DNA of 64,000 nt from Halorubrum lacusprofundi ATCC 49239 (GTDB taxonomy: Archaea; Halobacteriota; Halobacteria; Halobacteriales; Haloferacaceae), in contig NC_012029.1 in NCBI RefSeq assembly GCF_000022205.1, forward strand, positions 496,001 to 560,000. Direction: 5' to 3'. Below are positions 1-64,000 of the stretch, piece by piece; the first letter of the stretch is position 1; each line of letters begins with the position of its first letter. The translations under genes and the position numbers were made by a program. The notes beneath the pieces are model-generated. The model was not told where the DNA came from. It was given only the letters and a program-made list of their open reading frames with translations, and made no database searches.

Positions 1-1515
1 GCCGCGGGCTCACTCATCTTCACCACAGGCGCGGCGGTGGTCGACGGCCCGGCCGACACCTTCGCGGACGACGACCTCGCGGTCCAGCCGGCCGACGGTC
101 CGAACGGGAACTACGCCTATTTAAATGACGACGACGAGATCGTGGTCGACATCTCCGCGTCGAACCCGAACCTCGGGCCCGACTTCGAGGGCGTCAACCC
201 CGACGCGCTCGCGGCGGCGGACGGCGTCTTCGAGATCACCTACACCGCCGACGAGTATGCGCGCGTCTGGATCGACCACCCCGGCGAGAACGTCACGTTC
301 ACCGCCGACGGCAAGTCGTTCGAGGGGCGGGACAACAACGTCACGCTCGCGCCGAACGAGTCGGTCGCGGTCGGGCTCTCGCTCGACGCGCGCGGCGAAG
401 TCGCCGGGACACAGTTGGGCGCCGACGAGTTCTCGATCCGCGGGGAGGTCGCGGAGCCCGAGTCGGTTCCATCTTCATCGGATTTCTCGACCGGAGACGG
501 CGGTCCGACAATAACGGTCACGTCCCCGAGCGACGACCGCCGCGAGTTCGTCGCGAGCGACATCGACCACGACGACACGGTCCGGTTCGAGGCCGACGGC
601 ATGCACCTCGACGGCGAGAACGTCACCCTCGACCGGCTCGACTTAGCGGGCGTCCGAAACGAGCACATCGAGGTGAACGCGGCCGGGAGTCCGGAGCCCT
701 TCGCGAACGGAAGCGCGCTGGACGCACCGACGACCCCGCGGCCGATCGCGTACCTCGGCGTCGAGCACGACTTCGACCCCGACGAGGTCGACGCGATGAC
801 GATCCGGTTCAGCGCCTCACGGGAGACGCTCGACGACGCCGGGATCGACCCGAAGAACGTGACGCTCTACCGGCAGACCGACGCCGGCAACTGGGCCGAA
901 AAGGGTGCCAGCGTCGCCGACGAGGACGTGGTCCGTATTCGGGGGCTCTCCGAGGACCGCGTGCACTTCCGCGCGACGACCGACGGGTTCTCGACGTTCG
1001 CGGTCGCGGAGCGCGTCCCCCGCTTCGACGTGACCGAGACGGCTCTCGACACCCCGGCAATCGAGCCGGGAGAGGAGGCGACCGTCCGGGCGACCGTGGA
1101 GAACGGCGGGGGCGCGGCGGGCGAGCGAACGGTGACGCTGACGGCCGACGGCGACCCGGTCGCGAACGAGACGGTCTCGCTGGCGCCGAACGAGACGGCG
1201 ACCGTCGCGCTCTCGGGCGTGTTCGAGACCGCTGGCGAGTACGATCTCGCGGTTGCCGGGACGGACGCCGGAACCCTGCTCGTTGGTGACCCGGCGGGCG
1301 ACGACGGGTCGGCGGACAACGCGGGCACGAGGGCCGGAACGGGATCGGGAACCGACGAAGGTGCGCAAACCGGTGACGGAGCGGCAGAGGGGCCCGTCGG
1401 TGGACCGACCGAGGAGCCGGGCGCCATCGACCTCGTCGAGCTGGGAGGGCTGCTCGCTTTCGTCGTTCTCGTCGTCGCCGGAATCGCGCTCGTTCGCCGG
1501 ATGCCTCGATCGTGA
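1..1515 (+). CDS. DUF1102/PGF-pre-PGF surface protein, 5' end missing
   Basis: The reading frame is open from the first base, so the start and part of the signal region lie outside the window; the first codons read AAGSLIFTTGAAV, like the end of a secretion signal. In order: a DUF1102-like beta-rich part (about 15-150), a PGF-pre-PGF-type domain (about 255-350, containing YLGVEHDFDPDEVD and later FSTFAVAE), a CARDB-like Ig domain (about 353-425), a Gly/Thr/Asp-rich linker, one membrane segment (ELGGLLAFVVLVVAGIAL) and a basic tail. It is most likely a secreted envelope protein anchored at its C-terminus. There is no PGF tripeptide at the end, unlike archaeosortase substrates. Its neighbours, a signal peptidase and a DUF5305 protein, suggest a joint export module. 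Function beyond surface location is unknown. Confidence 0.75.
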   Translation, partial: AAGSLIFTTGAAVVDGPADTFADDDLAVQPADGPNGNYAYLNDDDEIVVDISASNPNLGPDFEGVNPDALAAADGVFEITYTADEYARVWIDHPGENVTFTADGKSFEGRDNNVTLAPNESVAVGLSLDARGEVAGTQLGADEFSIRGEVAEPESVPSSSDFSTGDGGPTITVTSPSDDRREFVASDIDHDDTVRFEADGMHLDGENVTLDRLDLAGVRNEHIEVNAAGSPEPFANGSALDAPTTPRPIAYLGVEHDFDPDEVDAMTIRFSASRETLDDAGIDPKNVTLYRQTDAGNWAEKGASVADEDVVRIRGLSEDRVHFRATTDGFSTFAVAERVPRFDVTETALDTPAIEPGEEATVRATVENGGGAAGERTVTLTADGDPVANETVSLAPNETATVALSGVFETAGEYDLAVAGTDAGTLLVGDPAGDDGSADNAGTRAGTGSGTDEGAQTGDGAAEGPVGGPTEEPGAIDLVELGGLLAFVVLVVAGIALVRRMPRS

Positions 1516-1564
1516 CGGCGACCGCGCCGACAGCTCTTAACCGCTGGTCCGAGACGGTCGGGGC

Positions 1565-2470
1565 GTGACGGCCTCTCCGAACGCACGGAGCGACGGGACC
1601 ACGGCGAAACGGGACGCCGACGGCTCCGGCTTTCGCCGCGAGTTGGTCGCGGGGGTCCGACTCGTCGACCTGCTCGCGCTCGCGGCGGTGCCCGTGGTTC
1701 TCGGCGCCGTTTTCGCGCTGCCAGAATCAACCCGGCGGTCGCTCGCGTTCGCGTACACCGATCCGACGGTGCGGACCGCCTTCACCGCCCACTACGTCCA
1801 CCTCGATGTCGATCACCTCGCCGGCAACGTAGCGGGGTACGTCGTCCTCGCCGGTGTCGGGTACGCGCTCGCGGTGTTGGCGGGGTGTCGGCGGTTCTTC
1901 ATGGTCGCGCTCGCGACGTTCCTCGCCGCCTTTCCCGTCGTGTTGTCGGCACTGAACCTCGCCGTCCCGCGGAACGCGATCAGCTTTGGATTCTCCGGGA
2001 TCAACATGGCGTTCGCCGGCCTGCTCCCGCTTCTACTGGGAGTCTACGCCCGCGAACGGTTCTTTCCGGAGGCGTCGATACGCGCGCTCCCCGCGGTCTT
2101 CTTCCCGCTCGTCGGCTGGATGGCGTTTCTGGCGCTGCCGGTCTCGCCCGGGAGTCTCGACGAACCCGGACTCGCTGGACTCGCGACCGCGGTTGCGGGG
2201 ATCCTGCTCGGTCTGCTGTACGCGTCGAGCACCGGGGTCCGGATCCGACGGGCGCTCCGAGACGGGGTTCGGGCGGCGATCTCGAACCCCGGCTACGGCG
2301 ACCTGTTCGCCATCGGCGTCGCTCTGGTCGTCGGCTACCCGGTTGTCGGGTTCCCCGGCGATCCGACGGGACCCGACAGCGTAGTAAATCTGTACGTTCA
2401 CCTGCTTGGGTTCTGTCTCGCGTTCATCGGGCCCTTCATCCTGCTCGCGGCCGGGACGTTCGAGGAGTGA
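1565..2470 (+). CDS. rhomboid-like intramembrane serine protease
   Basis: A 301-residue multispanning membrane protein starting with GTG. It carries the rhomboid hallmarks: HLDVDHLAGN fits HxxxxHxxxN (His79, His84, Asn88), GFSG gives the nucleophile Ser144, and VHLLG near His279 fits the catalytic His of the later helix. About seven hydrophobic stretches follow a charged 25-residue N-terminus. Rhomboids cut other membrane proteins inside the bilayer; the substrate here is unknown. It begins about 50 bp after the DUF1102 surface-protein gene and precedes a signal peptidase gene, so a role in processing surface proteins is a reasonable inference. Overall family match is distant, but both catalytic residues and the HxxxxHxxxN motif are intact. 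Confidence 0.75.
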   Translation: MTASPNARSDGTTAKRDADGSGFRRELVAGVRLVDLLALAAVPVVLGAVFALPESTRRSLAFAYTDPTVRTAFTAHYVHLDVDHLAGNVAGYVVLAGVGYALAVLAGCRRFFMVALATFLAAFPVVLSALNLAVPRNAISFGFSGINMAFAGLLPLLLGVYARERFFPEASIRALPAVFFPLVGWMAFLALPVSPGSLDEPGLAGLATAVAGILLGLLYASSTGVRIRRALRDGVRAAISNPGYGDLFAIGVALVVGYPVVGFPGDPTGPDSVVNLYVHLLGFCLAFIGPFILLAAGTFEE

Positions 2471-2649
2471 ACTGCCCTTCGGTGCCCCTCGCCGCACCCC
2501 GCCCTACGGCATCCCATCGTAGCCCACCGCGCTGCCCCGAACCACGAGTTTATAACGCATCGATGACATTCTCGGATTGACGACTGATCGACGACCGACG
2601 ATAACCGAGCGACGACCGACTGCGCCGTCCGACCATTGAGACACAACTC

Positions 2650-3813
2650 ATGTCCTTCAAACGCACCCTCTCGATAACGCTGCAGGTCGCGGCCGTGCTC
2701 GTCGTCGCCTCGTTGATCGTCGGACAGTACCTCGGACAACCGGTGCTTCTGAGCTACGTCGAGACCGGAAGCATGCAGCCCGTGCTCAGTCCGGGCGACG
2801 GGTTCATCGCGATCCCCGCCCCGATCGCGGGCGGAATCGGGGTCGGCGACGTCGTGACTTTCGACGCCCAAGAGATCGAGGGCGGCGGGCTGACGACTCA
2901 CCGCGTCGTCGAGGAGACGGAACGCGGGTACGTCACGCGCGGCGACAACAACCCGTTCACCGATCAAGACGGCGGCGAGCCCGTCGTGCAGGAGGCCGAC
3001 ATCGTTGCGAAGGCGCTCACGGTCGGCGGGGGCGTGGTCGTCATCCCGCACCTCGGGACCGTCGCGATGGGGTTTCAGTCGGCGCTCGACTCCGTCCAGA
3101 CGTGGCTGGCGGTCACGTTCGGCGTCCGGTCGCTACAGGGCACGCAGGGGCTCGCGTACATCTTCTTCGGGCTCTCGGCGGTCGCCTACGCGGTCGACTG
3201 GTACCTCGACAGGGGGAGCCGCGAAACGCGGGAGCGCGACCGCTCCCGCGACGACGGCACCTCGGTGTTCGCGATCGTCGGCGTGCTCGCGTTAGTGTTG
3301 ATGGCGACGGCGACCGCGGCGATGGTCGTTCCGGGCGGGAGCCAGGAGTACGGCGTCGTGAGCGCCGAGTTCGAGTCCGAGAACCCGACCGTCATCGAGC
3401 GCGGGACGAGCCAACAGCTGGAGTACGTCGTCCCCAACGCCGGGCTGGTCCCGGTGTACGCGTACGTCACCCCGCAGAGCCCGGGCGTCGATGTCGACCC
3501 CCAGCGCGTCGCCGTCGGCAGTCGGGGCGAGGCGTCGACGACGGTGACGCTCACCGCACCTGACGAGACGGGGCACTACCGGCTGTTCGTCGTCGAGCAC
3601 CGGTATCTCGCCGTGTTGCCGTCCGGCGTGATCGACGAGCTGTACGAAGTCCACCCGTGGGCCCCGCTGGTCGCGATCAACGGGCTGCTCGGGGGCGGCA
3701 TCGTCGGGATCGGACTGCTGTTGCTCCGAGGCGAGCCCGCGCGAATACGCTCCCGGGAATCGCGCGCCAAACCGCCGCTGTACCGCCGCGTCCTCCGCGA
3801 GATCTACAGGTGA
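2650..3813 (+). CDS. type I signal peptidase (S26B, SipW-like)
   Basis: Membrane signal peptidase of the archaeal/ER Ser-His type that removes signal peptides from exported precursors. A membrane anchor (about 9-27) precedes the catalytic core: Ser41 in ETGSMQPVL, His84 in LTTHRVV and the conserved Asp in RGDNNPF (Asp99). The protein is 387 residues, about twice a minimal archaeal SipW-like enzyme; the extra C-terminal part has further membrane segments (about 150-180, 205-225, 345-365) enclosing an extracellular beta-rich domain. Only 4 bp separate its stop from the next gene (DUF5305), so the two are probably co-transcribed. The long C-terminal domain may select particular substrates such as the DUF1102 protein nearby; that is inference. 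Confidence 0.88.
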   Translation: MSFKRTLSITLQVAAVLVVASLIVGQYLGQPVLLSYVETGSMQPVLSPGDGFIAIPAPIAGGIGVGDVVTFDAQEIEGGGLTTHRVVEETERGYVTRGDNNPFTDQDGGEPVVQEADIVAKALTVGGGVVVIPHLGTVAMGFQSALDSVQTWLAVTFGVRSLQGTQGLAYIFFGLSAVAYAVDWYLDRGSRETRERDRSRDDGTSVFAIVGVLALVLMATATAAMVVPGGSQEYGVVSAEFESENPTVIERGTSQQLEYVVPNAGLVPVYAYVTPQSPGVDVDPQRVAVGSRGEASTTVTLTAPDETGHYRLFVVEHRYLAVLPSGVIDELYEVHPWAPLVAINGLLGGGIVGIGLLLLRGEPARIRSRESRAKPPLYRRVLREIYR

Positions 3814-3817
3814 CCGA

Positions 3818-5107
3818 ATGAGCCAGACTCCCCCTAGCGAAACCCGACTCCGCCTCCGAGCGGTACTGAACGCACAGTTCACCGTGATCCTCGCAGTCTG
3901 CCTCGTCGCCGCCGCGGTCGGGGGCGGGCTCGCCTACACGACCCACGTCGATCCGGGGACCGAGACCGAATTGCGGACTGTCTCGTCGCTGACCGTCGAG
4001 TCGGAGTACGTTCACTCCGCTGAGGTGACGGAGCCGAACTCGGTGTTCGACACCGGAACGGTACTCGACGGCCGGAACACGTACTTCACGCGGGTCGCAC
4101 CCGTGCTCGACGTCGACGTGGAGACGAGCTACGCGGCCGACGCCGCGAGCGACATCGATATCTCCTTCGAGTCGGTGCTCGTGACACAGAACGTCGGCAG
4201 CGACGACGGGACCGTCTACTGGGACGAGCGGGAGACGCTGACGACCGAGACGGTCTCGGGCGTCGAGCCGGGCGAGACGGCGACCGCGTCGTTCGCGCTC
4301 AACAGCTCCGAGGTCGACGCGACGGCGAGCGAGATAGAGTCGGATCTCGGCGCCTCGCCCGGCGAGACGGAGACGTTCGTCACGACGGCGGTGACCGTCG
4401 AGGGCACGATCAACGGCGAGTCGACCTCGTACGCGCGGACCATCGAGATGACGCTCGATCACGGCGGCGATACGTACACCGTCTCGGAGCCGGGACTCCA
4501 ATCGGACACGACGGAACAGACCGAGCCGGTCACCGTCGAGCAGAGCTACGGACCTCTCCGTTCTACGGGCGGACCGGTGCTGTTCTTGGCGGGGCTTGCT
4601 GGGGCTAGCGGGCTGGCGTACGCCCGCCGCGAGGTCGATCTCGCGCTCACGCCGGCCGAGCGGGAGTACCTCTCGTACCGGGACGACCGCTCCGAGTTCG
4701 CGGAGTGGATCACCGCGATCCGACTCCCCGAGTCGGTCCACAACCGTCCCGAGGCCGAGGCGTCGAGTCTCCGAGATCTGGTCGACTTCGCGATCGACAA
4801 CGACACCGGCGTCGTCGAGGACCCGGGGACCGGCGCGTACCACGCCGTGACCGACGAGTTCGTGTACACCTACGCTCCGCCGACGCTCGCGGTCGAAGGC
4901 GGTGACGGGAACGAGGAGACCGAGGGAGAAACGACGGCCGGCGTGGCCGGCGACGACGAAGCGATCGATACTGACGAGACAGCCGATGTCTCCGCCGCGA
5001 CCGACGACGACGGTGCGTGGGTCGGCGCCGATGTGAACTCGGCGCAGACATCCGACGGTAGAGGTTCCGAAGCCGCCGATTCCGAGCCTTCTGACGGGGC
5101 GAACTGA
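3818..5107 (+). CDS. DUF5305 family membrane protein
   Basis: A 429-residue protein with one N-terminal membrane segment (about 20-42), a beta-rich extracytoplasmic region (about 50-245), a second membrane segment (FLAGLAGASGLAYARR, about 254-270) and a cytoplasmic part ending in an acidic, low-complexity tail. I recognise it as DUF5305, repeatedly seen next to SipW-like signal peptidases in haloarchaea; no biochemical role is known to me. It starts 4 bp after the signal peptidase stop, which points to one operon. A pyrimidine-rich tract (5108-5157) lies between its stop and the convergent SDR gene and may serve as a terminator. Confidence 0.7.
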   Translation: MSQTPPSETRLRLRAVLNAQFTVILAVCLVAAAVGGGLAYTTHVDPGTETELRTVSSLTVESEYVHSAEVTEPNSVFDTGTVLDGRNTYFTRVAPVLDVDVETSYAADAASDIDISFESVLVTQNVGSDDGTVYWDERETLTTETVSGVEPGETATASFALNSSEVDATASEIESDLGASPGETETFVTTAVTVEGTINGESTSYARTIEMTLDHGGDTYTVSEPGLQSDTTEQTEPVTVEQSYGPLRSTGGPVLFLAGLAGASGLAYARREVDLALTPAEREYLSYRDDRSEFAEWITAIRLPESVHNRPEAEASSLRDLVDFAIDNDTGVVEDPGTGAYHAVTDEFVYTYAPPTLAVEGGDGNEETEGETTAGVAGDDEAIDTDETADVSAATDDDGAWVGADVNSAQTSDGRGSEAADSEPSDGAN

Positions 5108-5160
5108 CTCTCGCTTTCGCGTCTTTCCTTCCTTCGCCTCTCCTCTCTTTCCCGTTCCGG

Positions 5161-6063
5161 CTACAGGAACCCGGGTCCCGTAACCTCGGCGTCCTCCGCC
5201 TCGCGCCACGGGTGTTCCGGCTCCCAGCCGAACAGTCGCTTTGCCTTCGAGCAGTCGAAGACGACCTCGTCGCCCTCGATGTCGCAGTCGGCCGGGAGGT
5301 CGCCATGGACCGCCTCGATCGTTGCGGCCGTGTCGCGCCCGAGGAAATTCTCCGCCGCAGTGACGAGCACCGCCTCGTGGCCCTCGATCGGTGGTTTCGA
5401 GCTGTCAGGATCGATCGCGGCCTCGACGGCGGCGATCAGATCGCGGACATCGACGTACGACCAGCAGTTCCCGCTCAGGTCCGCGGTCGCCGGGTCGAAC
5501 CCCTCCCGTGCGGTGCGGGTCTTCTCCGATCCGGGATAGGTCACCCACGACGCACGCAGCGAGACGGCGGACACGCCGTACCGGCGGGCGACCCGCGCCG
5601 CGATCTCCTCGCCGACGACCTTCGAGAGCCCGTAGGGGTCCTCGGGTTCGGTCGGGGTCTCCTCGTCGATCGGGAAGGCGTCGGGGAGCCAGTCTGCTTC
5701 CGAGAAGACCGTGCCGTAGAGGCTCTCGCTCGACGCCCACGCGATCCGCGCGCCAACCGCGCCCGCGGCGTCGAGGACGTTGTAGGTGCTGACGACGTTG
5801 TTCTCGAAGACGCGCGACCCGGCGTGGCTCTCCGGGTTCGGGATCGCCGCGAGGTGGACCACGGCGTCCGGGCCGGCGGCCTCGATCAACTGTTTCGTCT
5901 CACCGTAGTCGGTCAGGTCTGCCGCCTTGAAATCGACGTTCTCGCGGGTTCCGGGCGGCGTTCGCAGGTCGACGCCGACGACCTCGTGGCCGGCGTCAGC
6001 GAAGTGATCGACGGTCCAGCTGCCGACGCCGCCGCAACTGCCCGTGACGAGGATGGTGGCCAT
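5161..6063 (-). CDS. NAD-dependent epimerase/dehydratase (extended SDR)
   Basis: A 300-residue extended short-chain dehydrogenase/reductase. The Rossmann motif GSCGGVG lies at residues 8-14, the acidic residue after beta-strand 2 appears in VVGVDLR, and the catalytic YxxxK is in YGLSKVVGEE; a Ser-rich stretch (WASSESLYG) supplies the third catalytic residue. Such enzymes act on nucleotide sugars or related carbonyl compounds in the cytoplasm; the substrate cannot be told from sequence. I chose the ATG at 6063 because the protein begins directly with the beta strand ATILVTG; the frame stays open further upstream, into the tRNA, but that extension is unlike the family. It is convergent with the DUF5305 gene and divergent from tRNA-Gln. 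Confidence 0.85.
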   Translation of the reverse strand: MATILVTGSCGGVGSWTVDHFADAGHEVVGVDLRTPPGTRENVDFKAADLTDYGETKQLIEAAGPDAVVHLAAIPNPESHAGSRVFENNVVSTYNVLDAAGAVGARIAWASSESLYGTVFSEADWLPDAFPIDEETPTEPEDPYGLSKVVGEEIAARVARRYGVSAVSLRASWVTYPGSEKTRTAREGFDPATADLSGNCWSYVDVRDLIAAVEAAIDPDSSKPPIEGHEAVLVTAAENFLGRDTAATIEAVHGDLPADCDIEGDEVVFDCSKAKRLFGWEPEHPWREAEDAEVTGPGFL

Positions 6064-6185
6064 GCGAGGGGATCGGCGAGCGCCCCACGTAGCTTCGGCG
6101 ATTCGCCGGACGCGTCGCGGTCGGCTGTCGGCAGAGATCGGTGAAAAGTAACCTACTTGAGTGCGGACGGGCAACCACCGATCGC

Positions 6186-6258
6186 AGTCCCGTGGTGTAG
6201 TGGCCAATCATAATGGCCTTTGGAGCCATTGACGGCGGTTCGAATCCGCCCGGGACTA
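6186..6258 (+). tRNA. tRNA-Gln (anticodon UUG)
   Basis: 73 nt fold into a complete cloverleaf. The acceptor arm AGTCCCG pairs with CGGGACT, followed by discriminator A; the anticodon stem ATGGC/GCCAT encloses the loop CTTTGGA, giving anticodon TTG; the T arm contains GGTTCGAATCC. CCA is not encoded. It sits between the SDR gene (minus strand) and the Mrp operon. Confidence 0.95.
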
Positions 6259-6501
6259 TTTCCATTTTGGCACGATCCTCCTCTTCGAGGATGGTATCAC
6301 CCGTTGCTAGCCGATGATCGCTGCGAGCCACGAGTCGTTCGTTCTCGCGCTATTCGGTTTTTTCAGTGAACTGCGGGTCCGCATCACTGCGATACATATC
6401 TGAACACTGCCACCGTGCGAGCCACAGGAGTTTTGCAGTAGGCATCGAATGGTCAGGGTGAGGCCGATCACGACGGATGCCGGCAGCGGTGTATCGGCCG
6501 A

Positions 6502-8913
6502 ATGAGACGATCACTGATGGCCCCAGACCTGCCAATCGTTACGACTGCCGTCGCGCTGCCCTTCGTTGCCGCAGTCCTCTCGCCGCTTCTGTACCGCGTC
6601 CTCGGCGAACGAACTGGCTATGCGGGGGCCGTCGTCGCGGCGGCCAGTTTCGGACTGCTGGCGACAGAGGTCAATAGTCACGGCACGGTCGGGGCGTCAT
6701 GGGTCCCCGCTCTCGACGTGGGGGTCCAGTTCACCGTCGATGGGTGGGGGCTCCTCTTCGCACTCCTCGCCAGCGGCATCGGCGTCCTCGTGTTCGTCTA
6801 CTCGGCGGCGTACATGCACGGCGAGGAGGGGTTAGCACGCTACTACGCGGCACTGCTGGCGTTCATGGGTTCGATACTCGGCGTCGCGCTCGCCTCCGAT
6901 CTCGTGTTCATCTTCCTGTTCTGGGAGCTGACCAGCCTCTGTTCGTTCGTGCTCATCGGCCACTATACAGACGACAGCGAGTCGCGCTACTCGGCACGGA
7001 TGGCCATGGTCGTCACCGTGGGCGGTGGCCTGTGTCTGCTCGCGGGGTTGCTCATGCTCGCGGTGGCGGCGCGGGGCGCCCTCGGCGGCGTGACCTTCGA
7101 TCTGACGGCGATGATCGCGAACGACGAGGCGATGCGCGCCTCCCTCCGCGAGTCGGGGCTGTTCGTGCCGGCACTGGGCCTGATCGTCGCCGCTGCGGCG
7201 GCCAAATCCGCACAGGTGCCGCTCCACTTCTGGCTGCCGAACGCCATGGTCGCCCCGACGCCCGTCTCCGCGTTCCTTCACTCCGCGACGATGGTCAAGG
7301 TGGGCGTCTACTTCCTCGGCCGCGTGCGTCCCCTCCTGATGAGTCCCGAATGGGTGTTGGTCGTCGCGACCCTGGGGCTCCTGACGATGACCGTCGGGGC
7401 GCTGCTGGCGGTGGCCGCGACCGACACCAAGGAGTTACTCGCCTACTCGACGGCGAGCCACCTCGGGCTGATGGTCGCGGGCTTCGGCTTCGATATCGTC
7501 TACGGCGGCGAGGCCGGCGCGTTCCACCTGCTCAACCACGCGCTGTTCAAGGCGCCGCTGTTCCTCGTCGCGGGGATCATCGCCCACGAGGCCGGGACCC
7601 GCAATCTCGACAACCTCGGGGGGCTCTGGCGGGAGCTCCCGGTGACAGCCGCCATCACAGTGGTCGCCGCGTTGAGTATGGCGGGTATCCCGCCGTTCAA
7701 TGGGTTCTACTCCAAGGAACTGCTGTTCGAGGCGACGTACGAAGTCGCCCACGAGGCCGGCGGCATCGCCTGGTTGTATCCCACCGTGGCGACCCTCGCG
7801 AGCGTGTTGACCGTCGTCTACTCGGTGAAGTTCCTCGCGCTGTTCTTCGGCGAGCGGCGAGCCCCGACCGCGGATATCCACCGACCGCCGATCGGGCTGG
7901 TTGGGCCCCCCGCCGTGCTGGCCATCGCGGCCGTCGTCGTCAGCGTCGCGCCGCAGTTGGCAGTCGACGCCATCGTTCAGGGGGCCGTCGACGCCACCGC
8001 CACCGGCGAGGCGCAACTTGAGGTCGGACTGCCGACCCACTTCTCGCCCCCGGTCGCGATGTCCGCCGTCGCCGTCCTCGGCGGGTTCTCCGCGTACCCG
8101 CTTCGGGGGCGTCTCGCGGCGGGTATCCGACGCGGCGTCGACGCGCCGATCCCCGTTCGGCCCAGCGGGTGGTACGACTGGATCGTCTCGACCGCGGAGG
8201 TGACGAGCGCTCGGTTCGGCTCGATGGTCCATAACGGCCTCCTCCGGACGTACGTGGGATGGGTGGCGGCGGCCGGGAGCCTGCTTGCGCTCGCCGGCTT
8301 CGCCGCAGCGGGAGGGCCTCTCGAGATCGGTGGGATCGGCGTGCCGCTGGCGGTCGCCGTCGTGTTGGGGGTCGCGACCCTCGCCGGGGTGGCCGTGGCG
8401 ACCGCTACGTCACACGTGTCCGGCGTGCTCACGCTGTCGATCCTCGGATTCATGCTCGCCATCTTCTTCATCTTCGCGAGCGCACCGGATCTGGCGCTCA
8501 CGCAGCTGGTCGTCGAGACGCTCATCCTCCTCATCTTCCTACTCGTCCTCCAGCGGTTGCCGTCGTTTTACTCGGAGATCCGACCGCTCTCGATCGCCCG
8601 TGACGCGGGCGTCTCGATTCTGGTGGGCGCGATGGCGTTCGTCGCTGTCCTCCTGACGATACCCAGTCCCGACGCCGACCCGACGAGCGTCGCCACGTAC
8701 TACACGGAGCAGGCAGTTCCAGGTGGTGGCGGCACGAACGTCGTCAACGTCATCCTCGTGGATTTCCGGGCGTTCGACACACTGGGTGAGCTGTTGGTCG
8801 TCACGATCGCCGCGATCGCTATCCTCGTGCTCGTGACGATGCGGACCCGCGGTGAGGCGTCCGTGACTGAGGGCGACGAAGAACCGATTCCCGACGGGGG
8901 TGACTCGCCGTGA
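6502..8913 (+). CDS. mrpA: Mrp Na+/H+ antiporter subunit A
   Basis: The large 803-residue subunit of the cation/proton antiporter-3 complex in the cytoplasmic membrane. The first ~510 residues are a NuoL-type proton channel with the family motif KSAQVPLHFWLPNAM and a Lys/Glu-bearing helix pattern; the C-terminal ~200 residues match the DUF4040 and MbhE-like parts typical of full-length MrpA (VVETLILLIFLLVL and the final helices). An alternative ATG at 6520 would remove six residues. It is the first gene of a seven-gene operon in the canonical order A to G, and its stop overlaps the mrpB start. In a haloarchaeon the complex would export Na+ and support pH homeostasis. Confidence 0.93.
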   Translation: MRRSLMAPDLPIVTTAVALPFVAAVLSPLLYRVLGERTGYAGAVVAAASFGLLATEVNSHGTVGASWVPALDVGVQFTVDGWGLLFALLASGIGVLVFVYSAAYMHGEEGLARYYAALLAFMGSILGVALASDLVFIFLFWELTSLCSFVLIGHYTDDSESRYSARMAMVVTVGGGLCLLAGLLMLAVAARGALGGVTFDLTAMIANDEAMRASLRESGLFVPALGLIVAAAAAKSAQVPLHFWLPNAMVAPTPVSAFLHSATMVKVGVYFLGRVRPLLMSPEWVLVVATLGLLTMTVGALLAVAATDTKELLAYSTASHLGLMVAGFGFDIVYGGEAGAFHLLNHALFKAPLFLVAGIIAHEAGTRNLDNLGGLWRELPVTAAITVVAALSMAGIPPFNGFYSKELLFEATYEVAHEAGGIAWLYPTVATLASVLTVVYSVKFLALFFGERRAPTADIHRPPIGLVGPPAVLAIAAVVVSVAPQLAVDAIVQGAVDATATGEAQLEVGLPTHFSPPVAMSAVAVLGGFSAYPLRGRLAAGIRRGVDAPIPVRPSGWYDWIVSTAEVTSARFGSMVHNGLLRTYVGWVAAAGSLLALAGFAAAGGPLEIGGIGVPLAVAVVLGVATLAGVAVATATSHVSGVLTLSILGFMLAIFFIFASAPDLALTQLVVETLILLIFLLVLQRLPSFYSEIRPLSIARDAGVSILVGAMAFVAVLLTIPSPDADPTSVATYYTEQAVPGGGGTNVVNVILVDFRAFDTLGELLVVTIAAIAILVLVTMRTRGEASVTEGDEEPIPDGGDSP

Positions 8914-9374
8914 CGACGACGATCATGCAGACGACGGCCCGGGTGACCGTTCCCATCGTGCTCGTCGTCTCGATCTCGCTGTTCTTACAGGGCCACAACC
9001 TGCCCGGCGGCGGCTTCATCGGCGGCGTTCTCACCACGGCGGCGTTCGTGCTCATATACGTCGCCTACGACCTCGACTACCTGGAGTCGGGGGTGCTCGG
9101 CCGGGAGGTTGAGCCCGGTACCAGCGTTTTCGAGCACCGCACGGTCACCGCCTACCGCCGCACGCTACTCGCGGGCCTGGTGGTCGTTCTCGGCAGTGGC
9201 TTTGCGGGGATGCTCATCGGCGACCCGTTCCTGACCCAGGGGTACGTCCACGTCGAAGGCATCCCGATTTACCACGAGGTCGAACTCGCGAGCGCGCTCG
9301 TGTTCGATCTGGGCGTGTACCTCGTCGTCGTCGGCAGCCTCCTGACTATCGTCTCGGTGGTGAGCGGCGAATGA
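8910..9374 (+). CDS. mrpB: Mrp antiporter subunit B
   Basis: A 154-residue MnhB/MrpB-domain membrane protein with four hydrophobic segments and the family feature GHNLPGGGFIGGV near residue 30. It starts with GTG inside the mrpA stop (GTGA overlap), indicating translational coupling. MrpB is a required small subunit of the antiporter complex. No TTG/ATG start fits better, because the next ATG (8925) would leave a gap after mrpA. Confidence 0.92.
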   Translation: MTTTIMQTTARVTVPIVLVVSISLFLQGHNLPGGGFIGGVLTTAAFVLIYVAYDLDYLESGVLGREVEPGTSVFEHRTVTAYRRTLLAGLVVVLGSGFAGMLIGDPFLTQGYVHVEGIPIYHEVELASALVFDLGVYLVVVGSLLTIVSVVSGE

Positions 9375-9420
9375 TTCGGAGCAGAGAGCCGCAGTCTATC
9401 CGATGTGGGGGTGGTAAGCG

Positions 9421-9765
9421 ATGAGTCTCGCCCTCGCGGTCGCGGTCGGCGGGCTGTTCGCTGTCGGAACGTTCCTACTCCTACAGCGGGACCTCGTGCG
9501 GGTCGTGTTAGGGGTCGCCGTCGTCTCCCAGGCGACGTTCGTCTATCTGATCGCGATGGGGGGCATCGATGAGGGTGCCCAGAACCTCGTGCCCGTTCTC
9601 GAGGTCCACGGTGGGAAAGTTCCCGAGATCGCCGATCCGGTGGTACAGGCGCTCGTCCTGACGGCGATCGTCATCAGTCTCGGAACGACCGCGCTGGCAC
9701 TCGTGCTGTCGTATCGCGCCTACGAGGAGAACGAGACCATGGATGTCACGGAGTGGACGAAATGA
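9421..9765 (+). CDS. mrpC: Mrp antiporter subunit C
   Basis: A 114-residue NuoK/MnhC-type subunit with three membrane helices. Family features are the membrane-embedded Gly/Ser pattern in LVRVVLGVAVVSQATFVYLI and the helix around ADPVVQALVLTAIVIS. It begins 46 bp after mrpB and its stop overlaps the mrpD ATG (ATGA). NuoK-type subunits contribute to the ion path between the A and D channels. Confidence 0.92.
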   Translation: MSLALAVAVGGLFAVGTFLLLQRDLVRVVLGVAVVSQATFVYLIAMGGIDEGAQNLVPVLEVHGGKVPEIADPVVQALVLTAIVISLGTTALALVLSYRAYEENETMDVTEWTK

Positions 9766-11369
9766 GCTGGCTCGTGATCGCGCCGCTACTAGTCGTGGTA
9801 ACGACCGCCGTGTGTACGCTTGCGCTCGGCCGGCGACCACGGATCCAGCGCGCGGCGAGCGTGTCCGGCGCCATCGGCTATGTCGGAACCGTGTCCGTCG
9901 CCGTCTGGACGCTCGTTCTCGGACCAGCGGCCCCCGGCGCAGCGGCCTATCAGGTGGGTGATTGGCCCGCCCCCTTCGGGATTACGCTCGTTCTGGACGG
10001 GCTGTCAGCGTTCATGCTGACGATGGCCGCGGGCGTCGGTATCGCTTCGATACTGTTCTCGGTCCGGTACATAACTCCCGAGAACCAGCGCGTGTACTAT
10101 CACCCGCTGTTCCACCTGCTCCTCGCGGGCGTGACCGGGGCGTTCCTCACCGGCGATCTGTTCAACCTGTTCGTCTGGTTCGAAGTAATGTTGATCGTCA
10201 GTTACGTCTTCGTCGCCTTCTACGGCACCGATTACGCCACCGCAGCGTCGTTCCGGTATCTCGTGATGAACGTGTTCGGAAGCGCGCTCATGCTCGTCGC
10301 CATCGGCGGTTTGTACGCCACGACGGGGACACTCAACATGGCCGACATGGCCCGGCGGTTGGCAACCCCCGACGCGTACGGTATCGATCCCGCGCCCGTC
10401 GTCGGGCTGTCGGCGCTGCTGCTCGCGGTGTTCGCGCTGAAATCCGGGCTCGTCCCCTTCCAGTTCTGGGTGCCTGCTGCCTACACCGCCGCCCCGACGC
10501 CTGTCACCGCGATGTTCGCCGGCGTCACCAAGAAGGTCGGCATATACGCGATCATTCGCCTCTACTTCACGGTCTTCGCCACCGCGTCGGTCCCCGTCGA
10601 CTTGCTGGGCACGACCGCCGCGTCACCGCTGGCCTTTCTCGCCCCGGTGTTGGGAGCGATGGGAGTGGCGAGCATCGTCGTCGGCGGGTTCGGCGCCGTC
10701 GGTCAGGACCGACTCGAGAGCGTGTTCGCGTACTCGAGCATCGGGCAGGTCGGCTTCATCGCGGTTCCCGTCGCCATCGCCGCGGCGGCAGCCCCCACGG
10801 GGACGCTCCGCGGCGTGGCCATTGCGGCTGCGCTCGTGTTTGCACTCCACCACGCGCTCGCGAAGGGACTGCTCTTTCTCTCGGTGGCTGCCGTTGAGGA
10901 CGCGACTAAGACGGATCGTCTGCGGAATCTCGGCGGCGTCGCCGGCCACTCGCCGGTACTCTCGGGAACCGTCTTCGTCGGTCTCCTCTCGCTGATCGGC
11001 CTCCCACCGCTGACCGGGTTCTTCGGGAAGTTCCTCGCGTTCGACGCGGCGATTCGGGGAATTGCGTCCAATCCCGGCTTGCCGTCGGCGCTCGCACTGG
11101 TCGCGTTGCTCCTCGGTGCCATTCTCACGATCCTGTACGCGACGCGCGTGTGGGTCGGCGGCTTCTGGGGGCGCGAGACGACAGCGGTCGAGACCGCTTC
11201 CGTCGAGTCGGGTCAGGTCGCGGTTCTCGTCGCACTCGCGGCGGCCATCGTTCTCGTCGGCGTGGGGTTCGACCCGGTCTACCGGTTCGCCGGGACGGCC
11301 GCGACCGCCGCACTCGACGTCGAGGCCTACGTCGACGTCGTGGGTCTGAGCGGGGGTGACGGCGCGTGA
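9762..11369 (+). CDS. mrpD: Mrp antiporter subunit D
   Basis: A 535-residue NuoM/NuoN-like proton-channel subunit with about 14 membrane helices. The antiporter motif is present as KSGLVPFQFWVPAAY, with the conserved Glu in the early helix FNLFVWFEVMLIVSYV and a His-rich helix FALHHALAKGLLFL. I use the ATG at 9762, which overlaps the mrpC stop; an in-frame GTG at 9753 would add three residues. The stop in turn overlaps the GTG of mrpE. It pairs with MrpA to form the antiporter core. Confidence 0.93.
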   Translation: MSWLVIAPLLVVVTTAVCTLALGRRPRIQRAASVSGAIGYVGTVSVAVWTLVLGPAAPGAAAYQVGDWPAPFGITLVLDGLSAFMLTMAAGVGIASILFSVRYITPENQRVYYHPLFHLLLAGVTGAFLTGDLFNLFVWFEVMLIVSYVFVAFYGTDYATAASFRYLVMNVFGSALMLVAIGGLYATTGTLNMADMARRLATPDAYGIDPAPVVGLSALLLAVFALKSGLVPFQFWVPAAYTAAPTPVTAMFAGVTKKVGIYAIIRLYFTVFATASVPVDLLGTTAASPLAFLAPVLGAMGVASIVVGGFGAVGQDRLESVFAYSSIGQVGFIAVPVAIAAAAAPTGTLRGVAIAAALVFALHHALAKGLLFLSVAAVEDATKTDRLRNLGGVAGHSPVLSGTVFVGLLSLIGLPPLTGFFGKFLAFDAAIRGIASNPGLPSALALVALLLGAILTILYATRVWVGGFWGRETTAVETASVESGQVAVLVALAAAIVLVGVGFDPVYRFAGTAATAALDVEAYVDVVGLSGGDGA

Positions 11370-12025
11370 CCCGCACCTGGCCGGTCGCCGGAGTCCTGTT
11401 CGGTATCCTGTGGGTATTCGTTCAGGGACCGCCGCTCGCGCCCGAACCGCTCGTCGGGTCGCTGCTGATCGGTCTCGCGGTCGGCTTCCCAACGGCCTTC
11501 GTCTTCCGGCGTCTGTACGAGGACAACATGGAGCTCCGTCGATCGCTTCGCGGGGTCCCGTACGTGTTGTTGTACGTGCTGACGTTCATTCGGGAGGCGA
11601 TCGTCGCCAGTCTCGACGTCACGTATCGCGTGCTCGCGCTCTCTAGCCCGTCTGAACCCGAGGTGATCCTCATCCCGCTGCGCGTCCGGACCGATCTCGG
11701 CGTAACCACTATCGCCAACAGCATCACGATGACTCCCGGGTCGCTCACGCTCAACTACGACCCCGAGGAGAACGCGCTGTACATCCACGTCATCGACGGG
11801 AGCGATCCGAAGGACATCGTCGACCCGATCCGCAACTGGGAGAACTACGCGCTCATCATCTTCGACGAGGAACTATCGCCGAGCGATCCCGCGCCGGATT
11901 TTGCCGTCTACCCGCCCGACCGAACGCATCCTGCCCTCAAACAGGCCGCTCCGGAAACGGGGGAGGAGACAGAGACCGATCCGCCGACCGAGGAAGCCAC
12001 AGGAGGTGACAGGGATGACCGCTGA
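11366..12025 (+). CDS. mrpE: Mrp antiporter subunit E
   Basis: A 219-residue MnhE-family subunit. Two or three N-terminal helices (about 5-25, 30-48, 60-85) lead into a cytoplasmic domain with the typical pattern VRTDLGVTTIANSITMTPGS and YIHVIDGSDP. The C-terminal ~50 residues are an acidic, Pro/Glu/Thr-rich tail not needed for the family match. GTG start overlapping the mrpD stop; the end overlaps mrpF by 11 bp. Confidence 0.92.
   Translation: MTRTWPVAGVLFGILWVFVQGPPLAPEPLVGSLLIGLAVGFPTAFVFRRLYEDNMELRRSLRGVPYVLLYVLTFIREAIVASLDVTYRVLALSSPSEPEVILIPLRVRTDLGVTTIANSITMTPGSLTLNYDPEENALYIHVIDGSDPKDIVDPIRNWENYALIIFDEELSPSDPAPDFAVYPPDRTHPALKQAAPETGEETETDPPTEEATGGDRDDR
12001..12010 (+). promoter_or_regulatory. 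strong Shine-Dalgarno site for mrpF
   Basis: The bases AGGAGGTGAC lie four bases before the mrpF ATG at 12015 and inside the 3' end of mrpE. GGAGGTGA is fully complementary to the 3' end of haloarchaeal 16S rRNA. This decides the mrpF start: an upstream in-frame ATG at 11901 would overlap mrpE by 125 bp and has no such site. Confidence 0.8.
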
Positions 12026-12308
12026 AGGACCGCTGTTACTGGTCATCGACGCCGCGATCGTCCTCGTGGCGCTTCTGAACCTGCTGTGTGGCTACCGCGC
12101 AGTTCGAGGACCGACGGTTCCCGACCGCGTGGTCGCGCTGGACGCTATCGCGACGAACGTTGTCGCGATCGCCGTCCTGTTCGCAATCAAGACCGGCCGG
12201 GGGCTCTTCGTGATCGTTAGTCTCGTTCTCGCGATCATCGCGTTCCTCTCGACGGTCGCGGTTGCCAAGTTCATCACCGAAGGCGACATCATCGTTACAC
12301 AGGAGTGA
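12015..12308 (+). CDS. mrpF: Mrp antiporter subunit F
   Basis: A 97-residue MnhF-family membrane protein with three helices (about 7-25, 37-57, 62-84) and the family pattern RAVRGPTVPDRVVALDAI between helices 1 and 2. The start is fixed by a near-perfect Shine-Dalgarno sequence inside mrpE. MrpF is a small subunit linked to solute or Na+ handling in the complex. The next gene, mrpG, follows after a 75-bp gap. Confidence 0.92.
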   Translation: MTAEGPLLLVIDAAIVLVALLNLLCGYRAVRGPTVPDRVVALDAIATNVVAIAVLFAIKTGRGLFVIVSLVLAIIAFLSTVAVAKFITEGDIIVTQE

Positions 12309-12383
12309 CCACACTATGGATTCCCAACATCGAGTACGACGGGACGTTCTGACGGGTCATCACGTTGCTGGAGGGGGCCGTCA

Positions 12384-12725
12384 ATGATCGAATCGACGCC
12401 GACACGGACCTGGGTCGTCATCGGGTTCGTCGTCGTCGGGACGTTCTTCCTCACAGTTGGAACGATCGGTCTGTTGAGACTGCCGAACGTGTACAACCGG
12501 ATGCACGCCACGAGCAAGCCGGCGACTATCGGAACGGTCGCGATCTTTCTCGCCGGGTTCGTGTACTTCGGTCCGGGGGGTGCCGGCCTCTCGTCGCTCA
12601 TCGGTATCGTCTTCCTGTTCCTGACGGTGCCGACCGGCGCGCACATGATCTCGCGAGCGGCGGAACAGATCGGGGTCCCGTTCCTCGGGTCGGTGACGTG
12701 GCCGGGGAAGTCCGACGACGAGTAG
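12384..12725 (+). CDS. mrpG: Mrp antiporter subunit G
   Basis: A 113-residue MnhG-family subunit with three membrane segments and the hallmark GLLRLPNVYNRMHATSKPAT. A purine-rich site (GGAGGGGG) precedes the ATG. It is the last gene of the operon; after its stop about 125 bp of non-coding sequence separate it from the DHH phosphoesterase, so that gene may have its own promoter. Confidence 0.92.
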   Translation: MIESTPTRTWVVIGFVVVGTFFLTVGTIGLLRLPNVYNRMHATSKPATIGTVAIFLAGFVYFGPGGAGLSSLIGIVFLFLTVPTGAHMISRAAEQIGVPFLGSVTWPGKSDDE

Positions 12726-12851
12726 GGGAACTCCCGACGATCGTCGACTGAGTCAGAGCAGAGACGAAATACGGGCCCGGCTCCGGTCGGCGGCCGTTAC
12801 GGACTGATACGGTGCAGTAGACGCTTGTGGTCTCCGTCACAATAACGACGT

Positions 12852-13871
12852 ATGCATCCCGTCCATAGGCTCGAAGAGCTCCTCGCCGGCGCCGAGAATC
12901 TGATGATAGTCTGTCATAACAATCCGGATCCGGACTGTCTCGCAAGCGCGTTCGCGTTGGGCCGGATCGCGATCGCCGTCGGCATCGACGAACACCACAT
13001 CCTGTACAGCGGCGATATCTCTCACCAGCAGAATCGGGCGTTCGTCAATCTCATCGATATCGATCTGAAACCCTTCGATCCCGCGGCCGTCCAAGATCGT
13101 CCCGAGGAGTCACTGCTCGCGTTCGTCGATCACGCGGTTCCGGGGGAGAACAATCGGGTTCCGGAGGGGACCCCGGTCGATATCGTGATCGATCATCATC
13201 CGAACGAGGAGATCGAGGCACAATTTATCGATCACCGCGAGCAGATCGGCGCGACGGCGACGATTCTGACGGAGTACGTTCGGGAACTGGATATCGAGAT
13301 GGACGCCGCTCTCGGGACGGCCCTGCTGTTCGCGATCCGTCGCGAGACGCTCGGGTTTCTCCGTGGCGTGACCAGCGCCGAGTACGACGCTGCCGGCTGG
13401 CTCCACGAACACGCGGACGGTGCGCTACTTCGGACCCTCTCGACGCCGTCAGTTACCGGGGCGACCGTCGATACAATCGCGGAGGCGGTCAGGAACCGGA
13501 CCGTGCGTGGCTCGGTCCTCATCTCGGGGATCGGTCGGACGAGTGAGCGTGACGCGTTACCCCAGGCAGCCGACTACCTCACGACCCTGGAGGGCGTCGA
13601 GACTGCGATCGTGTTCGGGATCGTCAAAGACGGGATTCAGATCTCGGCGCGGTCGACCGATTCTCGAATCCACATCGGTAACGTGCTTGACGGGGCATTT
13701 TCCGATGTCGGCACCGCTGGCGGCCACCGAGAGATGGCTGGTGGTGAAGTGCCACTCGGTATTTTCGCGGAGTATGCGACTGACGACACCCAGTTGTTCG
13801 CGATCGTTGACCAAGTGATGAGCGCTCGTCTCATCGCCGAACTCCGTCTCACGGCAGAGACGGACACATAG
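12852..13871 (+). CDS. DHH/DHHA1 phosphoesterase (NrnA-like)
   Basis: A 339-residue member of the DHH phosphoesterase superfamily. The N-terminal domain has the metal-binding motifs HNNPDPDCLASA (about 22-33), FVDHA, and DIVIDHHPNEE (the DHH-type motif, about 111-121); the C-terminal DHHA1 domain ends with GTAGGHREMAGGEVP, the substrate-binding GGH signature. Relatives degrade very short RNAs (nanoRNase), pAp or cyclic dinucleotide products; the exact substrate is open. Its base composition looks somewhat less GC-rich than the genes after 14045. It lies downstream of the Mrp operon with no evident functional link. Confidence 0.85.
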   Translation: MHPVHRLEELLAGAENLMIVCHNNPDPDCLASAFALGRIAIAVGIDEHHILYSGDISHQQNRAFVNLIDIDLKPFDPAAVQDRPEESLLAFVDHAVPGENNRVPEGTPVDIVIDHHPNEEIEAQFIDHREQIGATATILTEYVRELDIEMDAALGTALLFAIRRETLGFLRGVTSAEYDAAGWLHEHADGALLRTLSTPSVTGATVDTIAEAVRNRTVRGSVLISGIGRTSERDALPQAADYLTTLEGVETAIVFGIVKDGIQISARSTDSRIHIGNVLDGAFSDVGTAGGHREMAGGEVPLGIFAEYATDDTQLFAIVDQVMSARLIAELRLTAETDT

Positions 13872-14044
13872 GCTGGTACGATCGGTGAAAGCGAGACGCG
13901 CGGCCGGCGTTGCTCGCCACCCGATATCCCGCTCTACGGCTACGCTTGTCGTGGTATGGCTATCGATCCCCCCAGGGCAAGTCAGCCGACTCCCCCGTTT
14001 CCGCCATGTATGTCATTTTTTACCATGCAGTTCGTGGAATCGCT

Positions 14045-14515
14045 ATGGATCCGACGCAATACCGCGACGCGGTCGTCGCGAACCGGCGGGAGCAGGGCTT
14101 CGAGACCGTCGACGAGTACACGAACGGGTTCGATCCGGTATGGGCGGCCCGCGACGACGACCCCTCGGTGGGCGAGTGTGTCGCGCTCGCGACGCTCGTC
14201 GACGAGTCGGACCCCGATCCCGACGATATCACCGCGATCGCCGACGAGTTCCGGGACGTGCTCGTCGAGCGCGTCGACGACCGGCGGGGGTCGACGACGC
14301 CGCTCGGGTACGTCGCCTTCGCCGTGCGGGACCCCGATCAGTCGGTCGTCGACGCGGCGCGGTCGTACACGGTCGCCCGCCGCCGGACCAACGTCTTTCC
14401 CATCGTGTACGACTGCGAAGCGGAGACGCTGCACCGACACGAGATCCCGCGGCTGAAAGGCAGGGGGATCTACCGCAGACAGGCAAAAGACGCCGAGCGG
14501 CTGTTCGATATTTAA
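14045..14515 (+). CDS. conserved-looking hypothetical protein
   Basis: A 156-residue acidic protein I do not recognise. It starts MDPTQYRDAVVANRREQGF, has no membrane segments or Cys-rich motif, and ends KGRGIYRRQAKDAERLFDI. The middle (about 88-125) resembles a compact beta-alpha unit. The codon pattern is clearly haloarchaeal (GC at third positions), so it is likely a real gene. The frame is open upstream to 13910, but that stretch is less GC-biased and I prefer the ATG at 14045. It is convergent with the actin-homologue gene. Confidence 0.6.
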   Translation: MDPTQYRDAVVANRREQGFETVDEYTNGFDPVWAARDDDPSVGECVALATLVDESDPDPDDITAIADEFRDVLVERVDDRRGSTTPLGYVAFAVRDPDQSVVDAARSYTVARRRTNVFPIVYDCEAETLHRHEIPRLKGRGIYRRQAKDAERLFDI

Positions 14516-14542
14516 AAGGTCGTCAGGCGAGGGATCGCCCGC

Positions 14543-15595
14543 TCAGATCAGGCGCCCGGCGATCCGACCGGCGCCCTCGGCCGCGGCGGTCGCGGGGTCG
14601 TCGGGGGAGACGACCTCGACGTCGCGGTCGAGTTCGGCCGAGAGCCGCTTCTCGAACTCCTCGGTGAGTCCGGGAATGCAGGCCATCCCGCCGGTCGCCG
14701 CGATGGGGCGGCCCAGTGCGAGCTGGTAGGGTTTCATGTGGTCGTTCGCGAGCTCCGGAAGGAACTCGTTGGCGACGACGTCGACCGCCTCGTCGATGTA
14801 GCGGTCGACCGGCTCCCGCACCCCGCGGTCGACGGTGAACTCGTGGCTCCCGCCGCCGGGCTGCTGGATCACGTCGGTGAACGGCTCGAAGTCGTACACG
14901 TCGGCGTGCTCCTCCTTGTACTCCCGGGCGGTCGTCCGGTCGATGTGGACGCGGCCTTGGCTCTCCTCTTCGACGGCGGCGACGATCCGGCGGTCGACCT
15001 CGTTGCCCGTCACCGAGCCGGTCGAGAACGGCGAGAGTTGCTCGCCGCGTCGGTAGGCGCACGCCTCCAGCGTCGTCGAGCCCATGTTGATCGAGACGAA
15101 CACCTCGTCGATGGCGTCGAGGTCGTCGCCGTAGGCTGGGATCGCTCCGCACAGCGACTCGGGATAGCTCCGCGTCTCGACCTGCCCGATGGAGGAGCCC
15201 TCGATCACCGATTTGAGGTTGTTCACGCCCGCCTCGTTGTCGATGGTTGGGACCGCGTAGACGACCGCGCTGTCCTCGGGCACGTCGTGGGCGTCCACGA
15301 CCGCCTCGAAGAAGCGCTCGGCGTCGGCGACGCTCTCGTCGTCCTCCGGGAGCCCCGAGCGAAGCATAAACCGCACCGTGTCGGGGTATTCGATCGCGGC
15401 CTCGTGGCCGAACAGCACCTTCTCGTCGCCCGTGATGGCGTCCTCGTAGGTCGCCAGACACGTCAGCGTCGAGTGGCGCTCGCGGCCGCCCCGTCCGTCG
15501 GGGATGTCGAGCACCGTTCGGGTGCTACCGAGTTTCACGCCGACCGCTTCGGGGCCGTCTGTACCGTTGATGTCCGTGGATTCCTCGTCGCTCAT
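14543..15595 (-). CDS. actin-superfamily protein, salactin-like
   Basis: A 350-residue ATPase of the actin/MreB/Hsp70 fold. Visible motifs are phosphate-1 (VGVKLGSTRTVLDI, about 18-31), phosphate-2 (VSINMGSTTLEACAY, about 168-182) and the adenosine motif (ATGGMACIPGL, about 303-313). Phosphate-1 lacks the usual leading Asp. Size and style fit salactin, the haloarchaeal actin homologue that forms dynamically unstable filaments from the cell poles in Halobacterium; I infer rather than prove orthology. The ATG is part of a 4-bp ATGA overlap with the ArlD/E-domain gene upstream, so both are translated from one message. A role in cell-pole or plasmid/chromosome positioning is plausible. Confidence 0.7.
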   Translation of the reverse strand: MSDEESTDINGTDGPEAVGVKLGSTRTVLDIPDGRGGRERHSTLTCLATYEDAITGDEKVLFGHEAAIEYPDTVRFMLRSGLPEDDESVADAERFFEAVVDAHDVPEDSAVVYAVPTIDNEAGVNNLKSVIEGSSIGQVETRSYPESLCGAIPAYGDDLDAIDEVFVSINMGSTTLEACAYRRGEQLSPFSTGSVTGNEVDRRIVAAVEEESQGRVHIDRTTAREYKEEHADVYDFEPFTDVIQQPGGGSHEFTVDRGVREPVDRYIDEAVDVVANEFLPELANDHMKPYQLALGRPIAATGGMACIPGLTEEFEKRLSAELDRDVEVVSPDDPATAAAEGAGRIAGRLI

Positions 15596-16089
15596 GATTG
15601 ACTCGCACACGAAGCGATCCGGACGATGGAGACGAGGCTGATCCGATGGTCCGCGGGGGTAAAGGGCCGGTCGTACCGCGGGGCGTCGAACCCCTCCAGC
15701 CGACGCCGGAGGGCCTCGACTGCGTCGTCGTCGACCCAGCCGAGCTCGGCGTAGTACGACAGCGCGTCCCGGCTCCGCACGTGGCCGCCGACGTCGACGA
15801 GGTAGCCGAGCCACTCGCCGATCTCGTGTTCCGCTTCCGGCGAGGCCGGGATCGCCGTCAGGTATGGTCGATCGCCGGCGTCGGATTGGCTCTCGTCGCC
15901 GGACAGCCGCAGCCCTCGCTGACGCTGGAGAAGCTCGGTGAACGCGGCCGACCGGGCGGCTTGCTCCGCCCGGCTCCGGTTCGGCTGACGAAGCGACCGC
16001 TCCCGAGGCGCTTCGTCGGCGCCGTCCCGCGGTGCGTCCGCGATCTGGCGCAGCTCTCGTACGTCGTATTGCCGTGGATTCAGACTCAT
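15592..16089 (-). CDS. ArlD/E (FlaD/E) domain protein
   Basis: A 165-residue protein. The N-terminal ~70 residues are charged and Arg/Gln-rich, probably helical. The region of about 75-140 matches the archaellum accessory FlaD/E domain: PYLTAIPASPEAEHEIGEWL, then YLVDVGGH, ALSYYAELGW and a final LRRRLEGF. In archaella, ArlD/E (FlaD/E) form part of the cytoplasmic ring that connects the motor to chemotaxis. Here the domain is in a stand-alone protein encoded directly upstream of, and overlapping by 4 bp, the actin homologue. No other archaellum or che genes are in the window. ATG at 16089 chosen because upstream codons are unlike the family. Confidence 0.7.
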   Translation of the reverse strand: MSLNPRQYDVRELRQIADAPRDGADEAPRERSLRQPNRSRAEQAARSAAFTELLQRQRGLRLSGDESQSDAGDRPYLTAIPASPEAEHEIGEWLGYLVDVGGHVRSRDALSYYAELGWVDDDAVEALRRRLEGFDAPRYDRPFTPADHRISLVSIVRIASCASQS

Positions 16090-16241
16090 GTTCCGTCCGT
16101 CGTTCGCGTCCGTATCGAGAGCCTCACGACCGGGATATATGATAGTTACCACGCAATTATCAGGTGTGAGAAACTACCCTAACCGAAGTTGAGGACGAGT
16201 CGTGGATGGATCGTGGGCGACGACATCGCATCCGACCGGGT

Positions 16242-16781
16242 TCACTCCGCGTCGGCCCACGGGAGCGGCTCGGTACACCAGTGACAGAAGTCGAGGTCGG
16301 CGTCGGTCTCTTTACCGCAGTGGGGGCACTCGACTTCCGCCGGCCGATCGGCGTTCCCGGGGACGCTTCCGGTAGCGGCCACCGTCGGGTATGGCGAATT
16401 CGCGCCAGCGGGATCGTCGATCTCGTCGCCGTCGTCGCTCGCGGCCCGGCGGCGGATCGCCTCGGCGGCCGCATTGGCGCGTCGCCGCTCGGTGACATCT
16501 GCCCGCCCGACGAGGTACGCGTCGACCGCGGAGAGGGCGTACAGGATGGCGATCGGGAGTGTCACGTCCGTCGGGAGTGTGGCGGCCGTCTCGGCGGCCT
16601 CTACCGGCGAAATCGTTGATCCGACGGGCACGTCGTAGAGGGCGAACAGCGCCACGCCGCCGCCGACGATCGTCAGGTGCCACAGCAGCGCCCGCCCCCA
16701 TCGGCGCAGGACGACGTGGCCCAGGCCCGGCAGCGCCATCGCCAGCAGCGCGGCGAGCAGCGGGCGGAACTGGTCTCGCAT
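16242..16781 (-). CDS. membrane protein with C-terminal zinc ribbon
   Basis: A 179-residue protein with N-terminal hydrophobic segments (about 7-25, 33-52, 72-95; the first contains ALLAMALPGLGHVVL), a polar acidic linker and a C-terminal zinc ribbon with two CxxC pairs (CPHCGKETDADLDFCHWC). The architecture recurs in haloarchaea as an uncharacterised family. The ribbon faces the cytoplasm if the N-terminal helices are membrane-embedded. ATG at 16781 starts the first helix directly; the frame upstream is Arg/Pro-rich and not conserved-looking. It is divergent from pantoate kinase. Confidence 0.7.
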   Translation of the reverse strand: MRDQFRPLLAALLAMALPGLGHVVLRRWGRALLWHLTIVGGGVALFALYDVPVGSTISPVEAAETAATLPTDVTLPIAILYALSAVDAYLVGRADVTERRRANAAAEAIRRRAASDDGDEIDDPAGANSPYPTVAATGSVPGNADRPAEVECPHCGKETDADLDFCHWCTEPLPWADAE

Positions 16782-16927
16782 ACCTCGCGAATTTGGTCGG
16801 CCGGTATTTAGGCCTGCGGTGTCGGCATCGCCGGCCGGCGGCGGGGTCCGTCGGTTCTCTCGACGTGGACGCCGCCCCGTCGTCTCGGATAACAACCGTT
16901 AATCGACGGCCACTCCTCCGACGCGTC

Positions 16928-17866
16928 ATGAGTAGGCAGCGGGCAACCGCGTTCGTTCCCGGTCACGTCACCGCCTTCTTCAGCGCGCACTCGGCCGAGC
17001 GCCCTGTGGCCGCCGGCTCGCGCGGCGCCGGAGTGACGCTCACCGACGGAGTGACGGTCCGGGTGTCGGCGGCGGACGAAGCGGGTGCAAGCGGTGAGTC
17101 CGGCGAGTCCGATGAGTCCGTCGCCCCCGGCCAACCCGCCGGCTCTCGCACCATCGACGGCGAGCCGGGGACGATCGGCGCGGTCGAGGACGTGCTTGCG
17201 GCGCTCGGGCTGGCCGAGGACGACGGCACCCCTCGGGTCGTCGACGTCGCGGTCGAGACGGACCTCCCGATCGGTGCCGGCTTCGGCGTCTCGGGGGCGG
17301 CCGCGCTCGGCGCCGCGCTCAGCGCGAACGACGCCTTCGACCGCGGGCACTCCGAGAACGAGCTGATCCGGATCGCCCACGAGGCGGAGGTAGGCCGCGG
17401 AACCGGCCTCGGCGACGTGGTCGCGCAGGCCCGCGGCGGGGTCCCGATCCGGCTGGAACCCGGCGCGCCGGGAGTCGGCGAACTCGACGGGATTCCCGCC
17501 GACGCCCGCGTGGAGTACGTCACGTTCGGCGAGCTGTCGACCGAGGACGTGTTGGGCGGCGACACCGCCGCCCTCTCCGCGGCCGGCGAGGACGCGCTCG
17601 ACCGACTCCGCGCCGACCCGCGGCTCCCGACGATGATGGACGCGGCCCGCGCGTTCGCGAGCGAGGCGGACCTCCTCGTTCCCGAGGTGGCTGAGGCGAT
17701 CGCGGCGGTTGGTGATTCACCCGAAAAATACGACGATCACGGGGCCGCCATGGCGATGCTCGGCCGCACCGTCTTCGGGCTCGGTACCGGACTCTCCGAC
17801 GCGGGTTACGACCCCGAGGTCTGTCGGATCGACGCCGCGGGTGCGCGGCTTGTTACTGAACAGTAA
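16928..17866 (+). CDS. pantoate kinase
   Basis: A 312-residue GHMP-fold kinase that phosphorylates pantoate, the first of the two archaeal steps (pantoate kinase then phosphopantothenate synthetase) that replace the bacterial order in coenzyme A synthesis. It begins ATAFVPGHVTAFF as in archaeal PoK, and the glycine-rich GHMP ATP loop is LPIGAGFGVSGAAALGAAL (about 114-132). An Ala/Gly/Ser/Asp-rich insertion (about 55-75) is a haloarchaeal embellishment. The last codons and the stop form the first copy of an exact 25-bp tandem duplication, so the 3' end has been altered recently. The partner synthetase is not in the window. Confidence 0.87.
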   Translation: MSRQRATAFVPGHVTAFFSAHSAERPVAAGSRGAGVTLTDGVTVRVSAADEAGASGESGESDESVAPGQPAGSRTIDGEPGTIGAVEDVLAALGLAEDDGTPRVVDVAVETDLPIGAGFGVSGAAALGAALSANDAFDRGHSENELIRIAHEAEVGRGTGLGDVVAQARGGVPIRLEPGAPGVGELDGIPADARVEYVTFGELSTEDVLGGDTAALSAAGEDALDRLRADPRLPTMMDAARAFASEADLLVPEVAEAIAAVGDSPEKYDDHGAAMAMLGRTVFGLGTGLSDAGYDPEVCRIDAAGARLVTEQ

Positions 17867-17906
17867 GTTCTCGTACGGTGGTGAACAGTAAGTTCTCGTA
17901 CGGTGG
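17857..17906 (+). repeat. 25-bp tandem duplication over the pantoate kinase stop
   Basis: Two perfect, adjacent copies of a 25-bp unit (17857-17881 and 17882-17906) that begins TGAACAGTAAG and ends GTACGGTGG. The TAA in the first copy is the stop codon of pantoate kinase. The second copy runs into the left hairpin element, whose conserved start is at 17901. Absence of any mismatch suggests a recent slippage or insertion-linked event. Confidence 0.95.
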
Positions 17907-18242
17907 CGCGCGCCAGTGAACGGCTTTTAAGCCGCGAACGGCGCCGCGCGAGGGAGTCGGTCGCCGCAGGCGACCGACGAGGCTGGGGAGGCGTGAGGTG
18001 CGGTTGCGGTGCGGTCGGGGTGGGACTCAAAGGGGCAGTCGCCGGCGGCCTTGCCGCCGGCTGCCAGAGGCGCTTCGCGCCTCGCTGTCACCGGCGCATC
18101 GCGCCGGTTGCAAGCGAGAGCGAAGCTCTCGCCCTGCCGCGAGGACGACGGTGGCCGCAGCCAGCACCGGAGCGAGTGAGCGGAGCGAACGAGCGAGGAG
18201 CGCAGCAAGACCCCCGAGTCGTCGCGGCTGGGGCTTTGGAGG
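17901..18242 (+). repeat. structured hairpin-rich repeat, left copy
   Basis: A non-coding stretch of about 340 bp. It shares ordered conserved blocks with the inverted copy at 19960-20204: CGGTGGCGCGC (17901-17911), CGAGGGAG (17949-17956), a block around GAGGCTGGGGAGG (17979-18003), GGGACTCAAAGGGGCAG (18022-18038) and GGCTGGGGCTTTGGAGG (18226-18242). Between the blocks lie perfect hairpins with 3-nt loops: 17956-17978 (10-bp stem), 18041-18061 (9 bp), 18067-18083 (7 bp), 18090-18108 (8 bp), 18114-18132 (8 bp). The stretch 17867-18382 contains no credible gene; the remainder (18243-18382) is the ffh upstream region with a TATA-like CTTTAC near 18352. Confidence 0.9.
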
Positions 18243-18382
18243 CCTTTACCGTCGATCCACCGATCGATGCATAACTGAGCAGTTGGGCTCTGAAAGTACT
18301 AGCAACCGATCCAGCGTCCGAGATGTATTCCGCGACCGCCGACGAACAAAGCTTTACCGCGTCGGCCGCCTATTTCCGGCAA

Positions 18383-19777
18383 ATGGTACTCGACGACCTC
18401 GGTACGTCCCTCCGGAGCAGCCTCGACAAGCTCCAGGGGAAGTCCCGACTCTCCGAGAGCGACGTCGAGGAGATCGTCAAGGAGATCCAGCGTTCGCTCC
18501 TCTCCGCCGACGTCGACGTCTCCCTCGTCATGGAGCTGTCGGACTCGATCAAGACCCGCGCCCTCGAAGAGGAGCCGCCGGGCGGCACGACCGCGAAAGA
18601 CCACGTCCTCAAGATCGTCTACGAGGAGATGGTCGAACTGGTCGGTGACTCCACCGAACTCCCCTTAGAGAACCAGACGATCCTGCTGGCTGGCCTCCAA
18701 GGGTCCGGGAAGACCACCTCCGCCGCCAAGATGGCGTGGTGGTTCTCGAAGAAGGGGCTCCGCCCCGCCGTCATCCAGACGGACACCTTCCGGCCGGGCG
18801 CGTACGACCAGGCCAAGCAGATGTGCGAGCGCGCCGAGGTCGACTTCTACGGCGACCCCGACAACGACGATCCGGTCGCGATCGCCCGTGAGGGCCTCGA
18901 AGCGACCGCGGACGCCGACGTGCACATCGTGGACACGGCCGGGCGCCACGCGCTCGAAGACGACCTCATCGCGGAGATCGAGGAGATCGAGCGCGCGGTC
19001 GACCCCGACCGCTCGCTGCTCGTGCTCGACGCCGCGATCGGACAGGGCGCGAAAGAGCAGGCCCGCCAGTTCGAGAAGTCGATCGGCATCGAGGGCGTGA
19101 TGATCACCAAGCTCGACGGGACCGCGAAGGGTGGGGGTGCGCTGACCGCGGTCAACGAGACCGACTCCTCCATCGCTTTCCTCGGGACCGGCGAGACGGT
19201 TCAGGATATCGAGCGGTTCGAGCCCTCCGGGTTCATCTCGCGGCTGCTTGGGATGGGCGATCTCAAGCAGCTCTCCGAGCGCGTCGAACGCGCCATGGCG
19301 GAGGCTCAAGAGGAGGACGAGGATTGGGACCCCGAAGACATGCTACAGGGTGAGTTCACCCTGAAGGACATGAAACGGCAGATGGACGCGATGAACCGGA
19401 TGGGCCCCCTCGATCAGGTGATGGACATGATCCCCGGCATGGGCGGCGGGATGATGGACCAGCTCCCGGACGACGCGATGGACGTGACCCAAGACCGGAT
19501 GCGTCGGTTCGAGCGCATCATGGACTCGATGACCGACGAGGAGTTAGAGCAGCCCCGCGTCGTCGGCCAGTCGCGCACCGAGCGGATCGCCCGCGGCTCC
19601 GGTACCGACGAGGAGACGGTTCGGCAGCTCTTAGAGCAGCACTCCATGATGGAACAGACGATCAGCCAGTTCCAGGGGATGGGCGAAGGCGACATGCAGC
19701 GGATGATGAAGAAGATGGGCGGCGGCGAGGGCGGCGGCCTCGGCGACATGATGGGCGGCGGGAAAGGGCCGTTTTAA
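18383..19777 (+). CDS. ffh: signal recognition particle protein SRP54
   Basis: A 464-residue GTPase that binds 7S RNA and signal peptides of nascent chains and delivers ribosomes to FtsY. N domain about 1-85; G domain with G1 GLQGSGKTT (about 103-111), DTAGRH, and TKLDG; M domain from about 295, Met-rich with many GM repeats, ending [11 protein letters not shown]. The ATG at 18383 gives MVLDDLG, the usual archaeal N-terminus; the open frame upstream is repeat-derived. A TATA-like element about 27 bp upstream suggests a leaderless transcript. Oddly, the gene is bracketed by inverted copies of a hairpin-rich repeat. Confidence 0.95.
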
Positions 19778-19881
19778 GGAGTCGATCGAGGGTAGCTTTT
19801 GATCGGTCGGTTGGACGTTGCGAACGGAGGACTCGGCACGGTCGTCGTCGACTCTTCAGCCGATCGCTTATAAATAGACGC

Positions 19882-19917
19882 TGCCGCCGGCTGCCAGAGG
19901 CGCTTCGCGCCTCGCTG
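19882..19917 (+). repeat. 36-bp direct repeat of hairpin module
   Basis: Identical over 36 bp to 18052-18087 and in the same orientation. It includes the perfect hairpin GAGGCGC-TTC-GCGCCTC. In the left location this module lies inside the structured repeat; here it lies outside the right copy, next to the ffh terminus, so the module seems able to sit in different contexts. Confidence 0.93.
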
Positions 19918-19959
19918 CCGCTCGTTTATAAACGGTTGCTGGCAGATCGCCGATGAATA

Positions 19960-20204
19960 CCTCCAAAGCCCCAGCCGGCGAGGCGGGCGCACGCTCGCTG
20001 CGCGCTTCAGTCGCTCACTCCGTTCGCTCCTTCCAGTGCTTACGTCGCCTGCGCCCGCCTCGCCGGCTGCCCCTTTGAGTCCCGCCCGGCACAGCACCGC
20101 ACCTCACCCCTCCCCAGCCTCGCCGCGGCCGCCGTCGGCGGCCGCGGGCTCCCTCGTGCCGTCTGTTCGCGCCCCTTCGGGCCGCTCACCGGGGCGCGCC
20201 ACCG
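19960..20204 (-). repeat. structured hairpin-rich repeat, right copy
   Basis: Read on the minus strand it carries the same ordered blocks as the copy at 17901-18242: GCGCGCCACCG complement at 20194-20204, the GAGGGAG block at 20149-20156, the GGCTGGGGAGG block near 20097-20121, the 17-bp block at 20067-20083 and the 17-bp end block at 19960-19976. Its hairpin at 20123-20147 (11-bp stem, 3-nt loop) takes the place of the unrelated 17956-17978 hairpin of the left copy. A perfect 20-bp stem (19972-19991 with 20050-20069) encloses a 58-nt loop. Confidence 0.88.
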
Positions 20205-20212
20205 CACACCAT

Positions 20213-20893
20213 TTATAAGTTCGTGTCTGTCTCCATATCTTTGGTCGCCTCTTCGAGCCCGTCGTTGCGGGCGGTTTCGGCGTGCGAGCCCTCGATATCG
20301 GCGTCGGTGAGGAGGTCGCGGAACTCGTCGCGGAACCGGTCGTTCGCGCGGGTGGAGGTCAGGTCCACGCGGGCGACCCGGGCGTATTTCGCGACGGCGT
20401 CGGGATCGGCATCGAGGGCATCGGCGCACTCGACGATCGAGCGCCCCTCGGCGGTCAGCCGCTTCAGGTCCGCGTAGTCGAACGCGTCGTCGTCGACCTC
20501 GCGGTCGGCCTCGCGGACGAGGTGGAGGTCGAACCGCGCGTCGCGGACGGTCGCGGGGTCGACGACGGGTGCGGCTTCCGAGCCAGCCCCCGCCTCGCTC
20601 CTCTCGTCGTCCCCGTCCGCCTCGCGCTTCTCGTCGAGCGCGGTCGCAACCGCCTCGTCGTCGTCCTTCTCGAAGCGGCCACGGGCGATCCGGGCGTAGG
20701 TCGCGTCGTCGAGATCGGTCGAGAAGTCGTACCGCTCGCGCATCGCGGCGACGAGCTCGCGGACCCGCTCGTCGATCACCGCGTCGTCGCGGTCGGTGAG
20801 CGTCCCGCGCGACTCCGCCTGCCGCTCGGTGACCGTGCCGGACCCGGTGGTCTCGACGAAGAGATCGCGGAGATCGGAGGTCTTCTCGTCCAT
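20213..20893 (-). CDS. conditioned medium-induced protein 4-like
   Basis: A 226-residue acidic protein that I recognise as resembling the haloarchaeal 'conditioned medium-induced protein 4' family: MDEKTSDLRDLFVETTG at the N-terminus, a VAAMRERYDFSTDLDD block (about 50-65), then ARFDLHLVRE and a likely helix-turn-helix stretch (LKRLTAEGRSIVECADAL, VAKYARVARVDL). A DNA-binding role is suggested by the two HTH-like repeats but is not established. The stop codon lies in an ATTTATAAG motif at the edge of the right structured repeat. Start at 20893 chosen because it matches the family's MDEKT opening. Confidence 0.65.
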   Translation of the reverse strand: MDEKTSDLRDLFVETTGSGTVTERQAESRGTLTDRDDAVIDERVRELVAAMRERYDFSTDLDDATYARIARGRFEKDDDEAVATALDEKREADGDDERSEAGAGSEAAPVVDPATVRDARFDLHLVREADREVDDDAFDYADLKRLTAEGRSIVECADALDADPDAVAKYARVARVDLTSTRANDRFRDEFRDLLTDADIEGSHAETARNDGLEEATKDMETDTNL

Positions 20894-21042
20894 GGGCGAG
20901 CCGTTACGCGCCGGCGGTAAATAAGTCTCGCGTCCGGTCTGGTCGTTCTTGACGGTCTCCGGCGGTATCGAGCGAAGACCGCCGGTGGTCGCCAGCATCG
21001 TCAACCAGTATCTTCAAGTCGGTTTACGAGGGTGTCGGAGAC

Positions 21043-21624
21043 ATGGCAACCAGCACGGAATCGGTGGATCTCGTCGGCGACGAGGCCGCGACGAACCTCG
21101 CCCGCGCGGCGCTGTTCGCCGCGCTCGTCGGCGCGTTCGCGTACGTGACGTTCCCGAATCCCGTCTCGCCCGTCTCGGTGACGCTCCAGGTACTCGGCGT
21201 GTTCCTCGCCGGGATCTACCTCGGTCCAGTGTGGGGGGCGGCATCAATCGTCCTCTACCTCGCGGCCGGCGCGCTGGGCGCCCCGGTGTTCCAAGGCGGC
21301 TCCGCCGGTGTGGGCCAGCTCGTGGGCCAGTCGGCGGGCTACCTCTGGTCGTACCCGCTCGCTGCTGCCGCGGTCGGCGCGGTCGTCCACCGCGGCGTGA
21401 CGCCCCGCGACCTCGACACGGTCGGGCTCCCGACGCTTGTCGGCGCGATGGTCCTCGGTACCGTCGTCATCTACGCGCTCGGAGTGGCCGGGCTCGCCTT
21501 TGTGCTCTCGCTCGGGCCAATCGAGGCGGTGACCGTCGGCGCCGTCGCGTTCCTCCCCGCGGAGGCGCTGAAGATCGCCGCCGCGGTCGGCATCGTTCGC
21601 TCCGACGCGGTCGCGGCCGCGTGA
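21043..21624 (+). CDS. bioY: biotin ECF transporter S component BioY
   Basis: A 193-residue membrane protein with six hydrophobic segments; substrate-specific subunit for biotin uptake. Family features include FPNPVSPVSVTLQVLGVFLAG (about 44-64; only partly quoted here), YLGPVWGAASIVLYLAAGALG and PVFQGGSAGVGQLVGQSAGY, the loop that shapes the biotin site. It heads a three-gene set with an ECF ATPase (starts 31 bp after the stop) and the T component. Haloarchaea are often biotin auxotrophs, consistent with a scavenging role. Confidence 0.9.
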   Translation: MATSTESVDLVGDEAATNLARAALFAALVGAFAYVTFPNPVSPVSVTLQVLGVFLAGIYLGPVWGAASIVLYLAAGALGAPVFQGGSAGVGQLVGQSAGYLWSYPLAAAAVGAVVHRGVTPRDLDTVGLPTLVGAMVLGTVVIYALGVAGLAFVLSLGPIEAVTVGAVAFLPAEALKIAAAVGIVRSDAVAAA

Positions 21625-21655
21625 GGCGGTCTGTGGCGGAATTCGAGGTGACGCC

Positions 21656-22471
21656 GTGATCGAGATCGAGGGCGTCACGTGTCGGTACGGCGGTGGGACT
21701 GAGAAGAGCGGTGACGGCGACGGCAAGGCGGACGGTGACCGCGTCACCGCCGTCGCCAACGTGACCCTCTCGATCCCCGAAGGCGAGTTCCTGATCGTCG
21801 CCGGCGCGAACGGCTCTGGCAAGACGACGCTCGTCCGGACGTTTAACGGGCTCGTGACGCCGGATTCGGGGACGGTCGCCGTCAACGGGACCCCCGTGAG
21901 CGACGACCTCGTCGCGGCCCGGACCGCGGTCGGGATGGTGTTTCAGGATCCGCGCGACCAGTTGGTGGCGTCGACCGTCGGCGCGGACGTGGCATTCGGC
22001 CCGGAGAATCTCGGACTCTCCCACGCCGAGATCGACCGGCGGGTCGCCGACGCGCTCGCCGCGGTGAACATGACCGGCCGCGAGGATGATCGGATCGCGA
22101 GCCTCTCTGGCGGCGAGCGCGAGCGCGTCGCGATCGCGGGTGTGCTCGCGATGGAGCCCGATCATCTCGTCTTGGACGAGCCGTTCACCGGGCTCGACGA
22201 GCCGGCCCGGCGGTCGGTACTCGACCGCCTGCGCGAACTCCGCGCGGCCGGGACGAGCGTGATCGTCGTCACCCACGACCTCCGCGACGTGCTCGGGCTC
22301 GCCGATCGGGTGCTCGGGCTGTCTGCGGGGCGTGTCGCGGTCGACGCCGCGCCGCGGGAGGCGGCCACGGATCTGCCGGAACTGGACGTGCGGGTTCCGG
22401 AAGGAGCGTTCGACGACCGACCTGTGAACACCGGCGCCGACGACACCGCCAGCGATACCGTCGACTCGTGA
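21656..22471 (+). CDS. bioM: ECF transporter ATPase (BioM/EcfA-like)
   Basis: A 271-residue ABC ATPase. Walker A GANGSGKTT (about 52-60), Q-loop VFQDPRDQLVAS, signature LSGGERERV, Walker B HLVLDEPF and the switch His in VVTHDLRD are all intact. GTG start. The Gly/Asp-rich stretch at about 14-25 is a small insertion in the first beta hairpin. It lies between bioY and the T component and overlaps the latter by 4 bp, so it most likely energises biotin uptake. Confidence 0.88.
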   Translation: MIEIEGVTCRYGGGTEKSGDGDGKADGDRVTAVANVTLSIPEGEFLIVAGANGSGKTTLVRTFNGLVTPDSGTVAVNGTPVSDDLVAARTAVGMVFQDPRDQLVASTVGADVAFGPENLGLSHAEIDRRVADALAAVNMTGREDDRIASLSGGERERVAIAGVLAMEPDHLVLDEPFTGLDEPARRSVLDRLRELRAAGTSVIVVTHDLRDVLGLADRVLGLSAGRVAVDAAPREAATDLPELDVRVPEGAFDDRPVNTGADDTASDTVDS

Positions 22472-23181
22472 CCCTCTCGTACGTCCCTGACGACTCGCTC
22501 GCCCATCGGCTTGACCCCCGGTCGAAGCTCCTCGTGCAGGTCGGGTTCGCGGCGGCGGCGTACACGTACACGACGCCCCGCGGGCTCGCCGCGCTCACCC
22601 TTCTCGCCGTCGTCTGCCTTCGCCTCGCCGGTGGCGGCCCCCGCGACCTGTGGACGTACCGGGTCGCGTTCCCGGTACTTCTGGTCGCCCCCCTCGTCGC
22701 CGGCGCGACGCTCGGGACGCCGTGGTTTCGGGTTGACCGCGCCGCAACCACGGGGCTCGCGAGCTACCGCGTCCTGCTGATCCTCGTCGTCGCCGCCGGC
22801 TACGTCAGGTCGACGCCGGTCCGGGACTCGCGAGCGGCGATCCAGCGTTCGGTCCCGGGAAAGCCCGGCCAGTTCCTCGGAACCGGCGTCGCGCTCGTGT
22901 TCCGGTTCCTCCCGCTGTTGAAGCGGGACTTGCTGACGGCCCGTGAGGCGGTTCGGGCGCGCGGTGGCGGGGCGCTCCCGGTCCGCGATCGCATGCGGCT
23001 CGTCGCCGTCGCGGGGATCAACCGGGCGTTCGGGCGGGCAGATCGGTTGGGGACCGCGCTGAACGCCCGATGTTTCGCGTGGAATCCGACGCTCCCGCGA
23101 CTCGCGCTCGGTCCCGCGGACTACCCGGCGCTCGCGGTCGGCGGGGGGTTGGTGGTGGCGGCCGTGGCGAGCGTGGTGTAG
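22468..23181 (+). CDS. bioN: ECF transporter T component (BioN/EcfT-like)
   Basis: A 237-residue transmembrane coupling protein that joins the ATPase to BioY. Family features: AHRLDPRSKLLVQ at the N-terminus, about five membrane helices, and coupling-helix patterns with Ala-Arg-Gly (AREAVRARGGG, about 150-160, and GTALNARCF). GTG start in a 4-bp overlap with the ATPase gene. The stop codon falls within the first of two 13-bp direct repeats (23176-23188, 23202-23214). Confidence 0.85.
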   Translation: MTLSYVPDDSLAHRLDPRSKLLVQVGFAAAAYTYTTPRGLAALTLLAVVCLRLAGGGPRDLWTYRVAFPVLLVAPLVAGATLGTPWFRVDRAATTGLASYRVLLILVVAAGYVRSTPVRDSRAAIQRSVPGKPGQFLGTGVALVFRFLPLLKRDLLTAREAVRARGGGALPVRDRMRLVAVAGINRAFGRADRLGTALNARCFAWNPTLPRLALGPADYPALAVGGGLVVAAVASVV

Positions 23182-23214
23182 CGGCCCGGGCAGCAACAGT
23201 CGTGTAGCGGCCCG
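23176..23214 (+). repeat. 13-bp direct repeat across the ecfT stop
   Basis: GTGTAGCGGCCCG occurs at 23176-23188 and again at 23202-23214, 26 bp apart. The TAG inside the first copy ends the T-component gene. It resembles, on a smaller scale, the duplication over the pantoate kinase stop. Confidence 0.85.
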
Positions 23215-23302
23215 AGCGGCGGCGTCGTATAGCCGGGAAACACCGGGCGACGCGTCCCGCGTTGTGACAAGCTTTAACCCGGCCGTATCCGCCTGATCGA
23301 TT

Positions 23303-25477
23303 ATGACTCCCTTGCAGGCGGCCACCCGGGAGACGTTCTGGACAATCGGTCCAATCGGGAAGGTCGCGTTCTACTGGCTCGCCGTAGTCGCGATCCTCGT
23401 GTTCCTGTACGGGGTGTACGCCCGGTTCGCGGCGTACGCCCGCGGGAGCGAGGACCCGCGCGATCGGCTGACGAATCTCCCCGCCCGAACGGTCGCGGCG
23501 ACGAAGACGGTGCTCTCGAACGAGAACCAGTTCGACCGCGACCTGTACGCCGGCGTGATGCACACGTTCGTACTGTGGGGCTTTCTCACCCTGCTCGTCG
23601 CGACGACCATCCTCGGGTTCGACATCGACGTGTACCGCCCGCTCGCGGGCGAGTCGTTCTGGGTGGGGGACTTCTATTTAGCCTACCAGTTCACCGTCGA
23701 CGCGTTCGGCCTGCTGTTCGTCGTCGGCGTCGGCATGGCTATGGTTCGCCGCTACCGCGACCGCGACGGGCGGTTGTGGGGGAAACACACCTCGCTCGAA
23801 GACGACGCGTTCGTCTGGACCCTCTTCGCACTCGGCGTCGGCGGCTTCGTCGTGCAGGCGCTCGGCATCGTCGGCCAGCCCGCGCGGGCCGACGAGACGG
23901 TGAGCTTCATCGGCATGGCGATGGCCGCCGGCTTTCGGTGGGTCGGGCTGACGCCCGGCGGCGCGGAGGCGATCTACGGCGTTATCTGGTGGAGCCACTC
24001 GCTGCTGGCGTTCGCCTTCATCGCGTGGATCCCGTACGCCAAGCCGTTCCACATGATCTCCTCGTTCGCGAACGTCGTCGCCCGCGACGAGAACGCGGGC
24101 GCGCGGCTCCCCAACGTCCCCGCCGACCTCGATCACACCAACGCGGAGTCGCTCGACGACTTCACGTGGAAGGAGCTCATGGACGGCGACGCCTGCACGA
24201 AGTGCGGCCGGTGTACCGACGCCTGCCCGGCCGACACGGTCGGCCGGAACCTCGACCCGCGGGACGTGATTCTCGATCTGAAGGCGTACCGCGAGTCCGT
24301 GAGCGACGATCCGGTGGCGGGGCGCCGCGACGAAATGGCGACCGACGGCGGGGTTGCGAGCGCAGGCGGCGGCACCGTCCCCATCGTCGCCGATGAGGGC
24401 GGCGTCATCGACAGCGAGTCGATGGAGTCGTGTATGTCCTGTATGGCCTGCATGGACGCCTGCCCCGTCGACATCGAACACCTCACCTCCTTCACGAAGA
24501 TGAACCGCCAGCTTGTCGACGAGGGCGCAGTCGACTCCAACCTACAGAGCGTGTTCCAAGACGTGATGCAGAAGGGGAACACCTTCGGCGAGTCGCAGTC
24601 GGCTCGCGGGGACTGGGCGGACGAACTGGACGATCTCGAGATCGACGACGCCCGCGAGCACGAGGTGGAGTACCTCTGGTACGTCGGCGACTACCCGAGC
24701 TTCGACGACCGGAACAAGAAGGTCGCTCGCGCGCTCGCTCGACTGTTCGACGAGGCTGACGTGTCGTTCGGAATCCTGTTCGACGACGAGAAGACGGACG
24801 GCAACGACATCCGCCGGATCGGCGAGGAGTTCCTCTACTTAGAACTCGCCGGCCACCACGTCGAGACGTTCGCGGACTGCGAGTTCGACTCGATCGTCTG
24901 TACGGACCCGCACTCGTACAACACGATCAAAAACGAGTACCCCGAGGTCGACTTCGCGGAGTTCGCCGACGACCCGATGATGCCGTTCGACCGCGAGGAG
25001 CCGTGGAACGCCGACGGCGAAGTCGACGTGTTCCACTGGACGCAGGTGGTCGAGGAGTTGGTCGAAGACGGTCGACTTGACCTGTCAGGCGACGAGCTCG
25101 ACTACACCGTCACCTACCACGACCCGTGTCACCTCGGGCGGTACAACGACGAGTACGAGGCGCCCCGCGAACTGATCCGCGCGACCGGCGCCGACCTCCA
25201 CGAGATGCCGCGCTCGCGCGACGATTCCTTCTGCTGTGGCGGCGGCGGCGGTGGCCTGTGGACCGAACACGAGGAGACGGTCAAGCCGAGCGAGGAGCGC
25301 CTCCGGGAGGCGGTCGAGGACACCGACGCGGGCGCCGACATCGAGAAGTTCGTCGTCGCCTGTCCGATGTGTACGACGATGTTCGAAGACGGGCGGAAGA
25401 CGGGAGACTTCGAAGATGCCGTGGAGATCGTCGACGTGGCGGAGCTGTTGATCGAGGCGGTGGAGACGGAGTCGTAG
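23303..25477 (+). CDS. heterodisulfide-reductase-like membrane Fe-S oxidoreductase
   Basis: A 724-residue protein that joins an N-terminal membrane part (five or six helices to about residue 255, resembling NarI/HdrE-type cytochrome b subunits) to a cytoplasmic electron-transfer part. Two [4Fe-4S] ferredoxin-type motifs follow: CTKCGRCTDACPAD (about 298-311) and CMSCMACMDACPVD (about 377-390). The C-terminal half has CCG-type cysteine clusters: CHLGRYNDEY, CCGGGGGGLW and CPMCTTMF. Such HdrDE-like fusions pass electrons between the quinone pool and a soluble donor; in non-methanogenic haloarchaea the partner is not settled. The gene stands alone after the biotin transporter. Confidence 0.82.
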   Translation: MTPLQAATRETFWTIGPIGKVAFYWLAVVAILVFLYGVYARFAAYARGSEDPRDRLTNLPARTVAATKTVLSNENQFDRDLYAGVMHTFVLWGFLTLLVATTILGFDIDVYRPLAGESFWVGDFYLAYQFTVDAFGLLFVVGVGMAMVRRYRDRDGRLWGKHTSLEDDAFVWTLFALGVGGFVVQALGIVGQPARADETVSFIGMAMAAGFRWVGLTPGGAEAIYGVIWWSHSLLAFAFIAWIPYAKPFHMISSFANVVARDENAGARLPNVPADLDHTNAESLDDFTWKELMDGDACTKCGRCTDACPADTVGRNLDPRDVILDLKAYRESVSDDPVAGRRDEMATDGGVASAGGGTVPIVADEGGVIDSESMESCMSCMACMDACPVDIEHLTSFTKMNRQLVDEGAVDSNLQSVFQDVMQKGNTFGESQSARGDWADELDDLEIDDAREHEVEYLWYVGDYPSFDDRNKKVARALARLFDEADVSFGILFDDEKTDGNDIRRIGEEFLYLELAGHHVETFADCEFDSIVCTDPHSYNTIKNEYPEVDFAEFADDPMMPFDREEPWNADGEVDVFHWTQVVEELVEDGRLDLSGDELDYTVTYHDPCHLGRYNDEYEAPRELIRATGADLHEMPRSRDDSFCCGGGGGGLWTEHEETVKPSEERLREAVEDTDAGADIEKFVVACPMCTTMFEDGRKTGDFEDAVEIVDVAELLIEAVETES

Positions 25478-25825
25478 CCGGGTCGAGCTGGATCGTCGCC
25501 GGCTCGAAGCGGATCACCGGTCCGGCTCAGGCATCCGAGTCGGCGGTCGACGCCGACCGATCGGTGGCGTCGACAGAGTCGTCCACCCGACGCAGTAGCT
25601 CCCGCCCCGGCGCCCGGTCTCGCACGGGTGGGTCATCGCCCGGGTCTTCTCACGGAGGGGCTTAAGCATACGCTCGGATCTCCGATCGGCGACGGTGCCG
25701 CGGGACGCGCATCACGTCGCCTGTCGAGTACGTCTATATAGTGTATATAGTGCCGGGGAGCGATACTGCGTCGGTCGTACTGCTCATATCATACTACTTA
25801 ACCGGAACACACCCACAATCAGGTG
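25478..25825. other. non-coding region upstream of pstS
   Basis: 348 bp without a credible gene. It holds two adjacent exact copies of TATATAGTG (25735-25752) and an AT-rich stretch with TACTTAACC (25794-25802), which lies about 25-30 bp before the pstS start and is the best TATA candidate. The AT-rich repeats inside GC-rich surroundings make them candidates for phosphate-dependent control; I could not match them to a defined box. Confidence 0.6.
25735..25752 (+). promoter_or_regulatory. TATATAGTG direct repeat upstream of pstS
   Basis: Two head-to-tail copies of TATATAGTG, about 75-90 bp before pstS. Each copy also resembles a haloarchaeal TATA box, so it may be a second, upstream promoter or a regulator site for phosphate starvation control. 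Only the repeat itself is certain. Confidence 0.5.
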
Positions 25826-26815
25826 ATGGCATCAAGCCACGACGCGGATACCGAGGGGATCACGCGGCGGAAATCGCTTTCGGCGCTCGCCGGGGCGGGC
25901 GCGCTGGCGCTCGCAGGATGTACGCAGAGCACGGGAGGCGGCAGTGGTGACGCCCTGTCCGGCTCGATCAACATCGCGGGTTCCTCGACCGTCTTCCCGC
26001 TGATGAGCGCGATCGGGGAGGACTTCGCCGCGGAGCACGACCAGGTCTCGGTCGACATCAGTTCGACCGGCTCGGGCGGCGGGTTCTCGAACTACTTCTG
26101 CGTCGGCGACACCGACTTCAACAACGCGAGCCGGCCGATCCAGCCCGCAGAGGAGGAACTCTGCGAGGAGAACGGCGTCGAGTACGTCGAGCTCATCGCG
26201 GCGACGGACGCGCTCACGATCGTCGTCAACCCCGAGGCCGACTGGATCGACTCCCTCACCGTCGAGGAGCTCGCACAGATCTGGGAGGAGGACCCCGCCC
26301 AGACCTGGGACGAGGTCCGCGACGAGTTCCCGAACGAGGAGATCGAGCGGTTCGGCGCCGCCGACACCTCCGGGACGTACGACTACTTCATCGAGAGCAT
26401 TCTGGAGGAGCGCGGTCACACTAGCGACTACCAAGCGACCGAGCAGGACAACTCGATCGCACAGGGCGTCTCGGGCAGCGAGTACGCGATCGGCTACTTC
26501 GGCTTCGCGTACTACTTCCAGAACCCCGATCAGCTCAAGGCGCTCGGGATCGACGACGGCAACGGGCCGGTCGAGCCGAGCCTCGAAACGGCGTCCAGCG
26601 GCGAGTACACTCCCCTTTCCCGGCCGCTGTTCACCTACCCGTCGATCGAGTCACTCGGCAAGGAGCACGTCGCCGAGTTCGCGCGCTACTTCGTCGAGCA
26701 GACGACCAACGAGGACCTCGTCGCCGGCGACGTGGGATACGTGCCCGCGACTGAAGAGACCCAAGAGGAGCAGATGGAGATCCTCGAGGACGCTATCGAG
26801 CGGGCGCAGGAGTAA
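25826..26815 (+). CDS. pstS: phosphate-binding lipoprotein PstS
   Basis: A 329-residue periplasmic-face phosphate receptor of the Pst ABC importer. Tat signal with twin Arg14-Arg15 (TRRKSLSALAG) and lipobox LAGC, so Cys32 is the likely lipidated residue. The mature part shows the phosphate-site patterns GSSTVFPLMSAI, STGSGGGFSNYF and ADTSGTYDYF. I choose ATG 25826 over an in-frame GTG three bases earlier; AGGTG just upstream is a possible Shine-Dalgarno site. First gene of pstSCAB-phoU. Confidence 0.92.
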   Translation: MASSHDADTEGITRRKSLSALAGAGALALAGCTQSTGGGSGDALSGSINIAGSSTVFPLMSAIGEDFAAEHDQVSVDISSTGSGGGFSNYFCVGDTDFNNASRPIQPAEEELCEENGVEYVELIAATDALTIVVNPEADWIDSLTVEELAQIWEEDPAQTWDEVRDEFPNEEIERFGAADTSGTYDYFIESILEERGHTSDYQATEQDNSIAQGVSGSEYAIGYFGFAYYFQNPDQLKALGIDDGNGPVEPSLETASSGEYTPLSRPLFTYPSIESLGKEHVAEFARYFVEQTTNEDLVAGDVGYVPATEETQEEQMEILEDAIERAQE

Positions 26816-26870
26816 CGAGCGTTATGAACCGGTGTATTGATTTACGACAGCGTTCGATACTCGACCGGTT

Positions 26871-27845
26871 GTGACAGATAGTACCGAGAGTCCCGATCTC
26901 CAGCGTCGGAGCGGGCTCAGACGACTGAAGGAGGGAACCTACGGCGGGCTCTTCGCCGCGTGCGCGGCGATCACCCTGCTCACGACGGTAGCGATCTTCG
27001 TGACGCTGCTGTCGGACGCGGTGGTGTTTTTCCAAGAGATACCGATAACCGAGTTCCTGACCGGCACCAACTGGAGCCCGAACCCGGCCGGCGGCGGGCA
27101 GGCGTTCGGCATCATCCCCCTGCTGATCGGGACGCTCGTCGTGACGATCACGGCGGCGTTCATCGCGCTCCCCCTGGGGACGCTAACGGCGATTTACCTC
27201 AGCGAGTATGCGACCTCGAACGCGCGCTCGATACTCAAGCCACTCTTAGAGATCCTCGCTGGCATCCCGACCGTCGTGTACGGGTACTTCGCGCTGGTGT
27301 ACATCACGCCGGCGCTGAAGGCGACGCTGTTCCCGAGTATGAGCACATTCAACGCGCTCTCGGCGTCGATCATGGTCGGTATCATGACGATCCCGATGGT
27401 GTCGTCGATCTCCGAGGACGCGATGAGCGCGGTTCCCGACGACCTTCGGCAGGCCGGGTACGGGCTCGGCGCCACGAAGTTCGAGGTGTCGACCGGGATC
27501 GTCGTTCCGGCCTCCATTTCGGGGATCTCTTCCTCGTACATTCTCGCGGTGTCCCGTGCCATCGGCGAGACGATGATCGTCGTCGTCGCGATGGGCGCGC
27601 AGGCGCGGATGCCGGCGGTTCGGGAGGCCGCCTTCGGGATCCCGATCGTCAACCCCGCCGATGTTCTCTTGGAGTCCGGGATGACGATTACCGTCGCAAT
27701 GGTGCAGATCGCGGGCGGCGATCTCACAGGTGGGTCGATACCGTATGATTCGATGTTCGCGCTCGGCCTCACGCTGTTCGTGGTGACCCTCGTAATGAAC
27801 GTGATCAGTGATATCATTGCACAGCGGTACCGGGAGGAGTACTAA
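26871..27845 (+). CDS. pstC: phosphate ABC transporter permease PstC
   Basis: A 324-residue inner-membrane permease with six or seven helices. The binding-protein-dependent transport signature appears as RQAGYGLGATKFEVSTGIVVP (about 196-215, the EAA loop; partly quoted), followed by SRAIGETMIVVVAMG, typical of PstC. GTG start, 55 bp after pstS. Its TAA stop overlaps the ATG of pstA by one base, indicating coupled translation. Confidence 0.92.
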   Translation: MTDSTESPDLQRRSGLRRLKEGTYGGLFAACAAITLLTTVAIFVTLLSDAVVFFQEIPITEFLTGTNWSPNPAGGGQAFGIIPLLIGTLVVTITAAFIALPLGTLTAIYLSEYATSNARSILKPLLEILAGIPTVVYGYFALVYITPALKATLFPSMSTFNALSASIMVGIMTIPMVSSISEDAMSAVPDDLRQAGYGLGATKFEVSTGIVVPASISGISSSYILAVSRAIGETMIVVVAMGAQARMPAVREAAFGIPIVNPADVLLESGMTITVAMVQIAGGDLTGGSIPYDSMFALGLTLFVVTLVMNVISDIIAQRYREEY

Positions 27846-29611
27846 TGGCGACGGACAACGCGAACACGAGCGGGTTCGGTGAGGTGAGCCGGGTCCGAGG
27901 GATCGCCTTCGAGTACCTCTCGCTCGGTGCGAGCGTGATCGGGCTCGTCGCGCTCGGCGTGCTCCTCGTGTACGTCACGATCGACGCCTTCGACCTGGCG
28001 AACGCCAGCCCGGAGTGGCTGCTGACGTACTTCCTCGCCCTCGTCGTTCCATTCCTCGCGTTCTGCCTGTACAGCGTGAACGATCCGGCGGTGACTCGAC
28101 GGTCCGTCGGCGCTCTCGGCGGCGGCCTCGTCGGTGTCGCGGCGATTTTCACCGCGATCGAGGCGTTCGTCGTGGCGATCCCGCGACTCAGCTGGCAGCT
28201 CGCGTACCTCTTCGTCGTCGCGATGCCGGTCACCGCGTATCTCGCGTACGTCGGGAGCCGCGGTCAGGTCGGCGCTGTCGGCTTCGGACTGGTGGGCCGA
28301 CTCGTCGGCGGGGTCGCGATCGGACTCGCCCTGGGGACGCTGTTCTTGGTGCTCGACCCGCTGGTGTGGTTCCTCGCGTACACGCTGGGCGTCGTTCCGG
28401 CCGCGGCGCTGTACGCGTACGGCAGCTGGCGCTCGGTGCCGCGAGCGACGACTGCGGCGATCCCTGTCGGACTCGTCGGGGTCGTCGCCGCGGTGTTCCT
28501 TCGGGGCGTTATCGCCACGTACCCGTCGAATCTCATCATCTACATCTGGACGCTGGCGGTCCCCATCGCGGTCGCCGGCGGGCGCATTGTCGCCGACCGC
28601 GGAAGCCAAGTTGCGGCGATCGCGACCGGCGGCGTGCCGCTCGCGATCGCGATCGCCGGCGGGTTCCTCGCCGGCGGCCTCGGCGTCCCCGGCCCCACCG
28701 TGCTGCTCGTCCTCATCACGGTCGGCGTGCCGACGGCGGTCTACGTTCACCGGGTGATCGATGTGGGCGACGGACTCGTCGGACTGGCGCTACCGGCCCT
28801 CCTCGTCGGTGGCGCACTCGTCGGCGCACTCGTCGTCGAGGCGTGGGGGGTTCCCGCGCCCGACCCGTGGCTCGACGCCGGGTACGTCACGGAGGCGCCG
28901 TCGAGTACTGCGATCGAGGCCGGACTCTACCCGGCGATCGTCGGCTCGGTGATCATCATCGCGCTGGTCGCGGTGCTGTCGTTCGTCCTCGGCGTCGGGA
29001 CCTCCGTCTTCTTAGAGGAGTACATGCCCGGGAGCGGTATCCTCGGATCGCTGACGCGGCTGCTCCAGGTGAACATCGCGAACCTCGCTGCGATCCCGTC
29101 GGTGGTGTACGGGCTGCTCGGACTGGGACTGTTCGCCAACCTGCTCGGGTTCGGGCTGGGAACCGCGGTGACGGCCTCGCTGACGCTGTCACTGCTCATC
29201 CTCCCGATCACGATCATCTCTGCACAGGAGGCGATCCGGTCGGTCCCGGACGACCTGCGACGAGGGTCGGACGCGATGGGTGCGACCCGGTGGCAGACGA
29301 CGAAGAACGTCGTCCTTCCGGAGGCGTTCCCCGGCATCTTGACCGGGACGATCCTCGCTCTCGGGCGGGCGATCGGCGAAACCGCGCCGCTCATCATGAT
29401 CGGGGCGGCAACGACCGTGTTCAGCGCGCCGGACAGCCTCTTCAGCCGATTCAGCGCGATGCCGATGCAGATCTACGCGTGGGCGAACTTCCCGCAGGCC
29501 GAGTTCCGGTACGGGGTCGTCGCGGCCGGCGTGATCACGCTGCTGATCATCCTCGTTGGCATGAACGGAACGGCGATACTGCTGCGGAACCGCGCGGAGC
29601 GGGGAAACTAA
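27845..29611 (+). CDS. pstA: phosphate ABC transporter permease PstA, long form
   Basis: 588 residues, about twice the size of bacterial PstA. The C-terminal ~260 residues are the canonical permease, with [10 protein letters not shown], the EAA-type loop [21 protein letters not shown] (about 472-491, partly quoted) and [13 protein letters not shown]. The N-terminal ~330 residues add about ten further hydrophobic segments without a motif I recognise. Long PstA proteins also occur in other haloarchaea as I recall; the extra domain's role is unknown. Starts 1 bp inside the pstC stop; pstB follows after a single base. Confidence 0.88.
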
Positions 29612-29612
29612 C

Positions 29613-30443
29613 ATGAGTAACACAGAACCGAGCGAATCGCTCATCACGACGGACGTAGAGACCGGATCGAACGAGCAGACCGCGACGCCCGATCGGACCG
29701 CGGTCGCCGCGCGCGACCTGAACGTTTTCTATGGAGACGAACAGGCGATCGACGACGTGTCGATGGAGATACCCGAAAAACGGGTGACCGCGCTGATCGG
29801 TCCCTCCGGCTGCGGCAAGTCGACGTTCCTCCGGTGTATCAACCGAATGAACGACATGATCGAGATCTGCCGCGTCGAGGGGGAGGTGGAGTTCGGCGGC
29901 AAGAACGTATACGACGCCGACGTGGACCCCGTCGCCCTCCGCCGGAAGATCGGGATGGTGTTCCAGAAGCCGAACCCGTTCCCGAAGTCGATCCGCGACA
30001 ACGTCGCGTACGGGCTGAAGATCCAGGGGTACGACGGCGACATCGACGAGCGCGTCGAGGAGTCGCTGAAAGGCGCTGCCCTCTGGGACGAGGTGAAAGA
30101 CCAACTCGACTCCTCGGGGCTCGAACTGTCCGGCGGGCAACAGCAGCGGCTCTGTATCGCCCGGGCGATTGCGGCCGACCCGGAGGTCATCCTGATGGAC
30201 GAGCCGACGTCAGCGCTCGACCCCGTCGCGGCCTCGAAGATCGAGGACCTCATCGACGATCTGGCGGAGGAGTACACGGTGATCATCGTCACCCACAACA
30301 TGCAGCAGGCGGCGCGCATCTCCGACCGGACCGCCGTCTTCCTCACCGGCGGTCGGCTCGTCGAGTACGACGACACGACGAAGATCTTCGAGGACCCGGA
30401 AGAACAGCGCGTTGAAGACTACATCACGGGGAAGTTCGGATAG
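29613..30443 (+). CDS. pstB: phosphate ABC transporter ATPase PstB
   Basis: A 276-residue ABC ATPase. Walker [10 protein letters not shown] (about 64-72), Q-loop [12 protein letters not shown] (the PstB-specific form), signature LSGGQQQRL, Walker [13 protein letters not shown] and switch His [10 protein letters not shown]. The N-terminal ~30 residues are an acidic extension. It drives phosphate import through PstCA. The stop is directly followed by the phoU ATG with no gap. Confidence 0.95.
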
Positions 30444-31142
30444 ATGCCCCGCGAGAACTACCAGGAGCGGCTCAACGAGCTCCGGACCGACGTGGTCGCG
30501 ATGGGAGATCTGGTTCTCGACCGGTACGAGACCGCCCTCCGCGCGGCCGAGACGGGCGACGACGACCTCGCCGACGAGGTCATCGGCGGCGATCACGTGG
30601 TCAACGACCGATACCTCAAACTGGAAGAGGAGTGTACGGAACTCCTCGCGCTCCAGCAGCCCGTGGCCGGGGACCTCCGGCTGGTGACGGCCTCGTTTAA
30701 GATCATCACTGATCTCGAACGAGTGGCCGACCTCGCGACGAACATCGCCGAGTACGGCGGCGAGGACGGCGGGATCCACCCGGCTGTCGACTTCCGCGGG
30801 CTTGGCGATGCCGCCGGTGAGATGGTCGCGGACGCGGTCGCGGCCTACGAGGCGTCCGATCCCGACGCCTGCCGGGAGATCGACACCCGAGACGACGACC
30901 TCGACGAGCGGTGTCGGCGAGCCAGCGAGGCGGTCGTCCGGGAGCTTCTCGAAGCGGACCGCGCCCGCATCGAGGCGAATGGGGCTCCAGAGGCGGACTC
31001 CGGCCACCTGGCCGACGCCCTCGACGACGTCTCCCGCGCCTTGCTGGCGATCCGCGACCTCGAACGCGTCGGCGACCACGCGGTCAACATCGCTGCCCGG
31101 ACGCTGTTCATGATCGAGAGCGACGACGAACTGATCTACTGA
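30444..31142 (+). CDS. phoU: phosphate signalling protein PhoU
   Basis: A 232-residue all-helical PhoU protein with two PhoU repeats; the metal-binding D/E-x-x-x-D motifs are visible as TDLERVADLATNIAEY (about 90-105) and IRDLERVGDHAVNIA (about 198-212). PhoU restrains Pst transport and signalling when phosphate is ample. The ATG follows the pstB stop immediately. The first half matches archaeal PhoU rather than the AbrB-fused type also found in haloarchaea. Confidence 0.92.
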   Translation: MPRENYQERLNELRTDVVAMGDLVLDRYETALRAAETGDDDLADEVIGGDHVVNDRYLKLEEECTELLALQQPVAGDLRLVTASFKIITDLERVADLATNIAEYGGEDGGIHPAVDFRGLGDAAGEMVADAVAAYEASDPDACREIDTRDDDLDERCRRASEAVVRELLEADRARIEANGAPEADSGHLADALDDVSRALLAIRDLERVGDHAVNIAARTLFMIESDDELIY

Positions 31143-31204
31143 GCGGCGGACGGCACGAGAACCGGAACGGGCGACGAGAAGCGACCCACCACGCGCCAAC
31201 ACCC

Positions 31205-31669
31205 ATGACACAATCCACCGACACCGCGGACGACGAAGCGGCCGACACGACGACTACCCTCACGTTCATGTGCGTCCGCAACGCCGGGCGGAGCCAGATG
31301 GCGACGGCGTTCGCGGAGCGCGAGCGCGACCGGCGCGGCCTCGGCGACCGCGTCGAGATCGTAACGGGCGGGACGATGCCCGCGGACAGCGTTCACGACG
31401 TGGTCGTCGAGGCGCTCGCGGAGGTCGGTCTCGACGTGAACGGCCGGACGCCGCAGCACGTCTCCGACGAGACGCTCGCCGCGTCCGACTTCGCCGCCAC
31501 GATGGGCTGCTCGACGCTCGAATTGGACGGCGTCGACACCGACGACTGGGACCTCGACGACCCGGGCGAGCGCCCGATCGAGGAGGTACGTCCGATCCGC
31601 GACGAGATCGAGCGCCGCGTGATCGCGGTCTTCGACGAGCGGTTCGGCGAGTACGACGGCGAGCAGTAG
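31205..31669 (+). CDS. low-molecular-weight phosphatase/arsenate reductase-like protein
   Basis: A 154-residue protein with the P-loop CVRNAGRS (Cys23, Arg29, Ser30), which fits C-x5-R-S of LMW protein tyrosine phosphatases and ArsC-type arsenate reductases, and an Asp-Pro motif (DLDDPGERP) as general acid. The first ~18 residues are an acidic Thr/Asp-rich tail. It begins 62 bp after phoU in the same direction and may be the sixth gene of the phosphate operon. It could counter arsenate entering through Pst, or act on a phosphoprotein or small phosphate ester. The thioredoxin-coupled Cys pair of classical ArsC is not evident, which favours phosphatase. Confidence 0.78.
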   Translation: MTQSTDTADDEAADTTTTLTFMCVRNAGRSQMATAFAERERDRRGLGDRVEIVTGGTMPADSVHDVVVEALAEVGLDVNGRTPQHVSDETLAASDFAATMGCSTLELDGVDTDDWDLDDPGERPIEEVRPIRDEIERRVIAVFDERFGEYDGEQ

Positions 31670-31943
31670 GTTGGACGGGGAGAACGAGATCCCTGCATCG
31701 GATCTGGTGTGGTACTGAAACTCGCTCGGGACGTTCCTCGCGTTGATCCGCGGCGTCCTCTTTATTTTCTCGCTCGGCGGGATAGTCGTCGACCGCGTCG
31801 GTCCGGCTCCGTGTCCGTTTCCGAAGTGAATGATCGTATCCGGCCGTCTCGGCCGGCACCTTCGCTGCGGTGATCCCCGTCGTCACCTGCTTCCCGCTCA
31901 CGACGGTCGCAGGCTCGACTTCGGAGGGCCCAGTATGGGCGAA

Positions 31944-34655
31944 TCAGCCGCTCTCGGTCGTCTTCGAGGCCTCTGTCATGTCGCTGGTCTGTTCATCTAA
32001 CAGTTCGACGGTCCCGGTGTCCCCATTGACGCGAATCCGCTGTCCGTCGCTGATCACCTCCGTCGCATCGGCTACGGAGACGACAGCGGGAAGGCCGTAC
32101 TCGCGGGCGACGAGCGCGCCGTGGGTCAAGCGTCCGCCGACCTCGGTGACCAGTCCGCCCGCGGTCGCGAACAGCGGCGTCCACGCGGGGTCGGACGACG
32201 GACACACGAGGATTTCGCCCGACTGGAGGGTCGTGTGCGCCGGATCGACGACGATCCGAGCCACGCCTTCGACGACGCCGGCGGAGACCCCGGTTCCGAC
32301 CAGCGTGTGCTCGTCGACGTCCGTGCGTTCCACTCGAGGAATTTCGCCCTCGCTGGTGATGAGCGGCGGGATATCGATCCGGCCGTGCCGCTCGTGCTCC
32401 CGTTTTCGTACGGCGATGTCGGGGACCTCGCTGTCAGGGTCCTCGATGAGCGAGAAGAGTTCTCCTCTCCGGAGAAACCACACGTCGTTCGGGTCGTCGA
32501 GGGCGTCCTCGAGAACGAGATGCTCGCCCGCCCGCTGGATCGCCTCGTGCCACGCTGCGAACAGGTGTGCGACGGCGTGCTTCGGTTCGTCTCGGAGGTG
32601 AATGTGGCTTCGATACGTCCGGAGCAGATGACTCACGAGCGGCCCGCGGACGGGCCCGAGCAACCCTCGCTTGGCACTCGCTTGTAGCTCGTCGATCGCG
32701 GCCTGTGCCTCCCGTTTGCGCTCACGGAGCCGAGACTGGTGTGCGCCCGGTTTCTCGCCGGCAAGGTTCCCCCGGACGATGCCGAGCGGGGCTGAGGGGT
32801 CGTCGCGCCACCGGGGACGACTCGGATCGAACTCGCCGACGGCGCGGTGACCAAACTCGACGATAAACTCGTCGAACGCCTCAACAAACGCCTCGCTTCC
32901 GTCGACGGCGCAGACCGCTTCGTACGGCCGTCCGTCGAGTATCGCCTGTTCGACCGCCGGTGTCTCTCGTGCGATGTCTGCGATATTGCCGAGTGCCAGC
33001 GTCATTCTGGTGCCGACTTCGGCCTCGCTGCCTCTTGCGGCCGCTTCGACGATTGTGGCATCCGCGTCAGGGACCACCCATTCGATGACCGTCCCCGCGA
33101 GCGGTCCGATGACGACGCGCATCGACTTCGGTGACACTTCGGAGACGAACTCGGTCGAAAACCCCTCGAAGACGTTCTCGACCAACTCGGCCGGCTCGTC
33201 GTCCGCCAGAATATCGGCCGCCTGTTCCCTCGCCCACCCGTTGAGCTCGGTCACGAACTCGTCGATGCCTGCCGCCCCGCGAACGAACGGGGCGATCCCT
33301 TGCCAGAACAACCGAGCGAGAATCGGGAGCACGCTGGCGGCCGTACGGAGCAGTGCCGGGAGCGTTGCGAGCGACATATCGATATCGAACTCCCCGCGCC
33401 GCTCCGCGAGCAACTGTTCGGTCCCCTCGGCGGCTGACCGGCTCACTGCGGCGATCGTCTCGACGATGCCCTCACGCGTCTGGCGGAACCCGAGAAACGG
33501 TGTGATGTCCATGTATGCCCGCCCCTCGGTTCTGGTGATCCAGACGCGGTTGCTTCCCGTGAAGCCGTTCATCACCTCGCCGTAGACCGTCTCCCACAGG
33601 TCGAGTGCCAGTGGGGGCATCGGGTCAGTCATCGCCTGTCCGTGGCCGAGGCTGAGGTAGACGTGCAGTCGATCGTCATCTGGGCGAGGGACCGGTAGCG
33701 AGACGAGTGACGTGATCGGCCGGGACTGCAGAACGACGAACTCACCGTCGGCGAGCGCCCACTCGATATCCTGTGGCTCGCCGAACAACGCCTCGATCCG
33801 TTCACCGACATCGACGAGTGCCCGGAGCTGGTCGTCGGTGAGGACGCGGGTCTCTCGCCTGCCCATCTGTGTGTCTCTCGAGGTCGTACCCTCTTGGGTG
33901 AGCCTGAGTTCGGTCGCTTTTTCGCCGACTTCGTACTCGATGACTGCACCCGTTTCCCGGGCGATTCGCGCGTGGTCGGCGCTCACCTCGCCGGCGACGA
34001 CCGTGTCGCCTAAGCCGTGCGTCGCGTCGACGGTCGCGACAGTTCGCTTCCCCGTCTCCGGGTCAGCGGTGAACAGCACACCCGCCGCGTCGGCGTCGAC
34101 CATCTCCTGGACGACGACCGCCATCTCGACTTCGGTGTGTGAGATGCCGTTCCGTGCGCGATAGGCGACCGCCCGGTCGGTGAACAGGCTGGCCATGCAG
34201 CCGCGGACCCTGTCGACGATAGCGTCGGCAGTGACTCCGAGATGGGTGTCGTGCTGGCCAGCGAACGACGCCGTCGCGAGGTCCTCTGCCGTCGCCGACG
34301 AACGGACGGCATACGTCGTGCTAGCGTCACCGTCGAGCGCGTCGGCGATCGCACGCGTGATCGGTTCGCCGACCGGTCGATCGCGGATGAGCGACCGAAT
34401 CTCGGTGGCTGTCGTCGCTAGTGCGCCGGAGTCACGGGAGTCGTGTGAATCGAGTTGCTTGATCGCTTCTCTGATCTCCGCGTCGTCCGTGACTGTCCGA
34501 TACGCTGCAGTCGTCACAACAAACCCGGACGGGACCGGAAGTCCCGCATCAACGAGAACGCCGAGGTTCACACCTTTGCCGCCGGCGACACCGAGGTCGT
34601 CGGCCCCGAGAGAATCGAATCGGCGGACGTAGTGTGGTTGCGGGTTCTGCGTCAT
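31944..34655 (-). CDS. rifampicin phosphotransferase-like PEP synthase relative
   Basis: 903 residues with three parts: an N-terminal PPDK-type ATP-binding domain (about 1-320, GGKGVNLGVLVDAGLPVPSG and EWALADGEFVVLQSRP), a large middle domain (about 330-780, LSLGHGQAMTDPMPPLALDL) and a C-terminal swivelling His domain (GGRLTHGALVAREYGLP, catalytic His near 840). The His domain at the end and the lack of a PEP-binding TIM barrel separate it from PEP synthase and match the layout of rifampicin phosphotransferase. The true substrate is unknown; haloarchaea would rarely meet rifamycins. It is monocistronic and divergent from nothing obvious. Confidence 0.8.
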   Translation of the reverse strand: MTQNPQPHYVRRFDSLGADDLGVAGGKGVNLGVLVDAGLPVPSGFVVTTAAYRTVTDDAEIREAIKQLDSHDSRDSGALATTATEIRSLIRDRPVGEPITRAIADALDGDASTTYAVRSSATAEDLATASFAGQHDTHLGVTADAIVDRVRGCMASLFTDRAVAYRARNGISHTEVEMAVVVQEMVDADAAGVLFTADPETGKRTVATVDATHGLGDTVVAGEVSADHARIARETGAVIEYEVGEKATELRLTQEGTTSRDTQMGRRETRVLTDDQLRALVDVGERIEALFGEPQDIEWALADGEFVVLQSRPITSLVSLPVPRPDDDRLHVYLSLGHGQAMTDPMPPLALDLWETVYGEVMNGFTGSNRVWITRTEGRAYMDITPFLGFRQTREGIVETIAAVSRSAAEGTEQLLAERRGEFDIDMSLATLPALLRTAASVLPILARLFWQGIAPFVRGAAGIDEFVTELNGWAREQAADILADDEPAELVENVFEGFSTEFVSEVSPKSMRVVIGPLAGTVIEWVVPDADATIVEAAARGSEAEVGTRMTLALGNIADIARETPAVEQAILDGRPYEAVCAVDGSEAFVEAFDEFIVEFGHRAVGEFDPSRPRWRDDPSAPLGIVRGNLAGEKPGAHQSRLRERKREAQAAIDELQASAKRGLLGPVRGPLVSHLLRTYRSHIHLRDEPKHAVAHLFAAWHEAIQRAGEHLVLEDALDDPNDVWFLRRGELFSLIEDPDSEVPDIAVRKREHERHGRIDIPPLITSEGEIPRVERTDVDEHTLVGTGVSAGVVEGVARIVVDPAHTTLQSGEILVCPSSDPAWTPLFATAGGLVTEVGGRLTHGALVAREYGLPAVVSVADATEVISDGQRIRVNGDTGTVELLDEQTSDMTEASKTTESG

Positions 34656-34828
34656 GCTCAGCTCTGTCGTGGATATCGGGGAGTCACCAACGTAACGGTT
34701 GTGCCGGTATCACTCGCCATCCCCTCTCGGGTCGGTTACACTCGGTCGCGGAACTCCCGGTCGGAACAGGTGCGCGCCACCGCACCGCCGCGGACAGTTC
34801 TAAATACCTCACCGCTCGCACGGATTCG

Positions 34829-35725
34829 TCACTCCGTCCGAACGCACACTTCGATACCGTCGGCGTCGGTGACTGCGATCCCGTCTTCTCGTTCCTCAAC
34901 GACGAACTCGACATCGCCGTCGGCCGCGACCGCGTCGAGCCGTTCTCGCACCGCTTCCAAGGCGGCCGCGTCGGGGACGACCACCTCGAACCACGCGAGC
35001 CCGCGCCCCGCGGCCGGCGTCGTCCGCCCCTGCCACGTGTTCGCGCCGAGGTGGTGGTGGTAGTCGCCGGCCGCGACGAACCGGACGTTCGGGCCGGTCA
35101 TCCCGACCTCGAAGCCGAGGCCGTCGACGTACACCGCCTCGAACGCCGACAGCGAGGTGACTTCGAGATGCATGTGACCCACGTCGGTGCCGGGCGGGAC
35201 GCGGTCGACGAGGTCGCCGTCGGAGTTCGCTCCTCCCGCCGCCCCGGAGACGCCCTCGATGTCGAGCGGTTCGGTCGCCATCTGCACCGTCCCGTCGTCG
35301 TCGACGGGCCACTCCTCGCGGGGGCGGTCGCGGTAGATCTCCACGCCGTTGCCTTCGGGATCGTCGAGGTACAGCGCCTCGCTGACGAGGTGGTCGGAAG
35401 CGCCGTCGAGCCGCCACCGCTCTCGCACACGGGCCAGCCCCTCGCCGATCGCGGCGCGTGAGGGAACGCGGAACGCGGTGTGAAAGAGGCCGGCGTCGGT
35501 CCGACCCCGCTCCGGGCGATCGGGGTCTCGGTCCAAGACGAGCAGGATGGTCCCGTCGACACCGAGGGTCGCTCGGTCGTCGTCGCGGTCGAGGACCGCG
35601 AGGCCGACCACGTCGCGGTAGAACGCGGTCGTCTCGTCGAGGTCTGCGACCCGGAGCGCGGCGCGACCGATCCGCGTCCCGGCGGGGAGTCGGTCGTCGG
35701 ACGGGGCGGGAGCGTCGAAATCCAT
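34829..35725 (-). CDS. VOC-family ring-cleavage dioxygenase-like (CatE-type)
   Basis: 298 residues made of two vicinal-oxygen-chelate modules, as in catechol-2,3-dioxygenase CatE. Module one has ADLDETTAFYRDVVGL, FHTAFRVPS and GVEIYRDRP; module two has GHMHLEVTSL, DYHHHLGANTW and FEVVVPD, supplying the His/His/Glu metal site. The position that is often His at the start of module one reads GRAALRV. Such proteins are common in haloarchaea, and activity on catechol is not assured. ATG at 35725 is preferred over an in-frame TTG at 35755. Confidence 0.8.
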   Translation of the reverse strand: MDFDAPAPSDDRLPAGTRIGRAALRVADLDETTAFYRDVVGLAVLDRDDDRATLGVDGTILLVLDRDPDRPERGRTDAGLFHTAFRVPSRAAIGEGLARVRERWRLDGASDHLVSEALYLDDPEGNGVEIYRDRPREEWPVDDDGTVQMATEPLDIEGVSGAAGGANSDGDLVDRVPPGTDVGHMHLEVTSLSAFEAVYVDGLGFEVGMTGPNVRFVAAGDYHHHLGANTWQGRTTPAAGRGLAWFEVVVPDAAALEAVRERLDAVAADGDVEFVVEEREDGIAVTDADGIEVCVRTE

Positions 35726-35878
35726 GTGATTCGGTACCACCTCCGGCGCGTTCAACGCGTCGGTCGCGGAAGCCCGCGTCGCGCTCGCTCTCTCCCCGCC
35801 CGTCTACCCGCGGCGACGCGCCCCGAACCATCCTGAACGTCCGTTAGAATCAAACGGGCACGCGACGGAGAGTCTGGT

Positions 35879-36298
35879 ATGAGCGCCGAACAGGAGACGC
35901 GAGCCGTCCGCTGTCTGGTCGCGAAAGTCGGACTCGACGGCCACGACCGGGGCGCACACGTGATCGCGCGGGCGTTTCGGGACGCCGGCTTCGAAGTCGT
36001 TTACTCCGGGCTCCACCGCGCGCCCGAGGAGATCGTACAGGCGGCGGTCCAGGAGGACGTGGACGTGCTGGGCATCTCCATCCTCTCAGGGGCGCACAAC
36101 ACGCTCGTTCCGAAGGTGATCGAGGGGCTCAAAAAATACGACGCGTTCGAGGACACCCTGATCCTCGTTGGCGGGATCATCCCCGACGACGACGAGACGG
36201 AACTCAAAGCGCTCGGCGTCGCCGAGGTGTTCGGGCCCGGCACACCGATGGAAGAGACGATCGAGTTCATCCGGAACAACCTCCCGGAGCGAGCGTAG
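35879..36298 (+). CDS. mcmA2: methylmalonyl-CoA mutase B12-binding subunit
   Basis: A 139-residue stand-alone cobalamin-binding domain. The base-off/His-on motif is present in LDGHDRGA (DxHxxG, about 19-26), with GISILSGAH (about 63-71) and VGGIIP (about 99-104) completing the Rossmann-like B12 site. It would pair with a separate catalytic mutase subunit, which is not in the window. The stop is directly followed by the ATG of the MeaB-like GTPase, so both are co-expressed. Role: propionate or odd-chain carbon flow through methylmalonyl-CoA. Confidence 0.92.
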   Translation: MSAEQETRAVRCLVAKVGLDGHDRGAHVIARAFRDAGFEVVYSGLHRAPEEIVQAAVQEDVDVLGISILSGAHNTLVPKVIEGLKKYDAFEDTLILVGGIIPDDDETELKALGVAEVFGPGTPMEETIEFIRNNLPERA

Positions 36299-37435
36299 AT
36301 GGGCGGGTCGGACGCACCCGCGCTCAGCGACAGCGACGCCAAGCTCGTCGAGGACCTCCTCGCCGGGAGCCACCGGGCGCTCGCGCGCGTCATCACGCGT
36401 ATCGAGAACCGTGCGGCCGGCTACCGCGGGATCGTCGCCGCACTCCACGAGCACACCGGCGGCGCGGACGTGATCGGGATCACCGGGGCGCCCGGGGCCG
36501 GGAAGTCGACGCTCGTCGACAAGCTCGCGGCCGCCTACCGCGACCGCGGCGACACCGTCGGCGTCGTCGCCGTCGACCCCTCCTCGCCGTACACCGGCGG
36601 AGCGGTACTCGGCGACCGGATCCGAATGGCGTCGAACGTCGGCGACATGGACGTGTTCTTCCGGTCGATGAGCGCCCGCGGCCAGCTCGGCGGGCTCTCG
36701 ATGGCGACCGCGGACGCCGTGAAGGCGCTCGACGCCTTCGGGAAGGACGTTGTCATCATCGAGACGGTCGGCGCCGGCCAGAACGAGGTCGACGTGGTCC
36801 GCACCGCGGACACGGTCGCGGTGCTGGTCCAGCCCGGCTCCGGCGACGACGTGCAGACGCTGAAGGCCGGCATCTTGGAGATCGGCGACGTGTTCGTCGT
36901 CAACAAGGCGGACATGGACGGCGCGGAGCGCACCCTCGCCGAGCTAGAGGAGATGGTCCACCGGCGCGCGAGCCCGACGAAGGGACTCGACGGGGGGCAT
37001 CACGGGTTCGAGGTCCCGGACCATCCGGACGACGGGGAGGGAGACGGGGACGACGGGGGGGGAGACGACGAGGCGACGGAGTGGACCCCCGAAGTGCTCC
37101 GGACCGTCGCGAACACCGGCGAGGGCGTCTCGGAGCTGATCGAGACGTTCGACGCCCACGCGGCGCACCTCCACGAGTCGGGCGCGATCGAATCGACGAA
37201 GCGCCGGCGCTACGCCGAGGAGATCCGCACGCTGGTCCGCTCGGACGTGGGCGCGCTGGCGACCGCGGAGATCGAGCGTCGAGGCGGGATCGACGCGCTC
37301 GCCGATTCGGTCCGTCGGCGGGAGACGGACCCGTACAGCCTCGCCGCGGAGATCGTCGACCCGATCGCGGAGTGCGTGGAAGCCGACGGAGGAGACGACG
37401 GTCGCCCGGAGCCCGTCGACCGCGACGCGACATGA
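36299..37435 (+). CDS. meaB: mutase-associated GTPase MeaB/ArgK
   Basis: A 378-residue P-loop GTPase that protects and reloads the B12-dependent mutase. G1 GAPGAGKST (about 63-71), switch region DPSSPYTGGAVLGDRIRM, ETVGAGQNEVD, and the base-specifying NKAD (about 203-206). A Gly/Asp-rich, charged insertion (about 230-260) interrupts the G domain after NKAD and is likely a surface loop. The C-terminal dimerisation helices include RRYAEEIRTLVRSD. Immediately downstream of mcmA2 with no gap. Confidence 0.92.
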   Translation: MGGSDAPALSDSDAKLVEDLLAGSHRALARVITRIENRAAGYRGIVAALHEHTGGADVIGITGAPGAGKSTLVDKLAAAYRDRGDTVGVVAVDPSSPYTGGAVLGDRIRMASNVGDMDVFFRSMSARGQLGGLSMATADAVKALDAFGKDVVIIETVGAGQNEVDVVRTADTVAVLVQPGSGDDVQTLKAGILEIGDVFVVNKADMDGAERTLAELEEMVHRRASPTKGLDGGHHGFEVPDHPDDGEGDGDDGGGDDEATEWTPEVLRTVANTGEGVSELIETFDAHAAHLHESGAIESTKRRRYAEEIRTLVRSDVGALATAEIERRGGIDALADSVRRRETDPYSLAAEIVDPIAECVEADGGDDGRPEPVDRDAT

Positions 37436-37501
37436 CGGTACGAGGCACGACGGACCCACGCTCCCACGAGATATAAGTCGCCAGCGGACCAACAGGTTTC
37501 C

Positions 37502-38458
37502 ATGAAGCTCAGGAACCTCGCCGGGACCGCCCTCCTCGGCGTTGGCGCGATCGCCGCCCTCAACACCGGTCTCCGGTACGAGGGCGAGTTGGAGTCGCCC
37601 CTCGACGGCGACGATGGCACGTTCCGCTGGCGCGGGATGAATGTCGCGTACACCGAGGCGGGCGATCCTGACGACCCCGACCTCGTGCTCCTCCACGGCG
37701 TCAACGCCGCCGGCTCCGCGGGCGAGTGGCGCGAAGTGTTCGACGACCTGGCCGCGGAACACCACGTGTTCGCCCCCGATCTGCCGGGGTTCGGCCGCTC
37801 CGATCGTCCCCCGCTACGTTACTCCGCGGCGCTGTACGAGGATTTCGTCCGCGACTTCCTCGCCGACTTCGACGAGCCCGCCGTCGTCGCCTCGTCGCTG
37901 TCGGCGGCGTACGCGGCCGCGGCGGTCGACGAGGCGGGATCGACTGCGGACGGCGTCGAGGTCCGAGGGTTCGTCGGCGTCTGTCCGACGACCGTCGCCG
38001 GACCGAGCCCGCCGAAGTCGTGGCTCCGGGAGCTGATCCGGGCACCGCTCGTCGGCGACGCGCTGTTCAACGTTATCGCCTCGAAGCCGTCGATCCGGTA
38101 TTTCAACGCCGACCACGGCTACGACGACCCGACGAACCCCAGCGACGAGTGGACCGACTACGAGTGGCGGACGGCCCACGTCGAGAACGCGCGATTCGCG
38201 CCCGCGTCGTTCGTCTCGGGGTACCTCAACAGCGACCTCGACCTCGCGGCCGCGCTCGCGTCGATGGACGCGGCGCCGACGATCGTCTGGGGGCGCGAGG
38301 CCGATGTGAGCCCGCTGTCCGACGGCCGCGACCTCGCCGACGCGTCCGGCGCCCGGCTCGTCGTCTTCGACCGCGCCAAACTGCTGCCGCACGTCGAACA
38401 TCCGGAGCGGTTCGTCGAGACCGTTGAGGAGAGTCTCGTCGCGAGCGCAGCGGTGTGA
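37502..38458 (+). CDS. alpha/beta hydrolase with unusual nucleophile elbow
   Basis: 318 residues. A hydrophobic N-terminus (LAGTALLGVGAIAAL) may anchor it to the membrane. The core shows the oxyanion-side LLHGVNAAGSAGEW, FAPDLPGFGRSDRP, a catalytic Asp candidate in VWGREADVSP and His in LPHVEHPERF. The nucleophile region reads VVASSLSAAYA, so the usual Gly-x-Ser-x-Gly is replaced by Ala-x-Ser-x-Ser. This may reflect a haloarchaeal subfamily rather than loss of activity. The substrate is unknown. It follows meaB after 66 bp and could share its transcript. Confidence 0.82.
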   Translation: MKLRNLAGTALLGVGAIAALNTGLRYEGELESPLDGDDGTFRWRGMNVAYTEAGDPDDPDLVLLHGVNAAGSAGEWREVFDDLAAEHHVFAPDLPGFGRSDRPPLRYSAALYEDFVRDFLADFDEPAVVASSLSAAYAAAAVDEAGSTADGVEVRGFVGVCPTTVAGPSPPKSWLRELIRAPLVGDALFNVIASKPSIRYFNADHGYDDPTNPSDEWTDYEWRTAHVENARFAPASFVSGYLNSDLDLAAALASMDAAPTIVWGREADVSPLSDGRDLADASGARLVVFDRAKLLPHVEHPERFVETVEESLVASAAV

Positions 38459-38516
38459 TCGGTCGGCGTTCGCTCTGAACGTCGGGAGGGAAACGGTCCG
38501 GCCGGGGGCACCGCGC

Positions 38517-39119
38517 TCACTCGTCCCGGCGAACGTACAGCGTCTTCTCGCAGACCGCGTGGACCGTCCCGTCGTCGTCGACCAGCGAGACGAGGTACTC
38601 GCGGTCGGTCGACTCGCCGGGCGAAAGCTCCTTGCGGATCGTCTCTATCTCTCCGTCCGTGAGCGCGAACTCCGCGTACAGCGTGTCGCGGCCGGGTTCG
38701 AGGAACTCGATCGCGGCCGACTTGTCCCAGACGGTGAAGTCGTCGCCGAGCGTCCGGCGGAGCATCGTCATGTAGACGGGGTCGACCGCGCCGTAGAGGC
38801 TCCCGCCGAAGATCGTGCCGACCGCGTTGCGCGTCCGCCAGTTGAACGGGACCCGGATCCGTATGTACCGCCAGTCCGCAGCGATGTGGTCGACCCGAGC
38901 ACCGGTGCCGCGGTAGGCGGGCAGGAGGTTGAACCCGTGGCGCCACAGCCGGGTGCGGAGGCTCTCCGCCGGCGGGTCCGCTCGGAGGGGCTGGGTGTCC
39001 GGATCGCGGTTGACGCCGGTCGGGGAGTCGGTCACATCGGATGGAGGCGACGCCGCGGGCAAACCCGTGTCGGAACCGGCGACAACGTGTGGCCGGTTGT
39101 CCCAGCCGATGCTCTCCAT
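38517..39119 (-). CDS. DUF4442 hotdog-fold protein
   Basis: A 200-residue protein; the last ~145 residues match the DUF4442 hotdog family: LWRHGFNLLPAYRGTGARV, NAVGTIFGGSLYGAVDPVYM and the closing VHAVCEKTLYVRRDE. The N-terminal ~50 residues are polar and variable, so the true start may lie further in. DUF4442 proteins resemble thioesterases but mostly lack a defined substrate. Divergent from ncsA, with 67 bp between starts. Confidence 0.78.
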   Translation of the reverse strand: MESIGWDNRPHVVAGSDTGLPAASPPSDVTDSPTGVNRDPDTQPLRADPPAESLRTRLWRHGFNLLPAYRGTGARVDHIAADWRYIRIRVPFNWRTRNAVGTIFGGSLYGAVDPVYMTMLRRTLGDDFTVWDKSAAIEFLEPGRDTLYAEFALTDGEIETIRKELSPGESTDREYLVSLVDDDGTVHAVCEKTLYVRRDE

Positions 39120-39186
39120 CCGCCCCGCCGCGTCCGACGCCGCCCGCCCGAAACGGGTATCCGCGCGCGTCCGCAACCCGACACCG

Positions 39187-40167
39187 ATGGAGTGTGACAG
39201 GTGCGGAGACGACGCGATCCACCACGCCGCCTACTCCGGGGCGCACCTCTGTGGCGACCACCTCCGCCGGTCGGTCGAGAAGCGCGCGAAGCGCCGGATC
39301 CGCGAGGACACCCTCCTCGACCCGGACGCGACGCCGGACGACCCCGACCGCTGGGTGATCGGCCTCTCGGGCGGGAAAGACAGCGTCGCGCTGACGCAGA
39401 TCCTCGACGACGTGTTCGGCAAGGACCCCCGCGTCGAGATGCTCGCGTTGACGATCCACGAGGGGATCGAGGGGTACCGCGACGAGAGCATCGACGCCAC
39501 GATCGAGCTCACGGAGGACCTCTCGATCCGCCACGAGGTCGTCTCCTACGAGGAGGAGTTCGACGTGCAGATGGACGACGTGGTCGAGAGCGACCCGGAG
39601 AACATGGCCGCCTGCGCGTACTGCGGCGTGTTCCGGCGGGACCTCCTCGAAAAATACGCCGCCGAGTTCGACGCCGACAAGCTGCTCACCGGCCACAACC
39701 TCGACGACGAGGCCCAGACGGCGATGATGAACTTCCTCGAAGGCGACGTGCGACAGGTGGCGAAACACTTCGACGCCTCGCTCGGCCCTTTCGACGAGCG
39801 CGGGGGGACCGACGCGTTCGTCCCGCGCGCCAAGCCGCTCCGCGACGTGCCCGAAAAGGAGATCGCCTTGTACTGTCACGTCCGCGACCTCCCGACGCAC
39901 ATGGCGGAGTGCCCCCACTCCTCGGAGGCGTACCGCGGCGAGATTCAGTCGACGATCCACGACCTCGAAGAGAACCACCCCGGCGCCCGCCACTCGATCA
40001 TGGCCGGCTACGAGGAGCTGTCCGCGCTCGCCGCCGAGGCGTACCGCGAGGGCGGCGACGCCGCCGCCGACTCGCCCGACCTCGGCGAGTGCGAGCGCTG
40101 CGGCTCGAAGACGAGCCGCGACGTCTGCCGGAAGTGCCGGCTGCTCGAGTCGATCGAGGCGGCCTGA
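39187..40167 (+). CDS. ncsA: tRNA 2-thiolation protein NcsA (Ctu1/TtuA family)
   Basis: 326 residues. PP-loop ATPase that adenylates tRNA wobble U34 so that a ubiquitin-like SAMP protein can supply sulfur. N-terminal zinc site CDRCG and LCGDH; PP-loop SGGKDS (about 60-65); catalytic CAYCG (about 143-147) and GHNLDDEAQT; C-terminal zinc ribbon CERCG/CRKC. In Haloferax the ncsA and ftsZ2 genes are chromosomal neighbours; here about 8 kb (the glycosyltransferase/PTPS cluster) lies between them, suggesting insertion or rearrangement. That comparison is from memory. Confidence 0.92.
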   Translation: MECDRCGDDAIHHAAYSGAHLCGDHLRRSVEKRAKRRIREDTLLDPDATPDDPDRWVIGLSGGKDSVALTQILDDVFGKDPRVEMLALTIHEGIEGYRDESIDATIELTEDLSIRHEVVSYEEEFDVQMDDVVESDPENMAACAYCGVFRRDLLEKYAAEFDADKLLTGHNLDDEAQTAMMNFLEGDVRQVAKHFDASLGPFDERGGTDAFVPRAKPLRDVPEKEIALYCHVRDLPTHMAECPHSSEAYRGEIQSTIHDLEENHPGARHSIMAGYEELSALAAEAYREGGDAAADSPDLGECERCGSKTSRDVCRKCRLLESIEAA

Positions 40168-40182
40168 GTCGGCCGAACCGAA

Positions 40183-41256
40183 TTACCGCACGGAGTCCAC
40201 CTGTCCGAGCAGGTCGAGCTGGTGGGTGAGGTAGACGAGCTCACCGTCGTCGACCTGTTCTCGACGACGCGCGAGCCACTCGTCGAGCTCGGCGGCCGGA
40301 TCCTCGGCGGGGTCCCCCGGCGTTACACCGATCGCCGCCGACTCCCCCACGGTCCCGTCGATCACCTCACCGACCGCTTCCTCCACGGTGTCGAGGATGT
40401 ACCGGAGGAAGAACGCCTCGTCGCCGGGGTAAGGGGACTCGAAAGCGGGTTGCTCGCCCGTCTCCGCGCCCGCGACCGGCCGGACCACCCAGTCCGAGCC
40501 GGCGACGCCGAGGAGCGAGGCGCCCTCGATTCGCCGGAGCCGCGCGAGGGCGTCGCCGCCGGTGCGGCTGCTCCCGCCGGGTTTGGCGTCCATGTGCGCG
40601 TGGTACCGGCGCTCGATCGTCCGGTCGGCCGGATGCGACGGGCGGAACCGGGTCCCGCCGTCGAACGTGATCGGGAAGTAGTAGGTTCCGCCGGGCGCGA
40701 GCGCGCCGAGGAGAGTTTCGAGCCCGTCCAGATCGAGAACATCGAGCAGCGCCATCCCGATCAGGGCGTCCCACTCGCCCGCGTGCGCCTCGGCGTACGC
40801 GACCGCGTCTGCGGCGACCGCCTCGACCGTGACCGTGCGCGCGTCGGTCTCGACGAGGAGCGCGTCGGTCTCGCTGTCTCCGACCTCCCCGACCTCCCCG
40901 ACCTCCCCGACCTCCCCGACGGAGACCGGCTCGTTCCGATCTGCCGCCCACTCCCGGAGGAACCGGTCGAGCCCGGCGAGCGTCCCCGCGTCGCGGTCGA
41001 CGGCGACGTACCGCGTCTCGCCCGGCGGCAGCAGTTCCCAGTCGATCAGGCGGGCGATCATCGTGCCGATGCCAGCCCCGGCTTCGAGGACGCGAAGCGG
41101 TCCCTCGGCCACTGCGGCGCGGTCGGCGAGTCGCTCTCGAAAGAGTCCGACGAGCCGCCGGTCGAGCGCCCGATCGTCGACCGTGCGCTTCGCCCGGAGG
41201 TAGCGCCGGAAGGCGGTGGTCTCTGCGTCGGTGCTGGGATTGTCGTCGCCCGTCAC
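40183..41256 (-). CDS. class I SAM-dependent methyltransferase-like protein
   Basis: A 357-residue protein with the SAM-binding motif VLEAGAGIGTMIARL (about 56-70), an acidic loop after strand 2 (VAVDRDAG) and the strand-4 motif WDALIGMALLDVLDL. The sequence following strand 2 contains a run of Gly-Glu-Val repeats encoded by a 9-bp tandem array. It is the last gene of a minus-strand set, overlapping the GT4 glycosyltransferase by 4 bp. The target is unknown; linkage to a PTPS-fold protein and sugar enzymes suggests a small molecule or glycan rather than RNA. Confidence 0.75.
   Translation of the reverse strand: MTGDDNPSTDAETTAFRRYLRAKRTVDDRALDRRLVGLFRERLADRAAVAEGPLRVLEAGAGIGTMIARLIDWELLPPGETRYVAVDRDAGTLAGLDRFLREWAADRNEPVSVGEVGEVGEVGEVGDSETDALLVETDARTVTVEAVAADAVAYAEAHAGEWDALIGMALLDVLDLDGLETLLGALAPGGTYYFPITFDGGTRFRPSHPADRTIERRYHAHMDAKPGGSSRTGGDALARLRRIEGASLLGVAGSDWVVRPVAGAETGEQPAFESPYPGDEAFFLRYILDTVEEAVGEVIDGTVGESAAIGVTPGDPAEDPAAELDEWLARRREQVDDGELVYLTHQLDLLGQVDSVR
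40882..40920 (+). repeat. 9-bp tandem array in a methyltransferase gene
   Basis: GACCTCCCC occurs four times in perfect register (40882-40917) followed by a partial GAC. On the coding strand each unit reads Gly-Glu-Val. Copy-number change by slippage would stay in frame and vary a loop length in the protein. Confidence 0.95.
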
Positions 41257-42335
41257 GTCGCCACCTCCGGCTCGACGGGGTCGGGCGCGTCGGCGACATC
41301 AGCGAGCAGCCGCCTGACCCGGGCCGTCGACTCCGCCCAACTCGGGTGGCGCTCGTACCGCCGTCTGGCGGCGCGACCCATCGCCGCGAGTCGGTCGGGG
41401 TCGGTCGCGAACTCGTCGAGCGCGCGGGCGACGGCGACGGGGTCGTCCGGATCGACGAGAACTCCCGTCTCGCCGTCCGCGACCGTCTCGATCGCGCCGC
41501 CGGCGCGCGAGGCGATCGCCGGCAGGCCGAAGCTCATCCCCTCCAGGTAGACGATCCCGAACCCCTCGTACCGGGAGGGGACCGCGAGGACGTGGCTCTC
41601 ACGGAGGGCCTCGGCCAGCTCGGCGTCCGACAGTCGGCCGGTAAAACGCACGCGCTCGTCGAGCCCGCGCTCGCGGACCAGCCGCCGGACCTCGGCGACG
41701 TGTTCCTCGTCGACGGCCCGGCCCACGACGGTGAGCTCGATGTCGGCGTCCGCCAGAGCCACCGCCTCGACGAGCGTGTCGAGCCCCTTTCGCGGCTCGA
41801 TGTTTCCGACGAAAATCGCACCCAGCGGACGATTCCGTGCCCGCGACGCGATTTCGGCGTCGTCGATAGCGGGATCGAACCGGTCGCCGGCGGGCGGGGC
41901 GACGACGGTCGAGTCGCGGGCGACGCCGAGGGCTGCGACCGCGTCGCGGGTCGCCGCGCTGTTGCAGACCACGCCGTCGACGGTCGCGAGGTACCGGCGC
42001 TCGACCGCGCGGTACAGCGGTGAGAGGCGACGGGGCTCGCTCGCGCGCAGGTGGTGGACGATACTCACGATCGGGTACGGCAGGTCGCGGTTGGCGAGAA
42101 GCAGTGAGGGGTGCGCGAGCTCGTCTTGGAGCATCACGTCGACGTCGACGCGGAGGCGGTCCCCGAAGTCGGGAAGCGCGTTGTCGAGCAGCCCGCGCGG
42201 GTACGTTCGCCACGGGAGTTCGACGACCTCCACGGTGTCGCCGGCCCGGCGGAGGCCCTCGACCAGCTTCCGGTCGTAGCGGAACCCCCCGGACTGCTCG
42301 GCGAGGCTCCCGTACAGCGCGAGCCCGACCCTCAT
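41253..42335 (-). CDS. GT4-type glycosyltransferase
   Basis: A 360-residue GT-B glycosyltransferase. The C-terminal half has the GT4 features FVGNIEPRKGLDTLVEA (about 187-203), VRFTGRLSDAELAEAL, and the EX7E motif EGFGIVYLE (about 263-271) that binds the donor nucleotide. Acceptor-domain features include SIVHHLRASEP. It would transfer a sugar from a nucleotide or lipid donor in the cytoplasm. Both ends overlap neighbours by 4 bp (PTPS upstream, methyltransferase downstream), so the three form a tightly coupled operon. Confidence 0.88.
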   Translation of the reverse strand: MRVGLALYGSLAEQSGGFRYDRKLVEGLRRAGDTVEVVELPWRTYPRGLLDNALPDFGDRLRVDVDVMLQDELAHPSLLLANRDLPYPIVSIVHHLRASEPRRLSPLYRAVERRYLATVDGVVCNSAATRDAVAALGVARDSTVVAPPAGDRFDPAIDDAEIASRARNRPLGAIFVGNIEPRKGLDTLVEAVALADADIELTVVGRAVDEEHVAEVRRLVRERGLDERVRFTGRLSDAELAEALRESHVLAVPSRYEGFGIVYLEGMSFGLPAIASRAGGAIETVADGETGVLVDPDDPVAVARALDEFATDPDRLAAMGRAARRRYERHPSWAESTARVRRLLADVADAPDPVEPEVAT

Positions 42336-42709
42336 ACCGGCGCATCGTAGGTCGCGGCGGCCGCGTCGTCCTCCCAGACCGTCACGGCCAGTTCGCCCAC
42401 GGTCTCGTCGGTCACCGCGTCGGTCACGCGCTCGAAGATCACGCGGGCGAAGCGCTCGACGCTGGGGTTGTCTCCCTCGAACTCGGGGAGATCGTTGAGC
42501 AGTTCGTCACGGTAGCGGTCGGCGAGGTCGGCGAGCGCCGCCTCGGCGTCGTCGATGTCGACGAGGTAGTCGTACTCGTTCAGCTCGGGGCCGCGGAAGG
42601 TCAGCTCCACCTCGAAGCGGTGAGAGTGCGGCACGCCCTCGGGCCCCGGATCGGGGACCGTGAGGTAGTGTTGGGCCACGAAATCGGTTAGGACCGTCGT
42701 CGCGTACAT
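42332..42709 (-). CDS. PTPS/QueD-fold protein with altered catalytic residues
   Basis: 125 residues of the 6-pyruvoyl-tetrahydropterin synthase fold. Zinc ligands look intact: His14 (VAQHYLT), His28 and His30 (PHSHRFEV). The pterin-anchoring Glu is probably Glu113 (VTVWEDD), and NPSVERFARVIFE matches the family helix. The catalytic Cys of CxxxHGH is Glu24 (EGVPHSH), and the usual Asp-His dyad seems to read Asp68-Glu69. This is not canonical QueD or BH4 synthase; Glu for Cys is known from PTPS-III. An ATTTAGG element about 26 bp before the ATG (near 42735) may be the promoter of the PTPS-GT4-methyltransferase operon. Confidence 0.8.
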   Translation of the reverse strand: MYATTVLTDFVAQHYLTVPDPGPEGVPHSHRFEVELTFRGPELNEYDYLVDIDDAEAALADLADRYRDELLNDLPEFEGDNPSVERFARVIFERVTDAVTDETVGELAVTVWEDDAAAATYDAPV

Positions 42710-42777
42710 GGGCCGATCCACGGACGCGACGCACCTAAATCCGGAGGGCTGCGGTAGAGAGGGGCGGGGAGTCGCCG

Positions 42778-43647
42778 TCACAGGTAGCCGAGCGCCTCGA
42801 GCCGCTCGCGCTCGCCCGTCTCGCCGTGGACCCGACCCACCGGCAGCGGCTCCGGCGGGTCGAGTTCGGGATCGAGGATCCCGCGGTCGACGCCCGTCGC
42901 CTCCGCCCACGGGACGGCGAGGAGGGCGGGCACCGGTGTGTGCATGGGGTGCCCGTACAGCCCCCACTCGCCGAAGAGGTTGCCGTGGTCGGCGGTGACC
43001 GCGACGCGCCCGTCGACGTTGTCGAGGAGCGTCGCCACTTCGCTAAGCACGTGCCGAAGGTTCGCCTCGTAGGCCCGCCAGACGCGCTCGGTCGAGACCT
43101 CTCCGCGCCGGAGCGACACCCACGGATTCCCGTCGTTGCTGTGGCTTCCGGTCCGAGCCAGCCCGTCGTCGCCGTCGAGCGGGTCAGGGACGAACGGGTG
43201 GTGCGGCTGCATGTAGTGGACGACGAGCCGCTCGGGGTCGCGCTCGCGGGCCAGCGCGACGGCGCGATCGGTGACCGCCGCCGCCGGCACGGTACCGAGG
43301 TCGTCGTCCCAGGCGTACTTCCACACCTCGTCGAGCGCGGCGAACGCGGTGGCGTCGAGGTAGCGATCGGTCCACGTGTTGCCCGTCACCATGACGGTCC
43401 ACGGTGTCTCCGGGTGGTTCACGAACGTGTTCTCCAGCCACTCCGAGGAGGAGCTGCCGACCGATCGGACCGTCTCAACGTGACCGAAGAAGTCGAAATC
43501 GGACGCGATCGAGCGCAACAGGTCGGCCCGGCAGGCGTCGAGGACGACGAGAACGTCCCACTCTCGGTCGAAGACGTTCGTCCCGTAGTCGAGCCGCCGC
43601 CCGACGGCCTGCAGCCCGCGCAGGTAGGCGGTCCCGAGGCGGCTCAT
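42778..43647 (-). CDS. sulfatase/alkaline phosphatase-superfamily protein
   Basis: 289 residues with the alkaline-phosphatase fold signatures: VLVVLDACRADLL (metal Asp, about 31-43), the HYMQPHHPFVPD strand (about 158-169) and TADHGNLFGEWGLYGHP (metal Asp-His). No CxPSR motif for formylglycine is present, so a sulfatase with Cys-derived nucleophile is unlikely; Ser/Thr in VGSSSSEW may be the nucleophile, as in phosphotransferase relatives. The ATG at 43647 is preferred over GTG 43665. Divergent from the dehydrogenase-AKR fusion. Confidence 0.75.
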   Translation of the reverse strand: MSRLGTAYLRGLQAVGRRLDYGTNVFDREWDVLVVLDACRADLLRSIASDFDFFGHVETVRSVGSSSSEWLENTFVNHPETPWTVMVTGNTWTDRYLDATAFAALDEVWKYAWDDDLGTVPAAAVTDRAVALARERDPERLVVHYMQPHHPFVPDPLDGDDGLARTGSHSNDGNPWVSLRRGEVSTERVWRAYEANLRHVLSEVATLLDNVDGRVAVTADHGNLFGEWGLYGHPMHTPVPALLAVPWAEATGVDRGILDPELDPPEPLPVGRVHGETGERERLEALGYL

Positions 43648-43758
43648 TCCCGGCTCTCGTCTCACGGCCGCCGTTCGGACCGCGTCGACTAAACCGCACC
43701 GGCGAGGCGGTCGACGAGTCGCCGGGACACCTATACGTCTCGCCGCCTCGGTACGACC

Positions 43759-45756
43759 GTGAACTGTCTGTTCGTGGGAGCGGGGTCGATCGCGCCGGAG
43801 TACGCCGCCGGCCTGTCTGGGAGTTCACTGTCGCTGGCCGGCGTCGTCGACCTCGACGCGGACCGCGCTGCAGCGCTCGCCGCGGATCACGACTGCCCGT
43901 CGTTCACGGATCTGGAGACGGCGCTTTCGGCGGTCGACGCGCCGCTCGTGGTGAACCTGACGAGCCACGCCGCCCACGCGCCGGTGACGCGGACCGCGCT
44001 GGAGGCAGACCGTCACGTCTACTCGCAGAAGCCGCTCGCGCTCGACGCCGACGAGGCGAAGGCGCTGGTGGCGCTCGCCCGTGAACGCGACCTCGGACTG
44101 GGCTGTGCGCCCGGGACGCCGCGAGCGCCCTCCCAACGCCGCGCGGGTCGACTCCTCGCCGACGGTCGGCTCGGCCCGGTGGGACTGGGGTACGCCCACG
44201 CCCACGTCGGCCGCGTGACCGACTGGCACGACCGCCCCGACTCCTTTCTCGAAATCGGACCCCTGTACGACGGCGCGGTGTACCCGCTCGCGCTGCTGGC
44301 CTCGTGGTTCGGGCCCGTCGAGCGCGTTCGCGTCGCCGACGCTCTCGACGTCTGGCCCGAGCGGGAGGACCGACGACCGTCGACGCCGAGCCACGTCGAG
44401 GCGACGCTAGCGTTCGCGGCGGGTCCGACGGTCAGGCTGACCGCGAGCTTCTACGCGCCCCACCGGAGCCGGGAGTTCTACGGGCTGGAGCTCCACGGCG
44501 ACGACGGCTCGCTGTACCTCAAGGGAACCGGCGCGATGGAGACCGGCCGCGATCACGTCCGGTTCGGCCGCGTCGGACGGGAGTACGTGAGCGCGCCGCC
44601 GACCTCTCCCGAGGAGCCGTACGAGTACGTCGGCGCCGTCGAGCGCCTCGCCGCGACGATCGAGGCGGGCTCGCCGTCCCGGGCCGGCGGCCGCCGGGGC
44701 GCCCACGTCGTCGCCGTCTGTAACGCGATCGAGGCGGCCGCCGGGGGCGAGGGGCCAGTCGTCGTCGACGACTGCGGAGCGACCGCCGACCCGCCGCCGG
44801 CGCCGGTCGTCAGACCGGCGACGACCACCGAGAGCGACGCGGGACGCGAGAGCGAGAAGGGCCCGGGCGCTGCCGCGATCCGGCTCCCCGCGGTCGGATT
44901 CGGCTGCTCGCGCTACCGCGACGGAGAGTACGTCGACCGAGTCGACTCGATCGCGACCGCGCTCGACGCCGGGTACCGCCTCCTCGACTCCGCCGAGCTG
45001 TACGGGAACGAACACCGGATCGGGGAGCTGCTCGCCGCGCCGGGCGCGCCGGACCGCGAGCGCGTGTTCCTCCTCGGAAAGGCGTGGCGTACCAATCACC
45101 GCCGCGAACACCTGCTCGCCGCCTGCGCTGGCAGCCGCGAGGAGCTGGGGATCGACGCGTTCGACTGCTACGCGCTCCACTGGCCGTCGGCGCTCGAACA
45201 CCGGGGCGAGCTGAATCGTCTCGCCGAGAAGCCGGTTGAGCGACAGGAGACGCTCACCTTTCCAGAGGGAGAGGACGGCGAGCCCGCGACCGCCGACGTG
45301 GCGCTCGCGACGGCGTGGCGGAACCTGGAGGCCGTCCACGAGCGGGGGTGGGCCCGGACGCTCGGGATCTGTAACGTCTCGCGGGCGCAACTGGAGACAG
45401 TGCTGGAGACGGGCGAGATCGACCCGGCGCTTGTACAGGTGGAGCGGCACCCGTATCGACCCCGGAACGGGCTCGTCGAGCTCTGTCACGGGCGGGGAAT
45501 CCGCGTCGTCGCGCACTCGCCGCTGTCGGCGCCCGGCCTCCTCGACGAGCCCGTCCTGAACGCGATCGGAACGGAGCGAGGGCTCTCACCCGCCGAAGTC
45601 GTCATCGCGTGGAACGCTTCTCAAGGAGTCGTCCCGATCCCGTCCAGCACCGCCGAGTCGCACGTCGTCTCGAACCTGGCCGCCGGGAGCGAGCGACTGA
45701 CTGCTGACGAGGTCGCGCGCATCGATGCCCTGCGGGATCCGAACTTCGAGCGGTAG
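43759..45756 (+). CDS. Gfo/Idh/MocA dehydrogenase fused to aldo-keto reductase
   Basis: 665 residues in one frame. Residues ~1-335 are a Gfo/Idh/MocA-type sugar dehydrogenase: Rossmann start FVGAGSIAPEYAAGL, the EKP-like YSQKPLALDADEA and a C-terminal beta domain. A ~35-residue Pro/Thr/Gly linker leads to an aldo-keto reductase (about 370-665) whose catalytic tetrad is present: Asp and Tyr in LDSAELYGNE, Lys in LLGKAW, His in ALHW; the NADP-site PIPSSTAESHV closes it. Two oxidoreductases on one chain imply consecutive steps or cofactor recycling on a sugar or polyol. GTG start about 25 bp after a CCTATACG TATA-like element. Confidence 0.87.
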   Translation: MNCLFVGAGSIAPEYAAGLSGSSLSLAGVVDLDADRAAALAADHDCPSFTDLETALSAVDAPLVVNLTSHAAHAPVTRTALEADRHVYSQKPLALDADEAKALVALARERDLGLGCAPGTPRAPSQRRAGRLLADGRLGPVGLGYAHAHVGRVTDWHDRPDSFLEIGPLYDGAVYPLALLASWFGPVERVRVADALDVWPEREDRRPSTPSHVEATLAFAAGPTVRLTASFYAPHRSREFYGLELHGDDGSLYLKGTGAMETGRDHVRFGRVGREYVSAPPTSPEEPYEYVGAVERLAATIEAGSPSRAGGRRGAHVVAVCNAIEAAAGGEGPVVVDDCGATADPPPAPVVRPATTTESDAGRESEKGPGAAAIRLPAVGFGCSRYRDGEYVDRVDSIATALDAGYRLLDSAELYGNEHRIGELLAAPGAPDRERVFLLGKAWRTNHRREHLLAACAGSREELGIDAFDCYALHWPSALEHRGELNRLAEKPVERQETLTFPEGEDGEPATADVALATAWRNLEAVHERGWARTLGICNVSRAQLETVLETGEIDPALVQVERHPYRPRNGLVELCHGRGIRVVAHSPLSAPGLLDEPVLNAIGTERGLSPAEVVIAWNASQGVVPIPSSTAESHVVSNLAAGSERLTADEVARIDALRDPNFER

Positions 45757-45825
45757 TGCGGTCGGAACCACCTCGAGCCACCGATTCGGCGGTATTTCTA
45801 TGTGACTGAAGTGCGTATATGTGAT

Positions 45826-46212
45826 ATGGCAACAACCGGAGCGCAGCAGCCCGCGGTCGACGTCGGATCGTTGAACGGGCTCCACTGGATCGGTATCATC
45901 GCGGCCCTGGTCTCTGCCGCCGTCCACCTCCTCATCGGCGTCAGGATGTTTCCCTCCGCCATGGGAATCAGCTTCATCCTCGCGGGGCTCGGCTTCATCG
46001 GCGGCGTCGGCCTCCTCGTGATCGACTACCGTCGGCGCGCGGTGTACGCGGTCGGAATCCTCTTCACCCTCGTCCAGATCGTCTTGTGGTACGTCATCAA
46101 CTTCGCAGGAGGCACGAAGTCGTTCCCGGCCGACGTCGGGACGCTCGGCGCCATCGACAAGATCGCACAGGTCGTGTTGATCGCCGTTCTGGTCGCCCTA
46201 CTGCGTCGATAG
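45826..46212 (+). CDS. small four-helix membrane protein
   Basis: 128 residues with four predicted membrane helices (about 20-40, 44-66, 72-93, 105-124; e.g. GLHWIGIIAALVSAAVHL and VYAVGILFTLVQIVLW). I do not recognise a functional family; similar small membrane proteins are common and unassigned in haloarchaea. It lies between the dehydrogenase-AKR fusion and the CDP-alcohol phosphotransferase, on the same strand. A polar Lys/Asp loop separates helices 3 and 4. Confidence 0.65.
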   Translation: MATTGAQQPAVDVGSLNGLHWIGIIAALVSAAVHLLIGVRMFPSAMGISFILAGLGFIGGVGLLVIDYRRRAVYAVGILFTLVQIVLWYVINFAGGTKSFPADVGTLGAIDKIAQVVLIAVLVALLRR

Positions 46213-46286
46213 CCGTGCCGACGCGGAACCGCCGATCGCGACGCGAGGGCGTCGCCCCGATCACCGAGGCGAGGGGTACCGAGTAG

Positions 46287-47069
46287 ATGGCCGAGGCTCG
46301 CCGGCGACGATCCGTTCGCGTCGGGGTCGGAGTCGGGCTCCCGCTCGTCGCCGCGGTCGCACTCGTGGCCCTCCTGTTGCGACTGTTCCCCGTGGACGCG
46401 ACGAGCCAGTGGGGACTCTTTCCCGCTGTCGTCGCCGGCGTCTGCTGGGCCGGACAGCTCTGGTACGTCGGCTATGGTCTCGATCCGGGGCGGCTGACCG
46501 GCGGATTCTGGCGGCGGCTGCTCGGGCTGGCGAACGTGGTCACGCTCGTTCGGGGCGCGCTGTACGCCGTCGTCGCCGGGTTCGTCGTCGTGCCGTCCGA
46601 GACGGCGCTCGCGTGGGTGCCAGCGCTGTGTTACGGGACCGGCGTCGCCCTCGACAAGCTCGACGGGATCGTCGCCCGGACGGTCGGTCGACAGACGGAG
46701 CTCGGCCGCCGGCTTGACATGGCGTTCGACACGTTCGGGTTCGTCGTCGCGCCGCTGGTAGCGGTGCTGTGGGGGTTGCTGCCGGTCTGGTACCTCTCGA
46801 TCTCCGCCGCACGCTACGTCTTTCGCGGGGCCGTGTGGCTGCGGCGCGTCCGCGGGCTCCCAGTCGGGGACCTTCCCGACAGCGACCTCGGAAAGTACCT
46901 CGCGGGAGTCCAAATGATATTTGTGACGATCGCCCTCGCCCCACTGGCGCCGACGGATCTCGTCTGGATCCTCGCGCCGGTCGTTCTCGCCCCGTCGCTG
47001 GCGGTGTTCACGCGGGACTACCTCGCCGTCAGCGGGCGGATCGGACGGGGCGTCGACGACGCCCAGTGA
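46287..47069 (+). CDS. CDP-alcohol phosphotransferase family membrane protein
   Basis: 260 residues, about seven membrane helices. The complete CDP-alcohol phosphotransferase motif is present at about 132-154: DKLDGIVAR followed by eight residues and GRRLDMAFD, matching DxxDGxxAR-x8-GxxxDxxxD. These enzymes join an alcohol (glycerol phosphate, inositol phosphate or similar) to a CDP-activated lipid in the membrane. The first ~75 residues hold two extra helices. In this cluster it could place a polar headgroup that the sugar enzymes modify; that is inference. Convergent with the dehydrogenase gene, 1 bp between stops. Confidence 0.88.
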   Translation: MAEARRRRSVRVGVGVGLPLVAAVALVALLLRLFPVDATSQWGLFPAVVAGVCWAGQLWYVGYGLDPGRLTGGFWRRLLGLANVVTLVRGALYAVVAGFVVVPSETALAWVPALCYGTGVALDKLDGIVARTVGRQTELGRRLDMAFDTFGFVVAPLVAVLWGLLPVWYLSISAARYVFRGAVWLRRVRGLPVGDLPDSDLGKYLAGVQMIFVTIALAPLAPTDLVWILAPVVLAPSLAVFTRDYLAVSGRIGRGVDDAQ

Positions 47070-47070
47070 C

Positions 47071-48087
47071 TCACTCGTACTCCAAGATGACCTGTACCGC
47101 GTCGTCGGGCGCCGAGTCGAGCAGCTCGTACGCCTCCGGTGCGCGCTCGAAGGGGATCCGGTGGGTGATCAGCTCGTCGGCGGGGATCCAGTCGAGCCGA
47201 TCGAGCGCCGCGTCCATGCGCCGGTCGCGGTCCCAGCGGCCGCGCAGTTCCGGGCTGATCGTCGACACCTGACTGGAGACGATGTCGATGCGGTTCCGGT
47301 GGAATCGCCCGCCCAGATCGATCGGCTCGCGTTTGGTCCCGTACCACGAGCCGACGACGATCCGCGCGTCGTAGCCGACGACCCCGATCGCATCGTCCAG
47401 CGCGCTCGGCTGGCCGGACAGCTCGATCGCGAGATCGGCGCCGTCGACGGCGAGGTCCGCGCCGGCGGGATCGGCGTCACCGAGCTCGGTCGGCGTCGTC
47501 GTTCGGTCAGCGCCGAACTCCGCGGCGAGCGCCCGGCGGCGCTCGATCGGGTCGACCACGACGAGCGACTCCAGCGGAAACGCGGCCAGCAGTCGGGTGA
47601 CGCAGAGCCCGATCACCCCGGCACCGAACACCACGACTCGCTCTCCGAGCCGAGGGGCGGCGTCGAGGACGATGTTCGTCGCGGTCTCGACCGACGGGAG
47701 CAACGACCCGGCGGCCGGCGTCGTCTCCGGCGGGAGTGCGACCACCGAGTCGGGGGTCGCGCAGAAGCTCGTTTGGTGCGGGACGAACGAGAACACTGAC
47801 CGGCCGACCCAGTTCGGATCGACGTCGCTACCGACCTCGCGGACAACGCCGCTCGCGGCGTAGCCGTACCGGAGCGGGTACGACAGATCCCCGTCGAGCG
47901 CATCAAGGGTCTCGTCGGCCGGGAGGTCGGCCGGCGTCTGGTCGCGATACACGAGCAGTTCCGTCCCGGCGCTTATCGCCGACGCGCGGGTGTCGACGAG
48001 GAGTTCGTCTGCGGCCGGCGGGCCGACCGCCGTCTCCCGCACCTCGACGGTCTCCGGGGCCGTAAAGTAGAGCGCGGTGTCGGTCAT
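47071..48087 (-). CDS. medium-chain dehydrogenase (zinc-alcohol-dehydrogenase fold)
   Basis: 338 residues. N-terminal GroES-like domain with SAISAGTELLVYRDQTP and RYGYAASGVVREVGSDVD, and an NAD(P) domain with VVFGAGVIGLCVTRLLA (about 150-166). The usual catalytic zinc Cys and the four-Cys structural zinc site are not seen; the form resembles BchC-like or sorbitol-dehydrogenase-like members that oxidise secondary alcohols. It closes the cluster of sugar and lipid enzymes, convergent with the CDP-alcohol phosphotransferase. Substrate unknown. Confidence 0.82.
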   Translation of the reverse strand: MTDTALYFTAPETVEVRETAVGPPAADELLVDTRASAISAGTELLVYRDQTPADLPADETLDALDGDLSYPLRYGYAASGVVREVGSDVDPNWVGRSVFSFVPHQTSFCATPDSVVALPPETTPAAGSLLPSVETATNIVLDAAPRLGERVVVFGAGVIGLCVTRLLAAFPLESLVVVDPIERRRALAAEFGADRTTTPTELGDADPAGADLAVDGADLAIELSGQPSALDDAIGVVGYDARIVVGSWYGTKREPIDLGGRFHRNRIDIVSSQVSTISPELRGRWDRDRRMDAALDRLDWIPADELITHRIPFERAPEAYELLDSAPDDAVQVILEYE

Positions 48088-48311
48088 CGGATCGCGAACT
48101 CGGTCCGGCCGCGGGCGACGCCCGAGCGACGCCGCAGGCCTCGGATCGGTTGGTGACGTGACACGTAGCGTCCAAAGGACCGTGCGATGTTAAGTCCTCG
48201 CGCCGTCCGGGAGGCGCGTCGAACCCGGCGGGTGGACAGATGAGTGGACGCGCCGGAACGAATCGAAAGCGGAAGCAAAAACCGTGTCGGCGATCGATCG
48301 CTGCGGGACGC

Positions 48312-49529
48312 TTACCGAATGACGTCGAGCCCGTTGCTCTTCTCGGTCGGCTCGCTGCCGCCGTCCGACTCCCACGCTCCCTGCTCGGTGCCGCCCGAGA
48401 CCGCCGCGTTGCCGGCGGTCCCGTTCGTCTCTGCCGCCCGCGAGCGCGAGTCGCCGAGGTCGTCGCTGTCCACCGCGGCGCGAGACTTGTCGGCCTGCTT
48501 CTGTGTCGAGGGGCCGAGCACCTGCGCGCTCTGGACACCCGTCATGATCGCCATGACGCGGACCTTCCCCTTGTACTCGTCCTGGATGCGGGCGCCCCAG
48601 ATCACGTTGGCGCTCGCCTCCAGCCGTTCGGTGATGTTGTTCGCGATCCCTTCCGCCTCTTTCAGCGTGAGGTCCGGGCCGCCCGTGATGTGGACGAGCC
48701 CACCGGAGGCGCCGCGGTAGTCGACATCCAGGAGCGGGTGGTTCATCGCGTCGCTGACCACCTCTTGGGTCTTGTTCTTGTCCTGGGTCTCACCGACGAG
48801 CATGACCGCGACGCCGCCCTGATTCATGATCGTCGACATGTCGGCGTAGTCGAGGTTGATGAGGCTCGGCTGGGTGATCGTCTCGGAGATCCCCTTTACC
48901 GTCTCCGCGATGATCTGGTCCATCACGGAGAACGCCTTTCCGATCGGCAGATTCGGTACGTAGTCGAGCAGTCGGTTGTTGTCGAGGACGATGATCGAGT
49001 CGGCCTCGTTACGGAGGCTCTCTAACCCTTCCTCGGCTTTCACCGTGCGGGCGCGCTCGACGTTGAACGGGGTCGAGACCATCCCGACGACGATGGCGCC
49101 CTGATCTTTGGCGATCTTCGAGACAACTGGCGCCGCACCAGTGCCGGTGCCGCCGCCCATCCCGGCGGTGACGAAGACGAGGTCGGCGTCGCCGAGAACC
49201 TCTTTGATCGTCCCCTGGGCCATCTCGGTGGCACGCTCCCCCATCTTGGGGTCGCCGCCGGCGCCGAGCCCCTGCGTGAGCGACTTGCCCACGAGGATCT
49301 TGGTGTCGGCCTCGATCATCTTGAGGTGCTGTTTGTCCGTGTTGATCGCGACGGTGTCGGCGCCGTCGACGCCGATGTTGTACAGCCGGTTGACCGTATT
49401 GTTACCGGCGCCGCCGGCACCGACGATGACAATCCGGGGGTCCCCGAACTCGTCGTCGTCCATGCTGACGTCCATGTCGCGCTTTTCCGCTTCCGCATTG
49501 TCGAGGGCGTCCTGAACGAGATCTTGCAT
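48312..49529 (-). CDS. ftsZ2: cell division tubulin FtsZ2
   Basis: 405-residue FtsZ GTPase of the mid-cell ring. Tubulin signature GGGTGTG (about 125-131), nucleotide loop [14 protein letters not shown] (about 36-49), the T7 loop region [15 protein letters not shown]. The N-terminus [11 protein letters not shown] and the C-terminal GLDVIR fit haloarchaeal FtsZ2, which acts in constriction, rather than FtsZ1. The C-terminal ~45 residues before that tail are a polar linker. Encoded four bases after the small regulator gene cdrS and therefore co-transcribed with it; control is likely through GTAAGAC sites in the cdrS promoter region. Confidence 0.93.
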
Positions 49530-49533
49530 CAGT

Positions 49534-49713
49534 TTACACCTTCGCCCAGTTGCGGTTGCGGCTGCGCTCGTCGCGCTCGCCGTCCTGTTCGTTCAACATG
49601 TCGCGGACAGCCGACCGGATCGCCTCGCTCCGGTTCGGGAACTCGCCCGTCTCGACCATCTGTTCGACCTCGTCTATCTGCTGTTTCGGTATTCGTAGTG
49701 TCACACGCTCCAT
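49534..49713 (-). CDS. cdrS: ribbon-helix-helix regulator CdrS
   Basis: A 59-residue protein. It reads [20 protein letters not shown] at the start, the beta strand and first helix of a ribbon-helix-helix domain, followed by [16 protein letters not shown], the second helix, and a basic/acidic tail ending NRNWAKV. Size, fold and position directly before ftsZ2 match CdrS, reported in Halobacterium and Haloferax as a transcription regulator of ftsZ2 and cell division. TAA stop at 49534-49536, four bases before the ftsZ2 ATG. It likely binds the GTAAGAC inverted repeats upstream, though CdrL is an alternative binder. Confidence 0.9.
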
Positions 49714-49929
49714 TGTATTCCCCCGGTAAGACGGCGACCACGCGACGCGTGTGTCTTACAGCGACAGATCGCCCGACGACGGAGGGACACCCCGACTCGG
49801 ACGGCCGCTGTAAGACGACCGTCTTACGCAATTGAAGTCACCGAGGCTACTAATATAAAACTACCGGCGGTTGTAAGACAGATCTCAGGAATGCCAGATA
49901 TTGGGCGTATACTCGGCTGTGTCGGCCGA
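49714..49929 (-). promoter_or_regulatory. cdrS-ftsZ2 promoter region with GTAAGAC operators
   Basis: On the minus strand TTTTATATTA (49860-49851) is a TATA box, placing the transcript start near 49830. Sites: the near-perfect palindrome GTAAGACGACCGTCTTAC (49810-49827, 8-bp arms, 2-nt spacer) just after that start; GTAAGAC at 49873-49879 before the TATA box; GTCTTAC at 49753-49759 and GTAAGAC at 49726-49732 in the presumed leader. A sixth copy (50141-50147) lies inside cdrL. The pattern suits a ribbon-helix-helix repressor. Confidence 0.8.
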
Positions 49930-50526
49930 TCAACGATCCTTTAGTACGTCGGCAGCGGGGGTCCTACGTCCACAACCCGGGCAAAACGCCCAGTCGGTCC
50001 GAAGCTCGTCGCCGCAATCACAGAACGCTCGGTGGGACTGCTTTTCACCGCAGTTCGGGCAGTAAACGTGGTCAGTGGGGACGTTTTCGCCACATCCGCC
50101 ACAGGCGTTTTCTCGCGTTTGCACGTCTGGATCGGTGGGCGTCTTACGCGTCTGCGCGTCGGCGTCCGCCGTCGCCTCACGAGTCACACTCGCGTCGTCC
50201 TTGTCGGCGCTCGGGGCGTCGAGCGTGACGTTTACGTTGATATCGCCGGCGTTTCCGGGCGTATACGCCGCGGGAGACGCCGCCGATCGGCCGCCGAGTC
50301 GGTCGTCCAACGCGGCGTCGAGTCGATCGGCGATGAGGTCGTCGATCCGATCGGCCAACGCGGCGTCGACCGTCGCGTCCGTCGCGTCCGACGCGTCCGC
50401 ATCGTCGCCGACGGCGCCGTCGAGGTGAGTCCGCAGGGCCTCCCGCATCACCTCGCTTTTGGAGGCGTCACACGCTTCCAGCTGCTCGACGAGGTCGTCG
50501 TCGGCCCGGAAGGTGATCTTGCTCAT
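49930..50526 (-). CDS. cdrL: ribbon-helix-helix and double zinc-ribbon regulator CdrL
   Basis: 198 residues. N-terminal RHH domain (about 1-38): SKITFRADDDLVEQLEAC then SKSEVMREALRTHL. A low-complexity Asp/Ala/Thr-rich linker follows. The C-terminus (about 138-190) has two zinc ribbons: CGGCGENVPTDHVYCPNCG and a CDCGDEL...CPGCGRR pair. This long RHH form upstream of cdrS fits CdrL, described as the longer cell-division regulator that acts on cdrS-ftsZ2. Same strand as cdrS, 216 bp away. It may read zinc or protein partners through the ribbons; inferred. Confidence 0.85.
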   Translation of the reverse strand: MSKITFRADDDLVEQLEACDASKSEVMREALRTHLDGAVGDDADASDATDATVDAALADRIDDLIADRLDAALDDRLGGRSAASPAAYTPGNAGDINVNVTLDAPSADKDDASVTREATADADAQTRKTPTDPDVQTRENACGGCGENVPTDHVYCPNCGEKQSHRAFCDCGDELRTDWAFCPGCGRRTPAADVLKDR

Positions 50527-50586
50527 ACCGAACCGATATCAACCCTCACTACAAGTATCTTCTCCTCGTGTCCGACGATCGACAGA

Positions 50587-50610
50587 CACGTTTCAGCGGC
50601 GCGAAACGTG
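50587..50610. promoter_or_regulatory. inverted repeat between cdrL and the coiled-coil gene
   Basis: CACGTTTC and GAAACGTG form 8-bp perfect arms with an 8-nt spacer. It lies in the 172-bp divergent intergenic region, about 60 bp upstream of cdrL and about 90 bp upstream of the plus-strand gene, whose TATA-like GTTTATAC is at 50661-50668. A regulator of either gene could bind; no known motif matched. Confidence 0.55.
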
Positions 50611-50698
50611 CGCCTCCGTCACCGTCCGGAGACCGTGTGGCATGGACACACATGTCTGACGCAGGTTTATACGGCCCGCGTGGGCATACGTGAGTATA

Positions 50699-51148
50699 AT
50701 GAGTAACCGCGTCGAGGACCTCGAACGACAGGTCGCGGAGCTACAGGCGGCGGTCAACGGGCTCACCGAGGAGCTCGTCGAGATGAAAGAGCGCGTCCGA
50801 CAGGTGGAAGACGCTCAAGAGGTGTCCGTCGCGGCCGACGCCGCCGAATCGGCGGAGCCGGCACAGAGCGAATCGACCGACGCGGCCGCCGAGGAGTCCA
50901 AAGCGACCGGCGGCGAGCGCCGGACCCACTCCGATGATCACGTCGAAGTCGTTGAGCGGACCGACGACGGGCCCGCGGCCGACGACGCCGGAACGGCCGA
51001 CAGCGACTCGGGTGGGTCTGAAGGCGACGACGTTCTCGTCCCCGAACAGGAGGCGACGACACCCGACGCCGAGGCCGCCACGACCGAGGGGCCGGACGCG
51101 GAGGAGAAGGGCGACGAGGAGTCCGACAGCGACATCATCGTCGCGTAA
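50699..51148 (+). CDS. coiled-coil protein upstream of smc
   Basis: 149 residues. The first ~38 residues form a short coiled coil with heptad-like repeats (NRVEDLERQVAELQAAVN). The rest is acidic, Ala/Glu/Asp/Thr-rich and probably disordered. I take it to be a haloarchaea-specific protein found before smc; function unknown. The preceding GTTTATAC (50661-50668) is a good TATA box. ATG at 50699 preferred over GTG 50690. smc starts 24 bp after its stop, so it belongs to the smc-scpA operon. Confidence 0.75.
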   Translation: MSNRVEDLERQVAELQAAVNGLTEELVEMKERVRQVEDAQEVSVAADAAESAEPAQSESTDAAAEESKATGGERRTHSDDHVEVVERTDDGPAADDAGTADSDSGGSEGDDVLVPEQEATTPDAEAATTEGPDAEEKGDEESDSDIIVA

Positions 51149-51172
51149 TCCGCCGCCCACCCTCCGCGACAC

Positions 51173-54100
51173 ATGCACATCACAGAAGTGGTTTTAGACG
51201 GATTCAAGAGCTTCGGACGAACGACGAGGATCCCCTTTTACGACGACTTCACAGTCGTCACCGGGCCGAACGGCTCGGGAAAGTCGAACATCATCGACGG
51301 GGTTCTCTTCGCGCTCGGCTTAGCGCGTACCCGCGGGATCAGAGCCAAGAAGCTCACGGACCTGATCTACAACCCCGGCCACGACGGCGGCGAAGCCTCG
51401 GACGGTCCGAACGAGGCGTCGGTGACGGTGGTCCTGTCCAACGAGGACGGGACTCTCGACCGCTCGCAGGTCGTCTCCGCCGCCGGCACGGAGAACGTCG
51501 GCGGCGTCTCCGAGATCACGATCAAACGGCGCGTCAAAGAGACTGAGGACAACTACTACTCGTACTACTACCTCAACGGTCGGTCGGTGAACCTCTCGGA
51601 CGTGCAGGACCTGCTTGCCGCCGCCGGCGTCACGCCAGAGGGGTACAACGTCGTGATGCAGGGCGACGTGACCGAGATCATCAACATGACCCCCTACCAG
51701 CGCCGGGGGATCATCGACGAGATCGCGGGCGTCGCCGAATTCGACGAGAAGAAGGAGGCCGCCTACGAGGAGTTGGAGACCGTCGAAGACCGGATCGAGG
51801 AGGCCGATCTCCGGATCGGCGAGAAGCAGGACCGACTCGATCAGCTGGCCGACGAGCGCGAGACCGCCCTGCAGTATCAGCAGTTCCGCGACGAACTCGA
51901 GGAGTACCGCGGCTTTCTCAAAGCCTCCGAGCTGGAAGAGAAGCGCGAGACGCTCGCAGGCGTTGAGGAGGACATCGACGACGACGAGACCGAACTCGAG
52001 GAACTCCGCGCCGAGCTTGACGCCAGGCAGGGCAAACTCACACGGCTGGAGGAGGACTTAGCCGACCTCAACCACGAGATCGAGACCAAAGGCGAGGACG
52101 AACAGATCGAGATCCGGTCGGAGATCGAGGAGGTGAAAGGCGAGATTTCGCGGTTGGAGGACAAAATCGAGGCCGCCGAGGAGCGCGCCGCGGAGGCCGA
52201 GACCGAACGTCGCGACGCGTTCGTTCAGATCGATCGCAAAGAAGAGACGATCGAAGAGCTCGAATCCGAGATCCGCGAGGCGAAAGTCGAGAAGGCCTCC
52301 GTGAAATCGGAGATCGCCACGAAGCGCTCGGAGCTCGCCGACGTCGAGGCCGAGATCGAGGGCGCCGACACCGAGTTCGACGAGCTGAAAGCCGAACTCG
52401 CGGAGAAGAAGGAGGCGATCGAGTCGCTACGGGAGGAGAAAAACGGGCTCCAGCGCGAGAAGGACCGCCTGCTCGACGAGGCCCGTCGGCGCTCGAACGC
52501 GGTGAGCGAGGCGCGGACCGACTTGGAGGACGCCCGCGAGTCGATCCCGGAGCACAAAGCGCGGATCTCCGAGCTGCACAGCGAGCTCGACAAGGCCACG
52601 AAGAACGAGGAGACGATCGAGGACGCGGTCGCTGACCTGTTCGCGGAGAAGGCCGAAACGAGCGAGCGGTTAGAGGCGATCGAAGAGGATCTCCGCGAGA
52701 AACAGAACGAGTATGCGAAGCTGGAGGCCGCCGCCGACCAGCGCGGCGACACCTCGTGGCCCCGCGCGGTGACCGAGGTGAAGAACGGTGGGATCGACGG
52801 GGTCCACGGCGCGGTCGGCGAGCTCGGATCCGTCGAGGCCGAGTACGCCGAGGCCTGCGAGACGGCCGCCGGCGGCAGACTCGCGAACGTCGTCGTCGAC
52901 GATGACGGCGTGGGCTCGACGTGTATCGACTATCTCAAGCAGCGCAATGCGGGGCGGGCGACGTTCCTCCCCATCACGAAGATGGACAACCGGAGCCTCC
53001 CGCGGAAACCCTCGGTTCCGGGCGTCGTCGACTTCGCGCGCAACCTCGTCGACTACGACAGCGAGTACGAGTCGATCTTCTCGTACGTGCTGGGCTCCAC
53101 GCTGATCGTCGAGGACATGGCGACCGCACGGGACCTGATGGGCGACTACCGGATGGTGACGCTCGACGGCGACCTCGTCGAGAAGTCCGGTGCGATGACC
53201 GGCGGGTCGGGCGGCGGCTCCCGCTACGCGTTCACGAAGTCCGGCGGCGGAAAGCTCGAACGGCTCGCGACTGACATCTCGGAGCGAGAAGATGAACGGC
53301 AGGCGCTACAGGCCGAAGTCGACGAGCTGGAAGACGACATCGACGACGCCCGCGACCGGAAGGCCGACGCCGCAGAGCGCGTCCGGTCGCTGGAGGCGGA
53401 CGTCGAGCGCGCCGAAGACGAGTTGGCGGACGCCGAGGACCGCATCGACGAGCTCAAAGCGGAGCTGGAGGATATGGAGGCGGAACGCGAGTCGGTGGAC
53501 GCGGAGATGACCGAACTCGACGACGAGATAGACGATCTGAACACGGAGATCGACGAACTCGACGGCGAGATCGAGGAGATCGAGACAGAGTTGGCCGACT
53601 CGAAGATCCCGGAGCTCTCGGAGCGTGCCGACGAGATCCGCGGGGAGATCTCGGACCTGGAAGACCGGATGAGTTCGCTCGACGGGCGGCGCAACGAGCT
53701 CGAACTGGAGAAGGGGTACACGGAGGACGCGGTCGACGACCTCCACGACACCGTCGAGACGGCGCAAAATCGGAAGGCCGAGGCCGAAGAAGCGATCGCC
53801 GACCACGAGGTGACGATAGACGAGAAGGAGGAGACGCTGGAAGCGAAACGCGAGTCGATCGCGGAGCTCGAAGCGGAACTGACGGAGCTGAAGGCCGACC
53901 GCGAGGACCTCCGAGAGGCGATCACCGAGGCGACCCGCGAGCGCGACGAGCAGCGCTCGCTCGTCTCGGAGGCGGAGTCCGACTTGGAAGACCTCACCGA
54001 CCGCCGCGACCGGCTGGCGTGGGAGATCGACGAGCTGGAGTCGCAGGTCGGCGAGTACGACGCCGACGAGATTCCGGACCTCGACGAGGTCGAGTCGCGT

Positions 54101-54754
54101 ATCGAGGAGTTAGAAGAGGAGATGGCGGCGTTAGAGCCCGTCAACATGCTCGCGATCGACGAATACGACGAGGTAGAGGAGGCGCTGGAGACGCTCCAAG
54201 AGCGCCGGGACGTCCTCGTCGAGGAGCGCGACGCGATCGCGGAGCGTATCGAGGGGTACGAGGCCGAAAAGAAGCGGACGTTCATGGAGACGTTCGAGTC
54301 GATCAACGACCAGTTCGAGGACATCTTCGCGCGCCTCTCGGCCGGCAGCGGCGAGCTCCTCTTGGAGAACCCCGAGGACCCGTTCGAGGAGGGGCTGACG
54401 ATGAAGGCCCAGCCCGCCGACAAGCCGGTCCAGCGGCTCGACGCGATGAGCGGCGGCGAGAAGTCGCTGACCGCGCTCTCCTTCATCTTCGCGATCCAGC
54501 GGCACAACCCCGCGCCGTTCTACGCGCTCGACGAGATCGACGCGTTCCTCGACGCGGTCAACGCCGAGCGCGTCGGCGAGATGATCGAGGAGCTGGCCGA
54601 GGAGGCCCAGTTCGTCGTCGTCGGCCACCGCTCTGCGCTTCTGGAACGCTCCGACCGCGCCATCGGCGTCACGATGCAGGGCGACAACCTCTCGGCGGTA
54701 ACCGGGATGCAGTTCGGCGACGACGGCGACGAGGAGGTGACGGCGGATGACTGA
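51173..54754 (+). CDS. smc: chromosome segregation protein SMC
   Basis: 1193 residues. Structure: Walker A GPNGSGKSN (about 32-40), long coiled coil, hinge (about 520-690: VHGAVGELGSVEAEY, GGRLANVVVDDD, GSTLIVEDMATA), return coiled coil, C-terminal head with signature LDAMSGGEKSL and Walker B ALDEIDAFLDA. ATP-driven head engagement and DNA entrapment organise and segregate the chromosome with the kleisin ScpA, whose gene overlaps the 3' end by 8 bp. Lies next to the division genes but on the opposite strand. Confidence 0.97.
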   Translation: MHITEVVLDGFKSFGRTTRIPFYDDFTVVTGPNGSGKSNIIDGVLFALGLARTRGIRAKKLTDLIYNPGHDGGEASDGPNEASVTVVLSNEDGTLDRSQVVSAAGTENVGGVSEITIKRRVKETEDNYYSYYYLNGRSVNLSDVQDLLAAAGVTPEGYNVVMQGDVTEIINMTPYQRRGIIDEIAGVAEFDEKKEAAYEELETVEDRIEEADLRIGEKQDRLDQLADERETALQYQQFRDELEEYRGFLKASELEEKRETLAGVEEDIDDDETELEELRAELDARQGKLTRLEEDLADLNHEIETKGEDEQIEIRSEIEEVKGEISRLEDKIEAAEERAAEAETERRDAFVQIDRKEETIEELESEIREAKVEKASVKSEIATKRSELADVEAEIEGADTEFDELKAELAEKKEAIESLREEKNGLQREKDRLLDEARRRSNAVSEARTDLEDARESIPEHKARISELHSELDKATKNEETIEDAVADLFAEKAETSERLEAIEEDLREKQNEYAKLEAAADQRGDTSWPRAVTEVKNGGIDGVHGAVGELGSVEAEYAEACETAAGGRLANVVVDDDGVGSTCIDYLKQRNAGRATFLPITKMDNRSLPRKPSVPGVVDFARNLVDYDSEYESIFSYVLGSTLIVEDMATARDLMGDYRMVTLDGDLVEKSGAMTGGSGGGSRYAFTKSGGGKLERLATDISEREDERQALQAEVDELEDDIDDARDRKADAAERVRSLEADVERAEDELADAEDRIDELKAELEDMEAERESVDAEMTELDDEIDDLNTEIDELDGEIEEIETELADSKIPELSERADEIRGEISDLEDRMSSLDGRRNELELEKGYTEDAVDDLHDTVETAQNRKAEAEEAIADHEVTIDEKEETLEAKRESIAELEAELTELKADREDLREAITEATRERDEQRSLVSEAESDLEDLTDRRDRLAWEIDELESQVGEYDADEIPDLDEVESRIEELEEEMAALEPVNMLAIDEYDEVEEALETLQERRDVLVEERDAIAERIEGYEAEKKRTFMETFESINDQFEDIFARLSAGSGELLLENPEDPFEEGLTMKAQPADKPVQRLDAMSGGEKSLTALSFIFAIQRHNPAPFYALDEIDAFLDAVNAERVGEMIEELAEEAQFVVVGHRSALLERSDRAIGVTMQGDNLSAVTGMQFGDDGDEEVTADD

Positions 54755-55715
54755 GCCGCCGGAGTCGGCGGGGGGCGTTCCGAACCTCGACCTGACGAGC
54801 GAGCGCGACGGCGGGTCGCGGGACGGGTCGCTTCCGGAGACGCCCGGAACGGATGAGCCCGCCGCGAACGAGACTGACGCCAAAGGAACCGGCGAGGCCG
54901 GCGAGGGATCCGGCGAGGACGACGAGGTCGAGCCCGTCGAACTCCTCGTGCAGCTCGCCGAGGAGGGCGAGATCGAACCGTGGGACATCGACATCGTGCA
55001 GGTGACCGATGCGTTCTTGGAGAAGCTCGACGAGACGGACCTCCGGACGACCGGACGCGCGCTCTTCTACGCCAGCGTCCTACTCCGGATGAAAAGCGAC
55101 GGGATGTTGGCCGACGACGACGGGGACGACGAGGAGCCCGAGCCGGAGCCGTGGGAGGTCGCGATGGAGGGCGGCGCGCCCGACCCCGCCGACGGCGACT
55201 TCGACCCCATCGACGAGTTGGAGGCCGAGATGGACCGCCGGCTCGACCGGAAAAACACTCGGGGCTCCCCGGAGACGCTCGACGAACTGGTCCGGGAGCT
55301 CCGCGAGGCCGAGCGCGGCTCGTGGTGGAAGGACTCGCGGGAGTACGACACCTCGGAGTCGCCGCACGGCCACGCTCGCGGCACGCAGACGCTCGATTAC
55401 CACACCGGCGACGAGTTCCGGCGCGACGGCGAGCCGACCGCGGGCGAAGCGACCGACCGTACCCACGACGAGGATATCGAGGAGGTCATCGTGGGGATCG
55501 ACAACGCCCTCCGGACCCAATTCGATCGCGGCCGCACGGAGGTGCTGTTCGCGGAGATAGAGACCGCCGGCGGCCGTCCCTTTATGACGTATCTCGCGCT
55601 GCTGTTCATGGCACACCGCGGATCGGTCCGGCTCCAGCAGGACGACCTGTTCGGCGATCTGTGGGTGAAGGACCCATCGGCGATGGCCGGGGAGTCGGAA
55701 GCGATCGCGGACTGA
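54747..55715 (+). CDS. scpA: segregation and condensation protein A (kleisin)
   Basis: 322 residues. The kleisin N-terminal domain (about 65-115) includes VELLVQLAEEGEIEPWDIDIV and LRTTGRALFYASVLLRMKSD (each only partly needed for recognition), which bind the SMC neck. A long acidic region is haloarchaeal style. The C-terminal winged helix carries VLFAEIETAGGRPFMTYLAL and LQQDDLFGDLWV, binding the SMC head. ATG inside the smc 3' end (8-bp overlap). Confidence 0.92.
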   Translation: MTEPPESAGGVPNLDLTSERDGGSRDGSLPETPGTDEPAANETDAKGTGEAGEGSGEDDEVEPVELLVQLAEEGEIEPWDIDIVQVTDAFLEKLDETDLRTTGRALFYASVLLRMKSDGMLADDDGDDEEPEPEPWEVAMEGGAPDPADGDFDPIDELEAEMDRRLDRKNTRGSPETLDELVRELREAERGSWWKDSREYDTSESPHGHARGTQTLDYHTGDEFRRDGEPTAGEATDRTHDEDIEEVIVGIDNALRTQFDRGRTEVLFAEIETAGGRPFMTYLALLFMAHRGSVRLQQDDLFGDLWVKDPSAMAGESEAIAD

Positions 55716-55842
55716 GTCGGGACCTCGGCTCCGTCCCAGCCTCGACGGACGACGAGACGGTTCCGAGCGACTGACCCGCAAACCTGACGAGACGTTCACC
55801 TTCGATGCGGCGGTGGGACGTAACAGCCACTCTCCCCGTCGA

Positions 55843-56649
55843 TCAGTCGGTCCGTCCCACGGTCACGTCGAAGGGAACGCGCTCGACGCGCTCGTACGTC
55901 CCCGACTCCATCTCGTCGATTACCGCTCTCCCCATCTCTCGCCAGCGCCGCCGGAGGTCGTCGTATGCGGTCTCGGAGGTCGCCGCGATAAGCTCCTCGC
56001 GGTGGTCGGCCAGCCCCGCGCCCGAGGCCTTCCGCGCCGCGGCGGTCAGCGCCGGCTCCGCGTACGGCGCCGCGATTCGCTTCTCGTGGACGTACCGTCG
56101 AGTCCGGATGTCGGTGAGTCCTGTTGCCGTGAACGCCTCGCGGACGCGGTCGCCGAGGGCCACGTCGGTATCGACCCCGTGTAGGTACGCCTCCCGGGCT
56201 TCCCGCTCTAGGCGCTCTTCTGCGTCGACGGTGGAGGTGACCGTCACGTCGGCGTTGTCAGGCTCGATCGCGGCGACCAGCTCCGAGGAGACCCGAGCGA
56301 ACTCGCGCACCGCGGCGGCTGGATCGGGAAGGTTGATGAGGAGAGCCTGACAGACCGCGAGGTCGACGGCCCCGTCCGGAAGGGGAAGTCGTATCGCGTC
56401 GCCGGCGACGTACGGGAGCCCGGTCTCCTCGCGGGCGACTCTCAGAAGCTTCGGGTCCGCGTCGACGCCGATCACGGTCGTGTCGGATGGCGTCTCCGCG
56501 TCGATGACGCGAGTCAGCTCCCCGGTGCCGCAGCCGACATCGAGGATGCGGCGGCGGCCCGCCAAGTCGAGGTCTGCGAGGGCCTGACGACCGTCGGTCC
56601 ACATCCCGCGACGGGTGTGTTCGAGGTACTCCGCAGAGAAACGTCGCAC
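55843..56649 (-). CDS. class I SAM-dependent methyltransferase
   Basis: 268 residues, cytoplasmic. SAM-binding motif ILDVGCGTGELTRVID (about 35-50), acidic residue in VIGVDADPKLLRVA, and the strand-4 motif VDLAVCQALLINLPDP. The N-terminus MRRFSAEYLEHTRRGMW is typical of UbiE-like haloarchaeal methyltransferases. The substrate cannot be told. GTG start at 56649; an ATG for M16 would lose conserved residues. Downstream of a small membrane protein gene, not clearly an operon. Confidence 0.85.
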   Translation of the reverse strand: MRRFSAEYLEHTRRGMWTDGRQALADLDLAGRRRILDVGCGTGELTRVIDAETPSDTTVIGVDADPKLLRVAREETGLPYVAGDAIRLPLPDGAVDLAVCQALLINLPDPAAAVREFARVSSELVAAIEPDNADVTVTSTVDAEERLEREAREAYLHGVDTDVALGDRVREAFTATGLTDIRTRRYVHEKRIAAPYAEPALTAAARKASGAGLADHREELIAATSETAYDDLRRRWREMGRAVIDEMESGTYERVERVPFDVTVGRTD

Positions 56650-56689
56650 GCCCCCGCGTTCGACGCAGGAGCGGATAAACGTGCGGAAC

Positions 56690-57148
56690 TCAGTCCTCTC
56701 GGGCGTCGCCGCCGATCCCCGCTAGGTCCGCGAGGAGCGTAGCGGTGACCCCGGCGCAGTAGCCGACGAACGCCCCGCTCAGTCCGACGAGCGCGAACGA
56801 CATCGTCACCCCGCCCAGCGGCGCGTCACCGGCTCCCACGCCGGGAACGCCGAACACGGTGCCCACGACGACGAGCGCGGCGAACACGAGGGCGGGCACG
56901 ACGCCCACTGCCAGACACGCTGGCCCGCCGCAGCGCGCGTACGCGCCGGCGGCCGCGATCGGCGCCGGAGCGTAAAACACCAGCAGCGGGATGAGCCGGT
57001 CCGTCACCGCGGCCGCCGTCTGGATGTCCGCGAGATCGGCGACGACCGCCAGCGCCAGCGCCAATGCCACGATGCCGGCGAACCCTCCGACCATCGTGAG
57101 GGCCAACCGGCGCCGACGCCCGATGAGCAGTGCCTCAGTGGTGGTCAT
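56690..57148 (-). CDS. four-helix membrane protein, unknown function
   Basis: 152 residues, predicted membrane segments at about 16-36, 48-66, 75-96 and 108-133. The N-terminus MTTTEALLIGRRRRLAL is basic, consistent with an in-side orientation. No motif I recognise; it resembles short DUF-type membrane proteins of haloarchaea. ATG at 57148 is used; one more in-frame ATG at 57160 would add four residues. Same strand as the methyltransferase gene, 40 bp before its start. Confidence 0.65.
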   Translation of the reverse strand: MTTTEALLIGRRRRLALTMVGGFAGIVALALALAVVADLADIQTAAAVTDRLIPLLVFYAPAPIAAAGAYARCGGPACLAVGVVPALVFAALVVVGTVFGVPGVGAGDAPLGGVTMSFALVGLSGAFVGYCAGVTATLLADLAGIGGDARED

Positions 57149-57234
57149 AACCGTGGTCACGGCTCTGACTACATAAACCCGCGTCGGACGTATTTAAGAA
57201 TTCACGAATAACTCGCTATCCGCCGCGTAACGGC

Positions 57235-58110
57235 TCACTCCGCGCGAAGCTCGCGCACGCGATCGATATTCCACGCGAAGCTCTTCCCGTCTTCGGTGGG
57301 TGTCTCCAGCGCGAGCGGCACGTCGATCAGGTCCGGGTGGTTGAGGAATCGCTCCATCCCGTCTTCGCCGATGAGTCCCTCGCCGATGTGGGCATGCTCG
57401 TCTTTGTTGGTGCCGCAGGCGTGCTTCGAGTCGTTGAGGTGGATGTACTTGAGGTGTTCCAGCCCGACCACGTCGTCGAACTCCGCGATCGTTTCGTCGA
57501 CGGCTTCGGGTGTCGAAAGATCGTAGCCCGCCGCGAACGCGTGGGCGGTGTCGACGCAGACGTCGATGTCGGTCTCTGTGCGATCGATGATCCCCGCGAG
57601 GTGCTCGAACTCGCCACCGAGCTTCGTGCCAGCGCCCGCGTCGCTCTCGATCAGGATCGTGACGCCGTCGGGCACGTCGATGTCGTCGATCACCGACGCC
57701 GCGTTGTCGAGCCCGCCCTCGACGCCCGCCCCCGTGTGCGCGCCGAGGTGGACGTTGACGTACGGAATCCCGAGCGTGTCGGCCGCGTCGACCTCCTTCT
57801 GCATCGAGTCGAGCGACTTCTCGCGGAGCCCCTCCTTGGGTGTACAGAGGTTGACGAGGTAGGAGGTGTGGATCACCCACGGGCCCTCCAGGTCGCGTTC
57901 GGTACCCTCTCGGAACCGCTCGGCCTCCTCGTCGCCGATGTTCGGATCCTGCCACACCTGTGGGGAGTGGGTGAATATCTGTCCGCAGTTGCCGCCGAAC
58001 TGCTTCTGTCTGAACACCGCATTCGCGATGTTTCCGTACGGCGGCGTTTCGGGATCGTTGGACGCTCTCGAACTGGAGATCGAGACGTGCGCACCGACCT
58101 TGAGACTCAT
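57235..58110 (-). CDS. nfo: deoxyribonuclease IV (endonuclease IV)
   Basis: 291-residue AP endonuclease for abasic-site repair. The trinuclear zinc ligands are visible in [69 protein letters not shown] (last two His/Asp) and [10 protein letters not shown]. Length is typical. The ATG at 58110 starts directly with the first strand MSLKVGAHV; the upstream frame is Arg-rich and not part of the protein. Separated by ~100 bp from the lipoate ligase gene. Confidence 0.92.
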
Positions 58111-58211
58111 ACCGTTCCCACGCGAGCGTCGGGAAAAGCCCCTTCGGAACCGGTCGACTGCCGCCTGCGATCTGTCGCGCCGCTCCCGCGACCGCGGACC
58201 CCGCCGCGCCG

Positions 58212-59084
58212 CTACGCGCCCCGGTTCCCCGGACGCGTCCGAACCCACTCGTCGTCCCGATACTTCGTCTCGACGAGCTCCGCGGCCCGCTCCAACTCCG
58301 CGTCGGTCCACGACCCGTCGCGATCGAGGGTGACGCCGTCGCGGTCACTACCCTTCCCGATCACCCACGTAACGAGCGCGTCCTCCACCGCTGCCACCGC
58401 GTCTCCCCGATCGAGGTCGGCCAGCTCGTCCATCCCGACGACTCGTTCACGGAACTCGGCCGGCGTCACCGGCGGGTTCACAAAGGTTCCGAGGTGCCGC
58501 TCCGCCTCGACCGAGAAGGTGAGCGAGCCATGCTGAATCACGGCGTCTCGCTTCCGGTACTGGGCGTTGCCCGCGATTTTTCGCCTCCCTCCGGGGGCGC
58601 CGTCCGCTTCGCTTCCCGCGACCACATCGTGTGCCGGGTGCAGTTCCCGCAGGTAACAGGCCGGATGGTACAGCTCCGGCATCGACGCCTCGACGTAGCC
58701 CGCATCGATCCCGAGTCGGTCGAACGCGTCGAGGACGGGCTCACACAGCAGGTGGTAGCAGTCGAGTAGTTTACCCGGCACGTCGGCGGCCGGAACGGCG
58801 ATCGAGTAGGCCACGTCGCCGTACGCGTCGTGGTAGATCCCGCCGCCGCCGGTCTGGCGCCGGGTCACGTCGATCCCCTCGCGCTCGCAGAACGCCCAGT
58901 CGACCGTCTCCGGGTCCTGTCGGTAACCGAGCGTGAGACAGCTCGGGTCCCATCGGTACGTTCGCACGGTCGACGGACCGCCCGCGGCCGCCGTCTCCGC
59001 TGCGACCTCGTCGAGCGCCATCTGCATCGGTCCCGGTCGCGACTCTTCCCGGATCAGCCGCCAGTTGCCCGCGGGTGCGGTCAC
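58212..59084 (-). CDS. lplA: lipoate-protein ligase A/BPL-fold protein
   Basis: 290 residues. The biotin/lipoate ligase fold is shown by [16 protein letters not shown] (about 76-91, the RRxGGGxVYHD motif), [10 protein letters not shown] with the catalytic Lys, and QHGSL. Lipoylates E2 or H proteins, or transfers octanoyl groups (LipM-like); one cannot separate these by eye. GTG start at 59084. Divergent from rio2, with a 244-bp region that contains two imperfect 20-bp repeats (59098-59117, 59122-59141). Confidence 0.85.
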
Positions 59085-59097
59085 CGGTCACCACCTG

Positions 59098-59141
59098 CGC
59101 TCCGCGACCGACTACCGCTCACGCTCCGCGACCAACTACCG
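59098..59141 (+). repeat. 20-bp imperfect direct repeat in lplA-rio2 intergenic region
   Basis: CGCTCCGCGACCGACTACCG at 59098-59117 recurs with a single mismatch at 59122-59141 (period 24 bp). It lies just upstream of the lplA GTG, inside the 244-bp divergent region. The rest of that region includes an AT-rich part and a TTTTAGG TATA-like element at 59299-59305, about 25-30 bp before rio2. Confidence 0.85.
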
Positions 59142-59328
59142 TCCCTGCCCTGCGATCCATCCGCGTACATACGACCCACGTTGGCGCCCCGTCCGAAAGC
59201 GGTTGCGTTCGGCGGGTCGCGACGGCTCGAAATCGCTCGCAAATGAATTTTCTATCGCGATATCTACTTTATACTTACTGCTCGCCGAACGCGCGTCCCT
59301 TTTAGGAATCGCCGGAGTAGGGGCGTGT

Positions 59329-60243
59329 ATGGTTCGAAACGTCGCCGGCGACATGGCCGAGCTCGACCCCGAGGATTTCTATCTCCTCTCGGGCGTTGAG
59401 CAGGGGATGCGCTTCTCCGAGTGGGTCCGCCGGGACAAGATCCCCGAGTACGCCAACCTGACGCGCGAGGAGGTCGACTACCGGATCGATCGGTGTCTCG
59501 ACCGCGAGCTGATCGAACGGAAGACGATCCAGTACGAGGGGTACCAGCTCACCTTCGAGGGATACGACGCTCTCGCGCTCCGGACCTTTTCGGAGCGCGA
59601 GACCATCGACGGCGTGGGCTCGCCCCTGGGGTTCGGCAAGGAGGGTGACGTGTACGAGGCGCAGTCGTTCAAACCGCTCGCGCTGAAGTACCATCGCGAG
59701 GGGTACACCAACTTCCGCGAAGTGAACCGCGAGCGCGAGTACACCGCCGACCGCGACCACGTCTCGTGGCTGTACACCGCGCGCAAGGCGGCCGAGCGCG
59801 AGTACGAGGCGATGGAGGCGCTGTACCCCGACGTATCGGTGCCGCGGCCGGTCGATCACAACCGACATGCCATCGTGATGGACAAGTTCGACGGCGTCGA
59901 GCTCGCGCGCGCGAAGCTCGATCCCGAGCAGGCGATCGGCGTCCTCGATCTCGTCCTCCGCGAGCTGCTGACTGCGTACGACCTCGGGTGGATCCACGCG
60001 GACATGTCCGAGCACAACGTCGCGGTCGCAGAAAGTGGCGTCACGATCTTTGACTGGCCGCAGGCGGTCCCCGTCGATCACGAGAACGCCCGCGAGTTCC
60101 TCGAACGGGACGTGGAGAACCTCCTCCGGTACTTCGGGCGAAAATATCCCCACGAGGTGCCGCGAGACGCGGATATCGAAGGGATCGCGGACGCGATCGT
60201 TGACGGTTCATTTACAACGATTCGGGCGTTCGGCGAGGAATAA
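59329..60243 (+). CDS. rio2: serine/threonine protein kinase RIO2
   Basis: 304 residues. N-terminal winged helix (about 1-90: SGVEQGMRFSEWVRRDKIP) and an atypical kinase domain: ATP site GFGKEGDVYEA (about 101-111), catalytic loop IHADMSEHNVAV (about 221-232) and metal Asp in TIFDWPQ. RIO2 acts in maturation of the small ribosomal subunit. The ATG at 59329 gives the standard N-terminus; the longer open frame upstream is non-coding. Followed by a triple 10-bp repeat. Confidence 0.93.
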   Translation: MVRNVAGDMAELDPEDFYLLSGVEQGMRFSEWVRRDKIPEYANLTREEVDYRIDRCLDRELIERKTIQYEGYQLTFEGYDALALRTFSERETIDGVGSPLGFGKEGDVYEAQSFKPLALKYHREGYTNFREVNREREYTADRDHVSWLYTARKAAEREYEAMEALYPDVSVPRPVDHNRHAIVMDKFDGVELARAKLDPEQAIGVLDLVLRELLTAYDLGWIHADMSEHNVAVAESGVTIFDWPQAVPVDHENAREFLERDVENLLRYFGRKYPHEVPRDADIEGIADAIVDGSFTTIRAFGEE

Positions 60244-60260
60244 ACTGCAATTAGCTATAT

Positions 60261-60290
60261 CGAATCTGTCCGAATCTGTCCGAATCTGTC
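60261..60290 (+). repeat. triple 10-bp tandem repeat after rio2
   Basis: CGAATCTGTC occurs three times without a gap (60261-60290), starting 17 bp after the rio2 stop. The 10-bp period equals about one helical turn. Lies between rio2 and the iron-box-controlled gene. Confidence 0.97.
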
Positions 60291-60329
60291 TCGGCGCCCC
60301 GCCGGCGACGCCGACCGCATCCTTTTTGT

Positions 60330-60345
60330 TTTAGGCTTACCTAAA
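60330..60345. promoter_or_regulatory. iron-regulator (DtxR/IdeR-type) operator
   Basis: TTTAGGCTTACCTAAA, a perfect inverted repeat TTTAGG-N4-CCTAAA. Closely resembles the IdeR/DtxR consensus of TTAGG...CCTAA; haloarchaeal DtxR-like Idr/SirR proteins recognise related sites. It ends 8 bp before the ATG of the next small gene, so a bound repressor would block initiation. Confidence 0.8.
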
Positions 60346-60353
60346 GACACTCA

Positions 60354-60521
60354 ATGTCAGCAGGCGCCCGGTCCCGCACCGACCCTCGTCGCGAATCAGA
60401 ATTGTATCAGACACCGGATATCACCGCCTGTGAGGGGTGTCCCGGACGATCGGTGTTTATGGAGTCCGAGAACACGGACGGGTGGATCGCGAGTGACCAC
60501 GTCGTCGACGTGACTCAGTGA
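60354..60521 (+). CDS. small CxxC protein under an iron box
   Basis: A 55-residue protein of unknown function. The middle reads ITACEGCPGRSVFMESENTD, giving a CxxC pair; the C-terminal third GWIASDHVVDVTQ is the pattern of short haloarchaeal proteins of the DUF7331 type, as far as I can recall. The ATG lies 8 bp after the perfect iron-type operator at 60330-60345, so its message is probably leaderless and iron-repressed. One base separates its stop from the next ATG (amphi-Trp protein), so the two are co-transcribed. Confidence 0.75.
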   Translation: MSAGARSRTDPRRESELYQTPDITACEGCPGRSVFMESENTDGWIASDHVVDVTQ

Positions 60522-60522
60522 G

Positions 60523-60837
60523 ATGACGGACGAATCCCCTCCAGACGGGTCGGCGTCGTCAGCGGCGGACGATGGGCCGACCGTGATCTCGGGGCGGAAC
60601 TTCGAACAGGAGTATCGTCTCGATGTGAGCGAGGCCGGAGAGTTCCTGATCGCCCTCGGCGAGCAGCTCCGCGACGGCGACGATCTACGGCTCGCAACCG
60701 ACGAGTGGGAGCTTCCCTTCGCATTCGGCGAGCCCGTGGAGCTCGAGATCGACTTCGAAGGGGTCGGCGAACCGGAGTTAGAAATCGAAGTGACGTTGCC
60801 GGGTCGGACCGACCAGACAGCGCCAGACGTTCGCTGA
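60523..60837 (+). CDS. amphi-Trp domain protein
   Basis: 104 residues. An acidic N-terminal tail (about 1-25) precedes the amphi-Trp-type domain: FEQEYRLDVSEAGEFLIALG (about 28-47), ELPFAFGEPVELEIDFEG and a final beta strand. The domain is of unknown function and widespread in haloarchaea. Same transcript as the small CxxC protein, hence possibly iron-responsive. Convergent with dpsA. Confidence 0.75.
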   Translation: MTDESPPDGSASSAADDGPTVISGRNFEQEYRLDVSEAGEFLIALGEQLRDGDDLRLATDEWELPFAFGEPVELEIDFEGVGEPELEIEVTLPGRTDQTAPDVR

Positions 60838-60858
60838 GGCGTAGCCGGTTTTGACTGG

Positions 60859-61404
60859 TCAGTTCGTCGCGGACTCCACAACGAGCGTATCGTCCTCGAG
60901 GTAGTGTTCGATGTGGTGGGCGTGCCCCTCGATGCCCTCTAGCTGCTCACGGAGCATTTCGGCGGTCGCGTAGTCGCCGAGCCCTTCTGCGAGCTCGATG
61001 TGCTCCCGGTAGCTCTCGATGATGTCGCCCATCATCTCGAGGTCGTTCGCGAGTGACGTGCGGATGTCGTAGACGTCCTCGTCCTCCGGCTCGACGGTGG
61101 CGTTCTCCGCGAGCGTCGTCAGGCTGGCGTGCGGGACGCCCCCGAGCGCTTGGAGCCGCTCGGCGACCTCGTCGGCGGCCGCCTCGACATCCTCGTACAC
61201 CTCTTGCAGGAACACGTGCACGTCGCGGAACTCCGCGCCCTCGACGTTCCAGTGGTGTTTGTGGAGCTGGTGGTAGAGGGTGTACGCGTCCGCGAGGTCG
61301 ACGTTCAGCGCCTCGATGATCTGTTCGGCCTTCTCCGATTCGAGCCTGAGTGCGTTCTCTTCGACGGTGCCGGCGCGCTGTCGCGTTTCCTTCTGCGTGC
61401 TCAT
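60859..61404 (-). CDS. dpsA: Dps-family ferritin DpsA
   Basis: 181-residue DNA-protection/iron-storage ferritin. Ferroxidase residues sit in LYHQLHKHHWNVEGAEF (about 44-60) and FLQEVYEDVEAAADEVAERL (about 66-85, partly quoted). It forms a 12-mer shell that oxidises Fe(II) and stores Fe(III). A clear TATA box on the minus strand (GGTTATAAGT, 61440-61431) lies about 32 bp before the ATG. Its position among iron-box-controlled genes fits iron homeostasis. Confidence 0.93.
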   Translation of the reverse strand: MSTQKETRQRAGTVEENALRLESEKAEQIIEALNVDLADAYTLYHQLHKHHWNVEGAEFRDVHVFLQEVYEDVEAAADEVAERLQALGGVPHASLTTLAENATVEPEDEDVYDIRTSLANDLEMMGDIIESYREHIELAEGLGDYATAEMLREQLEGIEGHAHHIEHYLEDDTLVVESATN

Positions 61405-61430
61405 AACACTACCTCGTACGCTCCCTATCT

Positions 61431-61440
61431 ACTTATAACC
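61431..61440 (-). promoter_or_regulatory. dpsA TATA box
   Basis: GGTTATAAGT on the minus strand, centred about 32 bp upstream of the dpsA ATG, giving a transcript start near 61409 and a leader of only a few bases. The 61405-61657 intergenic region is strikingly AT-rich, shared between dpsA and the binding-protein gene. Confidence 0.65.
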
Positions 61441-61602
61441 CATCAATATGAAAACATTTTTTCGTACGGCCTAAAACTCTCTCATCTCGGAGGTAGATTC
61501 TCTATAAGCGTCGCATTCCGAATATATATCTGTTGTATTATATTTATTTGATCGGTCGATGGATCGGCGCGGCGAGAGCGCGTGCTCGCTGGTCTTCTCG
61601 AT

Positions 61603-61616
61603 TTAGGTTACCCTAA
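61603..61616. promoter_or_regulatory. iron-regulator operator, distal
   Basis: TTAGGTTACCCTAA: inverted TTAGG/CCTAA with a 4-nt spacer, 42-55 bp before the ATG of the iron-binding lipoprotein gene. It is upstream of the likely TATA element, so binding could hinder assembly of the initiation complex or act cooperatively with the proximal box. Confidence 0.75.
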
Positions 61617-61637
61617 GATTCGAAAGCGATTTAATGC

Positions 61638-61653
61638 TTTAGGGAGGCCTAAA
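61638..61653. promoter_or_regulatory. iron-regulator operator, proximal
   Basis: TTTAGGGAGGCCTAAA, a perfect TTTAGG-N4-CCTAAA repeat ending 4 bp before the ATG at 61658. A TATA-like GATTTAATG (61628-61636) precedes it, so the box covers the transcript start of a leaderless message. The spacer-plus-arm sequence matches the boxes at 60330 and 61603. Confidence 0.8.
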
Positions 61654-61657
61654 CCAT

Positions 61658-62944
61658 ATGGGAAAGCACGCGGACCGAAGCGCGCCGACGCGCCGTACCG
61701 TGATCAGGTTCGGGGGCGCGGTCGCGGGGGCCGGATCGCTCGCGGGATGTCTCGGAGGCGGGTCGGGCGGTTCCGGCTCGGACGGCGACTCCGACGGCGC
61801 AGACGGCTCAGACGACGCCGAGACCGAGGGGGCGGACGGCTCCGAGGACGAGGAGACGGACGACGGCGGCTCTGCGGGCTCGTACACCGTCGAGATGGCG
61901 CCGGTGGGCGAGGTGACGCTCGATGCGGTCCCCGAGGACGTGATGGTCTACAGCCTGCTGTACGCGGACATGGCGGTCGCATTCGGTCACGGTGACGCGG
62001 TGAACTCGCTGGGCTTCGACGCAGACGCCGGCGGGAACACGCTCGACGCCTACTACGCCGAACTCGGCGGCGTCGCGTTCGACCGGGAGGGTGTCCGACA
62101 GCTCAACACGGGCTCCGGCGGCGGGATCTCGGTCGACCGGGAGCTGCTCTACGAGCTCGACTCCGACCTCCACTTGGCGGATCCATGCCTGTTCGTCTCC
62201 TTCGACGGATGGGACCAGGGCGACATGGCAGAGGTTCGTGACAACGTCGCGCCGTGGTTCGGCAACGTCTACAGTCGCCGGAACTCTCAGCCGCCGGAGC
62301 CGTGTCGCGACGACTACGAGTACTACGGCCTCTGGGAGATCACCGAGCGCGTCGCCGGCGTGTTTCAGGAGTCGGAGCGTTTCGAGGCGCTCGCGGCGGT
62401 CCACGACGACCTGATCGAGACGGTGCAGGCGGACCTCCCGCCGACGGAGGAGCGCCCGACGGTCGGCACCCTCCTCTACATGGACGGGACCTACTACCCC
62501 TCGCTGCTCGACGACCCAGGATTCGCCAACGCCCACGTGCGCCCCTTCGGCGTGGTCGACGCGTTCGGCGCCGACGACGTGACCTACGAGACCGCCTACG
62601 ACCACGAACAGCTACTGGAGGTCGATCCCGACGTGATTCTCCACCAGTACGGAGTCGAGTCCTACTACGACGTGGCTGCGGTCCGCGAGGAACTCGCCGA
62701 CCATCCGGTCGCCGGCGAACTCTCCGCGATCGAGAACGACCGGTTCTACCCCTCGGGGAACCCGGTACAGGGGCCGATCATGAACCTCTTCCAGATCGAG
62801 ATGACCGCCAAACAGCTGTTCCCCGAGCGGTTCGGTGAGTGGCCGGCCTACGAACTCGGCGACGGCTATCCGGATATCCCCGACGACGAACGGCTCTTCG
62901 ACCGCGACCGGGTCGCTGGGATCGTCACCGGTGAGGCGGAATGA
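61658..62944 (+). CDS. Fe-siderophore/cobalamin-type ABC binding lipoprotein
   Basis: 428 residues. Tat signal with Arg12-Arg13 (TRRTVIRFGGAVAGAG) and lipobox LAGC (Cys31), then an acidic Gly/Asp/Ser linker. The mature part is a periplasmic-binding protein of the FepB/BtuF class: PVGEVTLDAVPEDVMVYSLL, AVAFGHGDAVNSLG, and the C-terminal EIEMTAKQLFPERFGEW. Ligand is likely an iron chelate, because two iron boxes precede it. Stop overlaps the ATG of the flavoprotein by 4 bp. Confidence 0.87.
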   Translation: MGKHADRSAPTRRTVIRFGGAVAGAGSLAGCLGGGSGGSGSDGDSDGADGSDDAETEGADGSEDEETDDGGSAGSYTVEMAPVGEVTLDAVPEDVMVYSLLYADMAVAFGHGDAVNSLGFDADAGGNTLDAYYAELGGVAFDREGVRQLNTGSGGGISVDRELLYELDSDLHLADPCLFVSFDGWDQGDMAEVRDNVAPWFGNVYSRRNSQPPEPCRDDYEYYGLWEITERVAGVFQESERFEALAAVHDDLIETVQADLPPTEERPTVGTLLYMDGTYYPSLLDDPGFANAHVRPFGVVDAFGADDVTYETAYDHEQLLEVDPDVILHQYGVESYYDVAAVREELADHPVAGELSAIENDRFYPSGNPVQGPIMNLFQIEMTAKQLFPERFGEWPAYELGDGYPDIPDDERLFDRDRVAGIVTGEAE

Positions 62945-63912
62945 GCGGCGGCGTCGATCGCGACGCGGTCGTCACGGGTCTTGACTACGAGGCGGTCGTG
63001 GTCGGCGGCGGCCCCGCCGGCTGCTCGGCCGCCGTCTTCCTCGCCCGCGAGGGGATCGACGTCGCCATGTTCAACCGTGGTCGGTCGTCGATCGCGCGCT
63101 GTGCGCATCTGGGGAACTACCTCGGCTTCCCCGGCGGGATCGACGTCGAGACGTTATACGATCTGATGCACGACCACGTCGAGCGCGCGAGTGGCGAGCT
63201 CGTCGGCGACCTCGTCGAGTCAGTCGAATCGCGGGCGACTGACGACACGGAGGAAGCGCGCTTCCGCGTCACCCCGCAGGAGGGCGAGCCGGTCGCCACC
63301 CGCTGCGTGGTAGCGGCGACCCGATACGACGGGGAGTACCTCCGTGGGCTCGACGACGACGCGGCGATGTTCGAGACCCACGACCACGGCGGCGAGACTC
63401 GCGAGCACTTCGATCGGGAGTACGCCGATCCCGACGGAACGACGCCGATCGACGGGCTCTACGTCGCCTCGCCCTCCGAGGCCGACCGACAGGCGATCAC
63501 GGCGGCCGGACGCGGTGCCCGCGTCGCCCGGCGAGTCGTCACCGACGCGCGAATCGACGATGGCTGGTGGCCCGCGGCGGCCGAGGACGTCGACTGGGTA
63601 CGCCGTGAGGCCGAGCGCGAGGAGGAGTGGGCGGACCGCGATCGGTGGGTCGAGTGGTTCGACCAGCGCCACGCCGACGCCCCGGTCGATCCGGAGTCGG
63701 AGCGGTTCGCGCGCGTTCGCGAGGCCGCTATCGACGAGACGCTGGCGTCGTACGTCGACGCCGACGAGGCCGAGGAACAAGCGGCCGAGGGTGGGCGCGC
63801 GCTCGCCGATCACCTCGACCCGCGCGCCGTCGTCGACGCACACGGCGCCGAGGCCCTGCTCGACGCAATGGATGACGAAGATATCGCCGCGTACGGCGCG
63901 AGGGCGCGATGA
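62941..63912 (+). CDS. FAD-dependent oxidoreductase, thioredoxin-reductase-like
   Basis: 323 residues. N-terminal FAD loop VVVGGGPAGCSAAVFLAREG (about 20-39) and LGNYLGFPGGIDVETLYDLM, as in thioredoxin-reductase relatives. The redox CxxC pair of thioredoxin reductase is missing. From residue ~195 on, an acidic and Trp-rich helical region replaces the usual fold end. Cotranscribed with the iron-box-controlled binding protein, so a reductase that releases iron from an imported chelate is a fair inference. Confidence 0.78.
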   Translation: MSGGVDRDAVVTGLDYEAVVVGGGPAGCSAAVFLAREGIDVAMFNRGRSSIARCAHLGNYLGFPGGIDVETLYDLMHDHVERASGELVGDLVESVESRATDDTEEARFRVTPQEGEPVATRCVVAATRYDGEYLRGLDDDAAMFETHDHGGETREHFDREYADPDGTTPIDGLYVASPSEADRQAITAAGRGARVARRVVTDARIDDGWWPAAAEDVDWVRREAEREEEWADRDRWVEWFDQRHADAPVDPESERFARVREAAIDETLASYVDADEAEEQAAEGGRALADHLDPRAVVDAHGAEALLDAMDDEDIAAYGARAR

Positions 63913-64000
63913 GCAACAGTGGGTCGGTCGCCGGCGGGGACGCCGCCCGCCGATCGTCGGAGGGGCGGATCGGGTGGCTGTTCGACCCCAAGTTGGTCTC
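63909..64000 (+). CDS. start of a further gene, cut by window end
   Basis: ATG overlaps the stop of the flavoprotein gene by 4 bp. The visible 30 codons read MSNSGSVAGGDAARRSSEGR then IGWLFDPKLV, a polar start followed by the beginning of a hydrophobic region. The context (binding protein then oxidoreductase) makes a FecCD-type permease the likeliest product, but the sequence seen is too short to prove it. Confidence 0.6.
   Translation, partial: MSNSGSVAGGDAARRSSEGRIGWLFDPKLV

Follow-up and report, generated by a model that had tools for sequence, protein, structure and literature searches.

A gene block between ncsA and ftsZ2

The window, a 64,000-nucleotide stretch of Halorubrum lacusprofundi ATCC 49239 DNA (contig NC_012029.1, positions 496,001 to 560,000), contains a block of genes flanked by ncsA and ftsZ2 (Table 1). 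All eight genes that a preliminary description had placed at 40183–48087 are present, and their frames are gene-like, with third-codon GC of 0.83–0.91 and reading frames as in real genes. Coordinates and sequence also agree with its reading that the PTPS-fold, GT4 and methyltransferase genes are chained by 4-bp overlaps (PTPS/GT4 and GT4/MT). A promoter and terminator scan returned one weak sigma-70-type match, a type of scan that is not informative for archaea.

Table 1. Genes of the block, in window coordinates
Product	Position	Strand	Remarks
Class I SAM methyltransferase (MT)	40183..41256	-	GTG start; core
GT4 glycosyltransferase	41253..42335	-	PF00534 E 1.4e-39; core
PTPS/tunnelling-fold protein	42332..42709	-	ATG start, 125 aa; PF01242 E 3.9e-26; core
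Alkaline-phosphatase/sulfatase-superfamily protein	42778..43665	-	PF00884 E 3.6e-4, below cut-off; accessory
Gfo/Idh/MocA dehydrogenase-aldo/keto reductase (AKR) fusion	43759..45756	+	PF01408 + PF00248; haloarchaeal satellite module
Small membrane protein DUF7475	45802..46212	+	PF24287 E 5e-17; accessory
CDP-alcohol phosphotransferase	46287..47069	+	PF01066 E 1.8e-14; core or near-core
Zinc-less BchC-like MDR dehydrogenase	47071..48087	-	PF00107; core

The two flanking genes, given as neighbours in Haloferax by that description, are indeed separated by the cluster here: of 11 further genomes with a located ncsA, 10 have ftsZ2 directly after it, Haloferax-family, Haloarculaceae and other Halorubrum genomes included. 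Judged by this gene order, the eight-gene block is therefore an insertion within one Halorubrum subclade, in which the MDR gene has moved to the ftsZ2 side.

Family assignment of the encoded proteins

The PTPS-fold protein belongs to the PF01242 superfamily (91.8 bits, gathering score 22.4), and a fold search, with modelling from the haloarchaeal alignment alone, gives the tunnelling fold. Its nearest PDB entry, by profile and by fold, is 3D7J (SCO6650, TM 0.89), released in 2008. The haloarchaeal motif ExxxHSH keeps the three zinc histidines, with an invariant glutamate (E24) replacing the catalytic cysteine. Two established classes were considered and rejected. PTPS-I/QueD has CxxxHGH where this protein has ExxxHSH, the TIGR03367 score is 42 bits against a cut-off of 89.25, and a separate CxxxHGH QueD lies next to queC in the same genome. 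PTPS-III (ExxHGH) has its glutamate three rather than four residues before the first histidine, and the haloarchaeal protein has HSH instead. The FGPAQ signature of PTPS-IV is absent from the haloarchaeal proteins, which have PGPEG there, and occurs in all eight proteins from the bacterial clusters described below.

The methyltransferase alone has no Pfam match; its AlphaFold model (pLDDT 88.8) resembles SAM methyltransferases, and profile-profile comparison with the methyltransferases of the bacterial clusters gave 99.8% over 267 columns. GT4 carries the E-x7-E motif as EGFGIVYLE and is 31–37% identical to its bacterial cluster counterparts. For the MDR, identity to the bacterial cluster proteins is about 35% between domains, with 33 columns invariant across Archaea and Bacteria. 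It differs from zinc alcohol dehydrogenases in having a variable residue for the cysteine before GTE and GYA for GHE; it is without catalytic zinc ligands and resembles BchC, scoring 64.9 bits against TIGR01202, below the BchC membership cut-off of 291.25.

The CDP-alcohol phosphotransferase has the full PF01066 family motif DxxDGxxAR(8x)GxxxDxxxD, as DKLDGIVAR(8x)GRRLDMAFD, and falls short of the NCBIfam cut-offs for archaetidylinositol-phosphate synthase (28.7 versus 180) and archaetidylserine synthase (24.1 versus 200). DUF7475, found in 68 of 116 haloarchaeal neighbourhoods, travels with it. The sulfatase-like protein scores 20.4 against PF00884 (gathering score 25) and has the metal-type motif VTADHGNLFGE, but no Cys/Ser nucleophile was picked out in it. 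Since its gene occurs in only 38 of the 116 neighbourhoods and is missing from most bacterial ones, we rejected it as a core member; by this distribution it is a lineage-specific accessory.

Co-inheritance in haloarchaea and a bacterial counterpart

All co-occurrence counts come from one set of 146 genomes of the order, and the statistics ignore phylogeny. The PTPS gene is present in 83 genomes and absent from 63. The methyltransferase (77 genomes) and the MDR (80 genomes) are found exclusively in PTPS-positive genomes (each 0/63 among PTPS-negative ones), as is the Gfo/Idh-AKR fusion (26/146 genomes, 26/26 PTPS-positive), and 62 of the 64 genomes with the CDP-alcohol transferase are PTPS-positive. 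Away from PTPS, the methyltransferase and MDR genes lie together in six genomes, and the CDP-alcohol transferase lies with MT/MDR in ten and with Gfo-AKR in four. Pieces of split clusters thus still pair with one another. Sequence comparison shows that the PTPS, MDR, methyltransferase and CDP-alcohol transferase genes are inherited together as a unit, and by statistics that ignore phylogeny they cluster far more than chance would allow.

The MDR-PTPS-GT4-methyltransferase core also occurs in Alphaproteobacteria, Gammaproteobacteria and Actinomycetota (loci L153–L158 and L172–L174), a distribution drawn from plasmid records only, with the unannotated records L170, L171 and L175 left out. The genes are homologous to those of the haloarchaeal cluster and in the same order, the MDR being displaced in H. 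lacusprofundi. The bacterial core adjoins genes for GTP cyclohydrolase II (RibA), RibD, the CDP-alcohol transferase (seen in L153, L154, L156 and L173; not seen in L155, L158, L172 and L174) and sometimes a creatininase-family protein. All six RibDs of the bacterial clusters have RibD_C only and are reductase-only. Two bacterial clusters have lysylphosphatidylglycerol-synthase TM-family neighbours.

Chance neighbourhood, or mere co-inheritance in one lineage, would fit the block in the window, a single insertion passed down within a Halorubrum subclade. This reading has practically no probability left: co-occurrence is absolute over 83 scattered genomes, the same core recurs in three bacterial classes, and chance clustering is ruled out by co-occurrence together with the re-pairing of split pieces. 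The single-pathway view of the preliminary description, to be checked by gene-neighbourhood analysis, thus held up, the genes staying together and co-occurring in other haloarchaea; they almost certainly serve one pathway.

A probable link to the first step of the riboflavin branch

In 33 of the 83 PTPS-positive genomes the gene for ArfA (GTP cyclohydrolase IIa) is no more than 10 kb away from PTPS, against about 0.5 expected with phylogeny ignored. Twelve PTPS-positive genomes are listed with two copies of ArfA, and every one of them has a copy within that distance; in the Haloferax loci (L117–L130) the gene order is ArfA-MDR-PTPS-GT4. In Haloferax, arfA is HVO_1284, deletion of which causes riboflavin auxotrophy (PMC8305020). 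The other 50 genomes lack ArfA in the vicinity of the cluster, and H. lacusprofundi is among them, with a single ArfA at C2:2172564 and a single ArfC at C2:468247. No dedicated RibD was seen near the haloarchaeal clusters in the neighbourhoods examined. Gene placement shows that ArfA, the archaeal counterpart of RibA, takes the place of RibA in haloarchaeal clusters. Because ArfA or RibA is placed at the cluster, the pathway is likely to draw its input from GTP through a riboflavin-branch aminopyrimidine, although ArfA in the operon could reflect shared regulation only.

The bacterial neighbourhood has a precedent in PTPS-IV, cluster 62 of an AGeNNT analysis, defined by the FGPAQ signature with PF00925 (RibA) and PF01872 (RibD_C) neighbours (PMC5445326). 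The initial impression that the gene set maps to no known pathway therefore needs amending: the core matches this neighbourhood, and the placement of ArfA ties the cluster to the first riboflavin step.

Alternative pathways

The enzymes of this branch weigh against a pathway to membrane-lipid headgroups or glycolipids that recruited the PTPS-fold protein to a non-pterin substrate. The CDP-alcohol transferase, GT4, Gfo/Idh-AKR and membrane protein DUF7475 would suit such a pathway, as would the lysylphosphatidylglycerol-synthase TM-family neighbours, but the conserved ArfA/RibA, RibD_C and creatininase, all aminopyrimidine enzymes, would be left unexplained, and we consider it unlikely.

Charged, sugar-bearing pterins of halophiles are known from older literature, and PTPS plus GT4 would be compatible with a pterin glycoside. 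The cluster might accordingly make the charged halopterins (phosphohalopterin, sulfohalopterin), with neopterin from the MptA route glycosylated and modified here. However, the conserved GTP cyclohydrolase neighbour, ArfA or RibA, yields pyrimidines and not neopterin, the same core is found in proteobacteria and actinomycetes, and literature on halopterins, SCO6650, HVO_1281–1283 and the gene set gave no account of such a pathway, all of which makes this origin improbable.

A role in coenzyme F420 synthesis is more improbable still. F420 has its precursor branch in common with riboflavin, but it requires deaminated ribitylaminouracil as well as CofG/CofH, and no CofG or CofH was seen among the annotated neighbours; the cluster has a patchy distribution (83/146 genomes), and to our knowledge F420 synthesis as known makes no use of GT4, MT or MDR. 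A published remark, made without data, does tie PTPS-IV to F420 (PMC5041015).

Proposed pathway

We favour, as the probable reading, a cross-domain orphan "PTPS-IV" pathway, present here in its haloarchaeal form, that leads to a glycosylated, methylated 2-amino-pteridine or aminopyrimidine, perhaps tied to a phospholipid; we infer each of its chemical steps. ArfA would open GTP to the formylated aminopyrimidine FAPy, which a creatininase-family enzyme of the ArfB type would deformylate; ArfC/RibD_C would then reduce the ribosyl chain to ribityl. As no deaminase is present, the 2-amino group of the pyrimidine would be retained. Oxidation of a secondary alcohol might be the task of the zinc-less BchC-like MDR. 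With its zinc site and without the PTPS catalytic triad, the PTPS-fold protein would bind the 2-amino-4-oxo heterocycle and catalyse ring closure or side-chain rearrangement. A sugar would be attached by GT4 and a methyl group by the methyltransferase, the CDP-alcohol transferase could form a phosphodiester from the product to a lipid or polyol, and in haloarchaea the Gfo/Idh-AKR fusion may re-set the stereochemistry of the donor, a sugar or polyol.

A pterin-like product has about an even chance, and lipid anchoring is possible but somewhat doubtful. More speculatively, haloarchaea and several bacterial classes may have in common a new class of membrane-anchored, glycosylated, methylated 2-amino-pteridine (e.g. 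8-ribityl-pterin) that serves as redox cofactor or as a photoactive compound. Of the products first suggested, a pterin-linked glycoside fits, putatively, and a plain glycolipid fits less well. Two bacterial clusters, those of Thiodictyon (L153) and Rhizobium (L156), have a cytochrome b561 gene beside RibD, a hint at membrane electron transfer.

Over half of the haloarchaeal genomes sampled, together with bacteria of three classes, thus have a tightly co-inherited pathway without known product, concealed by the mistaken label "6-carboxytetrahydropterin synthase / QueD". Through ArfA, the pathway can be tested from its entry step (GTP to aminopyrimidine) in Haloferax, a tractable genus, and solving it would help settle PTPS-IV function, on which the COG0720 literature consulted offers just an unpublished remark.

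Comparison with known systems

With the archaeal riboflavin pathway (ArfA, ArfB, ArfC) the cluster shares the first enzyme, arfA lying inside the Haloferax operon, whereas MDR, PTPS, GT4 and MT do not belong to riboflavin synthesis, and of the 146 genomes 63 lack the cluster, the majority of these having ArfA. QueD/PTPS-I has the tunnelling fold and zinc histidines in common with the haloarchaeal PTPS, which differs in its glutamate for the catalytic cysteine, its lack of the catalytic histidine and its lack of queC/queE neighbours. The profile of BchC (bacteriochlorophyllide hydroxyethyl dehydrogenase), itself a zinc-less MDR, is the top NCBIfam match of the cluster MDR, which is set apart by its sub-cut-off score and the lack of a bacteriochlorophyll context.

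The PTPS-IV neighbourhood shares the GTP cyclohydrolase link, and bacterial FGPAQ clusters share the MDR-PTPS-GT4-MT core, with MDR, MT, GT4 and CDP-alcohol transferase homologous to the haloarchaeal ones. The haloarchaeal cluster has ArfA for RibA and adds the Gfo/Idh-AKR, DUF7475 and sulfatase-like genes. Because the PTPS active-site signatures differ (haloarchaeal PGPEGxxHSH with three zinc histidines versus bacterial FGPAQxxHGA), the chemistry may differ between the two. SCO6650 of Streptomyces coelicolor, an orphan PTPS homologue that we take to be without zinc, is 28% identical to the haloarchaeal PTPS and has HGA where the latter has HSH, but it is its best solved relative and joins the archaeal model to an actinobacterial orphan with a solved structure.

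Conservation of the cluster in haloarchaea

The cluster genes form one unit. In 116 haloarchaeal neighbourhoods centred on the tunnelling-fold protein (PTPS), we found the zinc-less dehydrogenase (MDR) in 105, the methyltransferase (MT) in 93 and GT4 in 84, followed by the CDP-alcohol transferase (70), DUF7475 (68), AKR (54), the GTP cyclohydrolase ArfA (52), Gfo/Idh (51) and the sulfatase-like protein (38). A better test was a sample of 146 genomes evenly drawn from the order, 83 of which carried PTPS. All 77 genomes with MT and all 80 with MDR were PTPS-positive (Fisher 8e-35 and 3e-38, both ignoring kinship of the genomes), and both genes were absent from all 63 PTPS-negative genomes. PTPS also accompanied the Gfo/Idh-AKR fusion in 26/26 genomes and the CDP-alcohol transferase in 62 of 64; orthologues of the latter lacked a PTPS match in G077 and G093. 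The preliminary description had treated these genes as a set, and across haloarchaeal genomes they do co-occur, with pieces pairing even when the set is split: MT with MDR in 6 genomes, the CDP-alcohol transferase with MT or MDR in 10 and with Gfo/Idh-AKR in 4.

Genome G120, with a broken PTPS at one locus, has a second cluster (L040, ArfA-MDR-PTPS-MT) with PTPS intact. On a Natrarchaeobaculum plasmid (L151), ArfA-MDR occurs with a hypothetical gene and an IS5 transposase, an oligosaccharide flippase gene alongside; PTPS is absent from that record, which is likely a cluster remnant.

Origin of the block

Inspection of the window bore out the positions of the eight genes, the chaining of PTPS, GT4 and MT through 4-bp overlaps, and the flanking of the block by ncsA and ftsZ2. 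The eighth gene encodes a small membrane protein, DUF7475; a longer, mechanically called PTPS ORF was rejected as spurious. Described beforehand as neighbours in Haloferax, ncsA and ftsZ2 are directly adjacent in 10/11 other genomes where ncsA was located. Because of this adjacency, and because the cluster lies elsewhere in genera outside the window's Halorubrum subclade, the block is an insertion between them. The window's PTPS falls with copies from Haloarculaceae and Natronomonas (support 88), not with those of Haloferax or other Halorubrum, which suggests lateral transfer. The block is also a mosaic: its MDR shares only ~50% identity with the MDR of those clusters that are the closest match for the remaining genes, and it sits outside the operon, adjoining ftsZ2, as a swapped, relocated copy.

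Positions of the features discussed
Feature	Position	Remark
Eight-gene cluster	window 40183-48087	
Perfect 9-bp tandem repeat	window 40880-40920	4.6 copies; encodes GEV run within MT, where the structure model is low-confidence
PTPS start	window 42709	true ATG
MDR	window 47071-48087	
CdrL-like zinc-ribbon protein	window 49930-50526	adjoins ftsZ2; short tandem repeats at 50279-50406
QueD (L190)	G000 C1:317645-318010	CxxxHGH; third-position GC 0.70, clearly below window genes
Split PTPS, window type	L039 (G120), ~9.8-10.2 kb	two frames
Membrane metal-dependent hydrolase-like protein	L074:4049-4519	YdjM-like, weak match; recurs near 16 haloarchaeal clusters
Cytochrome b561 (PF01292)	L153:12500-13057; L156:12003-12542	adjoins RibD in distant bacterial clusters

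PTPS and its partner enzymes

In the alignment, haloarchaeal PTPS retains three zinc-type histidines (H14, H28, H30), with invariant Glu and Asp at the positions of the catalytic Cys and His of QueD. Assignment to PTPS-I (CxxxHGH) or PTPS-III (ExxHGH) was ruled out, neither motif being matched; a separate QueD adjoins queC elsewhere in the window's genome. The best solved relative is SCO6650, an orphan Streptomyces coelicolor homologue, both by profile (63.7 bits versus 44.1 for QueD) and by fold (TM 0.89; PTPS model pLDDT 94). Its structure reportedly lacks zinc and the catalytic triad and has a pterin-type pocket.

The catalytic zinc ligands are missing from MDR. It is similar to BchC, an enzyme oxidising a secondary alcohol. 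Family motifs are intact in GT4 and the CDP-alcohol transferase, the AKR half of the fusion apparently retains the catalytic tetrad D, Y, K, H (by inspection), and MT is, by its predicted fold, a SAM methyltransferase.

Probable link to the riboflavin route

Input from GTP via riboflavin-branch compounds is well supported. In 33/83 genomes, PTPS has ArfA (GTP cyclohydrolase IIa, PF05165) no more than 10 kb away, against a chance expectation of ~0.5. Twelve PTPS-positive genomes have two listed ArfA copies, one beside PTPS in 12/12; only one PTPS-negative genome has two. FAPy, the ArfA product, is also made by SCO6655, the RibA homologue of S. coelicolor. ArfA and ArfC each occur once in the window's genome, away from the cluster. 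Haloferax loci have the order ArfA-MDR-PTPS-GT4 and HVO_1284, the H. volcanii ArfA, is required for riboflavin (PMC8305020), so both pathways appear to use a common first enzyme there.

In the proposed route, ArfA would convert GTP to FAPy, which would be deformylated, then reduced to a ribityl compound. MDR and PTPS would perform an oxidation and ring formation or rearrangement; glycosylation, methylation and phosphodiester attachment would come last. We infer both the product and this order; a literature search found no published description of the pathway.

Bacterial counterparts

Searching plasmid records with tblastn, we found the core in Candidatus Thiodictyon (L153), Streptomyces fungicidicus (L154), Methylosinus trichosporium OB3b (L155), Rhizobium sp. 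SL42 (L156), a Rhodobacteraceae strain (L158), Palleronia (L172), Microbacterium (L173) and Neorhizobium (L174). GT4 is absent between PTPS and MT in L158 and L172. Two Streptomyces plasmids (L157, L176) hold solitary PTPS homologues with no such cluster around them. Archaeal and bacterial MDRs share 35-37% identity and 33 invariant columns, and the methyltransferases match with 99.8% profile probability over 267 columns.

The bacterial cores have among their neighbours RibA, RibD-family and creatininase-family proteins and a CDP-alcohol transferase. The RibD proteins were reductase-only in 6/6 tested (RibD_C without deaminase), so the 2-amino group would be kept. In normal riboflavin synthesis, archaeal ArfC yields the same compound, reduced but not deaminated; a dedicated RibD would therefore not be needed in a haloarchaeon, which fits the gene sets. 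The bacterial family corresponds to PTPS-IV, described with the signature FGPAQ and the neighbours RibA and RibD_C (PMC5445326); an F420 link has been mentioned as unpublished (PMC5041015). FGPAQ and HGA occur in 8/8 bacterial cluster proteins, whereas haloarchaeal PTPS differs from PTPS-IV in lacking FGPAQ.
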